A stretch of 64,000 nt of DNA from Endozoicomonas sp. OPT23. GTDB taxonomy: Bacteria > Pseudomonadota > Gammaproteobacteria > Pseudomonadales > Endozoicomonadaceae. The position numbers were made by a program, and so were the translations under genes. Location of the stretch: assembly GCF_009653635.1 (NCBI RefSeq), contig NZ_PPFD01000005.1, positions 310,001 to 374,000 of the forward strand. The letters run 5' to 3'. The notes beneath the pieces were generated by a model. The model worked only from the letters and a program-made list of their open reading frames with translations, made no database searches and had not been told where the DNA came from. Shown here piece by piece: positions 1 to 64,000 of the stretch; positions within the stretch are counted from its first letter, which is position 1, and each line of letters starts with the position of its first letter.

Positions 1-1137
1 TTTCGCCTGAGCCAGAATGGTGGAACCGGCCTGCATCAGCATCTGACTGCTGGTCATGGAAACGGTTTCTTTGGCGAAGTCGGTGTTCAGAATACGGTTT
101 TGGGAAACACCCATATTTTCTTCAATGTTGGAGAGGTTGCTTACTGTGGATTCGAGGCGGTTTTGAACGGCACCGAGGTCGGCGCGTTGTTCGTCAACTT
201 GGCTGAGTGCAGCATCAAGAATTACTGCAGCTTGTTGTGCACCAGCACTACTAGACAGATCTATATCATCTACACCTTTTTGAGCTGTTGTACCCGCAGC
301 AAGTGCAGCTACACCACCAACTGTCATACCAATCAATGAAGCGTCTGAACTCTCCGCTGTCAACTCAAAAGTACCCACACCAGTTCCACTAGCTGGCTCT
401 TTATATGCTACAGAAAGCCCGTCTACTGATTCAGACAGTGCTGCTGCTGCATCACTCAGAGACATTCCCTCTTTAAGATCAACATTCTTTGCAGCAATTT
501 TACCATCAGTCGATGCTCCTATCGCAACTGTCATATCTGCTGATAACTTACCACCCTTCACATCATCCGAGTCAATTACAGCAGCAGTACCACCAGATGC
601 CCCCCCAGCAACACTTGCCGTACTCAGCTCTCCAAGCTTATCCGCCCCCATATCCTGAACACCAAAAGAGATAGTTTCAGAAGCATTGGAGCCAATCTGG
701 AAGGACATATTATCAGAAGAACCGTCCAGCAGTTTAATACCCGCAAAGTTGGTGGTATCAGAAATACGGTCAATTTCAGTAACCAGTGCACCAATCTCTT
801 TCTGCATCGCACCACGGTCTTTATCAGTGTTGCTGTCGTTAGCAGACTGCAGCGCCAGGTCACGCATACGGTTCATGATATTGGTGTTTTCCTGCATGGC
901 ACCTTCAGCGGTTTGGGCCATGGAGATCGCATCGTTGGCGTTACGCTGGGCAACGTTCAGGCCACTCATCTGAGTGCCCATACGGTTGGAGATCTGCATA
1001 CCGGCGGCATCGTCAGCAGCGGAGTTAATACGCTTACCGGTAGACAGCTTGAGCATGCTGTCCTGCAGGGAGTTCTGGGAAGTGTAAAGGTTGTTGCGCG
1101 CCATCATGGCGGAGGCATTGGAGTTAATACTGATCAT
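1..1137 (-). CDS. fliC: Flagellin (3' end cut by window edge)
   Basis: Structural subunit of the flagellar filament, exported by the flagellar type III system. The reverse strand is open from the ATG at 1137 to base 1 (379 codons). The N terminus reads [16 protein letters not shown] and continues with the conserved D0/D1 region ([20 protein letters not shown]). The last visible residues are the conserved C-terminal STILAQAK; by comparison with the neighbouring flagellin only about 11 residues and the stop are missing. The ends are nearly identical to the next flagellin gene while the middle differs, as expected for paralogous flagellins with a variable surface domain. A FliA-type promoter motif lies about 83 bases upstream. 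The identification is secure; only the end is unseen. Confidence 0.95.
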
Positions 1138-1220
1138 GAGAGCGGCTCACTTACTGTTGTATTTTATACGATGACTGTTTGGCAATGATCAACAGGACCT
1201 TGCCAAAAGTTGTTACCTTA

Positions 1221-1250
1221 ATAAACGACAATAATCAGATAGCCTTAAAC
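1221..1250 (-). promoter_or_regulatory. Putative sigma-28 (FliA) promoter of the first flagellin
   Basis: Read on the minus strand this is TTTAAG, 14 bases, GTCGTTTAT. The same two boxes with exactly the same spacing occur upstream of the second flagellin and of flgK. It resembles the FliA consensus (TAAA, about 15 bases, GCCGATAA) but with a different -10 box. Promoter function is inferred from this three-fold recurrence before late flagellar genes. Confidence 0.6.
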
Positions 1251-1290
1251 AGTTTTAACTCGTTTGAAAACAAAATATCAGAAACACAAA

Positions 1291-1310
1291 CTCCCGCACA
1301 AAGGCGGGAG
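1291..1310 (-). terminator. Rho-independent terminator after the second flagellin
   Basis: CTCCCGC and GCGGGAG form a 7-bp GC-rich stem with a 6-base loop, about 40 bases past the stop of the second flagellin gene. On the minus strand the hairpin is followed by a T-rich run (TTTGTGTTT). Confidence 0.7.
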
Positions 1311-1350
1311 CTTGTTGTACTGCTTGTACTTCTTAAAGGGGCTGAAAGAA

Positions 1351-2481
1351 TTAACCCAGCAGACGAATCGCGTTCTGAGGCAGGGCTTTTGCCTGAGCCA
1401 GAATGGTAGAACCGGCCTGCATCAGCATCTGGCTGCTGGTCATTGACACGGTTTCTTTGGCGAAGTCGGTGTTCAGAATACGGTTCTGGGAAACACCCAT
1501 GTTTTCTTCGATATTGGAGAGGTTGCTTACTGTGGATTCCAGACGGTTTTGGACGGCACCGAGGTCGGCGCGTTGTTCATCCACTTGCGCAAGCGCGCCA
1601 TCCAGAATTTCAACCGCCTGATGAGCGCCAGCTGCTGTTTTCAAGTCAATATCTTTTAGTGACTTTTCACCACCTGTCAAACCAGTTTGGGCAGTCAGAG
1701 TTACATCATCAGTACCAGATGAACCACTTGCAACCGAGACAGCAGCATCTGTTTTAGAAGTCAAAACCAAAGCGCCGTCAACAACCTCTGCTTTAGTATC
1801 TGCATCTGCTTCACCGTTTATTGCCGCGGCTAAATCACCAACCTCCTTATTTGCAGCAAGGGAGATACTTTCTCCACCGACATCAATTACAGCAGCGTTA
1901 CCAGCTGCTGATTCGTCTAAAACAGCTTTTAAGTTATCCGCACTAAGCGTAACTTTAGATGCTGTTGTGGTACCTTTAAGTTCAGAAGCAGACATATCCT
2001 GAACACCAAATGAAATAGTCTCAGATGCATTGGAACCAATCTGAAAAGACATATTGGCAGAATCACCATTCAACAGATTGATGCCTGCAAAATTAGTGGT
2101 CTCAGAGATGCGGTTCACTTCTTCAGTCAGTGCACCTACCTCCTTTTGCATAGCCTTACGGTCTTCAAGCTTATTAGAATCGTTAGCAGATTGCAGCGCC
2201 AAGTCACGCATACGGTTCATGATATTGGTATCTTCCTGCATGGCACCTTCAGCGGTTTGTGCCATGGAGATTGCATCGCTGGCGTTACGCTGGGCAACAC
2301 CCAGGCCATTCATCTGGGTGGCCATACGGTTGGAGATCTGCATACCGGCGGCATCGTCAGACGCAGAGTTAATACGCTTACCGGTAGACAGCTTAAGCAT
2401 GCTGTCCTGCAGGGTGTTCTGGGAAGTGTAGAGGTTGTTGCGCGCCATCATGGCGGAGGCATTGGAGTTGATACTAATCAT
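1351..2481 (-). CDS. fliC: Flagellin
   Basis: Complete flagellin of 376 residues. The N-terminal D0/D1 domain ([33 protein letters not shown]) and the C-terminal D1/D0 domain ([17 protein letters not shown], ending NAIRLLG) are both present. The central part, roughly residues 170-280, is rich in Ala, Thr, Ser and Asp and is short, so the surface domain is small. It is the second of two tandem paralogues, with its own upstream promoter motif (2570-2599) and downstream hairpin (1291-1310), so the two flagellins are probably separate transcription units. It is likely a FliA-dependent late gene. Confidence 0.96.
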   Translation of the reverse strand: MISINSNASAMMARNNLYTSQNTLQDSMLKLSTGKRINSASDDAAGMQISNRMATQMNGLGVAQRNASDAISMAQTAEGAMQEDTNIMNRMRDLALQSANDSNKLEDRKAMQKEVGALTEEVNRISETTNFAGINLLNGDSANMSFQIGSNASETISFGVQDMSASELKGTTTASKVTLSADNLKAVLDESAAGNAAVIDVGGESISLAANKEVGDLAAAINGEADADTKAEVVDGALVLTSKTDAAVSVASGSSGTDDVTLTAQTGLTGGEKSLKDIDLKTAAGAHQAVEILDGALAQVDEQRADLGAVQNRLESTVSNLSNIEENMGVSQNRILNTDFAKETVSMTSSQMLMQAGSTILAQAKALPQNAIRLLG

Positions 2482-2569
2482 AAATTATTGCTCTCTTAAA
2501 AACCGAGGGATGGCGATCCCTGCTATTCCGCCCCTGCTTCAAATACGATGCTTGTGGAGCTAATAACTA

Positions 2570-2599
2570 ATAAACGACACAGTATTTATTTTCTTAAAC
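2570..2599 (-). promoter_or_regulatory. Putative sigma-28 (FliA) promoter of the second flagellin
   Basis: Minus strand TTTAAG, 14 bases, GTCGTTTAT, about 88 bases before the flagellin start. It has the same boxes and spacing as the motifs before the other flagellin and flgK. Confidence 0.6.
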
Positions 2600-2705
2600 G
2601 GTTTTCTTTCTATCAGTGTCCGTTACCGAAATAATGGGATGGTATAGGCTGAAAGGGGCACACACGGATTCTAAGCCTGCTGAAACAGCAGTAAGGAAGG
2701 GCGTT

Positions 2706-2733
2706 ATGGCTGGTCAATGGCAAGGCCAGCCAT
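2706..2733. other. Inverted repeat in the flgL-flagellin gap
   Basis: ATGGCTGG and CCAGCCAT form an 8-bp perfect stem around a 12-base loop. It lies in the 346-base gap between flgL and the second flagellin, upstream of the flagellin promoter motif. No T run follows, so it is not a typical terminator. Its function is unknown. Confidence 0.4.
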
Positions 2734-2788
2734 GGATAAGTACAACTATTTCTGTAGCCATACTTAATCGAATATTAAATTGTCTTTT

Positions 2789-2807
2789 CCCCGCCTACGG
2801 CGGGAAA
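2789..2807 (-). terminator. Probable terminator after flgL
   Basis: CCCGCC, TAC, GGCGGG form a tight 6-bp GC stem about 25 bases past the flgL stop. Flanking A/T bases nearly extend the stem on both sides. The T run on the minus strand is poor, so activity is likely but not certain. Similar CCCGCC-N3-GGCGGG hairpins occur elsewhere in the window. Confidence 0.5.
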
Positions 2808-2829
2808 TGACATAGAATTCATATGCCTG

Positions 2830-3783
2830 TTAGATAAAGTTAAACAGATTAATTTTACTCACCATGGCAAAGGCTTTCTGTCCTGCTTCCAGCTGCAGCT
2901 TTTTAATCGCAAACTCGGACGTTGCCTTGGCCATATCCACATCTTCCAGACTGCTGATCAGCGACTTGTTAAAGGTCTGCATTTCAGAGTTACTGTCAGC
3001 CGCCAGCTCCAGGGTTTTCATGGACGCACCGATCTCGGTTAAACCACGGTTCATCTGTCCCTGAGACTGATCAACCGCCTCGATCGTATTCGCCAGAATC
3101 TCTTTGAAGTCATCATCACTGAGATCCTTGTCACCCGCCCTGGTTACAAACTCTTCCAGCGCATTGAAAATATTGCTGGTGTCGACTGAATCGTTGAAAT
3201 CACTTTTATCGGTGCCAGGCGCTGCTTCAATATCGAGGTTGAACAGGTCTTTAACCGTCGTACCCAGTTTTACTTTCTGGGAATCACTGACCTGTACCTT
3301 TCGAACATCGTCAGTGCCGCCGACTTTATGCTTACCCGCTGTTTCGGAAACCGGAGCCTTGTCACCTTGGGTGCCTGCAAAGATATGTTCACCACTGCCC
3401 GCCTTGGTGTTTGCCAGATCCCGGAGGTTACCGACCAGCAGTTTAATTTCCTGCAAATTAGCACTGTCAGTACGATCCTGAGCCGCCGAGCCGGTAGCCA
3501 GTACCAGATCACGCACCCGGTTCATCACATTACCCATTTCTTTCATGGAGGTTTCTGTAAGGGACAGGGCATTTTTGGAGCTATCGATGTTTTTCTTATG
3601 GTTCTCCAGACGACCAATATCGTCCTGAAGCCCCAGCAACTGGTTAGACGCCAGCACATCGTCGGAAGGCGACAGAATGCGTTTACCGGAACTCATCTGC
3701 ACCAGCAACTTATTCATCGAGGTGGACGTGGAGTTCATATTGAACTGCATGTTGCTGTTTAACTGCAGAGTACTGACACGCAT
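2830..3783 (-). CDS. flgL: Flagellar hook-filament junction protein FlgL
   Basis: Hook-associated protein 3, which joins hook and filament together with FlgK. It has 317 residues, within the family range though on the short side. The N terminus (MRVSTLQLNSNMQFNMN, MSSGKRILSPSDDVLAS) is the flagellin-like D0/D1 region of FlgL, and the C terminus (DVDMAKATSEFAIKKLQLEA) is the matching helical region. It lies 81 bases downstream of flgK on the same strand and probably shares its promoter. A GC hairpin follows the gene. Confidence 0.95.
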   Translation of the reverse strand: MRVSTLQLNSNMQFNMNSTSTSMNKLLVQMSSGKRILSPSDDVLASNQLLGLQDDIGRLENHKKNIDSSKNALSLTETSMKEMGNVMNRVRDLVLATGSAAQDRTDSANLQEIKLLVGNLRDLANTKAGSGEHIFAGTQGDKAPVSETAGKHKVGGTDDVRKVQVSDSQKVKLGTTVKDLFNLDIEAAPGTDKSDFNDSVDTSNIFNALEEFVTRAGDKDLSDDDFKEILANTIEAVDQSQGQMNRGLTEIGASMKTLELAADSNSEMQTFNKSLISSLEDVDMAKATSEFAIKKLQLEAGQKAFAMVSKINLFNFI

Positions 3784-3864
3784 AGCGTTTCCTGTTTAAA
3801 CACGTTCCGTTTAATCGGTATAAGGCTGCTTCAAGCGGAAACAGCCGTAAAATTCAGAGCTGAA

Positions 3865-5208
3865 TCACAATCTCAACAGTGTATTCAGCATTTCATTGGT
3901 AGCAGAGATGACTTTGGCATTGGCGTTATAAGCCTGCTGGAACACCACCATTTGTGCGGCTTCCTCGTCCAGATTGACGCCTGCCACGCCCAGCAACTTG
4001 CTGTTGGCGGTCTGGTGAATCTTGCTGCTGGCTTCAAAGCCTGCTTTTGCAGCGGATGTCTTACTGGCGGTGTTAACAACCAGAGCCTTATAAGCGCCGG
4101 ACAAGGTCTTTTTTGAACCTGTAGGGCCTACCAGTTTACGATCCTGAATATCGGTGAGTTTGATCAGGTTTTCGTTGTTACCCGGCTTACCTTTTTCACT
4201 GGCAAACGCCAGTTGACGGGTATCAGTAATAGCGACTTTGAGAGTCGCGGCAGCGTCGTTCGGACCAATATCAAACAGCGGCTTGCCTGCGTCATCGTTC
4301 AGGTCAAAACCAACGGCCTGCTGATCATTAAAGGCTGTTGCCAATGCCAATGCCTGCTCATTCAACGCTTCTCTTGCTGGCAACAAGGTTTTGTCGCGAA
4401 AATCCAGATGCGCTTCCAGAGCACCACCGACTGTACGCAACAGTTTTTCAGAGTCTCCGCTCTTCAGACCGATACGCACCATGTCCTTATCAGGGTTACC
4501 TGGCATCAGCGTCAGCTCATTCGCCTTGTTGCTGACCACCAGCGGTTCACCACTGCTGGTAAATAGGCCTACGGTGTTGTTCTCGTTGAAGCTGACATCC
4601 ACACCTACCATCTCGGACAGCTTTCGAACCGCAATATCACGTTCGTCCAGCAGCTCAGGCGATACCTTGCCGGCGGCATTCTGTTTGGCGATATCGGTAT
4701 TCAACCGCGCCACCTGCTTTAACACCGCATTGGCTTCACCGGTCATGGTTCGCAGCTGCTCATGAGTATCGTTCAGCTGGTCATTCATGCGGTCTGATAA
4801 ACCATTGAAACGAGCCGCCAAATCGCCCGCATCAGACAGAACCTGCTGACGGAAAGCCGGGTCCATCGGGTCGGCCTGTGCCGCATTGAGGGATTTGAAA
4901 AAGGTGTTCAAGGAAGGAGACAGCGTCATGCCTTTAGCACTGACGGCTTCTTCCATCTTGGTCATCTGATTGCTAAGCGTGGCCGCATAACCAAGGTTGG
5001 TGGCCGCATCCTGCAACTGACCGGTATAAAAACGATCAGAAATACGTTCGATCGTTTCAACAGAAACCGAACCATTATCTTCTGTTGTATAAAACGCCTT
5101 CTGTCGGGAGTAACCCAGCACAGAGGCATTGGCAATATTCTTACTGGTGACGTTCAGTGACATGGACGCCGCACTCATGCCGGCGATTCCGTTGTTCAAC
5201 ATACTCAT
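3865..5208 (-). CDS. flgK: Flagellar hook-associated protein FlgK
   Basis: Hook-associated protein 1, the first protein of the hook-filament junction. The start MSMLNNGIAGMSAASMSLNVTS carries the family N-terminal rod/hook motif (NIANASVLGYSRQ). The C terminus (NLDEEAAQMVVFQQAYNANAKVISATNEM) is the diagnostic FlgK ending. At 447 residues it is shorter than the 540-680 residues common in enterics and pseudomonads, so the middle surface-exposed domains must be reduced. A FliA-like promoter motif lies only about 36 bases upstream, which suggests transcription independent of flgB-J. Confidence 0.95.
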   Translation of the reverse strand: MSMLNNGIAGMSAASMSLNVTSKNIANASVLGYSRQKAFYTTEDNGSVSVETIERISDRFYTGQLQDAATNLGYAATLSNQMTKMEEAVSAKGMTLSPSLNTFFKSLNAAQADPMDPAFRQQVLSDAGDLAARFNGLSDRMNDQLNDTHEQLRTMTGEANAVLKQVARLNTDIAKQNAAGKVSPELLDERDIAVRKLSEMVGVDVSFNENNTVGLFTSSGEPLVVSNKANELTLMPGNPDKDMVRIGLKSGDSEKLLRTVGGALEAHLDFRDKTLLPAREALNEQALALATAFNDQQAVGFDLNDDAGKPLFDIGPNDAAATLKVAITDTRQLAFASEKGKPGNNENLIKLTDIQDRKLVGPTGSKKTLSGAYKALVVNTASKTSAAKAGFEASSKIHQTANSKLLGVAGVNLDEEAAQMVVFQQAYNANAKVISATNEMLNTLLRL

Positions 5209-5244
5209 ACAATCTTTATTCCGGCAGAATCAGTGAATAACTTT

Positions 5245-5274
5245 ATAAACGACAGAGTTATAGCTTTCTTAAAA
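5245..5274 (-). promoter_or_regulatory. Putative sigma-28 (FliA) promoter of flgK-flgL
   Basis: Minus strand TTTAAG, 14 bases, GTCGTTTAT, about 36 bases before the flgK start. The boxes and spacing are identical to those before both flagellin genes. Confidence 0.6.
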
Positions 5275-5340
5275 CAACCACTCCCTAACTCATCGAGCAG
5301 AAGAATTTACTGATAAGAAGGTTGCTCCAGTGTCGAGCAA

Positions 5341-5438
5341 GGTCTGGACTGTATTTATCTTTCAAAGGGCAGGAAGCCCTGCTAGCGAATCTGACCAGGG
5401 AAGGTCAGTTGAGCGGAAAGATAAATACAGTTCAGGCC
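5341..5438 (-). repeat. Three-way-junction structured repeat, copy A
   Basis: The outer stem pairs 5341-5363 with 5416-5438 over 23 consecutive bases, including two G-T wobbles. It encloses two hairpins: AGGGC/GCCCT (5366-5380) and CTGACC/GGTCAG (5391-5408). In the direction of flgJ-flgK transcription the conserved single-stranded parts are CCGCTCAA, GATTCGCTAGC and TTGAAA. Stem sequences differ from the other three copies but still pair, while the junction bases are constant. It lies between flgJ and flgK. Confidence 0.85.
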
Positions 5439-5458
5439 GTCAAGCATCATTCCGACAA

Positions 5459-5785
5459 TCAACCCTGTCTCTTTTCCACCTGAGCAATAATCTGCTCAGC
5501 CAACCCCAACCCTCGGGTGCGAGACATTTCAATAGACAACTGAGTATCCTGCCACTCCTGCCACATCTTCATATCACTGCCGGTAAACGGGCTGTCTTCG
5601 GCAAACACATCGCCCGCCTTCCGCATACTCTTCATCATCTGCTCCATCATCAGAGCTTCAAAATCCTGAGCCACTTCCTGCAAGGCTTCACTGTCATTGC
5701 GGCCACGAACCACTGGCCTGGCCTGATCAAACATACTGCGTGACTGCAGGGCAATAACGTCAGTATTCAGCATTCCATCGGACAT
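5459..5785 (-). CDS. flgJ: Flagellar rod-assembly protein FlgJ, rod-binding domain only
   Basis: Scaffold or cap for rod assembly in the periplasm. The 108 residues contain only the N-terminal rod-binding domain (VAQDFEALMMEQMMKSMRKAGD, then the GSDMKMWQEWQDTQLS region). The C-terminal glucosaminidase domain of enteric and Vibrio FlgJ (about 300 residues in total) is absent, so a separate enzyme must open the peptidoglycan. Single-domain FlgJ is known in other bacteria. It follows flgI by 10 bases on the same strand and is the last gene of the flgB-J run. Confidence 0.9.
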   Translation of the reverse strand: MSDGMLNTDVIALQSRSMFDQARPVVRGRNDSEALQEVAQDFEALMMEQMMKSMRKAGDVFAEDSPFTGSDMKMWQEWQDTQLSIEMSRTRGLGLAEQIIAQVEKRQG

Positions 5786-5795
5786 ATTACTTCTC

Positions 5796-6917
5796 CTACA
5801 TCACTATCAGCTCGGCCTTCAGGGCACCCGCTTCTTTCAATGCCTGCAACACCGCCATCAAATCTCCGGGCGTTGCCCCTACCTTATTAATGGCATTAAC
5901 CACATCCTGCAGAGAGTTACTGCCGGACATCATAAACAGTCGTTTCTCACCCTGATCAACACTGATCTCACTGTCGGGGGTGACCGTCGTCTTTCCCTTA
6001 CTGAACGCACCCGGCTGGCTGACATTAAAATCTTCACGAATACTGACCACCAGATTGCCATGACTAACCGCTGCTGTTTTCACCCTGACAAACTCATTCA
6101 TTACCACAGTGCCTGTGCGACTGTTGATAATAACCTTGGCCAGCGTATCGCCTTCATCTACGTCCATACGCTCCAGCACCGACATATAGGCCACTCGCTG
6201 ACTGGCATCGGCCGGAGCATTAATTCGCACCTGAACCCCATTTTCGGCACGGGCAACATCCGGCCCAAAGGTATTGTTGATCGTCTCAACAATATTACCT
6301 GCCGTAGTAAAACTCGGCTCACGAAGGTTCAGAAAGATATGTTCACGACTGGCAAAAGTACTGGGCACCGCTCGCTCGATAATGGCACCGGATGGTATTC
6401 GAGCCACTGTTGGTACATTAACCGTGATACTGGAACCATCCCGGCCTTCAGCACTGACGCCGGTCGTCATCAAACTGCCCTGGGCAATGGCATAAACAAC
6501 ACCGTCGACGCCTTTTAGTTGTGACATCAACAATGTGCCACCCTTAAGGCTTTTCGCATCACCAATCGATGACACAGTGATATCAATCGCCTGACCCGGG
6601 CTGGCAAAAGGCGACAGGGTTGCCGTAACGGAAACCGCCGCAACGTTTTTCAGGTTTGGATCAACACCTTGAGGTAGCTGAACCCCTAACTGACGCAGCA
6701 TGTTCTTCATGGACTGGGAGGTAAAGCGGGTGTTACTGGTTCGGTCACCCGTGCCCAGCAAACCCACCACAAGACCATAACCCACCAGCTGATTACTGCG
6801 CACGCCGGTTACATCCACCAGATCCATCAACCGGGCGGCACTGGCATTTACGGAGAACAACATTAATCCCGCTGCCAACCAGCGCACCGATCGCAATACT
6901 TGCTCTGAAAATCTCAT
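5796..6917 (-). CDS. flgI: Flagellar P-ring protein FlgI
   Basis: Forms the P ring around the rod in the peptidoglycan layer. It has 373 residues, the usual length. It starts with a Sec signal peptide (RWLAAGLMLFSVNASA) followed by the family opening ARLMDLVDVTGVRSNQLVGYGLVVGL. The C-terminal stretch (VQDVVNAINKVGATPGDLMAVLQALKEAGAL) is also typical. It is 12 bases downstream of flgH on the same strand. Confidence 0.97.
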   Translation of the reverse strand: MRFSEQVLRSVRWLAAGLMLFSVNASAARLMDLVDVTGVRSNQLVGYGLVVGLLGTGDRTSNTRFTSQSMKNMLRQLGVQLPQGVDPNLKNVAAVSVTATLSPFASPGQAIDITVSSIGDAKSLKGGTLLMSQLKGVDGVVYAIAQGSLMTTGVSAEGRDGSSITVNVPTVARIPSGAIIERAVPSTFASREHIFLNLREPSFTTAGNIVETINNTFGPDVARAENGVQVRINAPADASQRVAYMSVLERMDVDEGDTLAKVIINSRTGTVVMNEFVRVKTAAVSHGNLVVSIREDFNVSQPGAFSKGKTTVTPDSEISVDQGEKRLFMMSGSNSLQDVVNAINKVGATPGDLMAVLQALKEAGALKAELIVM

Positions 6918-6929
6918 TGGATCAGCCTC

Positions 6930-7580
6930 TTACATCGGAAACAGCGGGTGATTAAAGGCTCTGGATAACCAGCCCTGGGCGTTCACTTCTGCCACCGAGC
7001 CTTCTCCGGAATAAGAGATACGGGCATTGGCCAGACGCTGGGAGGAAACGGTGTTATCCGGGGTAATATCTTCCGGGCGCAAGATGCCGGAAATGCGGAT
7101 GAACTCATCGCCCTGATTCAAACGAATGCCCTTCTCTCCGCGAACCACTAAAGCACCATTTGCCAGCACCTTGACGACAGAAACGGTAATAGAGCCACTC
7201 AGCATATTTTCCTGAGAACTTGAGCCCTTACCATTGAAATCCCGCTTTAGATCAATCTTCGATTCCTTACCAACCGTACCCCAGAGTTTGGGAATAGGCA
7301 GTTCAAACTTGTTATCCTTCTTGAGACTGGTGCCCGCTGATTTGCTGGAACGGGTTTTCTCATCCAGTTTTACCGTGAGAATGTCACCAACCTGATAGGC
7401 CATACGGTCTGCAAACAGGTTGTTGGCATAAACCGGGTTATAGAGGCTGCCATCAATGGCCTGCCGTGCTTCCGGTTCGGGCAGCGGTGGTGGCGCCCAG
7501 TCGGCAGAATCCTTTTTCTGCAAAGGCACTCCCGAACAGCCAGCCAAAAACAAAACCACCGGCAGCAGGTAACGAATCAT
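6930..7580 (-). CDS. flgH: Flagellar L-ring lipoprotein FlgH
   Basis: Forms the L ring in the outer membrane. It has 216 residues. The N terminus is a lipoprotein signal with the lipobox LAGC at residues 13-16 (LFLAGCSGVPL). Family features include LYNPVYANNLFADRMAYQVGDILTV and the ending GWLSRAFNHPLFPM. It lies between flgG and flgI with gaps of 12 bases each side. Confidence 0.96.
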   Translation of the reverse strand: MIRYLLPVVLFLAGCSGVPLQKKDSADWAPPPLPEPEARQAIDGSLYNPVYANNLFADRMAYQVGDILTVKLDEKTRSSKSAGTSLKKDNKFELPIPKLWGTVGKESKIDLKRDFNGKGSSSQENMLSGSITVSVVKVLANGALVVRGEKGIRLNQGDEFIRISGILRPEDITPDNTVSSQRLANARISYSGEGSVAEVNAQGWLSRAFNHPLFPM

Positions 7581-7592
7581 CAGCTTCGCTCC

Positions 7593-8378
7593 TTACAGGG
7601 TCTGGTTGGCAAACTGCATCATTTCATCTGCAGTGGAAATAACCTTGGCGTTCATTTCGTAGCCACGCTGGGCAGTGATCATGCTGACCATCTCTTCCAC
7701 CATATTAACGTTGGAAGATTCCAGTGTGTGCTGCTTGATCTGACCCGAACCGTCCTGTCCCGGAATAGCCTGCACTGGCTGGCCACTGGAGCCTGATTCT
7801 GCAAACAGATTAGAACCCAGCGCTGCAAGGCCCGCCGGATTAATAAAACTGGCCAGAGTAATCTGTCCGACTTCCTGCGGTGTCGGGTTACCCGCCAGAG
7901 TGACACTGACCATGCCATCGGCACCAATAGTGACTCCAATGGCGTCTTCCGGAATCTGAATCGCCGGTTCAAGCGGGCTGCCGTTGGCTGTTACCATTTC
8001 GCCGTCAGAGTTCAGGTGAAACTGACCATTACGGGTGTAAGCCATAGTGCCATCGGCACGGGATACCTGGAAAAAGCCTTTGCCTTCAATAGCCATATCC
8101 AGAGCGTCACTGGTGGTCTGATAAGCGCCAACCGTAAACACCTTCTGGGTTCCAGCCACACGAACACCGGTACCCAGCTGAACACCGTTAGGGATTTCAT
8201 TGCCTTCGGTATTATCAGCACCGGGTTGACGCTGGACCTGATAGAACAGGTCTTCAAAAACAACACGGTCTCGTTTGAAACCAATGGTGTTGACGTTGGC
8301 CAGGTTGTTGGCAATAACCGACAGTTGTTTATCCTGAGCGGTAAGACCGGTTTGTCCGGTAAGCAGTGCAGAGTTCAT
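7593..8378 (-). CDS. flgG: Flagellar distal rod protein FlgG
   Basis: Distal rod subunit of the drive shaft. It has 261 residues, the usual length. The N-terminal rod motif is LSVIANNLANVNTIGFKRDR, and the C-terminal motif is SSNVNMVEEMVSMITAQRGYEMNAKVI, typical of FlgG. It lies downstream of flgF after a 76-base gap. No promoter was recognised in that gap. Confidence 0.97.
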   Translation of the reverse strand: MNSALLTGQTGLTAQDKQLSVIANNLANVNTIGFKRDRVVFEDLFYQVQRQPGADNTEGNEIPNGVQLGTGVRVAGTQKVFTVGAYQTTSDALDMAIEGKGFFQVSRADGTMAYTRNGQFHLNSDGEMVTANGSPLEPAIQIPEDAIGVTIGADGMVSVTLAGNPTPQEVGQITLASFINPAGLAALGSNLFAESGSSGQPVQAIPGQDGSGQIKQHTLESSNVNMVEEMVSMITAQRGYEMNAKVISTADEMMQFANQTL

Positions 8379-8454
8379 AGTTATAAATAGTTACTACAAT
8401 TCGATAATGATTTTTTGTACCGCCAGCTATACATCAGCAAGCAGTAGGCAAATG

Positions 8455-9180
8455 TCAGGCCCGGAGCAGTTTATCGCCGGAAGCGCCAATATTTTCCATC
8501 GACTTCATGGTTTTCAGCTGCATTTCATACTGACGACCCAGCTCAATAAACGACACCATCTCTTTCACGGCGTTAACGTTACTGCCTTCCAGTATGCCGG
8601 AAGAAACTCGGATGGCCGGATCAGCCGGTAACGGGTCTGGAACATCACGTCGAAACAGACCATCCTGACTCTTGCTGATATCAGCTGCCGCCGGGTTAAC
8701 CAGCTTCAATACACCAATTTCAGCCAGTGCATTTTCCCGGGCCCCCTGAGGTTTAACTGTTATACGACCGTCACTACCCACTTCCACTCTCTCGAACGGG
8801 GGCAGGACAACAGGCCCGGCATCACTAAGAACGGCATGACCATCGCGGGTCTTCAACATACCGGCTTGATCAACCATAAAGCTGCCAGCACGGGTATAGG
8901 CCTCTTTACCCTTATCATCCAAAACGGCAAACCAGCCTTCGCCATTAATGGCCACATCCAGACTTCGACCCGTCTGCATCATTGGGCCACTTTCAAAACT
9001 GCTCCATTGCTGGCTATCAATCTTTTCACCGGCGGCGGCATTTTCAGCCGCCTCCATGGTGCTCAGATAATCAGCACGAAAACCGGAAGTGGAGAGGTTC
9101 GCCAGATTGTTCGCGTGCACCTGCTGTTTTTGCATGATGCGCACGGTACCTTCAAGAGCTGTGCTCAATACACTGTTCAT
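8455..9180 (-). CDS. flgF: Flagellar proximal rod protein FlgF
   Basis: Proximal rod subunit of 241 residues. The N terminus (MNSVLSTALEGTVRIMQKQQVHANNLANLSTSGFRADY) and the C terminus (GSNVNAVKEMVSFIELGRQYEMQLKTMKSMEN) are the paired helices of rod proteins, and the order between flgE and flgG fits FlgF. It follows flgE by 9 bases. Confidence 0.96.
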   Translation of the reverse strand: MNSVLSTALEGTVRIMQKQQVHANNLANLSTSGFRADYLSTMEAAENAAAGEKIDSQQWSSFESGPMMQTGRSLDVAINGEGWFAVLDDKGKEAYTRAGSFMVDQAGMLKTRDGHAVLSDAGPVVLPPFERVEVGSDGRITVKPQGARENALAEIGVLKLVNPAAADISKSQDGLFRRDVPDPLPADPAIRVSSGILEGSNVNAVKEMVSFIELGRQYEMQLKTMKSMENIGASGDKLLRA

Positions 9181-9189
9181 GATGGCTCC

Positions 9190-10398
9190 TTAAAGAGTGC
9201 TGATCAGCATGCTGGTGTTTTCCTTAAAGGCCGAAATGGATTTGGTGTTAGCCTGATAGGCACTCTGGGCAACAATCATATCCACCAGTTCCATGCTCAT
9301 ATCAACATTGGAATTTTCTCTAGCGCCACCTTTCAATGTGCCTGACTTACCGGCACCTGGCAGACCCACCAGAGCATCCCCTGATTCAACGGACGCTGAC
9401 CAGCTTGTATTTCCTGCTGCTTTCAGACCGTCATTATTGGCAAAGGTCGCAACTGGTACATAGCCCTGTTTCTGGCTCTGACCGTTGGAGTAGGTAGCAA
9501 CAATGGCACCGTCGGCACTGATCGAAATGCCATAGAAGTTACCCGCCGCATAACCATTCTGCTTATTGGAACTGACAGAGAAGTCATTACCAAACTGGGT
9601 CAATTGAGACACATTGATATCCAGCTTCATCTCGGCAGAGCCGTTACCGAAATTATGAGTAAGAGCAACACTGGCCGGAATCTTCACTTTACCGTTGTTA
9701 TCAAAGGTCAGCGTATCTGTCTTGATCGCTTTATCACCGTCCATAAAACGAGCTTCCCAGGTACTCTCACCCGTCGCAGCATTCACTCCGATCTTGGTGT
9801 AATAGGCAGAGATCTGTTTTTCGTTACCGAGGCTGTCATAAACCGTGGTGGTAGTGGTTGAGTGATAAGTGTCGGTTTTGGTTCGATCGAATGTTTTGGT
9901 CGCTCGATCGATCAATTCAGAACGGGCATCCAGATTGGCTACCAGCTTGGCAGTAGAGGTCGTCTTCGCCTTCATGTCTGCATTATTTATTTTCAGTTCA
10001 ACCAGCTGGCCTTCAATCACTTTGCCATTGTCGTCAGTGGCATAACCCATGACCTTGAAGCCTTGTGGATTAACGAGAAAGCCATCCTTATCAGCATTAA
10101 AATTACCCGCACGGGTATAAAAATCCTGACCGTTGCTGTTGCGAGTTATGAAGAAACCATTACCCTTGATCGCCAGATCCGTAGCACTGGTGGTACTGAC
10201 GGTATTACCCTGAGAAAAGTTCGTCTCTATTCCTGATACAGCAACACCACCACCGCTGGAGGCTGCCGAGTAGACATCCGCAAACTGCACATCCATTGCC
10301 TTGTAACCAACGGTGTTGGCGTTTGCGATATTGTTACTGATGATACTCAGGCTTTCACTGGCGGCCTTCAGACCACTGACACTGGTGTTCATAGACAT
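9190..10398 (-). CDS. flgE: Flagellar hook protein FlgE
   Basis: Subunit of the hook, the universal joint outside the outer membrane. It has 402 residues. The N-terminal motif is IISNNIANANTVGYKAMDVQF, followed by the hook-protein DLAIKGNGFFITR region. The C terminus SNVDMSMELVDMIVAQSAYQANTKSIS is diagnostic. It lies 30 bases downstream of flgD on the same strand. Confidence 0.97.
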   Translation of the reverse strand: MSMNTSVSGLKAASESLSIISNNIANANTVGYKAMDVQFADVYSAASSGGGVAVSGIETNFSQGNTVSTTSATDLAIKGNGFFITRNSNGQDFYTRAGNFNADKDGFLVNPQGFKVMGYATDDNGKVIEGQLVELKINNADMKAKTTSTAKLVANLDARSELIDRATKTFDRTKTDTYHSTTTTTVYDSLGNEKQISAYYTKIGVNAATGESTWEARFMDGDKAIKTDTLTFDNNGKVKIPASVALTHNFGNGSAEMKLDINVSQLTQFGNDFSVSSNKQNGYAAGNFYGISISADGAIVATYSNGQSQKQGYVPVATFANNDGLKAAGNTSWSASVESGDALVGLPGAGKSGTLKGGARENSNVDMSMELVDMIVAQSAYQANTKSISAFKENTSMLISTL

Positions 10399-10428
10399 AT
10401 TATAAAATTCCCTGAAATGTCTGATCAG

Positions 10429-11313
10429 TTAAAGAGTTCGAAACAGGCTGTCTCGTAAGGTTGCAGGCTTTCGCCCCAGCTGCTTCTTCATAGTGCGGCT
10501 GTTATAGAAAGGATTTTGCGTCCAGGTTTCACCATTCCGGTTATTACTGGCTGCCTTTCTGTTGAGATTGGGCAGCGAACGGTTCTGTCCGGACGCTGTC
10601 AGAGCCGCCACTGCGACCTGCTGTTCTTTCTCAGGCTCACCCTGAAATTCAGTCACTGCAAAGAGGGGCACCAGGCCAATACCGACCAGGTCGACCAGAA
10701 CATCTTTGGCTTGACCAGGTACAACGACACTTTTGACAATGCTGCTCTGGGCAATACTTTGCTCTACACGATTACCATTACTGATGGCATAGGCTCGCAT
10801 CTGGTAATCACCGTCTTCCAGGTTCTTTTCCAGATCAGCCAGCTCGAAAGAGATGCGGCCCTTTTTCTGAGCACCCAGTTTGAGTTCCGCCAGCGGGTCC
10901 GTTCTTGCAGGATCCAAACCGGATTTATAAACATTGACGACCAATTGAGCCGTCGAGGCAGTCAACAGAACATCGCCTGTTGGATGGCGACCGTCTTCTA
11001 CTTTAAAGATGCTGGCCACCACCATCACTTTCTTGCCCACCAGCCCTGACGCATACAACCCCTGTGACTGATAGACCTGAGTGCTCAGCCCTTTCATTAC
11101 CGTTACCAGTTCTGCGTTCTGCTGCATCATGGTCAGACTGGATAATTGCTGAACCATGACCGCCTGATCCATTGGCTTGCTGGGGTCCTGATATTTCATC
11201 TGGGTCATCAACATCTGCATGAAAGCATCTGCGTCCAGCTTCTGATCAGCGTGAGCACTTATGGATACCGTTAACAGCGGCAGCAGTAATGCCAGAATCC
11301 TGATTAGTGACAT
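10429..11313 (-). CDS. flgD: Hook-scaffold protein FlgD with an apparent Sec signal peptide
   Basis: Hook cap required for FlgE polymerisation. The core DADAFMQMLMTQMKYQDPSKP and VQQLSSLTMMQQ is the FlgD N-terminal motif, and the middle part resembles the FlgD FnIII/tudor-like region. What is odd is the beginning: MSLIRILALLLPLLTVSISAHA is a textbook Sec signal peptide with an AHA cleavage site at residue 22. FlgD normally has no signal peptide because it leaves through the flagellar export channel. No upstream start in frame avoids the signal; the first ATG after it (residue 32) would already be inside the conserved motif. The flgC stop TGA and the flgD start are separated by only three bases (TTG). 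The C-terminal tail is basic and low in complexity. Confidence 0.88.
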   Translation of the reverse strand: MSLIRILALLLPLLTVSISAHADQKLDADAFMQMLMTQMKYQDPSKPMDQAVMVQQLSSLTMMQQNAELVTVMKGLSTQVYQSQGLYASGLVGKKVMVVASIFKVEDGRHPTGDVLLTASTAQLVVNVYKSGLDPARTDPLAELKLGAQKKGRISFELADLEKNLEDGDYQMRAYAISNGNRVEQSIAQSSIVKSVVVPGQAKDVLVDLVGIGLVPLFAVTEFQGEPEKEQQVAVAALTASGQNRSLPNLNRKAASNNRNGETWTQNPFYNSRTMKKQLGRKPATLRDSLFRTL

Positions 11314-11316
11314 CAA

Positions 11317-11727
11317 TCAACGCCCCAGTGTCAGCAGCTTTTCCTGCATACTGCGAGCATTGGACATAACCTCAACACTGGTTTGATAACTGCGGGTCGC
11401 CATCATCATTTCCGACATTTCTTCAATAATGTTGACGTTGGGGTAGTAGACATAACCATTGTCGTCAGCCATCGGATTACCCGGCTCCAGCGCCATAACG
11501 GGCTGATTCTCGCTGACAGACATTCCGATGACCTGCACCGGACTGCCGAGGCTTGATGAAGCGGATGAGAGCATCTCGGCAAAAACCGGCTTTCTGGCCT
11601 GATACACTTCTTTCGGGTCGGAAGTGGCATTTTTGGCATTGGCCATATTGCCGGCAATGGTATTCAGTCTTGTGGTTTGAGCCGCCATGCTTGAGCCGGC
11701 AATGCTGTAGATACTATTTAGAGACAT
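11317..11727 (-). CDS. flgC: Flagellar proximal rod protein FlgC
   Basis: Proximal rod subunit of 136 residues. The start MSLNSIYSIAGSSMAAQTTRLNTIAGNMANA and the ending VNIIEEMSEMMMATRSYQTSVEVMSNARSM match the FlgC family in sequence and length. It lies between flgB and flgD on the same strand. Confidence 0.97.
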   Translation of the reverse strand: MSLNSIYSIAGSSMAAQTTRLNTIAGNMANAKNATSDPKEVYQARKPVFAEMLSSASSSLGSPVQVIGMSVSENQPVMALEPGNPMADDNGYVYYPNVNIIEEMSEMMMATRSYQTSVEVMSNARSMQEKLLTLGR

Positions 11728-11805
11728 AAACGCTGGTTACTTCCTTTTACTCGGGGCTGCTTTCACAAAGCTGCTTTCAAAAAGCCATCTTCTCTAGAAA
11801 ATGAC

Positions 11806-12207
11806 TTAGCCGTTAATGGCTCGTTCCAGCCCTTTCAACTTCATATTCAAAAAGGTAAAGCTGGTTTCAAATGCCATTCGGTTACGCATGAAAGCGGCCT
11901 GCTCATAACCCAGTTCAACACTGTTTCCGTCCACAGCCTTGCCTTCAGCGTCTCTTTCATACGCTGCAGTGACAATGCTTTCAGAACCCGGAAGCACCAG
12001 CTTGTTGCTGCGCATACCCGCTGCAGCTTCCGTGTCGGAGCTCTGGTTTATCTGCTGCTCAAACACTTGCTTAAAGTTGAGGTCACGAGCCTTATAGCCC
12101 GGCGTTTCCATATTAGAAATATTACCGGCGATAACTTCCGCACGACTTGCCCGAAACTGAAGCGTAGCGGGCAACACACCCAATGCACCGTCTATGGATA
12201 TAGCCAT
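11806..12207 (-). CDS. flgB: Flagellar proximal rod protein FlgB
   Basis: Innermost rod subunit of 133 residues. The N terminus has LQFRASRAEVIAGNISNMETPGYKARD, the standard FlgB form of the rod motif, and the C terminus has VELGYEQAAFMRNRMAFETSFTFLN. It is the first gene of the flgB-J operon, preceded by a sigma-54 promoter at 12265-12280. Confidence 0.97.
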   Translation of the reverse strand: MAISIDGALGVLPATLQFRASRAEVIAGNISNMETPGYKARDLNFKQVFEQQINQSSDTEAAAGMRSNKLVLPGSESIVTAAYERDAEGKAVDGNSVELGYEQAAFMRNRMAFETSFTFLNMKLKGLERAING

Positions 12208-12264
12208 TCCTGTTCCTTTCAGCGACTGCTGAATCTCACTTGCTAATAATTAGTCTTATGCTGT

Positions 12265-12280
12265 AGCAAGCGGCATGCCA
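12265..12280 (-). promoter_or_regulatory. Sigma-54 (RpoN) promoter of the flgB operon
   Basis: Minus strand TGGCATG, 4 bases, TTGCT matches the RpoN -24/-12 consensus (TGGCAYR-N4-TTGCW), with GG and GC spaced correctly, about 58 bases before flgB. In polar-flagellum hierarchies this operon is activated by FlrC/FleR, and an flrC-like gene lies at 21242-22666. Confidence 0.8.
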
Positions 12281-12460
12281 GTTTACTCAGCTGATGGCTC
12301 AGCTATGAAAACTGTGAGCCCATCGACAGATGTTTTTCACTCAACCACTTCCTCGCAGCGAGAATCGACTGGACTATCAGCAGCGAATCATTAACCTAGG
12401 AAACACAACAATTTCAGCCCCACTCATGCGGAAAGTATCTTCCTCGGTATTACCACTTAC

Positions 12461-13171
12461 ATGACCAACGACCTATACAATCGAGTGGTTATCCTTGCGT
12501 TAACCCTCTGCTCCTGCGTTTGCGAAGCCAGCTCGTCACCTCTTCAGCAGCAGTTGCTGCTCGCAGCCGAACAGGCACTGATAACAAAAGCCAGAAAACT
12601 GAAAAACGATCACAAGGCCGCTCGCTACTCCATAGACGATATCTCAATACCCGGAAGCATTAGCCTCCAGCCGTGCAAGCAGCTACCGGACGTTAAGATC
12701 AGCACAGCACCAAGGGCTGGCAGGCAGAGGTTAAAACTGAGTTGCCCCGAAAATGGTTGGGCGTTGTTTGCCAGTGGCACAATCCGGTTATACAAACCGG
12801 TACTAACCAGCCTGACACTTCTTTCTGCTGGAACAAAGCCTGGCATCAGCCAGTTACAGTGGCAGGAAAAAGATATAGGTGAACTTCGACGAGGCTATCT
12901 CACGTCCCTGAATGAACTGAGAGACAGGCAAGCCAGGCGACAGATCAAAGCGGGAACAACACTTACTCCTGCGATGTTTAAACCGGAAGAGATTATTCAA
13001 AGAGGGGAGGAAGTTATTCTGATCGTAAAAACCAGCACTCTGGAGATCAGCATGCCCGGAAGATCCATGGAAAAAGGTACTATGGGAAAGCAGATTCGCG
13101 TTCGAAATCTGTCCAGCAATAAAGTTGTCAGGGGAATTGTTTCCGGAAAAGGATTTATTACTGTTCAGTAA
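12461..13171 (+). CDS. flgA: P-ring assembly chaperone FlgA
   Basis: Periplasmic chaperone for P-ring (FlgI) assembly. It has 236 residues. An N-terminal signal peptide (VVILALTLCSCVCEASS) is followed by a poorly conserved domain and a C-terminal SAF domain (IKAGTTLTPAMFKPEEIIQRGEEVILIV, GKQIRVRNLSSNKVVRGIVSGKGFI), the diagnostic FlgA region. It is divergent from flgB and is followed 118 bases later by flgM, the usual flgAMN order. Confidence 0.93.
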   Translation: MTNDLYNRVVILALTLCSCVCEASSSPLQQQLLLAAEQALITKARKLKNDHKAARYSIDDISIPGSISLQPCKQLPDVKISTAPRAGRQRLKLSCPENGWALFASGTIRLYKPVLTSLTLLSAGTKPGISQLQWQEKDIGELRRGYLTSLNELRDRQARRQIKAGTTLTPAMFKPEEIIQRGEEVILIVKTSTLEISMPGRSMEKGTMGKQIRVRNLSSNKVVRGIVSGKGFITVQ

Positions 13172-13289
13172 CATTTAATTATTTCCTCCCCGAGGCGTTT
13201 CCTTAAGTACGACCCAGCCCTGCCACCCCAATTGATCTGGTGTAATATAGGCGCCTGACTACTCGCTGAAACCTGTGAGCCAAATAACC

Positions 13290-13565
13290 ATGACAACTAT
13301 TTCCGATATCCGCTCCAGCACCCCTATTCGCTTCAGCTCTGAGCGCAAGCAGACCGAGACCAAAGAGCTGCCTGTCAGCACTGTCAGCCTTAGCGATACA
13401 TCTGAAGTGCTGACCAAGGCTGAGGAATACACCAAACGTGTTCCCGACGTTGATGAAGCCAAAGTAGCTGAAATCAAAACTGCTATCGCAAACGGTGATT
13501 TCAAGCTCAATCACGACCGACTGGCACAGAAAATGCTCGACTTTGAACTGACTCTTTTTGACTGA
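13290..13565 (+). CDS. flgM: Anti-sigma-28 factor FlgM
   Basis: Binds FliA in the cytoplasm and is exported once the hook is complete, releasing late-gene transcription. The product is small (91 residues from the ATG at 13290; a GTG five codons upstream at 13275 is also possible). It is Ser/Thr-rich at the N terminus and has the conserved FliA-binding C terminus VDEAKVAEIKTAIANGDFKLNHDRLAQKMLDFE. It lies between flgA and flgN. Its target sites are probably the three TTTAAG-N14-GTCGTTTAT motifs near 1-5.3 kb. Confidence 0.92.
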   Translation: MTTISDIRSSTPIRFSSERKQTETKELPVSTVSLSDTSEVLTKAEEYTKRVPDVDEAKVAEIKTAIANGDFKLNHDRLAQKMLDFELTLFD

Positions 13566-13595
13566 TCATTTTTGATCGAGCCTCAGGTTTTTCTC

Positions 13596-14069
13596 ATGCC
13601 CCAACAAGCGATTTTAGACACCCTTCTGGATGAACTGGAACTCTATGAAGAGTTACTGGAAACCCTGCACGTTCAGCAGGAACAGCTATCCGGACGGGAA
13701 AGCAAAGGGCTGGAACAAAGTGCCGAAATTATTGTAAGTCTGGTCACCGAAACCCGTGACAACCGCAAGGTTCGATCGCAACTGCTGGCAGATCTGGAAC
13801 TGGAAAATACTCCGGAGGGAATGGATATTTATCTTTCCGAACTCCCGGCATCCAGACAGGTTGAAGCAACAGAAACCTGGGAAGAGCTGGTTGAGCTGGT
13901 TGCCGAATGCAAAGCCGTCAATCAGGTCAATGGCCAACTGTTGAACATACAACAACAGATGACCGAGAACCTGCTTCAGCGTCTGGATATCCAGAATACT
14001 CACCCTGCCTATTCTTCTGATGGCCATCAGAAAAAAGAGCACAGTGCTCTTTATCAAACCAGCACTTGA
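13596..14069 (+). CDS. flgN: Flagellar export chaperone FlgN
   Basis: Cytoplasmic chaperone for FlgK and FlgL. It is about 157 residues from the ATG at 13596 (MPQQAILDTLLDELELYEELLETLHVQQ). The protein is mostly helical and Gln/Glu-rich with no enzymatic motif, and its length and position directly after flgM fit FlgN. Sequence conservation in this family is low, so context carries much of the call. The stop codon lies inside a 21-bp direct repeat (14049-14092), a small local duplication. Confidence 0.85.
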   Translation: MPQQAILDTLLDELELYEELLETLHVQQEQLSGRESKGLEQSAEIIVSLVTETRDNRKVRSQLLADLELENTPEGMDIYLSELPASRQVEATETWEELVELVAECKAVNQVNGQLLNIQQQMTENLLQRLDIQNTHPAYSSDGHQKKEHSALYQTST

Positions 14070-14092
14070 GCCTTTATCAAACCAGCGCCTGA
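14049..14092. repeat. 21-bp direct repeat at the flgN 3' end
   Basis: CTTTATCAAACCAGC followed by a near-identical tail occurs at 14049-14069 and again at 14072-14092, a 23-base spacing. The first copy contains the flgN stop codon, and the second lies in the flgN-fliJ convergent gap. It is probably a slippage duplication. Confidence 0.6.
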
Positions 14093-14121
14093 ACGTTATT
14101 TTTCAAAAAGCAAGCTTCCGG

Positions 14122-14577
14122 TCAAAGGGAATTTGACCCATAGCTCATGCGGGCCGAAAACTCATCCAGCAAACTCTGCTCCTGTTTCTGCAGCTTTTTA
14201 TTTAACAGAATCTGATGACGACCCAACAGATGCTCGGCCGTTTTAACCTGTCGTTTTTCCTGCTGATAAGATTCCTGAACGGATTGACACTGAACCTCCT
14301 GCACTGCCACCTGATGCTGCTGATGGCGAACCGCGTGATCCACCCTTTCCACCATCATCTGGGCACTGTTCAGAGCCAGGCCACTGGCCTGCTTATTGGT
14401 ACTCCAGACATAGCCCTGCCGGTATTCTTCCAGCTGCTCTAATCGTTGTTCTTCCTGAACAAGACGACTCTGCTCAGCCACCAGAGCATCTTTCGCCTTA
14501 TCACACGTCATTTGACGAATAATGAGCAATCGATTCAGCTGTTTTTTTCTTTTCACACTCAGTCCCTGGAAAATCAA
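14122..14577 (-). CDS. fliJ: Flagellar export protein FliJ
   Basis: Coiled-coil stalk protein of the flagellar export ATPase (FliH-FliI-FliJ). It has about 150 residues, almost entirely charged heptad-type helix (CDKAKDALVAEQSRLVQEEQRLEQLEEY). It lies directly after fliI on the same strand, as in most flagellar operons. Start choice is uncertain: the longest frame begins with TTG at 14577, but a GTG at 14556 has a better-placed AGGGA ribosome binding site. It ends against convergent flgN; no fliK follows, unlike many gammaproteobacteria. Confidence 0.85.
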   Translation of the reverse strand: MIFQGLSVKRKKQLNRLLIIRQMTCDKAKDALVAEQSRLVQEEQRLEQLEEYRQGYVWSTNKQASGLALNSAQMMVERVDHAVRHQQHQVAVQEVQCQSVQESYQQEKRQVKTAEHLLGRHQILLNKKLQKQEQSLLDEFSARMSYGSNSL

Positions 14578-14580
14578 TCT

Positions 14581-15912
14581 CTACCAGAGGTTATGCAATT
14601 GCTGTACCGACTCGTCAAAATCAGAGGCTTCGAACATACCCTGAGTGAGCATATTCGACATGGATGGATAGAGTGAGAAAGCCTGATCAATTTCCGGGTC
14701 TGTTCCCTGACGATAGGCACCCAGAGTCAAAAGCTCTTTGTTTCGACTGTAAAGGGAAAGCGTTTTCCGGAACTTCAACGCCCTATCAAGATGCTGCTTA
14801 TCCACCACCTGCGGCATCACTCGGCTTACGGATTGTTCTACGTCGATAGCCGGATAATGACCTGACTCGGCCAGCTCACGGCTCAACACAAAGTGGCCGT
14901 CCAGAATCGCACGCGCAGCATCAGCAATGGGGTCCTGTTGATCATCACCTTCTGACAGCACGGTATAAAAAGCGGTCATACTGCCCTGCTGATTCTCACC
15001 ATTACCGGCTCTTTCTACCAATGCTGGCAGCATACTGAACACTGACGGCGGATAACCTTTGGTTGCCGGTGGCTCACCGACCGCTAACGCAATTTCTCGC
15101 TGCGCCTGGGCAAAACGGGTCAGGGAGTCCATCAATAACAAAACATCCTTACCCTGATCACGAAAATATTCGGCAATTCTGTGGCAAAGCCTTGAAGCCC
15201 TGAGTCGCATAACCGGCGAACTGTCAGCAGGAGCGGCTACGACCACTGCACGACGAAGACCTTCTTCACCGAGACTGTGTTCAATAAACTCCCGCACCTC
15301 ACGACCACGCTCACCGACAAGACCCACCACAGTGACTTCAGCACTGGTATAGCGGGTCATCATACCCAGCAGAACACTCTTACCCACACCACTGCCTGCG
15401 AACAAGCCTAATCGCTGCCCTTTACCAACAGTTAGCATGGCGTTGATAGCCCGTACCCCCACATTCAGAGGTTCCGAAATAGGCCGGCGTCGCAGCGGGT
15501 TAATTATTTCGCTTTCCAGCGGGGTAGACACTTTGGTGTCGATAGCGCCAAGGCCATCCAGTGGTTTGCCAGTGCCATCGATAACCCTTCCGAGCAGTTC
15601 GTCACCAACAGGAATACGACTGCCAGTACGGATAGGCATGACCCAGTCACCGGACCGGAGACTGGTTGGTGGTTCAAGGGGCATCAGAAACAATCGCCCG
15701 CCATCGAAGCCAACCACCTCTGCTTCCAGCTTTACGCCATTATCATCACCAATGAGACAGCGCTGCCCGGTGCTGAGCACACAGCCTCTGGCCTCAAGAC
15801 AGAGACCGTTTACCCGGTAAAGGCGACCATAAACCTGCCCAGCGGAAACACGACAGTTATTCTCTGCTTTCTTCAGCCGCTCACTGAGGTCCAATACGCC
15901 TTCACCTGTCAT
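14581..15912 (-). CDS. fliI: Flagellum-specific ATPase FliI
   Basis: ATPase that powers and unloads substrates for flagellar export at the cytoplasmic gate. It has 443 residues, the usual length. The Walker A motif [15 protein letters not shown], the [12 protein letters not shown] motif, the Walker B region [19 protein letters not shown] and the ATPase signature [15 protein letters not shown] are all intact. It is separated by only 9 bases from the upstream actin-like gene rather than from fliH, as would be usual. Confidence 0.98.
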
Positions 15913-15921
15913 AAGCGATCA

Positions 15922-16908
15922 TCAACCTACATTCTTGATGGTTTCGAGCTTATAGATGCCTCTTGAGATCGCCATATCAGGCTGCTCGGGAATCAGGGCA
16001 TCAACTCCCAGTTCAAGTGCAAGTTCTTCACCAATCAGGGAAGCACCACCACCGACAATCAGAACCTTGTCCAGCAGGGTTGGCGAGGAAACCATGGCTT
16101 CCAGTTCGCGCAGAATGGTTTTCAATACAGTACGGCTGGCTCGTTCAATCAGGTTACCGACTTCGATATTTTTCAGTCGGCCTGTTTTCAGTGCTTCTTC
16201 CGCCATGGCTCGGGGAATACGCTTGATACCAAACTCAGGCGCCGCCAGCTCGGAAAAACGTTCCGCAATGGTCAGCACACCGGTCTGAAAACTGTCGTAG
16301 GCTTCAATAGTGCCATTGGGCGTTACTACTGAGACGTCAGTTGTCGTCCCACCAATATCAACCACCAGTATTTTCATGGCTTCATCAAAGCCGGGTTTCA
16401 AAGCACCTGAATCGTCACGAATGGTATCGAACAGCGCCGGAATACCTTCCGGATAAACCTTGCAGTCGATGATCTCAGCCAGCTGATGACCTGCTGCCGA
16501 TTTGATACCACCGAGAATATTGCGTTTCTTACTGGAGATCAGTTTCTGGTTGATCGGGTCGCCTTTCACTTTCGAGAAAAACTGATTCATTGGCAGAGTT
16601 ACGGCGACCCGTACACTGCGACCGGCAAAACCACTCTGTCTCAGGGTTTCGTGCACCAGGGCACGATTCGCCTCGGACGTTTGATAGGATGGAATATTGG
16701 TGCGAATAATATCGTCAAAGTCACCATTGACGGTGTACTCACCACCTTCCTCGGTAAAATAGGCAGATTCGGCATAGCCGTTGATATCCACCTTGGCCTG
16801 CTCAGCAATACGGGAAGGCACAACACGAGTCAGCACCGCACCATTTTCAGCCCGGTAGGTAGCCTTGGCCTGGGCAGAACCCTCATCAATCACGACCAAT
16901 ACGGTCAT
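15922..16908 (-). CDS. ParM/StbA-family actin-like ATPase inside the flagellar operon
   Basis: Actin-fold ATPase of 328 residues, similar in length and motif order to plasmid-partition ParM. Visible are phosphate-1 VVIDEGSAQAK (residues 5-15), the segment RVAVTLPMNQF (100-110) and VYPEGIPALF (151-160) matching ParM's TLP and MPESIP regions, phosphate-2 VVDIGGTTTDVSVV (182-195, with the Asp and GGTT intact) and the adenosine motif VLIVGGGASLIG (282-293). All nucleotide-contacting motifs look functional. ParM forms filaments that push plasmids apart together with ParR and a centromere; no ParR-like gene is visible here. It has a strong ribosome binding site (CAGGAGAGAGAA) and lies between fliH and fliI in the same direction. 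A role in flagellar placement or export is speculative; a captured plasmid gene is the alternative. Confidence 0.88.
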   Translation of the reverse strand: MTVLVVIDEGSAQAKATYRAENGAVLTRVVPSRIAEQAKVDINGYAESAYFTEEGGEYTVNGDFDDIIRTNIPSYQTSEANRALVHETLRQSGFAGRSVRVAVTLPMNQFFSKVKGDPINQKLISSKKRNILGGIKSAAGHQLAEIIDCKVYPEGIPALFDTIRDDSGALKPGFDEAMKILVVDIGGTTTDVSVVTPNGTIEAYDSFQTGVLTIAERFSELAAPEFGIKRIPRAMAEEALKTGRLKNIEVGNLIERASRTVLKTILRELEAMVSSPTLLDKVLIVGGGASLIGEELALELGVDALIPEQPDMAISRGIYKLETIKNVG

Positions 16909-16928
16909 TTCTCTCTCCTGAATACATC

Positions 16929-17008
16929 CTGAAACTGCAGCCGTTAATTATTCACAGGCAGTTTCAGTACAACTTATTGAATTCAATAAAAGACAGTTAT
17001 TACCTGTC
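16929..17008 (-). promoter_or_regulatory. Cluster of three inverted repeats between fliH and the actin-like gene
   Basis: In transcription order the gap holds: GACAG/CTGTC (16992-17008) just past the fliH stop, followed on the minus strand by TTTTATTG; a perfect 16-bp palindrome TTATTGAATTCAATAA (16974-16989); and a perfect 10-bp inverted repeat CTGAAACTGC/GCAGTTTCAG (16929-16938 and 16958-16967) shortly before the ribosome binding site. The first could be a weak terminator, and the others resemble protein-binding operators. No promoter was identified with confidence. Confidence 0.5.
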
Positions 17009-17015
17009 CTGGCCG

Positions 17016-18113
17016 TTACTGCCCAAGCCCACCCCAGGCTCCAAGACCTTCCGCAGCGGCTGCTGAAGGTTGAAACTGGAATGATTCTGTTTGGACGTCC
17101 GGTGGTTCTTTCGATGGCGCCGACGAATTTTTATGAGCCGCACCTGCATCGCCGTAAGAATCAGTTTCAGCAGACGAATGGTCAGGCTCAACAGGTGCAG
17201 GCATTTCGTTTCCGATTTGATAAAGCGGACTGAAATCAGACGGTTCTGTACGTTCCGGCCTATCCAGAAGACTGCCCCGAAATTGCTCAATACAATCCGT
17301 GAGACGACTTTCCAGAGTAGCGTAGACTTCACCCTGATCGGCCTCAACACGACAGCCGCCCGGTGTTAACTGATCATCGGAGTGGAACGACAGAGGAATC
17401 TTCTGATCCTGTCTCAAGGGTTCCAGCCAGTGCATATCAGAAGAATGAACGTAGACCCTGACTCGGCCAATATCATCAGAGTTAAGGAGAGACACCGCAT
17501 TTTGTACCAGCTCCAGAATATGTTCAGGTGCAAGCTTCAATTCACCCGCAACCACCTCAATCAATAACCGCTCAATCAACTCGGCTACTTCAACCATCTG
17601 CCGCTCTGATAACAAACGGGCACCGTCAGCCATAGACAGCTTCAACTGTTCGATAGCCTGAAGTTGATTCCGGATATCCTGCTGTCCCTGCTCAAGCCCT
17701 TGCTGCTGACCTTCCTCAATACCCTGCTGAAAGCCTTCTTCGTGCCCCTGAGCTTTTGCTTCCGTTCGCAACTCCTGCTCCAGCTCAGTGTGCCCTTCCA
17801 GCTGACCCTGCTGCAACCCTTTCTGATACATATCTTCCAGTTGCTGCTCGAGCATTTCAGGCGTCATGCCAATTTCTTCAACCAGCTTCTGCTTGAGTTG
17901 ATGACGACTGCCCCAGACGGTATAAACATCGTCCCTGACACTGCTGTCAGTATTCAGTGTCACCCCTTTCGAGAGGCCAAACAGAGGTTTCAAACCTTCA
18001 GGAGCAACGACTGGAGAATCTGCGTCTTTTGCTAACGCATCAGGAAACTGATGGGTCCGAGCCGATTCGGCAAGAACGGCTTCTGCTGATTTTGAGCCAG
18101 ACTCGATTGACAT
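17016..18113 (-). CDS. fliH: Flagellar assembly protein FliH, enlarged
   Basis: Regulator of the export ATPase FliI that also docks it to the C ring. It has 365 residues from the ATG at 18113, which directly follows the fliG stop; typical FliH has about 220-280. The central part (about 110-160) has the FliH-type Q/G-rich repeat helix with glycines four residues apart (QKGLQQGQLEGH, GFQQGIEEGQQQGLEQGQQ). The C-terminal FliI-binding-type domain continues to about residue 290 (ESRLTDCIEQFRGSLL). Beyond it is an unusual Pro/Ser/Ala-rich tail of about 75 residues ending LGAWGGLGQ. Identity is supported by the repeats and the fliG-fliH order. Confidence 0.85.
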   Translation of the reverse strand: MSIESGSKSAEAVLAESARTHQFPDALAKDADSPVVAPEGLKPLFGLSKGVTLNTDSSVRDDVYTVWGSRHQLKQKLVEEIGMTPEMLEQQLEDMYQKGLQQGQLEGHTELEQELRTEAKAQGHEEGFQQGIEEGQQQGLEQGQQDIRNQLQAIEQLKLSMADGARLLSERQMVEVAELIERLLIEVVAGELKLAPEHILELVQNAVSLLNSDDIGRVRVYVHSSDMHWLEPLRQDQKIPLSFHSDDQLTPGGCRVEADQGEVYATLESRLTDCIEQFRGSLLDRPERTEPSDFSPLYQIGNEMPAPVEPDHSSAETDSYGDAGAAHKNSSAPSKEPPDVQTESFQFQPSAAAAEGLGAWGGLGQ

Positions 18114-18114
18114 A

Positions 18115-19134
18115 TCACTCAACCATCTCGTCTGAACTACCGCCCAGTTCAATCTGACCTTCAGCGGCCAGCAAACGAGCCGTTTCAGTCAACTGTTCAC
18201 GCGCCGCCATAACCCGACTTTTACGAACGCCTTCACCGGTTTCAACTTCATCTTTAAGGGTTGCTGCAGCACGTTTACCCAGGCATGCGTAAATTTGCTC
18301 TTTACGTGCCAATGGCAAACCGCGCATCGCCATGGCGAGAATATCGTCATCCGCGTATTCAACAAGCACACGCAGTGACGCAATATCCAGCTCCATCACA
18401 TGTTCAAAGGTGAAGCGCAGCGCAGCAACCTGTTCGGCAAGACCTTCATCCGCCGTTTTCAAATTCTCGATCAGAGCCTCACCAACATCATGATCCATAT
18501 GATTCAGCACTTCAGCCAGCTGCTCAGCCCCTTTAATGGAATAGCTGCTGACTTCCTGTTCTGTCAGACCATCAATCAGACCGGCAACTGCTTCCAGAGA
18601 ACTGGAAGGAACCGTGGAAAGCGCCGCTAAACGTCGTGTAACGTCTGCCCGAACGGACTCAGACATCAGAGCCAGAACTTCAGCACTGCGCACCGGATCC
18701 AGGCAGGCCAGAGTAACCGCCTGCAGCTGCGGGTGCTCACTGCCTACCAACCGGGAAATTATTTTCGGATCCAGCATTAACAGCTTTTCGAGAGAGTCTG
18801 CGTATTCCACGCCTTCTGCCGTCTGCAGAAGTTCACGGGCCCGTTTTTCACCCAAAACTTTCTGCACTGCGCGATTCATCCCCGACTTATCGGTAAACAT
18901 TGGCGCTCGACTGGTTTCAGCCAGCAAACTGGACATAACGCCATCCAGCTCACTCTCAACTACGCCTTTGATGGTCGGCAAAATTTCTGCCAGCTCATTA
19001 ACTCGCTCCGCCGGCATTTTTTCCAGCACCGACGCTGCCAATTCTTCCCCCAGACCCAGCAAAGCGATAGCAGCACGCTCCAAACCTGAGCGACTCGCTG
19101 GATTCTGGTGATCAACCGGAACTGCAGCACTCAT
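18115..19134 (-). CDS. fliG: Flagellar motor switch protein FliG
   Basis: C-ring protein that transmits torque from the stators. It has 339 residues. Conserved stretches include AIALLGLGEELAASVLEKM, LLMLDPKIISRLVGSEHPQ, and the torque-helix region VLVEYADDDILAMAMRGLPLARKEQIYACLGKRAA, which carries the charged residues of FliG-C. The start overlaps the end of fliF by 4 bases, indicating translational coupling. Confidence 0.97.
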   Translation of the reverse strand: MSAAVPVDHQNPASRSGLERAAIALLGLGEELAASVLEKMPAERVNELAEILPTIKGVVESELDGVMSSLLAETSRAPMFTDKSGMNRAVQKVLGEKRARELLQTAEGVEYADSLEKLLMLDPKIISRLVGSEHPQLQAVTLACLDPVRSAEVLALMSESVRADVTRRLAALSTVPSSSLEAVAGLIDGLTEQEVSSYSIKGAEQLAEVLNHMDHDVGEALIENLKTADEGLAEQVAALRFTFEHVMELDIASLRVLVEYADDDILAMAMRGLPLARKEQIYACLGKRAAATLKDEVETGEGVRKSRVMAAREQLTETARLLAAEGQIELGGSSDEMVE

Positions 19135-20795
19135 TCCTCACCTTCCTTTATCCAGTTTTCCAGAACGTTAGCAACTTGCTCGGGCTGACTGGCCGCCATA
19201 TCCTGAACTGATTTCACTGGATCACCCTGAGGTTGGCCCATGATCTGCTGCGTACCTGCTGCAGAAGCAGCCATTGCAGTAGAAGACAGAGCACCAGTAG
19301 CAACACCTTCAGGAGTGGTCAATGCAGCAACCTCTCCAGCCGTACCAACAACAGCTCCAGACCCTGCTACCGATTGCGGCAAGGCAAGGGGCTGACCCAC
19401 CTTTAATTGCTTATTCTTTTTCCTGCGACGAACCATCATCATCAGAATGATAATAACCAGCAGAACACCGAGACCACCGAATCCCAGATAAATATACGGC
19501 AGGTAGTCGCGGTTGGTTCCCATGGCTTTTTCAATAATATTGCCCGTGTCTTCTTTTTCGACTTCGACAAAAGGAAGCGCCTGAACGGCTACCTGGTCAC
19601 CTCTGGCAGCATCAATACCGGCTGCATTGGCCAGAAGGCTGCGAATAGCGGTCAACATGGCTTCAGCCCCATCACCGTCGAGACCAGCTACACGACTATT
19701 AAGAATTACAGCGATATTAATATTTTCAAGACGATAGGCATCCTGACGGCGGTAAGAAACAGATCGATCCAGCTCATAATTGCGAACTCTGGAAAGACCT
19801 GTACCACCCTTGGAACCATTGTCAGCCTGCTCTCCTGATGGCTGATCGGGTACAGAACCGTTCATGGTTTCACTTCTCAGTGCGGCGCCTTCAGGATCAA
19901 ACGCTTCTACAGTATTTTCCTGAAAACTGAAGTCCACATCAGCATTAACAACCACCCGCAGGTTGCCAGCACCCACCAGCGGCTCGATCAGACGAGCCAT
20001 GTTCTGACGGTAGTCATTTTCAATCAGTTGAATATAACGACGCTGGCGGTCCAGTTCTTTTTCACCGGAACGGTCCATACCGTAAAGAGGGTTACTGTTC
20101 TGATCGAGAATGGATACTTTGTCAGCACTGAGCTGCGGCAGACTGCCTGCAACCAGATTGATGATGCCCTGCACCTGCTCGGTATCCAGCTCAACGCCGG
20201 AATACAGATCCACATAAACAGCAGCAGACGGAGCAACCTGATCCCGCATAAAGGCTGAACGCTTGGGCACTGCCAGATGAACTCTGGCTGAGCGCACCGG
20301 CCTCAGGCTCATGACTGTTTTGGAGAGCTCGCCCTCAAGACCACGAAGGTACTGGGCTTTTTCTACAAACTGGCTACGCCCCAGCTGGTTCTCGCCGGAG
20401 AGCAACTCGAGACCTTCCGGCATTTTTGCCGTAATGCCTGCTGTTGCCAATGTCATTCTGGCAGCGCGCTGACGACTTTCTGATACCAGAACCTGGCCGC
20501 TTTCAGGGTGCAGCTGATACGGAATATCATTAGTGCCCAGGGCTTCGATCACCGCTGCGGTGTCATAGAGTTCCTGACGACCGTAGAGTGGTTTAAGATC
20601 CCGGCTATCAGCCGTACTCCAGAGCCAGATGGTAGTAAATATCGTCAGCAGCAAGGCACCAGCGATTACGATTACGGTCAGGTTTTTTTGAACCAACTCA
20701 GTCAACGATACTTCGTTGAGATTGCGCACTTTCTGTCTGAATGTATTCAGCAGGCTGGGCAGTGGCGATGATTCCGCCCGATCAGAAGCCTTCAC
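19131..20795 (-). CDS. fliF: Flagellar MS-ring protein FliF
   Basis: Forms the MS ring in the inner membrane, the base on which FliG and the export gate assemble. It has 554 residues, the usual length. The N-terminal membrane segment (LTVIVIAGALLLTIFTTIWLW), the YscJ-like region (KPLYGRQELYDTAAVIEAL, ARVHLAVPKRSAFMRD) and the C-terminal membrane segment (YLPYIYLGFGGLGVLLVIIILMMMV) are all present. The C-terminal end (QVANVLENWIKEGEE) is the FliG-binding motif. It lies 14 bases after fliE. Confidence 0.97.
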   Translation of the reverse strand: MKASDRAESSPLPSLLNTFRQKVRNLNEVSLTELVQKNLTVIVIAGALLLTIFTTIWLWSTADSRDLKPLYGRQELYDTAAVIEALGTNDIPYQLHPESGQVLVSESRQRAARMTLATAGITAKMPEGLELLSGENQLGRSQFVEKAQYLRGLEGELSKTVMSLRPVRSARVHLAVPKRSAFMRDQVAPSAAVYVDLYSGVELDTEQVQGIINLVAGSLPQLSADKVSILDQNSNPLYGMDRSGEKELDRQRRYIQLIENDYRQNMARLIEPLVGAGNLRVVVNADVDFSFQENTVEAFDPEGAALRSETMNGSVPDQPSGEQADNGSKGGTGLSRVRNYELDRSVSYRRQDAYRLENINIAVILNSRVAGLDGDGAEAMLTAIRSLLANAAGIDAARGDQVAVQALPFVEVEKEDTGNIIEKAMGTNRDYLPYIYLGFGGLGVLLVIIILMMMVRRRKKNKQLKVGQPLALPQSVAGSGAVVGTAGEVAALTTPEGVATGALSSTAMAASAAGTQQIMGQPQGDPVKSVQDMAASQPEQVANVLENWIKEGEE

Positions 20796-20809
20796 TCAAA
20801 ACTCCCTAT

Positions 20810-21157
20810 TCAGACCGGCATGTTATAGACAGTTTCATAAGCTGAAACCACACGGTTTCTCACCTGAATAACCCCCTGAAAAGACAGGGAAGCCTTTTGG
20901 CTGGTAATCATGGTGCCGATCAAATCATCAGACAGACCCAACTCAAATTCTGTTCGCTGTTTGTCTGCATCCATCTGCATGGCATTCACCTGATCCAGCG
21001 CACCTTTCATCACACTGGCAAAATCACCGTTCACAGCATCGGTATTTTTGACCAGACCGGTCACATTAGGCTGAATTGCCTGAACAGCATCCATCTCGCC
21101 ACCCGGCAGAGTCAGTCGGTTCAGAGAAGGAGCAGATAAATTATTTAAATCCAGCAT
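20810..21157 (-). CDS. fliE: Flagellar hook-basal body protein FliE
   Basis: Small basal-body protein linking the MS ring to the rod. It has 115 residues with the conserved C-terminal helices (LIGTMITSQKASLSFQGVIQVRNRVVSAYETVYNMPV). It lies between the flrC-like regulator and fliF on the same strand. No clear sigma-54 site was recognised in the 84-base gap upstream. Confidence 0.95.
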   Translation of the reverse strand: MLDLNNLSAPSLNRLTLPGGEMDAVQAIQPNVTGLVKNTDAVNGDFASVMKGALDQVNAMQMDADKQRTEFELGLSDDLIGTMITSQKASLSFQGVIQVRNRVVSAYETVYNMPV

Positions 21158-21241
21158 ATTTCTTCAGCTTTAATAAAATCGAGTGGCTTCTCACTGTAAC
21201 GACAGTGGAAGTTTATTTGTTTTGCTTTAATCAGGTTCAAG

Positions 21242-22666
21242 TCAGGCGGAAGCCTTGCTTTCAATCAGATCATCAACATTCAGGCCCGCTTCTCGTAATT
21301 GAGCCAGCTTGTAGCGGAGCATTCGAGTCGTCATACCCAACTCTTCTGCGGTACGGCTTCTATGTCCATTGTTTCGACTTAATACCCGAAACAACTGATT
21401 CCACTCCTCTCTTTTCCGGGCCGGGCCGGGCAGCTTTGCCTGATTCAATTGTGATTGTTCAGCCGCACCTAAAGTCGAGTATTCCTCAGGAACAGCAACC
21501 ACTTTTCCCTCTTCAACATGAGGCTGGCTTTCTGCAGACATGAAGTCATTACTATCAGGCAACATGAGATCTGAAGGCAAAATCACCCAGCTTCGCTTGA
21601 GAACACAGGCTCGCTGTACAACATTGCCAAGCTCTCTGACATTTCCAGGCCAGGAATAATGTTGCAAACACTCCGCCGCGACCGGACTCAGTTCTATTCG
21701 CGGCTGACCGGTCTCATGACTCAATTCACTGATCATTTTTTTCACCAGAGGCAGAATATCTTCCCGACGTTCACGCAATGGCGACAGATGCAAAGGAAAA
21801 ACATTCAATCGGTAATAGAGATCTTCGCGAAACAACCCCAGCTCCACCTGTTTCCGAAGATCCCTGTTAGTAGCCGACAATACTCGTACATTAATTTTGA
21901 CCGGTTCCTGCCCACCCAGCCTTTCTACTTCACGCTCCTGCAGTACACGGAGTAGCTTTGCCTGTTGTTCGAGCGGCATCTCGGCAACCTCATCAAGAAA
22001 CAGGGTGCCACCATCCGCCTGCTCAAATTTCCCTGACTTTCTACTGGTTGCCCCGGTAAAAGCACCTTTCTCATGCCCAAACAGTATCGATTCCAGCATA
22101 GCCTCCGGAATCGCCGCACAATTGACGGCGACAAATGGCTGTTTTTTTCGGGCAGAAGTCTGGTGTATATAGCGGCTGAATACTTCCTTGCCGGTACCGG
22201 ACTCACCGGTAATCAGTATCGATGCATCTGTTACTGCTGCACGCTTGGCCAACTGAACGGCATGACGTGTTGCCGGCGCAGCTGCAACAAGGAACTCTTT
22301 CTCGGGAGCAACAACAAGCTCTCTGATTTTACGGCCCAGCACATCGCTACTGACGGGCCTGACCAGATAGTCCGCAGCGCCTTCTGAAATGGCTCGAACT
22401 GCATGATCCCTGTCAGCACAATCAGCCACCATTAACACGGCACATTCCGGCATGGCACGCCTGATAACGGGTATCAGTTCACATGCATCAGCACTGGCCA
22501 TACTGGCATCAAGAATCACGAGGGATGTACTTAAACGATTCAATTCACCAAGCAACTCATCAGCACTGAGTTGAAGGAAATTATGAGACTCTACTCCCGG
22601 TGCTGACTGAAAAACAGTCGTAAAAGAAGCATCGTCAGTGACCAGCACCACATCATTTGACAGCAT
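21242..22666 (-). CDS. flrC: Sigma-54-dependent flagellar response regulator FlrC/FleR
   Basis: Activator of sigma-54 flagellar promoters. About 474 residues in three domains: an N-terminal receiver (acidic pair DD at about 12-13, phospho-Asp at about 54 in LVILDAS), an AAA+ domain (Walker A GESGTGKE at 155-162, sigma-54 loop GAFTGA at 202-207, then DGGTLFLDEVAEMPL) and a C-terminal Fis-type helix-turn-helix (NNGHRSRTAEELGMTTRMLRYKLAQL). The receiver's usual conserved Lys is Arg (YLVRPVSS). The sensor kinase FlrB/FleS, normally just upstream, is absent; motY takes its place and overlaps the start by about 14 bases. A GTG one codon upstream is an alternative start. A likely target is the flgB promoter. 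Confidence 0.93.
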   Translation of the reverse strand: MLSNDVVLVTDDASFTTVFQSAPGVESHNFLQLSADELLGELNRLSTSLVILDASMASADACELIPVIRRAMPECAVLMVADCADRDHAVRAISEGAADYLVRPVSSDVLGRKIRELVVAPEKEFLVAAAPATRHAVQLAKRAAVTDASILITGESGTGKEVFSRYIHQTSARKKQPFVAVNCAAIPEAMLESILFGHEKGAFTGATSRKSGKFEQADGGTLFLDEVAEMPLEQQAKLLRVLQEREVERLGGQEPVKINVRVLSATNRDLRKQVELGLFREDLYYRLNVFPLHLSPLRERREDILPLVKKMISELSHETGQPRIELSPVAAECLQHYSWPGNVRELGNVVQRACVLKRSWVILPSDLMLPDSNDFMSAESQPHVEEGKVVAVPEEYSTLGAAEQSQLNQAKLPGPARKREEWNQLFRVLSRNNGHRSRTAEELGMTTRMLRYKLAQLREAGLNVDDLIESKASA

Positions 22667-23543
22667 CACCTAACGTCTCCTTTGCCGGTAATACACTTCT
22701 GGACAAGCGAATCTCAACCCTGCGATTCATATCGTCAGGCATTCCTGCCAGAGGGTACCGCTGCCCATGCTGTCGCACAGCCTTCAGCAGTTTTTGGTTT
22801 AATCCCTTTGCCAGCAGGTAACCCTCCACCTGCTTTGATCGTTGACCCGACAAAGTAAGATTACTTAACCTCTGTCCATTAACATCAGAGTGCCCATCGA
22901 TAGTCACAGATGTCACGGTTTCGTCGTAATTCAGGAACTGGATTAGATGATCAAGCAGCCTTTCGTGGCTGTCAGATAAGCCGGATTGTCCTACATCAAA
23001 CCTGAGATCGATTGACTGAGCTGTTCCCCAGCCAATAGGAGGTAAAGTATTTCTCAGCGAATTAAACTCTATCGAAGTTTGCTTGAAATCAACGGCAGGA
23101 ATGATCAAAGTCTGAACAACCCTGGACTTGGACAGCACATCAACTTCCAGCCATTTTCCCTCGATAAGGCTACCCAGAATTTTTTTGACATTTTTATCGC
23201 TATAAATCACACGCTGTTTGTAAACAGACTCACCCACTGGCAATTTTTTTTTCGCACTGAGCAGCTCTCTCTCACTATTTTCAAGTAATGGAGAGCCTAC
23301 CGAATAGATTTCAACCTGGTGTGAATCAGCCAGAATAACTGGAGAATACAGTCTGAACTGCAATGGGCTTCCCGCCCTCTGAAAAAACTTGATCCGCTTA
23401 TCTTTTTTAGCTTTGAAAACAAGAGAGACCTCAAATGGAGCACTCTCTACTTGCCAGCGTCCGAGTTCAAATTCATTAGCTTTAACAGATGTTAAAAATG
23501 ATAGTGTAACTAAAAATACCAATACTATTACTTGAGCAGGCAT
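22653..23543 (-). CDS. motY: MotY-like OmpA-family T-ring protein
   Basis: Predicted periplasmic protein that anchors stator units of a polar, sodium-type motor to the basal body. It has 296 residues with an N-terminal signal peptide (VIVLVFLVTLSFLTSVKA). A MotY-type N-terminal domain (WQVESAPFEVSLVF, then the PPIGWGTAQSIDLRFDVGQSGLSDSHERLLD junction) is followed by a C-terminal OmpA-like peptidoglycan-binding domain (VTSVTIDGHSDVNGQRLSNLTLSGQRSKQVEGYL, NRRVEIRLSR). It overlaps the flrC-like gene and is the first gene of this minus-strand run. Assignment to MotY rather than another OmpA-family protein rests on domain order and flagellar context. Confidence 0.8.
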   Translation of the reverse strand: MPAQVIVLVFLVTLSFLTSVKANEFELGRWQVESAPFEVSLVFKAKKDKRIKFFQRAGSPLQFRLYSPVILADSHQVEIYSVGSPLLENSERELLSAKKKLPVGESVYKQRVIYSDKNVKKILGSLIEGKWLEVDVLSKSRVVQTLIIPAVDFKQTSIEFNSLRNTLPPIGWGTAQSIDLRFDVGQSGLSDSHERLLDHLIQFLNYDETVTSVTIDGHSDVNGQRLSNLTLSGQRSKQVEGYLLAKGLNQKLLKAVRQHGQRYPLAGMPDDMNRRVEIRLSRSVLPAKETLGDAVK

Positions 23544-24070
23544 AATCTTCCTTTTGCCAAATTCCTTGCTCAGACTGAAAGATGTGCAAACAAAGGGACA
23601 TTACTAATAATTGACTACTTAAAGAAAAACACTAAAAGACCACTGTCTTTTATTTATTCTACCTATACCTCCCCCCGCATTCGCATCAGTGTTTTCCACT
23701 ACATCGAACTAACCAGCTCACACTTACAACATAAAAAAATAAATTAGAACGCTCTAATAAGCACACTCAGACATTCGATTTAACATCAATTATTACAATC
23801 ACTTATGAAATAATCAAAGAATTTACTCAATAAAATAGAGCTAAGAATAATTTGAGAGCAATGATTAGCCAGTCTGATCAAAAAGCAATCATATTGATGC
23901 AGATCAATATTTAATATGAGAAGTATCTTAATAGACTCTTTCATAAAAATTCTATTAAACCTAAAAATTCGATCACAATATTTACTAATATCATTTGTAC
24001 TTTTTGTTTTTTTCAATACTATACGACGGCACTAAAACTCAACTTAACTCATAACTTCGATTCAGCCACT
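23544..24070. other. 527-base AT-rich divergent intergenic region
   Basis: Lies between motY (minus) and fliM (plus). It is much richer in A and T than its surroundings, with runs of A and T throughout. The only sizeable reading frame (23786-24016, minus) is Lys/Ile/Asn-rich and resembles no family, so it is not called. Promoters for both directions must lie here or further out, but no clear sigma-54 or FliA motif was recognised. Confidence 0.5.
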
Positions 24071-25039
24071 GTGACCATAGAAAAAAACAGCATACATCCT
24101 TTTAATCTTTTTCTGGCAGGGAACCAGATTCATAGCCTTAATACACTGCTGGAAAAAATTACAGATCAGTGTGCTAAAAAATATCAGGCTGGACTTGAGC
24201 AACTGTTACAGACAAAAATTAAAGTTAAACATCATCTTGAAATAAAGCAGTTGCTTCTTAACTGCAAAAGCGATCCGGACTTTTACAGAAATCGAGTCAT
24301 TCTTAACGATGACCCGCACTCGACTGCCTCTATTTCACTTGAAAAGCAGGTTACTGCCGTCTGTCTTGATTATCTCTGTGGTGGCAGCGGAGACCTGAAT
24401 GACATCCCCAAAAAGGAAGTTGTCACTGCAGGTGAGCGCCGTTTTCTACAAAAGATGTCCAGAGTGCTGTTTGATTGTTTTGAAGAATCAATACTGAACA
24501 CGTCTCCTATGACTCTGGGGTTAACCACCCGCACAGAAGACGCTGAAGCAGATCGTAATCCACAGTCTGAAGTAGGCTTTGTGGTTTCCATGGAGTTTAC
24601 TCTCACTACAGAATTCGCATCGGGAAAAATACAACTACTGTTTCCTGCTTCTGCTTTTGCCCATATTACCAAGGCAGAGCAAAGCCTTGACCGCTGGGAA
24701 ATGCAAACCAAACTGAAACAGCGCATGGCCGATGTTTCTCTACCACTGACTGCTATTCTGGGCTGCCAGAAAATCACCCTGTCTCAGGCCGTTAATCTGA
24801 AACCTGGCGATATTCTCCCTCTCTCAGAACCACTGACTGCCGAGGTATTCATCAGTGGTCAATCATTCTGTAAGGCAGATGTCGTTACCAATAACAGTCA
24901 GTTGATGCTTCAGGTCTGTGAAGAACAGGACAAGCACCAACTACTTGCCCAGAAGGAGCGCCCTTCGGAAGCACATACTTTGACAGAGAAGCGCAGCAGC
25001 CGCAGAAGTAGCCGTCGACGCAGAACTGCCAGAGACTGA
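24071..25039 (+). CDS. fliM: Divergent flagellar motor switch protein FliM lacking the CheY-binding peptide
   Basis: C-ring switch protein. It has 322 residues, and GTG at 24071 is the only plausible start in this frame. The middle domain resembles FliM (LDYLCGGSGDLND, then ERRFLQKMSRVLFDCFEESI, IQLLFPASAF). The C-terminal SpoA/FliN-like domain is clear (VSLPLTAILGCQKITLSQAVNLKPGDILPL). The N terminus MTIEKNSIHPFNLFLAG has no LSQxEIDALL-type CheY-binding motif, and the C terminus ends in an Arg/Ser-rich tail (RSSRRSSRRRR). Position before fliN supports the call. It is a strongly diverged member. Confidence 0.82.
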   Translation: MTIEKNSIHPFNLFLAGNQIHSLNTLLEKITDQCAKKYQAGLEQLLQTKIKVKHHLEIKQLLLNCKSDPDFYRNRVILNDDPHSTASISLEKQVTAVCLDYLCGGSGDLNDIPKKEVVTAGERRFLQKMSRVLFDCFEESILNTSPMTLGLTTRTEDAEADRNPQSEVGFVVSMEFTLTTEFASGKIQLLFPASAFAHITKAEQSLDRWEMQTKLKQRMADVSLPLTAILGCQKITLSQAVNLKPGDILPLSEPLTAEVFISGQSFCKADVVTNNSQLMLQVCEEQDKHQLLAQKERPSEAHTLTEKRSSRRSSRRRRTARD

Positions 25040-25134
25040 CAGCAGATAATTCCTGATGTACATAATGTGACTGATTTCCTTATTGGAGATACAACAATAG
25101 TCACTCCTTCAACCTTAATGAATTTGAATGTTTG

Positions 25135-25530
25135 ATGAGCAGTAACACCGAGAACTCCAGCCAGGTTTTAGAACAGACGACCGTTGCCGAGGCAACCACC
25201 GATATCGCCGAAACTACAGCTGAGCTGTTACAGCGACCGGAAACCTCTTCTCCAGCCAGCAATCTCCAGAGCCCTGACCTGGATATGATTCTGAATATTC
25301 CGGTCGAGCTGTCCCTGGAAGTTGGCCGCACAGAGCAAACGGTTGAACAGGTTCTGGCTCTCGCTAAAGGCTCTGTTATCGAACTGAACAGAAAGGCCGG
25401 CGAGCCTCTCGATGTAAAGGTCAATGGCACACTGATTGCTCATGCCGAAGTAGTAGAGTCTCAAGGCAAATACGGCATTCGTATTATTGATGTGATTGCT
25501 GGTAATAATCAGCCGGGCAAACTGATTTAA
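25135..25530 (+). CDS. fliN: Flagellar motor switch protein FliN
   Basis: C-ring protein forming the FliH docking surface. It has 131 residues from the ATG at 25135 (a TTG one codon earlier is possible). A poorly conserved, acidic N-terminal half is followed by the SpoA domain (ILNIPVELSLEVGRTEQTVEQVLALAKGSVIELNRKAGEPLDVKVNGTLIAHAEVV), which is a clean FliN match. It is followed one base later by fliO. Confidence 0.96.
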   Translation: MSSNTENSSQVLEQTTVAEATTDIAETTAELLQRPETSSPASNLQSPDLDMILNIPVELSLEVGRTEQTVEQVLALAKGSVIELNRKAGEPLDVKVNGTLIAHAEVVESQGKYGIRIIDVIAGNNQPGKLI

Positions 25531-25531
25531 G

Positions 25532-25996
25532 ATGTTTCGCAACCTTCTGCTGATACCCATAGCTTTGATGAGTCCTATAGCTCAAGCCTCGGAATTCAAC
25601 ACGAACCTGACTGAAAGTCTGATTCAAATACTGTTGATGCTAGGACTTGTGATAGGTCTGATTCTGGCACTGGCATGGTTGACGAATAAAACCGGGCGGA
25701 TAGGAAACTTCGGACAATCTGATCGTCATATTCGCCTGATAGAAACCACGTCTTTTGGTCGCCATGAAAAACTCAGCCTGGTTCAGGTGGGTGACAAACA
25801 ACTTCTGTTAGGCGTTACCTCACAGGGAATAAACCTTATCAGTGAAGTGTCTGTTAATACCTCTACAGCAGCAGATAGAGAGACACTGAAGTCACCACTG
25901 CAATGGGCAACACAGGTTCTGGGACAAAACAAAACCGGTAGCAATGATTTAAGCAGTAGCGGGAATAACGATTTAAGCGGTAGCGGGATTAACTAA
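25532..25996 (+). CDS. fliO: Flagellar biosynthesis protein FliO
   Basis: Small membrane protein that helps FliP assemble into the export gate. It has 154 residues with a leader-like N terminus (LLLIPIALMSPIAQA), one strong membrane helix (LIQILLMLGLVIGLILALAWLT) and the FliO cytoplasmic motif (IRLIETTSFGRHEKLSLVQVGDKQLLLGVT). The C-terminal tail contains a short tandem repeat (NDLSSSG, NDLSGSG) encoded by a 24-base duplication near 25943-25990. The stop TAA is directly followed by the fliP ATG. Confidence 0.93.
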   Translation: MFRNLLLIPIALMSPIAQASEFNTNLTESLIQILLMLGLVIGLILALAWLTNKTGRIGNFGQSDRHIRLIETTSFGRHEKLSLVQVGDKQLLLGVTSQGINLISEVSVNTSTAADRETLKSPLQWATQVLGQNKTGSNDLSSSGNNDLSGSGIN

Positions 25997-26749
25997 ATGC
26001 CAGGAATCCATAAAAACGTGCAGTGGTTATCCATACTTCTGCCACTGGCACTGTTTGCCCCACTTGCTTCAGCCGCACCGGATATCCCACTGTTTTCAGT
26101 GTCTGGTAATGAAGGCAGTCAGGAATACAGCACTACCTTGCAGATTTTACTTCTGCTCAGTGCTATGTCATTTCTGCCAGCGCTGCTGTTGGTACTGACC
26201 AGTTTTACCCGTGTGGTTATCGTGCTTTCCATGTTGAGACAGGCCATCGGCCTGCAACAGTCGCCGCCTAACCCGGTAATAGTTGGCCTCGCATTGTTTC
26301 TGACCCTGTTTATTATGCAGCCGGTTTTTGATCAGGCATGGCAGCAGGCTGTTCAACCCTGGATGGCCGAAGAGTTGTCTTTTCAACAGGCCATAGAACA
26401 GGGCAGCGTGCCGTTCCGTGAATTTATGCTGAGCCAGACACGACCTTCAGCCTTGAACCAGATGTCTGATATTGCCGCACTGCCTGCTGCCACCAGTGTC
26501 GATGAAGTGCCGATGACGGTATTGATTCCAGCCTTTGTTATCAGTGAGCTGACCACTGCTTTTCAGATCGGCTTTATGCTGTTTATTCCTTTTCTGGTGA
26601 TTGACCTGGTGGTTGCCAGTGTTCTGATGGCCATGGGTATGATGATGCTGTCGCCTCTGGTGGTGTCGCTGCCTTTTAAAATCATGCTGTTTGTTCTGGT
26701 AGACGGCTGGTCTCTGATTGTTGGAACGCTGGCTGCAAGTTATCAATAG
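25997..26749 (+). CDS. fliP: Flagellar export gate protein FliP
   Basis: Core pore subunit of the flagellar type III export gate. It has 250 residues with a cleavable signal peptide (SILLPLALFAPLASA), a known FliP feature, and the conserved segments LTSFTRVVIVLSMLRQAIGLQQSPPN, FMLSQTRPSAL and VPMTVLIPAFVISELTTAFQIGFMLFIPFLVIDLVVASVLMAMGMMMLSP. It is tightly coupled to fliO and followed by fliQ. Confidence 0.98.
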   Translation: MPGIHKNVQWLSILLPLALFAPLASAAPDIPLFSVSGNEGSQEYSTTLQILLLLSAMSFLPALLLVLTSFTRVVIVLSMLRQAIGLQQSPPNPVIVGLALFLTLFIMQPVFDQAWQQAVQPWMAEELSFQQAIEQGSVPFREFMLSQTRPSALNQMSDIAALPAATSVDEVPMTVLIPAFVISELTTAFQIGFMLFIPFLVIDLVVASVLMAMGMMMLSPLVVSLPFKIMLFVLVDGWSLIVGTLAASYQ

Positions 26750-26797
26750 CGTATCAGTGTCGTTGGAAGTAGCAGGACTGAATATGGAGAAAGCAGT

Positions 26798-27067
26798 ATG
26801 ACTCCGGAAATAGCACTGGATTTATTCCGTCAGGCTCAGATGCTCATCGTCATGCTGGTGCTGGTAATCATCACTCCCAGCCTTCTGGTCGGCCTGCTTG
26901 TTGCCATTTTTCAGGCCGCTACCCAGATCAACGAACAGACTCTGAGTTTTCTGCCTCGACTGATCGCCATCCTTATTACGATCACACTGACGGGGCCGTG
27001 GATCCTGAAAAAGCTGATGGCACTGACCACCGATATTTTCCTTAATATTCCTGCGCTGGTCAGCTGA
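26798..27067 (+). CDS. fliQ: Flagellar export gate protein FliQ
   Basis: Small two-helix membrane subunit of the export gate. It has 89 residues (MTPEIALDLFRQAQMLIVMLVLVIITPSLLVGLLVAIFQAATQINEQTLSFLPRLIAI), a full family match. Its stop overlaps the fliR start by one base. Confidence 0.97.
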   Translation: MTPEIALDLFRQAQMLIVMLVLVIITPSLLVGLLVAIFQAATQINEQTLSFLPRLIAILITITLTGPWILKKLMALTTDIFLNIPALVS

Positions 27068-27843
27068 TGGGATTATCAAGTGCTGAACTGACGGCTTTAT
27101 TCGGGCAGGTGCTATGGCCACTGTTTCGTTGTGGCTCAGCACTCTGGTTAATGCCTGCCTTTGGTGGTCGAGGCGTACCCCGACATGCCCGACTGGCTCT
27201 GGCCTGCTCTCTGGCATGGCTGATTTCCGGCCAGATTCCGCCACTGGAACCGGTTGAACCACTGTCCATTGAAGCCTTGATGCTAACACTTGAGCAAATT
27301 GTCATTGGCCTTACCTTTGCCATGATCATGCAATTGCTCTTTACCGTGTTCACGTTGGCGGGGCAGATGATGTCGATGCAGATGGGTCTGGCAATGGCGG
27401 TTATGAATGATCCACAGCGAGGTCCCGGCGTCCCCCTTATTGGTCGCTGGCTGGAGATTTTTACGCTGATGGTTTTCCTGGCAATGGATGGTCATCTGGT
27501 AGTGATTCATGTATTGGCAGAAAGTTTTTATTCCATGCCCATTGGCAGTGGTATCAACACTCAGGACTTTATTGATCTGGTACTTATGGGACAGTGGTTG
27601 TTTACCGGTGCCTTACTGGTCTCTCTGCCAGCGGTGTTCAGCATGCTGATGGTAAACTTCTGCTTTGGCGTTATGAGTCGCGCGGCTTCTCAGCTGAATA
27701 TTTTTGCGCTGGGTTTTCCCATGACCATGATTTTCGGAATGCTCACGCTGTTGCTGGTGATGGCAAGTCTGCCTGATGTTTTTCTGAATATGACGGAAGA
27801 AGCACTGTTAATTCTGAAGTCATACGCCGGACAGGGAAGCTGA
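27067..27843 (+). CDS. fliR: Flagellar export gate protein FliR
   Basis: Membrane subunit that completes the FliP-FliQ-FliR pore. It has 258 residues with several membrane helices and the conserved opening LFRCGSALWLMPAFGGRGVPRHARLALACSLA and LAGQMMSMQMGLAMAVMNDP. It overlaps fliQ by one base and is followed by flhB after 18 bases. Confidence 0.97.
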   Translation: MGLSSAELTALFGQVLWPLFRCGSALWLMPAFGGRGVPRHARLALACSLAWLISGQIPPLEPVEPLSIEALMLTLEQIVIGLTFAMIMQLLFTVFTLAGQMMSMQMGLAMAVMNDPQRGPGVPLIGRWLEIFTLMVFLAMDGHLVVIHVLAESFYSMPIGSGINTQDFIDLVLMGQWLFTGALLVSLPAVFSMLMVNFCFGVMSRAASQLNIFALGFPMTMIFGMLTLLLVMASLPDVFLNMTEEALLILKSYAGQGS

Positions 27844-27861
27844 CAAGCCAGACACCACCTT

Positions 27862-28989
27862 ATGAGTGAAACAGATCAGGAAAAAACAGAAGAACCCAGT
27901 GCCCGGCGATTAGAAAAAAGCCGTGAAGATGGGCAGATAGCACGCTCCAGAGAGCTGAATTCTGCCCTGCTGTTGCTGACAGCCTGTTTTGCTCTGAAAC
28001 TGGGACTGATTGCTGCAGCCGACGCTATGAAAGGCGTTATGGAAAACAGTTTCTCTCTCACTCGATCGCAGATCATGGATACCGGAACCATGTTTATGGC
28101 GGTTGAAAACAGTCTTTCCGCGATACTTCCCATCACTTCGGCCATTATATTTTCTTTGTTTATGGCCGGTGTTCTTGGCCAGCTCATGGTAGGGGGCTGG
28201 CTGTTCAGCAGCAAGAATCTTGCGCCCAAGTTTGAACGGATGAATCCTCTGAAATGGCCTGGCAAGGTGTTCTCCAAAAACGGTGCCATGGAGCTTTTAA
28301 AATCAGTGCTGAAAATAGTTCTGATTTTCAGCTGCCTTTGCTGGCTGACGCTTAAATACTATCCGATTTTGATCAACCTCAGTCGCCAGCCTTTGATGCC
28401 TGCCATAGCCACGGGCCTGAGCATTATGGGGACATCGTTTTTAACCTACGCGCTGGTTATGGTTCTGATAGCCGCCATAGACGCCCCTTTCCAGATATGG
28501 AGTCATAAAGAGAAGCTGAAAATGACTCGTCAGGAAGTAAAAGACGAAAATAAGGATATGGAAGGTAACCCTGAGGTTAAGCAAAAAATTCGCCAGATCC
28601 AGCGGGAGATGGCTAATCAGCGCATGATACAGCAAGTGCCGGATGCCGATGTAATCATCACCAACCCGACGCATTATTCGGTCGCTCTTAAATACGACAC
28701 CGAACGTTCTTCCGCACCTTTTGTTATTGCCAAAGGTGTTGACCAGATCGCCCTTCATATTCGTGATATTGCCAACGGTAATAACATTCAGATTATAGAA
28801 GCGCCCTTGCTAACCCGGGCGGTTTACCACACAACCAAACTGGATCAGGAAATCCCTGCCGACCTGTACCTCGCTGTTGCCCAGGTACTGGCTTATGTCC
28901 ACCAGCTGAATCAGTTCAGGAAAGGCAGTGATACATCAAAACCAAACCTGCCAGAGCTGGATATTCCTGAAGCCTATAAAAAGTACTGA
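27862..28989 (+). CDS. flhB: Flagellar export switch protein FlhB
   Basis: Membrane protein that switches export from hook to filament substrates. It has 375 residues. The start DQEKTEEPSARRLEKSREDGQIARSREL is the FlhB signature, followed by four membrane helices. The cytoplasmic domain carries the autocleavage motif NPTH (in VIITNPTHYSVALKYD), so self-cleavage is expected to be intact. It lies between fliR and flhA. Confidence 0.98.
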   Translation: MSETDQEKTEEPSARRLEKSREDGQIARSRELNSALLLLTACFALKLGLIAAADAMKGVMENSFSLTRSQIMDTGTMFMAVENSLSAILPITSAIIFSLFMAGVLGQLMVGGWLFSSKNLAPKFERMNPLKWPGKVFSKNGAMELLKSVLKIVLIFSCLCWLTLKYYPILINLSRQPLMPAIATGLSIMGTSFLTYALVMVLIAAIDAPFQIWSHKEKLKMTRQEVKDENKDMEGNPEVKQKIRQIQREMANQRMIQQVPDADVIITNPTHYSVALKYDTERSSAPFVIAKGVDQIALHIRDIANGNNIQIIEAPLLTRAVYHTTKLDQEIPADLYLAVAQVLAYVHQLNQFRKGSDTSKPNLPELDIPEAYKKY

Positions 28990-29050
28990 ACGATTTAAAA
29001 ATGTCACCAGTTAACCAAGCCATGAAGTCAATGAAACAACGCGCCCGGGG

Positions 29051-31180
29051 GTGGCAAACACAACCATGAGCAGTATGAGTACATCATCCGGAACTTCCTT
29101 AAGCGGGCGAATCATGTCCAGCACCGGTCGCCTTGGTGCCCCGGTTTTGCTGTTGGCTCTCTTGGCCATGGTCACCCTGCAGATTCCCCCCCTTCTGCTG
29201 GATGCCCTGTTCACCTTTAACATTGCCCTGGCACTGATTGTTCTTCTGGTGGCTGTTTACACCCTCAGGCCTCTGGATTTCCGCGTCTTTCCAACCATTC
29301 TGCTGATCGCAACCCTTATGCGACTAGCGCTGAACGTTGCCTCTACCCGTGTCGTATTGTTATACGGCCATGAGGGAGGGGATTCTGCCGGTAAAGTCAT
29401 CGAAGCCTTTGGTAATGTGGTTATTGGTGGTGATTATGTGGTTGGCCTGGTGGTCTTCGCTATTCTGATGATCATTAACTTTGTAGTAGTGACCAAAGGT
29501 GGCGGTCGTATCTCGGAAGTGTCTGCCCGCTTTACTCTGGACGCCATGCCCGGTAAACAGATGGCTATTGATGCTGACCTCAACAGCGGCCTGATTGACC
29601 AGAATGAAGCCCGGACTCGTCGTGACGAAGTACGACAGGAAGCAGATTTTTACGGGTCCATGGACGGTGCCAGCAAGTTTGTCCGTGGTGATGCTATTGC
29701 CGGTTTGATGATTCTGTTTATCAACATTATTGGTGGTGTCGCTATTGGTACACTGCAGCATAACCTTGGCTTTGCAGATGCCTTCAAAACCTATTCCCTG
29801 TTGACCATTGGTGATGGTCTGGTCGCCCAGATTCCTTCCCTGCTCCTGTCTACTACTGCCGCCATTATGGTAACCCGCGTTACCGACTCTGAAGACATGG
29901 GTGACCAGCTTACCCGCCAGATGTTTGGTACTGGTCGTGCGCTGGGCATTACAGCAGGTGTGTTGATTATCATGGGACTGGTTCCCGGCATGCCTCATTT
30001 TGCCTTTCTGACCATGGGTGCTATTGCAGGCTATGTGGCCTGGCGCATCAGCAAAAAGCAGGATTCTGTTTTGCCGGAAATCCCTGAAGAAGCACTTCAG
30101 TCAACACCACGAGAAAGAAAAGAGCTGAGCTGGGATGATATTCCGATGGTTCACGCGATCAGTCTTGAGCTGGGCTATCGTCTGGTCGGACTGGTGGATG
30201 AAAATCGTGGCGGTGAACTTCTGGATCGAATCAAGGGTATACGAAAAAGTCTGTCTACCAATATGGGCTTCCTGATTCCGACCGTACACGTCCGTGACAA
30301 TCTGGAACTGAACCCCACTGAATATCGAATCAATCTGAAAGGTATCGCCATTGCTGAAGGCAGTCTTCAATCCGGAAAGTTGATGGCGTTAAACCCGGGT
30401 GAAGTGTTCGGCCAATTAGATGGGATACCGACCACTGAACCTGCCTATGGTCTGGAAGCGATCTGGATTGATGAAGATCAGCGGGATAAAGCCCTGACTC
30501 TTGGCTACACCGTGGTGGATCCATCAACCGTTATTGCTACTCATATCAGTAAGATCATCGAAGACCACTGTCCGGAGATGCTGGGTTATGAAGAGACCCA
30601 GCAGATTCTGGATAAGCTTCAGGAGTCTGCTCCACGCTTATATGAAGAACTGACACCCGCCAAACTGAACACTCATGCGTTGCAGCAAATATTTCAAGGA
30701 CTGCTGGAAGACAAGGTTCCTCTGAGTGATATTCGCACCATTGCTGGCACATTGATTACTGCCAGCACACGCCATACTCACCCTCTGGCTATGGCACAGG
30801 AAGTTCGTGTGGCTCTGCGAAGAACCATTCTGGATAATCTGGTGGGTATGACTCCCATGATTCCGGTAGCTACTCTGGCACAACCTTTGGAACAACTGCT
30901 GTTGCAGGCCTATCAGAAAGTACAGCAACAGGGTGGCAACCAGTTTTCACCAGATGCTATTCCACTGGAACCCAATGTCACTGAACAAATTCAACAACAT
31001 ATGCCGGAAGCCATGCGACAAATGACCCATGCTGGCCATGTACCGGTATTATTGGTGGCACCGCAGATAAGACCATTGCTGGCTCGATTCTCACGACTTT
31101 GTGCGCCAGAGATGTCGGTACTTTCATACAATGAAATTCCGGACAGTCGACAAATCTCTGTCGTCATCAACCTTGGCTGA
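29051..31180 (+). CDS. flhA: Flagellar export apparatus protein FlhA
   Basis: Largest export-gate protein; its cytoplasmic ring docks chaperone-substrate complexes. It has 709 residues from the GTG at 29051; an ATG five codons later (29066) is also possible. N-terminal membrane helices start with LGAPVLLLALLAMVTLQIPPLLLDALFTFNIALA, followed by the FHIPEP region (LDAMPGKQMAIDADLNSGLID) and the C-terminal soluble domain. It is the last gene of the fliM-flhA run, followed by a long hairpin. The flhF-fleN-fliA genes that usually follow are not here. Confidence 0.97.
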   Translation: MANTTMSSMSTSSGTSLSGRIMSSTGRLGAPVLLLALLAMVTLQIPPLLLDALFTFNIALALIVLLVAVYTLRPLDFRVFPTILLIATLMRLALNVASTRVVLLYGHEGGDSAGKVIEAFGNVVIGGDYVVGLVVFAILMIINFVVVTKGGGRISEVSARFTLDAMPGKQMAIDADLNSGLIDQNEARTRRDEVRQEADFYGSMDGASKFVRGDAIAGLMILFINIIGGVAIGTLQHNLGFADAFKTYSLLTIGDGLVAQIPSLLLSTTAAIMVTRVTDSEDMGDQLTRQMFGTGRALGITAGVLIIMGLVPGMPHFAFLTMGAIAGYVAWRISKKQDSVLPEIPEEALQSTPRERKELSWDDIPMVHAISLELGYRLVGLVDENRGGELLDRIKGIRKSLSTNMGFLIPTVHVRDNLELNPTEYRINLKGIAIAEGSLQSGKLMALNPGEVFGQLDGIPTTEPAYGLEAIWIDEDQRDKALTLGYTVVDPSTVIATHISKIIEDHCPEMLGYEETQQILDKLQESAPRLYEELTPAKLNTHALQQIFQGLLEDKVPLSDIRTIAGTLITASTRHTHPLAMAQEVRVALRRTILDNLVGMTPMIPVATLAQPLEQLLLQAYQKVQQQGGNQFSPDAIPLEPNVTEQIQQHMPEAMRQMTHAGHVPVLLVAPQIRPLLARFSRLCAPEMSVLSYNEIPDSRQISVVINLG

Positions 31181-31206
31181 CATCTAGAGTAATCAGTCTG
31201 CTCTAT

Positions 31207-31246
31207 AGAGAGGGTAAACATTTTCACTTCGATGTTTACCCTCTCT
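31207..31246 (+). terminator. Terminator hairpin after flhA
   Basis: A 15-bp perfect stem pairs 31207-31221 with 31232-31246 (AGAGAGGGTAAACAT with its complement), 26 bases past the flhA stop. The T run after it is weak (GCTTTGC). The remaining 200 bases up to the next gene show nothing recognisable. Confidence 0.65.
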
Positions 31247-31448
31247 GCTTTGCAGGGAAAACAGTTTTGTCTGAATTCTGGCAGACCGACAAAAAGTAAC
31301 GCATGGTAAGAATCGCCAGTCACAGATTACTGAACATAATTAGTATTTCCATAAAACCACAAGTCATTACTTACTCTTTTCAGCAAAAAAACTTATAGCA
31401 ACTAACCTAGGAAGCGTTAACAACTAACGAGTCAATGTTCTCAACAGT

Positions 31449-34400
31449 ATGAACGGTTCAGGAACACAATATTTCATTTATCTAAAGTGCCTACTCGTCA
31501 CGTTCTGCCTTTCATTCTCCAGTCCAAATATAAAGTCACTTATATTTTCCATTAGTGATCTAAATGATTTAATTAACCATAGCCTTCTTACAAAAACCAA
31601 TTACGGATATGTCCTTAACCCTGTTATTCGGCAAGCTCTTGATCAGCCATTCCCCCTTAACCAACCTATTCAAGTTCCGTTAGGGCTCGATAATACAGCC
31701 GTCATCCAAAATCCTGAGCAACTCATTCAACAGTTGAGTCAGTTCTATCAACCGTCAACATTTCATATCAACCAACAACCTTATCCAGCTGTGGGCTACT
31801 TACCAGGTATTAATCATCCACAACAATTACAAGTGCCATATATACAGCCGGTTCAAGCTGGTCACCCACAATATTCACCGGCTTCTTATAACCAGGCTAT
31901 GACACCTGTACAGGCAAACTCAGCGCCAGTACCGCAAATATACTACCCTGCACCGGGCCCACAGCCGTTTCATGGCATTTACCCACTGCATCCATTTTTA
32001 CCTCCTGCACCGACAATCATATCGTCACAGCCACCAGATCCCGCTGCTTCAATGTCACTACCTGTTACATATATTCCAGAAACACAGGAAGTCGAACCTG
32101 CCCCCAATACAAATACAGATTCTGACTTAAATGAATTTCAAGAAACTGAAGTGGCCGACACTCAAACTATAGGTTCAGTCGACGAAGTTACAGCTCAGGT
32201 TACTGACATATCAGACCAGAAACCGGCAGAAACGCAACAGAATGTAGAACCTGATACAGAAGACGCAAATGAAGATGTAACCGATTCATCCAATACGGAT
32301 GTACAGGAAATTGAAAGCGTAGAAACACCTGAGGATACGTTTGAGGCTTCACAGAAAATAATAGAGCCACTGACTGAGTCCGTACCCGAGAAGCAGAAAA
32401 ACAGTGACGAGACTGAAGAAATAGAAATTAACCCAGAACAAAAACAACCAGAAGATACTAACGACCTTCCAGTGAAAAAACTGATGCCCATCATTCTTCC
32501 AGAGTCTGTATCGCCAAATGCTAACCCACCATTTGTTAACAGCAATCCGGGCGCACCTCCTCCCGCTAAGCTTCCACCCATTGATACCAGCGGTGACATA
32601 TCACCTATAGAAGAACCAGACCTGGTACCAAAAATAAATAACTACAAAAAACTATCTTACTCAGTGGCAGCCAGATTTAAGCAGCTGATTGATAAAGCTC
32701 AAGCAAAGTTCGTAAGAGTCAAACGATCACTGACCAAGTGGACATCATTTTATTTTTATCAAACCAGTGCTTACTTAACAGCAGCTTCTGGCAAGCTGAT
32801 TTCGAAGTTCACAGGGAGCCATAAGCCCAGGAAATACGTCATCAAATCTAAAAGGCCGCATACAACGACACCTTCATATTTATGGCTTACCCCTTTTAAG
32901 CTATTCCAATTCAGTAAAAGAAGCACACCTATTATTATCACTGCAGCTGCCACTGGTGCTTTTGCGTACATAATGTATCCAGAGTCAGAAAAGCAATCTG
33001 TTCCTTTACAGAGAAAACCTTCCAAACGGAAAATCAAAAAAACCGGGAGATCTCAATCCACGGAAGATGAAATCAACGCCATACTCTCGAATCAACTGAT
33101 TCATGCATTCTCCTCAGCAGGGCATTTACTGAAAAAATATGGTGCTTTTCCTGTTACTGCTGTTTATCAGTTCAATGAATCAATCTTGAATATCCTATCC
33201 GGGCCTCTTCAGGTATCAGAAAATCAGAGTCTATTCTTTGGACCTGTAGGCTACCCGGTGACAGATTCTCAATTTCAAAACACACCCGTTTTCGATGCTC
33301 CTCTCTCTGAATCACTGATCGAAGAAACAGTCGAGCGTTTAATAAATTCAGTATCAGCGTCACAACTCAGGCTAGCAATAACAGGCCCCCTGGACCCAGT
33401 CAGCCAAGTATTAATGTGGTGCGGTATTCCCTATGGAAATCACGCTAAGCAATTTCATAAGCAATGCATTAGCTGGCTGGCCACTGAGTTGGAGAAACAG
33501 CATAACTGGTATCAGAATGATCTTCATTTCCACTATTTCATGTTGCAAACAGGTATGTATCAGTTTTTTCCTGAACGGACAAAGTTGATGGTTATACCGA
33601 GGTTCAGTCTTATAAATGGTCTGGAGAAAGTTACTCAGGGTTATCAACCGAGAGTTCTGGAAATATCATCAGCAGAGAAATACACCTATAACCTTCCTTT
33701 TCCAACCGACACTAACCCTATCCCAATAGCCATAGAACCCACCTGGCTTGGTGATTCACCCTTCAGTATTTATAAATTAAGAGAGTTTCAGGATAAACAA
33801 CATATTTTCTCAAGCAACCTGACACCTGGCCAACCTATCGATGGTATATATTCAGATACGGTTTACAGTTTTACGGTACAAAAAGATACCGACCTGCTAG
33901 CAGCCATCGAAACACAAGTCATCGACTCACATACACCACAACCGCAAGCCAGACTACCCCACAGTCGTATATTCGAGAAACTACTGCAAGCCAAGCCCAA
34001 CACCCACCTTTCACACACCCGCCCCTTCAGGTTTGATAACGACTCAAGTACCGGTAAAAGCACTCGAGTTGCTGATGCTATACGATATTATTTAAATACT
34101 GATCAATACAACAAGGTCAATCAACTTCAAGAGTTAGCTGTTAGTCCCTGGTTTCCAAAGGGAGAACTTCCCTACACGCTACTTGCCAAAGCAACAGGCC
34201 TCTCCCTCGATAGCTTCAAGGATATAGATTCACTCTCAGTTAATGCCAGAATAAAAAAATTTGACCAACTGTTCGAATGCAGCTTTATGCCTGACTGCTC
34301 TGATAAATCACATCCTCAAATGAGAATTCTGGATAATATTCCGCCGACTGCAGACGCCTTATCAGGAGGTAAAGAGTCAGACTTCGGTCAACCAGAAATG

Positions 34401-35267
34401 CTTTCCAGCAAAGCTCTTTGCCAGAAAATCAGTTTCAACAACTTGCGAGATGCCTGCCTCAGTGTGAATAACGATCTTCTTAAAGTCACCGAAGCTCTCA
34501 GTCTTAACTCTCAACTGAGCATAGACACCCACATTCCTATTTATAAATACGAATGCACATACGATCAGGAGGAAGCAGGGACATGCTACTACCGCTTAAA
34601 TAGAAAAATTCCATTTTCAGAAGTATCTGATGAACGACTGATTACCCACCTTAACCTGAAGGCGATACTTACTGAACAAAATCAACATCAGGAAAACCCT
34701 CTTTTATATCTCAGTCATATCGGAATACTCGAAGCCAGTGAATTTCCCAATGGTTCTCCCGATTATCTCCAGCTCTATAAACAGCTGGAGATAGATAGAA
34801 ATTTTGACCAGAACTATGGCTGCTTCCATAAATATCTACATCAGTACGAATGGTGCTCGGGGCAAACTAGCTGCCTCTGGACTGTTCCAACTATAAAATC
34901 CGATAACAGGGAGAATCGACTCGAACTCCTGGATCAGGTAGTAGAAACAGGTCAGGGAATCATCACCGGTCGATGGGCTGAAGCCAGTAAAAAAGGTGGA
35001 ATGCTGGTAAACGGTGGAAAAGAAAACACAGGGATTTTATATAGAGATATTCACAACACAGGCTGGATAGAAACTTATGATGCAAAGGACGAAAAAACCG
35101 GTTATTTGTTGCTTGCTTATTACAACAACAAACCATTTCTAATCACTCAGTCTTCAAACAATAACCCTCATCATACGTTCAAAGCCTTATTTATGATTCG
35201 AGGTACTGAAAGGATCAACAGCCCCTGTAACCAGCCAGATCAGAGTATTATAGTTTACCCTGACTGA
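31449..35267 (+). CDS. Large orphan protein, 1272 residues, proline-rich and acidic N-terminal half
   Basis: No family recognised. Visible architecture: a hydrophobic N-terminal segment (IYLKCLLVTFCLSF, possible signal or anchor); a Gln/Pro/Tyr-rich stretch (about 60-210) with many PxxP-type repeats; a long acidic Glu/Asp/Thr-rich linker (about 210-360); a Pro-rich patch; a basic segment; a candidate membrane helix (TPIIITAAATGAFAYIMYP, about residue 500); then a folded-looking C-terminal half of about 750 residues with scattered Cys. The modular, low-complexity N-terminal half resembles secreted host-interaction proteins, but that is inference from composition only. It stands alone between the flagellar genes and the meta-cleavage cluster, with no obvious operon partner. 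Confidence 0.75.
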   Translation: MNGSGTQYFIYLKCLLVTFCLSFSSPNIKSLIFSISDLNDLINHSLLTKTNYGYVLNPVIRQALDQPFPLNQPIQVPLGLDNTAVIQNPEQLIQQLSQFYQPSTFHINQQPYPAVGYLPGINHPQQLQVPYIQPVQAGHPQYSPASYNQAMTPVQANSAPVPQIYYPAPGPQPFHGIYPLHPFLPPAPTIISSQPPDPAASMSLPVTYIPETQEVEPAPNTNTDSDLNEFQETEVADTQTIGSVDEVTAQVTDISDQKPAETQQNVEPDTEDANEDVTDSSNTDVQEIESVETPEDTFEASQKIIEPLTESVPEKQKNSDETEEIEINPEQKQPEDTNDLPVKKLMPIILPESVSPNANPPFVNSNPGAPPPAKLPPIDTSGDISPIEEPDLVPKINNYKKLSYSVAARFKQLIDKAQAKFVRVKRSLTKWTSFYFYQTSAYLTAASGKLISKFTGSHKPRKYVIKSKRPHTTTPSYLWLTPFKLFQFSKRSTPIIITAAATGAFAYIMYPESEKQSVPLQRKPSKRKIKKTGRSQSTEDEINAILSNQLIHAFSSAGHLLKKYGAFPVTAVYQFNESILNILSGPLQVSENQSLFFGPVGYPVTDSQFQNTPVFDAPLSESLIEETVERLINSVSASQLRLAITGPLDPVSQVLMWCGIPYGNHAKQFHKQCISWLATELEKQHNWYQNDLHFHYFMLQTGMYQFFPERTKLMVIPRFSLINGLEKVTQGYQPRVLEISSAEKYTYNLPFPTDTNPIPIAIEPTWLGDSPFSIYKLREFQDKQHIFSSNLTPGQPIDGIYSDTVYSFTVQKDTDLLAAIETQVIDSHTPQPQARLPHSRIFEKLLQAKPNTHLSHTRPFRFDNDSSTGKSTRVADAIRYYLNTDQYNKVNQLQELAVSPWFPKGELPYTLLAKATGLSLDSFKDIDSLSVNARIKKFDQLFECSFMPDCSDKSHPQMRILDNIPPTADALSGGKESDFGQPEMLSSKALCQKISFNNLRDACLSVNNDLLKVTEALSLNSQLSIDTHIPIYKYECTYDQEEAGTCYYRLNRKIPFSEVSDERLITHLNLKAILTEQNQHQENPLLYLSHIGILEASEFPNGSPDYLQLYKQLEIDRNFDQNYGCFHKYLHQYEWCSGQTSCLWTVPTIKSDNRENRLELLDQVVETGQGIITGRWAEASKKGGMLVNGGKENTGILYRDIHNTGWIETYDAKDEKTGYLLLAYYNNKPFLITQSSNNNPHHTFKALFMIRGTERINSPCNQPDQSIIVYPD

Positions 35268-35286
35268 CTGGGTCAGGTGCGGAACA

Positions 35287-36315
35287 TCAGATAAGACCTT
35301 TCTCTTTCGCCATGGTCAGCGCCAGATCTTCAATCATATCTTCTTGGCCACCAACAGTACCGCGACGACCCAGTTCCACCAGAATATCTCGAGCCTGAAT
35401 GCCGTATTTAGCTTCAGCACGCTTGGCAAACAGCAGGAAAGATGAGTAAACGCCCGCATACCCCAGAGTCAGTGCATCACGGTCAAGACGGATTGGCTGA
35501 TCCATGATGGGAACAACACGATCTTCCGCAACATCCATGATCTTGTAGAGATCAATGCCTGTTTCTACTTCCATTCTTTCCAGAACAGCAACAAACACTT
35601 CCAGCGGCGTATTACCGGCACCCGCACCGAGACCGGCAACAGAACCATCAATACGTTCAGCACCTGCGTCGATAGCAGCCAGAGAGTTGGCGATACCCAT
35701 AGCCAGGTTATGGTGACCGTGGAAACCAATTTCAGTATTACTGTTCAGCTCAGAGCGCAGCAGAGCTATCTTGGTGGTCACTTCATCCGGCAGCATGAAA
35801 CCGGCAGAATCTGTCATATAGATGCAGTTAGCACCGTATCGTTCCATCAATTTGGCCTGCTCGAGAATTTTTTCCGGGCTGACCATGTGAGCCATCATCA
35901 GAAAGCCAACGGTATCCATTTCCATCTTTGCAGACATGCCTATGTGCTGCTCGGAAACGTCCGCTTCCGTACAGTGTGTTGCCACACGAATACACGACAC
36001 ACCCAGATCTTTCGCCATACGAAGATGGTCCAGGGTTCCGATACCCGGCAACTGCAGTGCAGATACCTTGGCATTCTTCATCTTTGGAATGACCGCACTC
36101 AGGTACTCTTCATCAGAGTGAGCTGGAAAACCATAGTTAAGTGAAGAACCACCCAGACCATCGCCATGGGTCACTTCGATCAGTGGCATACCGGCTTCAT
36201 CGAGACCCGTCGCAATATTGACCATCTCATCCAGAGAAATCTGATGACGCTTGGCATGCATGCCGTCACGCAGACTCATATCGTGAAGCTTGACTGTTTT
36301 ACCTTTCAGATTCAT
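35287..36315 (-). CDS. tesG: 4-hydroxy-2-oxovalerate/hexanoate aldolase
   Basis: Cleaves 4-hydroxy-2-oxoacids to pyruvate and an aldehyde. It has 342 residues from the ATG at 36315, preceded by a good GGAG site; a longer GTG start at 36330 is less likely. The HMGL-like TIM barrel shows the catalytic Arg-Asp-His in [11 protein letters not shown] (residues 14-23), metal-binding histidines in [15 protein letters not shown] and the DmpG-type C-terminal communication domain. It follows the aldehyde dehydrogenase by 15 bases, as in dmpFG/mhpFE/tesFG, where the pair forms a channelling complex. The tesG name is preferred over mhpE because of the ketosteroid isomerase nearby. Confidence 0.93.
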
Positions 36316-36330
36316 TTCATCAATCTCCAC

Positions 36331-51353: not shown

Positions 51354-52520
51354 TTAAAGAATTGCCTGAGCGATCTTTTCACGGTGATAAGCGCCATTGC
51401 CCAGGAAGGTCTCTGACGACTTTGCACGCTTAAAGTAAAGATGGGGATCGTATTCCCAGGTAAAACCAACGCCGCCGTGTAACTGAATGGCTTCCGCCGC
51501 ACAGTGGAAATAGGCATCAGAGCAATAGGACTTGGCAAGGGCAGCAGCAACCGGCAATTCTTCAGCCACCTGTTCACCTGCTTTGTCGTTGCAGAACAAA
51601 GATTCCTGAGCAACACAGGCGGCGTAATAAACAGCAGATTTTGAACATTCAACCTGCACCATCATATCGGCAGCACGGTGTTTAATGGCCTGAAAGCTGG
51701 CAATAGTACGACCAAACTGCACCCGTTCCTGGGTGTAATCCACTGTCAGGTCTAATATCTGTCTGGCGCCACCAGCCTGTTCAGCCGCTACTGCAATAAC
51801 AGCCAACTGAGTGACTTGCTCAAGCTGTGACCAGGCCTTGCCAGCCACACCTAATAGATTGGAGGATTCAACAAAAACATTATCGAGGGTAACTTCTGCC
51901 TGCTTGCGAGTCTGGTCCATGGTGGGTGTCCATGTACGACTCACGCCTGCGGTATTTGCTGGCAGAACAAAGAGGCTGATGCTCTCTTCACCAGAACTGT
52001 TCTCGTCACGAGCTGCAACGATAAGCAGTCCTGCTGTATGGCCATCAGGGACATACTTGTACTGTCCGGAAAGTACGAAGCCTTCGCCTTCTTTTTTAGC
52101 GACGGCGGTAATACTGTCTGCATCCCAACTGTTTTTAGCGGTATAGGCCAGCGTCGCGGTCAGATTGCCTTCAGCAATTTGCGGTAACCACTGCGCCTTT
52201 TGCTCTTCATTACCCGCAACCAGCAGGGCATTGACACCCAATGCAACAGTAGAAAAGAAAGGAGAACAGAGCAGGCGTCGGCCCATCTCTTCAAACAGGA
52301 CAGCCAGTTCGACATAACCCAGCCCCAGACCGCCGAATTCCTCGGGAATATGCAGCGCCTGCCAGTACATGTCAGAACAGATCTTCTGCCACAGTTCTGC
52401 ATCAAAGCCTTCTTCTGTGGCCATAGCAGTTCTGACAGCTTCCGACGTAGAAACATCCTGCAGGAAACTTTCGGCGGAATCCCGAATCATCTCCTGCTCT
52501 TCGGTGAAAGCGAATTCCAT
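51354..52520 (-). CDS. Acyl-CoA dehydrogenase, partner subunit candidate
   Basis: It has 388 residues of acyl-CoA dehydrogenase fold (MEFAFTEEQEMIRDSAESFL; HIPEEFGGLGLGYVEL; VQFGRTIASFQAIKHRAADM; AIQLHGGVGFTWEYDPHLYFKRAKSS). The segment around the usual FAD-binding/catalytic loop is degenerate (AYTAKNSWDADSI instead of TEPxAGSD), and the C terminus lacks the catalytic Glu motif, as in the non-catalytic chain of heteromeric steroid dehydrogenases (FadE31-33 type). It is the first gene of the minus-strand operon. The 152-base upstream gap holds a small hairpin (GGCGG/CCGCC at 52551-52566) but no promoter that I could identify with confidence. Confidence 0.88.
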   Translation of the reverse strand: MEFAFTEEQEMIRDSAESFLQDVSTSEAVRTAMATEEGFDAELWQKICSDMYWQALHIPEEFGGLGLGYVELAVLFEEMGRRLLCSPFFSTVALGVNALLVAGNEEQKAQWLPQIAEGNLTATLAYTAKNSWDADSITAVAKKEGEGFVLSGQYKYVPDGHTAGLLIVAARDENSSGEESISLFVLPANTAGVSRTWTPTMDQTRKQAEVTLDNVFVESSNLLGVAGKAWSQLEQVTQLAVIAVAAEQAGGARQILDLTVDYTQERVQFGRTIASFQAIKHRAADMMVQVECSKSAVYYAACVAQESLFCNDKAGEQVAEELPVAAALAKSYCSDAYFHCAAEAIQLHGGVGFTWEYDPHLYFKRAKSSETFLGNGAYHREKIAQAIL

Positions 52521-52672
52521 CCCCGCACCTCTTCAAAGCAATTTATTGATGGCGGTAGGGTCCGCCTATTGGGCCACACTTTCGCTTGATTAGGATGCGG
52601 GGGAATCGTTCGAGTGGACGATTAAACTGCTTTAGATTATTGAGACATCTCTGATACTTTTGCTTTAATCGA

Positions 52673-53818
52673 TTATTGAAGCATAGGTAGTGAACTTTCT
52701 GGAGCGGGATAATAATTAATGGGCTTTACTGCTTTCTTCACCCCTTTTTTCTCATCAAAAACATCATTTGAAACACTCGCATTCTTCTCTCTCTGATCGT
52801 TTTTCGTTTGACCATTATCTGAACTGTTCACCTGTTTTCCCTCTGTACCGGATGATGTTCCTTGCGAATTAGCTGAGTTACTTTCCTGAATTGCCACAAA
52901 CCCACCTGCTTCACCATCTGCATCAGGATCTTCGTCATCATCTCGTCGCGACCTTAGCTGAGCTTCATCAGTTATAGTTAGACGGTCCGTTATAATATCC
53001 TCTGTAATATCTACGGCAGCTTCTCGTTCAGTATCTCCCCCTCCGTCAGCTTGTGGTAAGCCACCCTGCATTGCTATAACTATTTGCCCAGGATCTTCAT
53101 CTGATGACTGTTGCGAGATCTGACTGGAAAATATCGGAGGAGTTGTAACTACATGTCCTTTAACTTCCAGAGGCACTGTGCCTAAGGTACTAGTAACAGT
53201 GTGGCCATGAATATCAACAGCTCCATTCTGACGTATGGTCATATGACCACTACTCATACCTCCATGCGAAACTGAATCTCCAAGTTCTAGTTGAAGACTT
53301 CCCTCTTCTGAAGCTATAACGGACGAAACATAAAAGACAGGATATACAAAATATCCAGCCCCTAGAGGTACTACTGAGCCACCGTACAATGTCAGATATT
53401 GCCCGGGCAACCAGCTCAAAACCGAGTCAGGCAATAACGGGGGAAAACCACCTCCTGTATCATTTACTTCTCCTGTATCAGGGCTCATTTGTTGAACAAT
53501 GCTCGAATAAATATCAGCTACAGAAATACTAACATTGTCAACTGTGAGCTCATGAGTCAGGTGACTTTCTGCCCTCTGATCATCTTGAGCCCCGACTGCA
53601 CTGATAGTGTATGAAATCACCTGATCTCCATGCAAAGTAGAAACCGTTAAAACACTGTCTTCTTCCGTATAACTGGGTTCTAAACACTGGAAATGTTCAT
53701 CCTGACCTATCCTCACCTCAAGACAATAAACAGTGGCAGGCGATTGGCCACAGACATATTCATTGACAGTCAAGAGCAGCAGGCAAGGCAAATAACGCAG
53801 ATAACTATGATTCAGCAT
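52673..53818 (-). CDS. Secreted orphan protein, low-complexity acidic C-terminal half
   Basis: No family recognised. It is about 381 residues from the ATG at 53818. The N terminus LPCLLLLTVNEYVCGQSPA is a signal peptide. A beta-rich N-terminal half (about 30-230) is followed by a disordered, Asp/Ser/Asn-rich tail (RRDDDEDPDADGEAGG, then Ser/Asn/Lys). It lies between the steroid operon and the divergent DUF1214 gene, which have normal enzymatic composition, so it looks like an insertion of accessory content. Its ends and strand are clear; its function is not. Confidence 0.7.
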   Translation of the reverse strand: MLNHSYLRYLPCLLLLTVNEYVCGQSPATVYCLEVRIGQDEHFQCLEPSYTEEDSVLTVSTLHGDQVISYTISAVGAQDDQRAESHLTHELTVDNVSISVADIYSSIVQQMSPDTGEVNDTGGGFPPLLPDSVLSWLPGQYLTLYGGSVVPLGAGYFVYPVFYVSSVIASEEGSLQLELGDSVSHGGMSSGHMTIRQNGAVDIHGHTVTSTLGTVPLEVKGHVVTTPPIFSSQISQQSSDEDPGQIVIAMQGGLPQADGGGDTEREAAVDITEDIITDRLTITDEAQLRSRRDDDEDPDADGEAGGFVAIQESNSANSQGTSSGTEGKQVNSSDNGQTKNDQREKNASVSNDVFDEKKGVKKAVKPINYYPAPESSLPMLQ

Positions 53819-53984
53819 TACAGTCACATCGTACGAGCGTGAATCAATTTTAGCCCATCAAACTCATAAGTTTTGTTATATATCCTGCTTAAATCTGGCT
53901 CTTAGCCACCACCACTATCGTTCGAACAGACGATTCATATTTTACAAGTCTGGAGGTATAAAAGAAGCTGAAATCAAGCAGTCT

Positions 53985-55133
53985 GTGGCTGCTGAACAGG
54001 CTCGGGAAAATAATAAAATGAAAGAGTTTAATTCAGAGCAAAGGGTACAGGACGGTACCGCCTGGGAAGAGTTTTGCGACGCCCTGAAAGAGGCTGGCAA
54101 GGTAATTCAAAGCGAGAAAGCGCCCAAGGATGCTTTCAATCAGGCAGAAGGTTACCGCTACCTTACTCGCCTGTTGCGTGCCGGTCTGGAAAGCTGCATC
54201 GAGTTTCGTGACCCAGCTTTCCCGGTTCTGCGTAACGGTACCCATGAAACCATCAAAATGGGTGCCGACAATCCGGACAATCGTTATGAAGGCGCTATCA
54301 TTGACCCACAGTACGACTATAAGGTCGTTGGCACTCGTGGCACCGTCGACTATCTGGGCATCAGCACCGTAGCCAACCGTTACTCCAAAGACGGCACCAT
54401 GGAAACCACCGGCTTTCTTGATTCCCGAGAGCTGGATATTAACGAAAACGGTTCTTTTGAAATCATTATCAGCCAGAGAGAGCAGGCCGGTAACTGGCTG
54501 CCCATGACCGAAGAAACCAATTCAATCAATGTTCGTCAGACCTTTCAGGATCGCATTAACGAAAAACAGGCCGATCTGAAGATTGAACGACTGGATTCCG
54601 ATACTGCACGACCAACGCCATTCAGCGCCGAGAAGCTGGATCGTGGATTGAAAGGTGCTGCCCGTTTTGTACGCGGCACTTCCCAGATGTTTGAAGACTG
54701 GGCTGAATCCTTCCTGCCCATCATGAATGAACTGCCTGCTGCCGATCAAGCTTACTGCCAGAAGATCGGTGGTGATCCGAACATCTTCTATTTCCACAGT
54801 GCCTGGCAGCTGGCTGACGACGAAGTCTATGTGATTGACGCCCCCGTTGTACCGGAATGCCAGACCTGGAATTTCCAGCTGGATAACTGGTGGATGGAGT
54901 CTCTGGACTACAGCAACCATACCATTCATATCAACAAGCATACTGCTCACTACGAAGAAGACGGCAGTGTACGGGTTGTTGTCTCCCATACAGACCCGGG
55001 CGTACCTAACTGGGTAGAAACAGCAGGACACAATATTGGCACCATGTGCTGGCGCTGGATCAAGGCCGAATCAAACCCTCTGGTAAACGCCAGAGTAATG
55101 AAGCTTGAAGACTTAAAAATGCTCTGCAAGTAA
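53985..55133 (+). CDS. DUF1214-family protein
   Basis: About 382 residues from a GTG at 53985, or 371 from the ATG at 54018 (MKEFNSEQ); neither has a well-spaced ribosome binding site. The C-terminal part (EVYVIDAPVVPECQTWNFQLDNWWMESLDY, DPGVPNWVETAGHNIGTMCWRW) is typical of DUF1214 proteins, whose biochemical function is unknown to me. Such genes often occur near sulfotransferase and steroid or sterol genes. It is followed after 106 bases by a sulfotransferase on the same strand. Confidence 0.8.
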   Translation: MAAEQARENNKMKEFNSEQRVQDGTAWEEFCDALKEAGKVIQSEKAPKDAFNQAEGYRYLTRLLRAGLESCIEFRDPAFPVLRNGTHETIKMGADNPDNRYEGAIIDPQYDYKVVGTRGTVDYLGISTVANRYSKDGTMETTGFLDSRELDINENGSFEIIISQREQAGNWLPMTEETNSINVRQTFQDRINEKQADLKIERLDSDTARPTPFSAEKLDRGLKGAARFVRGTSQMFEDWAESFLPIMNELPAADQAYCQKIGGDPNIFYFHSAWQLADDEVYVIDAPVVPECQTWNFQLDNWWMESLDYSNHTIHINKHTAHYEEDGSVRVVVSHTDPGVPNWVETAGHNIGTMCWRWIKAESNPLVNARVMKLEDLKMLCK

Positions 55134-55239
55134 CGACTCTGTTGAGCAAAGTCTCATTGAGTAGAAGAGCACGTCTATAACGAATGTCTGAACTCCTATC
55201 AGGTTCAGGCAATGAATAACAAATACAAAGGTGTAGGGC

Positions 55240-56424
55240 ATGATCGCCGAACAGGAACAAGCTCAGGAGCAGATCGTTTTTGATGCCGATGTGCTGATCA
55301 AAATGGCCATGGAACGTACCGGCCTGAAAGACTTTGGCAGCAGCCCTTTCCGCGAAGGTCTGGAAGTTCTTCTTGAAACTTATGACAAGAACTTCACTGC
55401 GTACACTGATCGTAAGAAGTGCCGTAACCGTGTTCTGAAAATGCTGAACACCCGTCTTCGCTGTGAAGAAGCCTTCAAACGTTACCCTGAGATCGAAAAC
55501 GAGAAGATCGAGAACCCGATTTTTATCACCGGTCTGCCACGTTCAGGAACCTCAGCGCTGATGAACGTTCTGTCTCAGGCGCCTGAAAACCGAACACCTA
55601 TGCAGTGGGAAATGCAGCTTCCTGATATCTGGCCTGGCAGCAAACAGGGCGATGAAGACCCTCGCTACCTGGCCCTGAAAGAAAAGCTGGAATCCACCCG
55701 TACCGACAGCTTTGCCAAGATTCACTTTGTTGAAGCCGACCTGCCAGAAGAGTGCGTAATGCTTCACGCACTGTATTTCAGTGGCGCACAGCTGGGCTTT
55801 GAAGGAGCACTTGAGCCTTACTGCAGCTGGGTGAAGAAGCAGGATCTGGAAGACATGTACCACTACCAGATGAAGCTGATGAAGATGATCAGCTGGCGTA
55901 ACCCTGGCCAACAGTGGATGTTTAAAGCTCCTTCCCATATGTGGGGAATAGACGCCATTGCCAAGGTATTTCCGGGCGCTAAATTTGTTTGGTGCCATCG
56001 CAACCCACTGTCTGTTGTACCTTCCATCACCAGCATGGCGAAAGTGGTTATCGATTTATACGCTGGCGACAGCTGTGTTCACAGCATGAAAGAACTTGGC
56101 CCTCACTATATGGACTGGTATGCCACCTCACTGGAGCGAGGCCTTGCTGCTCGTGCCAAACTTCCTGCCAATCGTTTTATTGACTGCTCCCAGCAGGAGT
56201 TTGTTGATGATCCAATGGCCATGGTTGAAAAGATCAAACAGCAGTTTGGTCTTAAAGTCACCGACGAAGGTCGTGCAGCCATGCAGGCTTATGTGGATGC
56301 CAATCCTAAAGGGAAATACGGCAAGCACAGCTATGATCTGGAAAGCTACGGCATGACAGAACAGATGATTCGTGACCGGTTTGCTTTCTATTATAACGAT
56401 GGTAACTGGCCGATCAGCGATTAA
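55240..56424 (+). CDS. Sulfotransferase family protein
   Basis: Predicted to transfer sulfate from PAPS to a hydroxyl-bearing acceptor. It has 394 residues. The 5'-phosphosulfate-binding loop FITGLPRSGTSALMN (about 95-109) and the 3'-phosphate-binding segment KFVWCHRNPLSVVPSI are clear. The acceptor is unknown; a steroid is possible given the gene neighbourhood. It is the second gene of a small plus-strand run (DUF1214, sulfotransferase, then SRPBCC after the structured repeat). cysD-cysNC for PAPS synthesis lies about 5 kb downstream. Confidence 0.85.
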   Translation: MIAEQEQAQEQIVFDADVLIKMAMERTGLKDFGSSPFREGLEVLLETYDKNFTAYTDRKKCRNRVLKMLNTRLRCEEAFKRYPEIENEKIENPIFITGLPRSGTSALMNVLSQAPENRTPMQWEMQLPDIWPGSKQGDEDPRYLALKEKLESTRTDSFAKIHFVEADLPEECVMLHALYFSGAQLGFEGALEPYCSWVKKQDLEDMYHYQMKLMKMISWRNPGQQWMFKAPSHMWGIDAIAKVFPGAKFVWCHRNPLSVVPSITSMAKVVIDLYAGDSCVHSMKELGPHYMDWYATSLERGLAARAKLPANRFIDCSQQEFVDDPMAMVEKIKQQFGLKVTDEGRAAMQAYVDANPKGKYGKHSYDLESYGMTEQMIRDRFAFYYNDGNWPISD

Positions 56425-56472
56425 GTTTCTTTGATCTGGTTTGGGGGGGTGTTTCATTCTTGTTATAACCCC

Positions 56473-56565
56473 GGTATTCAGGTTGTTGTTTCCGCTCAAC
56501 TGGGCTTCCTGCCCAGATTCGCTAGCAGGCCAATCCATGGCCTTTGAAATAACAACCTGAACACC
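56473..56565 (+). repeat. Three-way-junction structured repeat, copy D
   Basis: The outer stem pairs 56473-56492 with 56546-56565 (one A-C mismatch, one wobble). The inner hairpins are CTGGGC/GCCCAG (56500-56515) and AGGCCA/TGGCCT (56527-56543). It is in the opposite absolute orientation to copies A-C, but the flanking genes are also on the opposite strand, so its orientation relative to transcription is the same. It lies between sulfotransferase and SRPBCC genes. Confidence 0.86.
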
Positions 56566-56611
56566 TCCTCTCAATTAATTCATCCGTCTAGAAAAGAAAG
56601 GCTCAATAATA

Positions 56612-57052
56612 ATGATTACAAAAGACGCCGTTTACTCTGATGAAATTGTGATAAATGCACCGGTGGAACTGGTCTGGGATATTCTGGTAAATCTCGAGGA
56701 GTACCATAAGTGGAACCCTTTCTGCCCTGAGGCTAAAAGTACACTGGAGATAGGTTCTCCAATCGTAATGAAAGTGAAGCTGGGTGAATATATGACAGAT
56801 CAGACCGAGTATGTGACTGAGGTCAAACCTTACAAATCACTCTCATGGCGCACTGAAATAAATGGTATTTCCGATGGTCATAGGACCCAGACTCTGGAAA
56901 AAGTTGACGGTAATAGTTGTAGCTACCTTTCCGTGGACCGGTTCAGCGGTACTAACGTAGAACCTATGCTGGCTAAATACGGAGCTTTGGTTGAAGCAGG
57001 GTTTAATGAATGTGCTTATGGTTTGAAATCATTTTCAGAAGAACAAGCCTGA
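56612..57052 (+). CDS. SRPBCC-family (START-like) protein
   Basis: Small helix-grip protein with a hydrophobic ligand cavity, 146 residues. The start EIVINAPVELVWDILVNLEEYHKWNPFCPEA is typical of polyketide cyclase/dehydrase-like SRPBCC proteins, with C-terminal helix LAKYGALVEAGFNECAYGLKSF. Ligand and role are unknown; binding of a hydrophobic compound would fit the neighbourhood. Confidence 0.85.
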   Translation: MITKDAVYSDEIVINAPVELVWDILVNLEEYHKWNPFCPEAKSTLEIGSPIVMKVKLGEYMTDQTEYVTEVKPYKSLSWRTEINGISDGHRTQTLEKVDGNSCSYLSVDRFSGTNVEPMLAKYGALVEAGFNECAYGLKSFSEEQA

Positions 57053-57074
57053 AAGCATTGATGCTTTATCGTGA

Positions 57075-57109
57075 GCTTTATGGAAATACTGCAACTACTT
57101 CCATAAAGC
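57075..57109. terminator. Bidirectional terminator hairpin
   Basis: An 11-bp stem GCTTTATGGAA/TTCCATAAAGC (57075-57085 with 57099-57109) lies between convergent genes: SRPBCC (plus) and the secreted orphan (minus). The stem is AT-rich and the T run short. Confidence 0.5.
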
Positions 57110-57144
57110 AATGCAATCTCTGATTTCAACGTTCTAAATTCAAC

Positions 57145-57819
57145 TCAGGGCGACTCAAAAGGGCAATAATTCACATCACTGCCTTTTGCCAGCCCTTTAA
57201 CAAGGCAGATTGAAAAGCGACATAAGACATGCATGGAACATTCAACAGTCTCATCTCTGCTCCTCCATTTAGCATTCTCTCCCCCAGATGCCGTTACCGA
57301 ACTACTTTTTAAATGCTGACTTACTGCTTCAACCTCGCCGCCCATAGCAGATAATGATGAAACCGCCGTATCAAACTCATCATACAGAGGGCTGGCATAG
57401 TAAACCAATCCTTCCAAGCTACTCTTCATAAGAGCAACATTTGGTAGATTCCAATTAGGATTGTCTACACCTTGAAAAAAGTTGAGAGGATTGAGCTGGA
57501 CCGTACTGCCGTCATTTAAAAATTGATACTTACAACCAGGCATCTCAGCCACACCAATCGGGGTAATAAAACCACGAATCGTTGCCATGACAAATTGCAG
57601 CGCATCATCAGTATCTAACTCAAGAGCTTTAGCTTGATCTTTTTCCTGTGTACTTATCAATTTACCCCAATGCTCGGGCATATCTTCTACAAGCTCAGCA
57701 CTCCACCGACTGGATTCCTCATCAAAAAAAACATCTTCAGCAAGTGGACAGGTATATGTATCAGCGGGAGAATAAAAAGAATATCCTGTAAATAATAAAA
57801 AGAGAATTAATTTTCGCAT
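57145..57819 (-). CDS. Secreted orphan protein, paralogue of 58774-59808
   Basis: No known family recognised. It is about 224 residues from the ATG at 57819 (MRKLILFLLF). A signal peptide (LILFLLFTGYSFYSPA) is followed by DTYTCPLAEDVFFDEESSRWSAELVEDMPEHWGKLIS. This segment aligns with YTCPKSDAVHYNEKEDRWEAVLTEGMPKSWGKMIS in the gene at 58774-59808, and both end with a Cys-containing region followed by CPF or CPM. The two therefore share one domain and are duplicates. Conserved Cys suggest disulfides in the mature extracytoplasmic protein. Confidence 0.75.
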   Translation of the reverse strand: MRKLILFLLFTGYSFYSPADTYTCPLAEDVFFDEESSRWSAELVEDMPEHWGKLISTQEKDQAKALELDTDDALQFVMATIRGFITPIGVAEMPGCKYQFLNDGSTVQLNPLNFFQGVDNPNWNLPNVALMKSSLEGLVYYASPLYDEFDTAVSSLSAMGGEVEAVSQHLKSSSVTASGGENAKWRSRDETVECSMHVLCRFSICLVKGLAKGSDVNYCPFESP

Positions 57820-57869
57820 TCTACCTATCTCCAATACTGTTCATGTATTTATTAAAGAGTATTATCAAA

Positions 57870-58568
57870 CTAGCTCTTATTTAAAAAAGAGCTAGCTAAC
57901 AACTTCAAAAAAGGAAGACAAATCAGAATCAAAAAATGTATCTTAATTTTATTAAATGAAGCCAGCCGCTTGCCTCCAGTTTTCAAGCCACCATTTTTTT
58001 TTGCAAACAGCCCAGGGTTTTCAAGAATTGCCCTGCCAACCGCTACAAGATTAAAACGACCTTGTTGAAGAGACTCTTCAATATATTGAACCGATTTGAT
58101 TCCTCCAACACCAATCACTGGCGCATTAAACTGACCACAAAACTACTCAGCTTCTTCGACCAGATAACCTTCTCCGCGACGCTCCTTCGGACGGTTCCAG
58201 CCCCCCATTCCAGACGATATATCCAGAATCGATACACCTGCATCAACCAGCCAGCCGGCGACCTGCTTCATATCTTTATGGCTAAGTCCTTCCGGATACA
58301 GGTCCTGCCCCGGAATGCGGGTCATTATGCCAATACCCGGAACCTTCTCTCGAATGCCCTGAACGATTTCCAGCAATAAACGGCTACGATTTTCGAGACT
58401 GCCACCGTACTGATCGTTTCTCTGATTCGTCAGTGCCGACAACCACTGATTAATGCCGTAGCCGTGGGCACAGTGAATTTCCACCAAATTGAAACCAGCA
58501 ATATAGGTCGCAGCCACTGGCTGATGAAGTTGATCAACGACGTTGGCGAAGCTTAAGCGAGTGGAGCA
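57870..58568 (-). pseudogene. Broken Old Yellow Enzyme (NADH:flavin oxidoreductase) gene
   Basis: The reading frame begins abruptly at about 58568, after an in-frame stop, and shows the middle of an OYE barrel: GFNLVEIHCAHGYGINQWLSA, NDQYGGSLENRSRLLLEIVQGIRE. It is interrupted by an in-frame TAG at 58143-58145, after which the same frame resumes with the phosphate-binding end (APVIGVGGIKSVQYIEESLQQG, LVAVGRAILENPGLF). The N-terminal third is missing. A 24-base inverted repeat (58558-58581) and a MITE-like element (58598-58757) lie exactly at the truncated 5' side. It is almost surely non-functional. Confidence 0.82.
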
Positions 58569-58597
58569 TTAAGTCCACTCGAATTACCACTGCCTCA

Positions 58598-58757
58598 GAG
58601 GCTGTTTGACAAGTATCGTCCGTAGCGAGGATTGCAGGAAATTGAGGATAAAAATGCGGTTTTGAGAGGAGAATAGCTGGCTATTTGACGAACAAAACCA
58701 CATTTTTAGACCAATTTACTGTGACCGCAGTAGGACAGATACTTTTCAAACAGCCTC
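58598..58757. mobile_element. 160-bp MITE-like element with 20-bp terminal inverted repeats
   Basis: The termini are GAGGCTGTTTGACAAGTATC (58598-58617) and the inverted copy at 58738-58757, differing by one base. A 3-base TCA flanks both sides (58595-58597 and 58758-58760), consistent with a target-site duplication. The interior has a further inverted pair (around AAATGCGGTTTTG and CAAAACCACATTT) and no coding sequence. It is probably mobilised by an insertion sequence elsewhere in the genome. Confidence 0.75.
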
Positions 58758-58773
58758 TCACACAATGTGCTTA

Positions 58774-59808
58774 TTAATAACCAAAACAACCAATCTCAAC
58801 TCTGGAGTCACCCAAAGGATACCCTTCCTCTCCATTTATAAAAGTGGTTTCAATATCAAAAACAGCATAGTCACCACTTGTGTATAAGTTCTTGTAGCAA
58901 TGATCAAGATGAACTTTTATTCCTGTTAATGAACTCTCCAGCGAAGCATTAAAACCACCATGACGATAATTACCTTCTAATGATTCAGCAGCAAAGTATG
59001 CTCCCCCATAAGGGTTTACCTGCTCCCCCTCAAGCTCTGAATCTGTAGAGACAGACAAGCTTGATTTTATCGCATCCAATTCGCATAAACGTACGCCAGG
59101 CTCTAATGGGCTTATGCGAAAAGAGATATCAGGCGAGTACATCGGACACCGTTCTACATCACCTGCAACAGAGCCTACGGAGATACCAAAACATAAACTC
59201 TGATAACACCCACCCTGCTCTGAACCGCCATACTGCCAATTCTTTTGTCCAACAGGATTTTTTGCCTGAATCGGCATAGTCACGACTTTCTTCTGTAAGT
59301 TATACAGTTCGTTTTCATTCACTCCTTCATCTTCAAAATGGAGAAATTCATGCCACCGCCCCCCCTCATCAACAAGTGCCTGGTCTGCAAGATCATTCCA
59401 TGAAGGTTTGTTATTATTCGTTTTTTCAAAGTCTTTACGGAGTGATACTTTCTCTGGAAATAAGCTTATAAACTTATCAGCCTCCCATGAATCATATGTT
59501 TTATGATAATCGCACTTAACAATAAAATAATCTGTATATTTAAAACTGATACGAGATATTGATGCTGCTATAAATTTTACCTCCGGCTTTGTAACTGCCT
59601 CTGACTTTGTGTCTAAAACACCCACAGCACTGTTTTTGCTGATCATTTTCCCCCAGCTTTTTGGCATCCCCTCTGTCAAAACAGCTTCCCAGCGGTCCTC
59701 TTTCTCATTGTAATGAACAGCATCAGATTTCGGGCAGGTGTAGTTAGCTGAAAAAACATCAGTCACAAGAATTAAAAGCGGGAAGGTAAGAAGTAACCGG
59801 GACACCAT
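58774..59808 (-). CDS. Secreted orphan protein, paralogue of 57145-57819
   Basis: About 344 residues from the ATG at 59808 (MVSRLLLTFPLLIL), or 354 from 59838. A signal peptide is followed by NYTCPKSDAVHYNEKEDRWEAVLTEGMPKSWGKMIS, the motif shared with the gene at 57145. After that come a region with KCDYHKTYDSWEADKF, a Cys cluster (QGGCYQSLCFGISV, ERCPMYSP) and an extra beta-rich C-terminal domain absent from the shorter paralogue (HLDHCYKNLYTSGDYAVFDIETTF). I cannot assign a function. The shared domain suggests a small family of exported proteins. Confidence 0.75.
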   Translation of the reverse strand: MVSRLLLTFPLLILVTDVFSANYTCPKSDAVHYNEKEDRWEAVLTEGMPKSWGKMISKNSAVGVLDTKSEAVTKPEVKFIAASISRISFKYTDYFIVKCDYHKTYDSWEADKFISLFPEKVSLRKDFEKTNNNKPSWNDLADQALVDEGGRWHEFLHFEDEGVNENELYNLQKKVVTMPIQAKNPVGQKNWQYGGSEQGGCYQSLCFGISVGSVAGDVERCPMYSPDISFRISPLEPGVRLCELDAIKSSLSVSTDSELEGEQVNPYGGAYFAAESLEGNYRHGGFNASLESSLTGIKVHLDHCYKNLYTSGDYAVFDIETTFINGEEGYPLGDSRVEIGCFGY

Positions 59809-59978
59809 TTTAATTGCTACCAGCATGCAGTTGAACATAACACTTCAAGGTAGCTAGGTTTCAAATAAAGACCAGCAGATTCATTTAAAACAACAACGGC
59901 TTAAACAGCAATATTTTTAACAAAACTTATACAGCGGAAAATAAAAAAAGTATTAATATTTTGTTTTTGGACTTTATT

Positions 59979-60010
59979 CAATGACGTGATCAATATTGAT
60001 CACGTCATTG
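59979..60010. other. 32-bp perfect palindrome
   Basis: CAATGACGTGATCAAT followed by its exact complement, with no spacer, lies 13 bases past the DHH-gene stop and 170 bases before the secreted orphan. It may be a terminator with a very small loop or a protein-binding site; there is no T run on the minus strand. Confidence 0.55.
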
Positions 60011-60023
60011 AGACTCAACTTTT

Positions 60024-60983
60024 TTAGCTGTAGCTCTTGTCCAGCTTTTCAATAAAATCTTTCAGCATATCCGCTGGCAGATCATTAATACCCGCCGCTG
60101 CTGCACGACCACCACCTGTAGGGAATTGACGACAAAGGTCAACTGCTCCCTGCTTATTGGACAGTGGCGCACGAACACTGACCAGATAGTTGCCGTTAGC
60201 CTTTTCCGTAACAACTCCGTGGGCACGGTCAGGGTATTGATTCGCCAGATCGTTACCAAAGACACCGCTGACACGGCGAGCCCATGGCTGATTTGGCAGG
60301 ATATAAACAGCACTGTTATCAGTAGCTACTTCTGGTTTAGTGACTTGCGCAGAATTCATGTCTTCCTGATAACCGGTTTCCAGCTTCTGGAAGTCAACAT
60401 TACCACCCTTGATAAAATCCAGAGGGTTGGCGTAAGGCAGAACCTTTTTAAACAACTCGTCCGGTCTGAAATGAAGATCATCCAGGTTGGAACCATAGCC
60501 ATTGTAGTTGATATAGATACCGAGGTTTTCCAGCAGCTGCAGATCATCTGCTGAGATATCCAGATTCTTCGCCAGAGCCGTTGCGCTTTTCTTCATGTTA
60601 TCGCCAAACGCACCGGTTACAGCCCAACCTGCAAAAGCACCTTTTAAATGGGTATTCACCAGAATGCTGGTACAGGTATCAGCGGCTTCATTGATAATGG
60701 CATTCAGCTTTGGATGCTGAGGAATATCGCCCGGGAAATGATGATCAACATAAAAGACATCAGCACCAGCTTCCAATGTATTGGCCAGACCGTCTTTATT
60801 CTTATCCATGGACACATCAAGCACAGTCACTCTGTCGCCTGCTTTTGCCGCAACTCTGTCCAACAAAGCAATATCACGCTTAACACCAGTAATCAGTGAT
60901 GAGTCACGATAGTCATGATTTCTCAACTGAACCAGAGCACAGATGCCATCAGCATCGCCATTAAACACATCATAATCAGCCAT
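60024..60983 (-). CDS. DHH-superfamily phosphoesterase
   Basis: Predicted metal-dependent phosphoesterase of 319 residues. Metal-binding motifs in order are DVFNGDADGICAL, TVLDVSMDKN, DVFYVDHHFPGD (the DHH motif) and an Asp in GAFGDNM. The C-terminal part ends with GGGRAAAAGINDLP, the GGGH-type glycine loop of DHHA1 domains, but with Arg instead of His. Oligonucleotide or cyclic-dinucleotide substrates are common in the family; the actual one is unknown. It lies alone between a palindrome and the cysNC terminator. Confidence 0.85.
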   Translation of the reverse strand: MADYDVFNGDADGICALVQLRNHDYRDSSLITGVKRDIALLDRVAAKAGDRVTVLDVSMDKNKDGLANTLEAGADVFYVDHHFPGDIPQHPKLNAIINEAADTCTSILVNTHLKGAFAGWAVTGAFGDNMKKSATALAKNLDISADDLQLLENLGIYINYNGYGSNLDDLHFRPDELFKKVLPYANPLDFIKGGNVDFQKLETGYQEDMNSAQVTKPEVATDNSAVYILPNQPWARRVSGVFGNDLANQYPDRAHGVVTEKANGNYLVSVRAPLSNKQGAVDLCRQFPTGGGRAAAAGINDLPADMLKDFIEKLDKSYS

Positions 60984-61074
60984 ATTTAACTCCCGCTATC
61001 CACTCTTCTTATTACTGTGCAGATACACGTAATCAACTATTTATTAGTCTTTTACTTTGTTCTAAAACCAAAAA

Positions 61075-61105
61075 CCCGGCATCGTCTCTTTAAGCCAATG
61101 CCGGG
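61075..61105 (-). terminator. Rho-independent terminator of cysD-cysNC
   Basis: An 8-bp perfect stem CCCGGCAT/ATGCCGGG (61075-61082 with 61098-61105) is followed on the minus strand by TTTTTGGTTTT, 64 bases past the cysNC stop. This is a classical intrinsic terminator. Confidence 0.85.
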
Positions 61106-61168
61106 CTGGTCTTGCAGTCAAGCAAGTATTACTACCGTTTAACCATCAGGCTCTTTTCGAGCACTCAT

Positions 61169-63073
61169 TCAGGGAGTCAGATACCCTTCACGATCCAGAT
61201 AGTTAACGATCATTTCTGCTACCTTCTCAGGAGACTGCTCAGCGGTTTTCACATGAAGCTCTGGTTTTTCAGGGGCTTCATAAGGGCTGTCCAGACCGGT
61301 GAAGTTCTTGATTTCACCTTTACGAGCCTTGGCGTACAGACCTTTCGGATCACGCTTCTCACACTCTTCCAGATCAGTATCAATAAAGATCTCGACGAAG
61401 TTGTTAGCGCCACAAAGCTCACGGGCATGGGCACGATCCTGTCTGAACGGTGAGATAAAGCAGCTCAGGGTGATCAGACCAGCGTCAGCCATCAGGTTAG
61501 CCACTTCACTGATACGACGGATATTCTCTACACGATCTTCTTCGGTAAAGCCCAGATCCTTGTTCAGACCGTGACGTACATTGTCGCCGTCCAGTGTGTA
61601 GGTGTGATTACCGCGAGAGTACAGTTTCTTCTCAACCAGGTTGGCAATAGTCGACTTGCCGGAACCGGACAGACCCGTAAACCACAATACCGCAGGCTTC
61701 TGCTCTTTCTGGGTTGCACGGGACTTCTGATCGATGTCCAGAGCATGCCAATGAACGTTGGAAGCATTGTCCAGACTGTGGCGAAGCATACCCGCGCCAA
61801 CGGTCTTGTTGCTGATGCGATCAACGATAACGAAGCAACCCATGCTGCGGGTCTGTTCGTAAGGGTCGAAGGCAATGTTTTCGGTCAGAGCCAATTCACA
61901 GCGTGCCACTTCGTTCAGCGTCAGTACTTCCGCTTCACGCTCTTTAAGAGTGTTCACATCAACCTTGTAGTTGATGGTAGTCACACTGCCTGGCACGGTC
62001 TGGTTTTCGAAACGAATCAGGTATGGACGATTCTGAGTCATTTCATGCTCATCCATCCACAACAGATCGACGGACAGGTTACTGGTGACTTCCGGGCGTG
62101 CTTTAGCTGCAGCCAGATGGTCGCCACGGGAGATGTCGATTTCATCTTCCAGGGTAATGGTTACGGCCTGCTCGCAGATCGCATGATCCAGATCACCGTC
62201 GTAGGTTACGATGCTCTTGACCTTACTGGTCTTGCCACTTGGCAGAGCTACGATCTCATCACCTACATGCACCTGACCCGCCGCAACGGTTCCGGAGAAA
62301 CCACGGAAGTCCAGGTTCGGACGGTTAACCCACTGAACCGGCATACGGAAGTCCATCGCCGTGTTTTCAGCGGTCACATCAACCGCTTCAAGGTGCTGCA
62401 TCAGGCTAGGGCCTTTATGCCATGGCATAAGTTCCGAGTTATGCAGAATGTTCTCACCTTCCAGAGCCGATACAGGAATCGCTGTGATATCAGCAAAGCC
62501 CAAATCCTTGGAGAACTCGAGGTAGTCTTTCTTAATGCTCTCAAACTGTTCCTGAGAGTAGTCGACCAGGTCCATCTTGTTGATGCACAGAACAATGTGG
62601 CGAATACCCAGAAGGGAAACAATGTAGCTGTGACGTTTAGTCTGGGTCAGCACACCTTTACGACCATCGATCATTACAATCGCCAGGTCAGCGGTGGAAG
62701 CACCAGTCGCCATGTTACGGGTGTACTGCTCGTGCCCCGGAGTATCAGCAATGATGAACTTACGCTTGTCAGTAGAGAAGAAGCGATAAGCAACATCGAT
62801 GGTGATGCCCTGCTCACGTTCTGCTGCCAGACCATCCACCAGCAAAGCCAGATCGATGTTGTCGCCAGTGGTACCGACTTTCTTGCTGTCATTTTCAATA
62901 GCGGCCAGCTGATCTTCAAAGATCATTTTGGAATCGTACAGCAGACGACCAATCAGGGTACTCTTACCGTCGTCTACACTGCCGCAGGTAATCAGACGCA
63001 TGAAGCTCTTGTGTTCCTGCTCGTGCAGGTAGGCTTCGATATCGCTTTCAATCAGATCAGATGCGTGAGCCAT
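61169..63073 (-). CDS. cysNC: Bifunctional sulfate adenylyltransferase subunit 1/APS kinase (CysNC)
   Basis: Makes APS from sulfate and ATP with CysD, driven by GTP, then phosphorylates it to PAPS. It has 634 residues. The N-terminal GTPase domain has the P-loop CGSVDDGKSTLIG, DTPGHEQY and NKMD; a translation-factor-like beta-barrel follows. The C-terminal APS kinase begins around residue 450 with WFTGLSGSGKSTIANLVE, then LDGDNVRHGL and the active-site FISPFRQDR. The start ATG overlaps the cysD stop by one base. The fused kinase means PAPS is made here without a separate cysC. Confidence 0.97.
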   Translation of the reverse strand: MAHASDLIESDIEAYLHEQEHKSFMRLITCGSVDDGKSTLIGRLLYDSKMIFEDQLAAIENDSKKVGTTGDNIDLALLVDGLAAEREQGITIDVAYRFFSTDKRKFIIADTPGHEQYTRNMATGASTADLAIVMIDGRKGVLTQTKRHSYIVSLLGIRHIVLCINKMDLVDYSQEQFESIKKDYLEFSKDLGFADITAIPVSALEGENILHNSELMPWHKGPSLMQHLEAVDVTAENTAMDFRMPVQWVNRPNLDFRGFSGTVAAGQVHVGDEIVALPSGKTSKVKSIVTYDGDLDHAICEQAVTITLEDEIDISRGDHLAAAKARPEVTSNLSVDLLWMDEHEMTQNRPYLIRFENQTVPGSVTTINYKVDVNTLKEREAEVLTLNEVARCELALTENIAFDPYEQTRSMGCFVIVDRISNKTVGAGMLRHSLDNASNVHWHALDIDQKSRATQKEQKPAVLWFTGLSGSGKSTIANLVEKKLYSRGNHTYTLDGDNVRHGLNKDLGFTEEDRVENIRRISEVANLMADAGLITLSCFISPFRQDRAHARELCGANNFVEIFIDTDLEECEKRDPKGLYAKARKGEIKNFTGLDSPYEAPEKPELHVKTAEQSPEKVAEMIVNYLDREGYLTP

Positions 63074-63984
63074 TAGAAGTACCCCTCTTGTTTCTTCTGT
63101 TCCATAGAAGCACCGTGGTCGTTGTCGATCACACGACCCTGACGCTCAGACGTCGTCGTCAACAGCATTTCCTGAATGATCTCAGGCAGTGTTTCAGCAT
63201 CGGATTCAACCGCACCGGTCAGCGGGTAGCAGCCGAGAGTACGGAAACGTACTTTCTTCATTTCTACCTTTTCACCTTCCTGCATTTCGAAACGATCGTC
63301 GTCTACCATGATCAGGGCTCCGTCACGTTCAACAACCGGACGTTCCTTGGACTTGTAGAGAGGGACTATTGGGATTTCTTCCTGATGGATGTACTGCCAT
63401 ACGTCCAGCTCAGTCCAGTTGGACATTGGGAAGACACGCATGCTTTCGTCTTTATGAATACGGTTGTTGTAGGTTCTCCACAGTTCCGGACGCTGGCTCT
63501 TTGGATCCCAGCGGTGGTTCTTGTCACGGAAGGAGAAGATACGTTCTTTGGCACGAGACTTTTCTTCGTCACGACGGGCGCCACCAAAGGCTGCATCGAA
63601 CTTGTATTTGTTCAGAGCCTGCTTCAGAGCCTGGGTTTTCATGATGTCGGTGTGAACAGCGGAACCGTGAGTGAAAGGACCGACACCCTGCTCTACACCT
63701 TCCTGATTAATATGAACGATCATATCCAGACCAAGATCATCAATCATCTTGTCGCGGAACTCGATCATTTCACGGAATTTCCAGGTAGTGTCTACGTGCA
63801 TCACCGGGAATGGTGGCTTGGAAGGATAGAAAGCCTTCATTACCAGATGCAGCAGTACTGCGGAGTCTTTACCGACGGAGTAAAGCATCACAGGGTTCTG
63901 GCTCTCGGCGGCCACCTCCCGAATGATATGGATGCTTTCTGCTTCCAGTCGTTCAAGATGGGTCAAACTCTTCTTTGTTGGCAT
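63073..63984 (-). CDS. cysD: Sulfate adenylyltransferase subunit 2 (CysD)
   Basis: Catalytic subunit of ATP sulfurylase. It has 303 residues. PP-loop motif [34 protein letters not shown] and the C-terminal [12 protein letters not shown] are all present, a full-length match. It is the first gene of the pair, and only 16 bases of upstream sequence are in the window, so its promoter is not visible. Confidence 0.98.
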
Positions 63985-64000
63985 AGTTGTTCACCCCTCA

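Follow-up and report, generated by a model that had tools for sequence, protein, structure and literature searches.

The window, i.e., the whole 64,000-nucleotide stretch of DNA analysed here, carries a gene for a ParM-type actin-like ATPase between fliH and fliI of the flagellar export operon. The features of this region are the following:

14122..14577, minus strand: fliJ (Pfam)
14581..15912, minus strand: fliI, export ATPase (Pfam), 9 bases after parM
15922..16908, minus strand: parM-like gene, 328-aa actin-like ATPase (flagellar ParM), identified from the open reading frame (ORF), Pfam, PHROG, a PDB match and an AlphaFold2 model
16929..16967, minus strand: stem-loop with 10-bp perfect arms in the fliH-parM gap (gap folding z -2.84)
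17016..18152, minus strand: fliH, unusually long, listed at 378 aa with a TTG start that may not be the true one (Pfam FliH, E=1.8e-15, residues 163-286)
17019..17270, minus strand: FliH tail beyond the FliH domain, approximately residues 295-378, a low-complexity linker followed by the end motif, where ParM may dock (FliH comparison)
17019..17045, minus strand: LGAWGGLGQ, extreme C-terminus of FliH (same motif, with one position varying, in all four ParM-bearing genomes)
18115..19134, minus strand: fliG (Pfam)
19131..20795, minus strand: fliF (named from translation and position; same-order counterparts in relatives)
20810..21157, minus strand: fliE (named from position; same-order counterparts in relatives)

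The parM ORF starts at an ATG preceded by AGGAGAG and contains no internal stops. Its Pfam-assigned neighbours are co-directional, with fliG and fliH upstream and fliI and fliJ downstream, and 107 bases separate it from fliH. The initial annotation had proposed an intact, co-directional ParM/StbA-type gene at this position, and the ORF, Pfam, PHROG, PDB and motif evidence agree with it; the 9-base spacing to fliI that it also reported holds for the window but is not conserved, as the parM TAA and the fliI ATG overlap by one base in genome G010 and the gap is 181 bases in G008. Folding of the fliH-parM gap gave z scores of -2.47 in G005, -2.51 in G008 and -0.54 (not significant) in G010. Scans for sigma-70 promoters and terminators found no more of them than in shuffles. 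In G008, an insert of approximately 6 kb (L042:11300-17500) with three similar tandem ORFs of 422-580 aa splits fliI from fliJ. Elsewhere in the window, two ORFs at 40063-43518 (1151 aa) and 43736-46204 (822 aa) have no Pfam match, nor has a 1272-aa ORF at 31449-35267, directly after flhA. In many gammaproteobacteria, flhA is followed by flhF-flhG.

The product of parM matches the Pfam domain StbA_N (PF06406; E=1.3e-20, 74.5 bits against a cut-off of 24.6) and a second domain, MreB-like_C (E=2.9e-12). Its residues 2-324 match PHROG 691, 'partition protein' (E=3.3e-34), and its best PDB sequence match is ParM chain 4a62 (E=1e-17). Since no NCBIfam model reached its curated cut-off, the best being the plasmid ParM equivalog NF010498 with 31.9 bits against 417, we regard the protein as a divergent member. 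The phosphate-1 (IDEGSAQAK), phosphate-2 (DIGGTTTD) and adenosine (VGGGA) motifs are intact. When aligned to the R1 ParM residues discussed in the available text of PMC3794156, D8, S11, Q76, E154, D184, G187-T189 and G286-G288 are kept in all four flagellar ParMs described below; E154, as read from the alignment, pairs with R1 E148, and a Ser occupies the R1 Asn-30 position. An AlphaFold2 model built from 21 sequences (pLDDT 89.7), which replaced an earlier 4-sequence model with a pLDDT of 48, matches R1 ParM 4A61. The predicted fold is actin-like and closest to ParM; as judged from the model and the alignments, the protein shares its fold and active site with filament-forming ParMs, which are also its nearest solved relatives, and we infer that it would bind ATP and polymerise.

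Flagellar ParM was found in four of the 37 family genomes, belonging to two genera: the genome of the window (G000), G005, G008 and G010. All four share the order fliE-F-G-H-parM-I. The conservation of fliH-parM-fliI, which the initial annotation had suggested checking, thus extends to three further genomes, and the order is not attributable to chance. A fifth family genome, G032, gives a borderline ParM match (E=4.5e-4), and a second ParM of G005 (G005:C3), 35% identical, lies on an 87-kb contig. As for the extent of the family, strain XeTr1, from a Xestospongia sponge, clusters among Endozoicomonadaceae, where it may represent a new genus or family, according to the portion of PMC9860996 at hand. 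In the flagellar operons of most relatives parM is missing, so it is not a core flagellar gene: of the 26 family genomes in which FliH was matched, 22 lack ParM, and in all 26 ParM-less loci examined (22 from the family and four from the order) no more than approximately 210 bases separate the FliI and FliH matches. ParM profiles were also run against 390 order and 369 class genomes at E 1e-10 and against 398 phylum genomes at E 1e-15; they matched in 8 further order, 6 class and 4 phylum genomes, none with FliH or FliI in a flank of up to 1.5 kb, with at most five candidates scored per genome. The three samples share members and are even draws from larger groups, that of the order leaving out G005, G008 and G010, so that rare carriers can be missed. 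No description of the fliH-parM-fliI arrangement was found in searches of openly licensed PMC papers, and a genome paper on the family does not mention ParM. The presence of parM in this flagellar operon of some marine, host-associated bacteria is real, conserved and surprising.

With respect to the window copy, ParM is approximately 84-87% identical, more than FliI (70-77%), FliF (42%), FliG (32-56%) and FliH (28-38%). Between lineages, parM showed a dN of approximately 0.10-0.11, a dS of 1.1-2.1 and a dN/dS of 0.05-0.09 (NG86). Because silent sites are near-saturated while dN/dS is low, parM has long been under purifying selection. Four-fold sites are identical in 42-51% of cases for parM versus 35-42% for fliI; the lower silent divergence of parM than of fliI in the G010 comparisons leaves room for some exchange of parM between lineages. 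That only four of the 37 family genomes carry the gene would suit a recent integration or a non-functional remnant, which is nevertheless very improbable: the near-saturated dS and low dN/dS contradict it, and the motifs are intact in all four copies. For the same reason, and because no parR adjoins the gene, a recent plasmid integration was rejected. Neither of the outcomes that would have spoken against the initial annotation, a gene confined to one strain with decayed motifs in relatives or a parR/parC pair marking a recent integration, was observed.

In a tree of 31 ParMs, which the initial annotation had recommended building against plasmid ParMs, the four flagellar copies form one clade (support 98/96). 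Closest to them is G055:C52, a lone chromosomal ParM, in a moderately supported join (85/75) flagged as possible long-branch attraction; plasmid ParMs surround it on long branches. In this G055 ParM (L047:4212-5231), phosphate-2 is altered to GGHSVD, no obvious parR appears in the ORF list, and a gene not far from it is presumably hisG. Plasmid ParMs are 29.6-34.9% identical to the window copy among the 30 listed of at least 5000 matching records. Phage records match as well (17 records), the eight listed at 26-29% identity, and a scan of viral contigs with two short peptide patterns found no ParM relative; a phage origin was rejected. So was a defence function, as no PADLOC family matched at E 0.01.

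These nearest relatives, plasmid and other chromosomal ParMs, are what would be expected of a captured plasmid partition gene whose function, e.g., DNA segregation, is unrelated to flagella and whose site is kept for its expression. Chromosomal ParMR pairs do exist: in the part of PMC12270681 available, the cParMRs of Desulfitobacterium and Clostridium are described as parM-parR cassettes, with no mention of flagella. Downstream of six plasmid ParMs and of G005:C3 we likewise found an ORF of 126-183 aa, parR-like by position. In contrast to these and to the type II ParMRC system of plasmid R1, flagellar ParM is chromosomal, lies in a flagellar operon and has neither an adjoining ParR nor consistent parC repeats, the next gene being fliI in all four genomes. 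In the fliH-parM gap of G010 (L040:11890-11940), just upstream of parM, there are three imperfect 17-bp tandem copies, 71-76% identical to the reference copy and reminiscent of parC iterons, which would suit a partition gene, whereas the gaps of the window, G005 and G008 hold no tandem repeat array. The operon slot is identical in two genera, and a FliH tail, described below, co-occurs with the gene. We therefore favour a flagellar role over a plasmid gene passively kept, a possibility raised by the initial annotation, on account of the conserved order, the strong purifying selection and the co-occurring tail; a partition gene unrelated to flagella is an unlikely explanation, and some flagellum-linked function of ParM, of whatever kind, is very probable.

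In a FliI tree of 30 rows, the four ParM genomes and the ParM-less G026, G022 and G027 form a seven-genome clade (97/95), within which the monophyly of the four is weak (56/81). In a FliG tree of 27 rows, G010, flagged as a long branch, joins the ParM-less G022/G027 (95/94), a topology that requires two gains or losses of parM. One gain followed by losses, or transfer of the fliH-parM-fliI stretch, would both fit these trees, and parM is represented by no more than roughly two independent lineages, G000, G005 and G008 on the one hand and G010 on the other.

The FliH tail is a new finding, not included in the initial annotation. In the four ParM genomes, FliH extends 69-113 residues past its domain, end motif included: a PxD(F/I)xP patch comes first, then a linker enriched in P, S, E, D, A and Q, and finally LGAWG(G/S/D)LGQ at the stop codon. 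None of the 23 readable FliHs among the 26 ParM-less loci ends in LGAWGxLGQ; at the other three (L023, L028 and L036) the frame of the tail is broken, and 19 FliH matches had no locus. At the DNA level, the GAWGxLGQ pattern occurs once in each of the four ParM genomes, at the end of fliH, and in none of nine ParM-less family genomes, six of which have a FliH match. Among the 390 order genomes it was found in three: in the window's own fliH and as two phenylalanine variants in short ORFs at loci without a FliH match, which we take as chance level because a backward control pattern also matched in two genomes. Eight of the last ten FliH residues are invariant among G000, G010 and G005, whereas 100,000 shuffles never gave more than three. 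As the linkers have diverged almost beyond alignment while the end motif has stayed fixed, the motif appears to be selected. Since the 3′ end of fliH lies next to parM, a single recombination tract could have carried both the tail and the gene; such linkage accounts for their joint presence, but not for a fixed tail end beside an unfixed linker.

Salmonella FliH, according to the available text of PMC9114704, binds FliN and FlhA through the N-terminal Trp-7 and Trp-10. The tail might then be a relocated FliN/FlhA-binding tryptophan motif with no link to ParM, which would act otherwise, and the N-terminal half of G005 FliH, after its likely start, indeed lacks tryptophan. The distribution of tryptophans weakens this explanation: the tailless, ParM-less FliHs of G006, G016, G019, G021, G025 and G026 also lack them in their N-terminal halves, while the ParM-bearing G000, G008 and G010 keep some. 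The co-occurrence with ParM would also be left unexplained, and we consider a relocated motif rather unlikely.

We propose instead that the gene descends from a plasmid-type parM acquired in the distant past and since domesticated, now belonging specifically to the flagellar export operon, with FliH replacing ParR, a reading to which we give an even chance. In R1, as reported in the portion of PMC3794156 consulted, the 17 C-terminal residues of ParR attach to ParM between its subdomains IA and IIA, stabilising the filament form. By analogy, the LGAWGxLGQ peptide on its flexible linker would dock on ParM, which we think rather likely, and FliH would take the place of ParR and the flagellar base that of parC. 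FliH dimerises, and the FliI hexamer is surrounded by 12 FliH, as described in the text of PMC9114704 at hand; a FliH12-FliI6 ring could thus offer up to 12 tails, like the many tails that the ParR-parC ring presents at one filament end. The ParM filament may start from, or be anchored at, flagellar bases or FliH2-FliI carriers, and may position these bases or carriers, distribute them between dividing cells, or concentrate FliH-FliI at the base. An actin-like filament system dedicated to the flagellum, in which FliH is a ParR-like adaptor and basal bodies or export rings, not DNA, are the cargo positioned or segregated, is conceivable at somewhat less than an even chance, and filaments moving or placing flagellar parts are about equally tentative. 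Several observations count against domestication: 22 of the 26 FliH-bearing family genomes manage without ParM, the lineages number about two, the FliG tree needs two gains or losses, and G008 has its insert of approximately 6 kb between fliI and fliJ. In addition, the letters of the end motif are unlike those of ParR ends; no letter-level match to plasmid ParR-like C-termini was found, although AWGG occurs within the linker of one Pantoea protein of that comparison. An Ala or Gly at the position of R1 L163, counted on the alignment, also counts against it; L163 was mutated to Ala in the R1 structure and polymerisation work, as far as the text of PMC3794156 available indicates.

This substitution is one reason to consider a ParM that serves the flagellum as a nucleotide-dependent switch without forming filaments, where binding of the FliH tail would sequester ParM or set its timing, or ParM would control export or the release of FliH-FliI, in the manner of arcadin-2. 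The position of parM beside fliI, with the one-base overlap in G010, would suit such a switch. So would the archaeal crenactin-arcadin-2 pair, in which, according to the part of PMC5173319 seen, a short C-terminal, Trp-bearing partner peptide lies in the groove of an actin-like protein, a model for the FliH tail; that peptide belongs to an archaeal cytoskeleton and depolymerises crenactin filaments. On the other side, the L163 position is variable in plasmid ParMs as well, and the nearest solved structures, like the predicted fold and the active site, point to ParMs that form filaments. A switch is therefore possible, although we judge it improbable. Another actin-like pair, CorM-CorR of Anabaena (PDB 9RMI), has an entry title that does not mention flagella.

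FlhF, a GTPase of the signal-recognition type, is a known flagellar placement factor. A filament-forming flagellar ParM would resemble it in positioning the flagellum and differ from it in being an actin. No FlhF exceeded the curated cut-off in any of the 37 family genomes, while five of eight other order genomes tested as a calibration had one; ParM as a substitute for FlhF was rejected, since its absence at that cut-off is common to ParM-bearing and ParM-less family genomes. If domestication of ParM is correct, bacteria would have turned an actin that segregates DNA to the service of a protein machine, providing a tractable case of an actin-like motor acquiring a new cargo and a possible answer to flagellar placement and inheritance where no FlhF reaches its curated cut-off. 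Because the FliH motif is short, the idea can be tested directly. Each of the four ParM genomes has one FliH-like match, and two are present in each of nine other family genomes (G016, G022, G024, G026, G027, G028, G029, G030 and G031), which may point to an additional flagellar or type III system in the latter.
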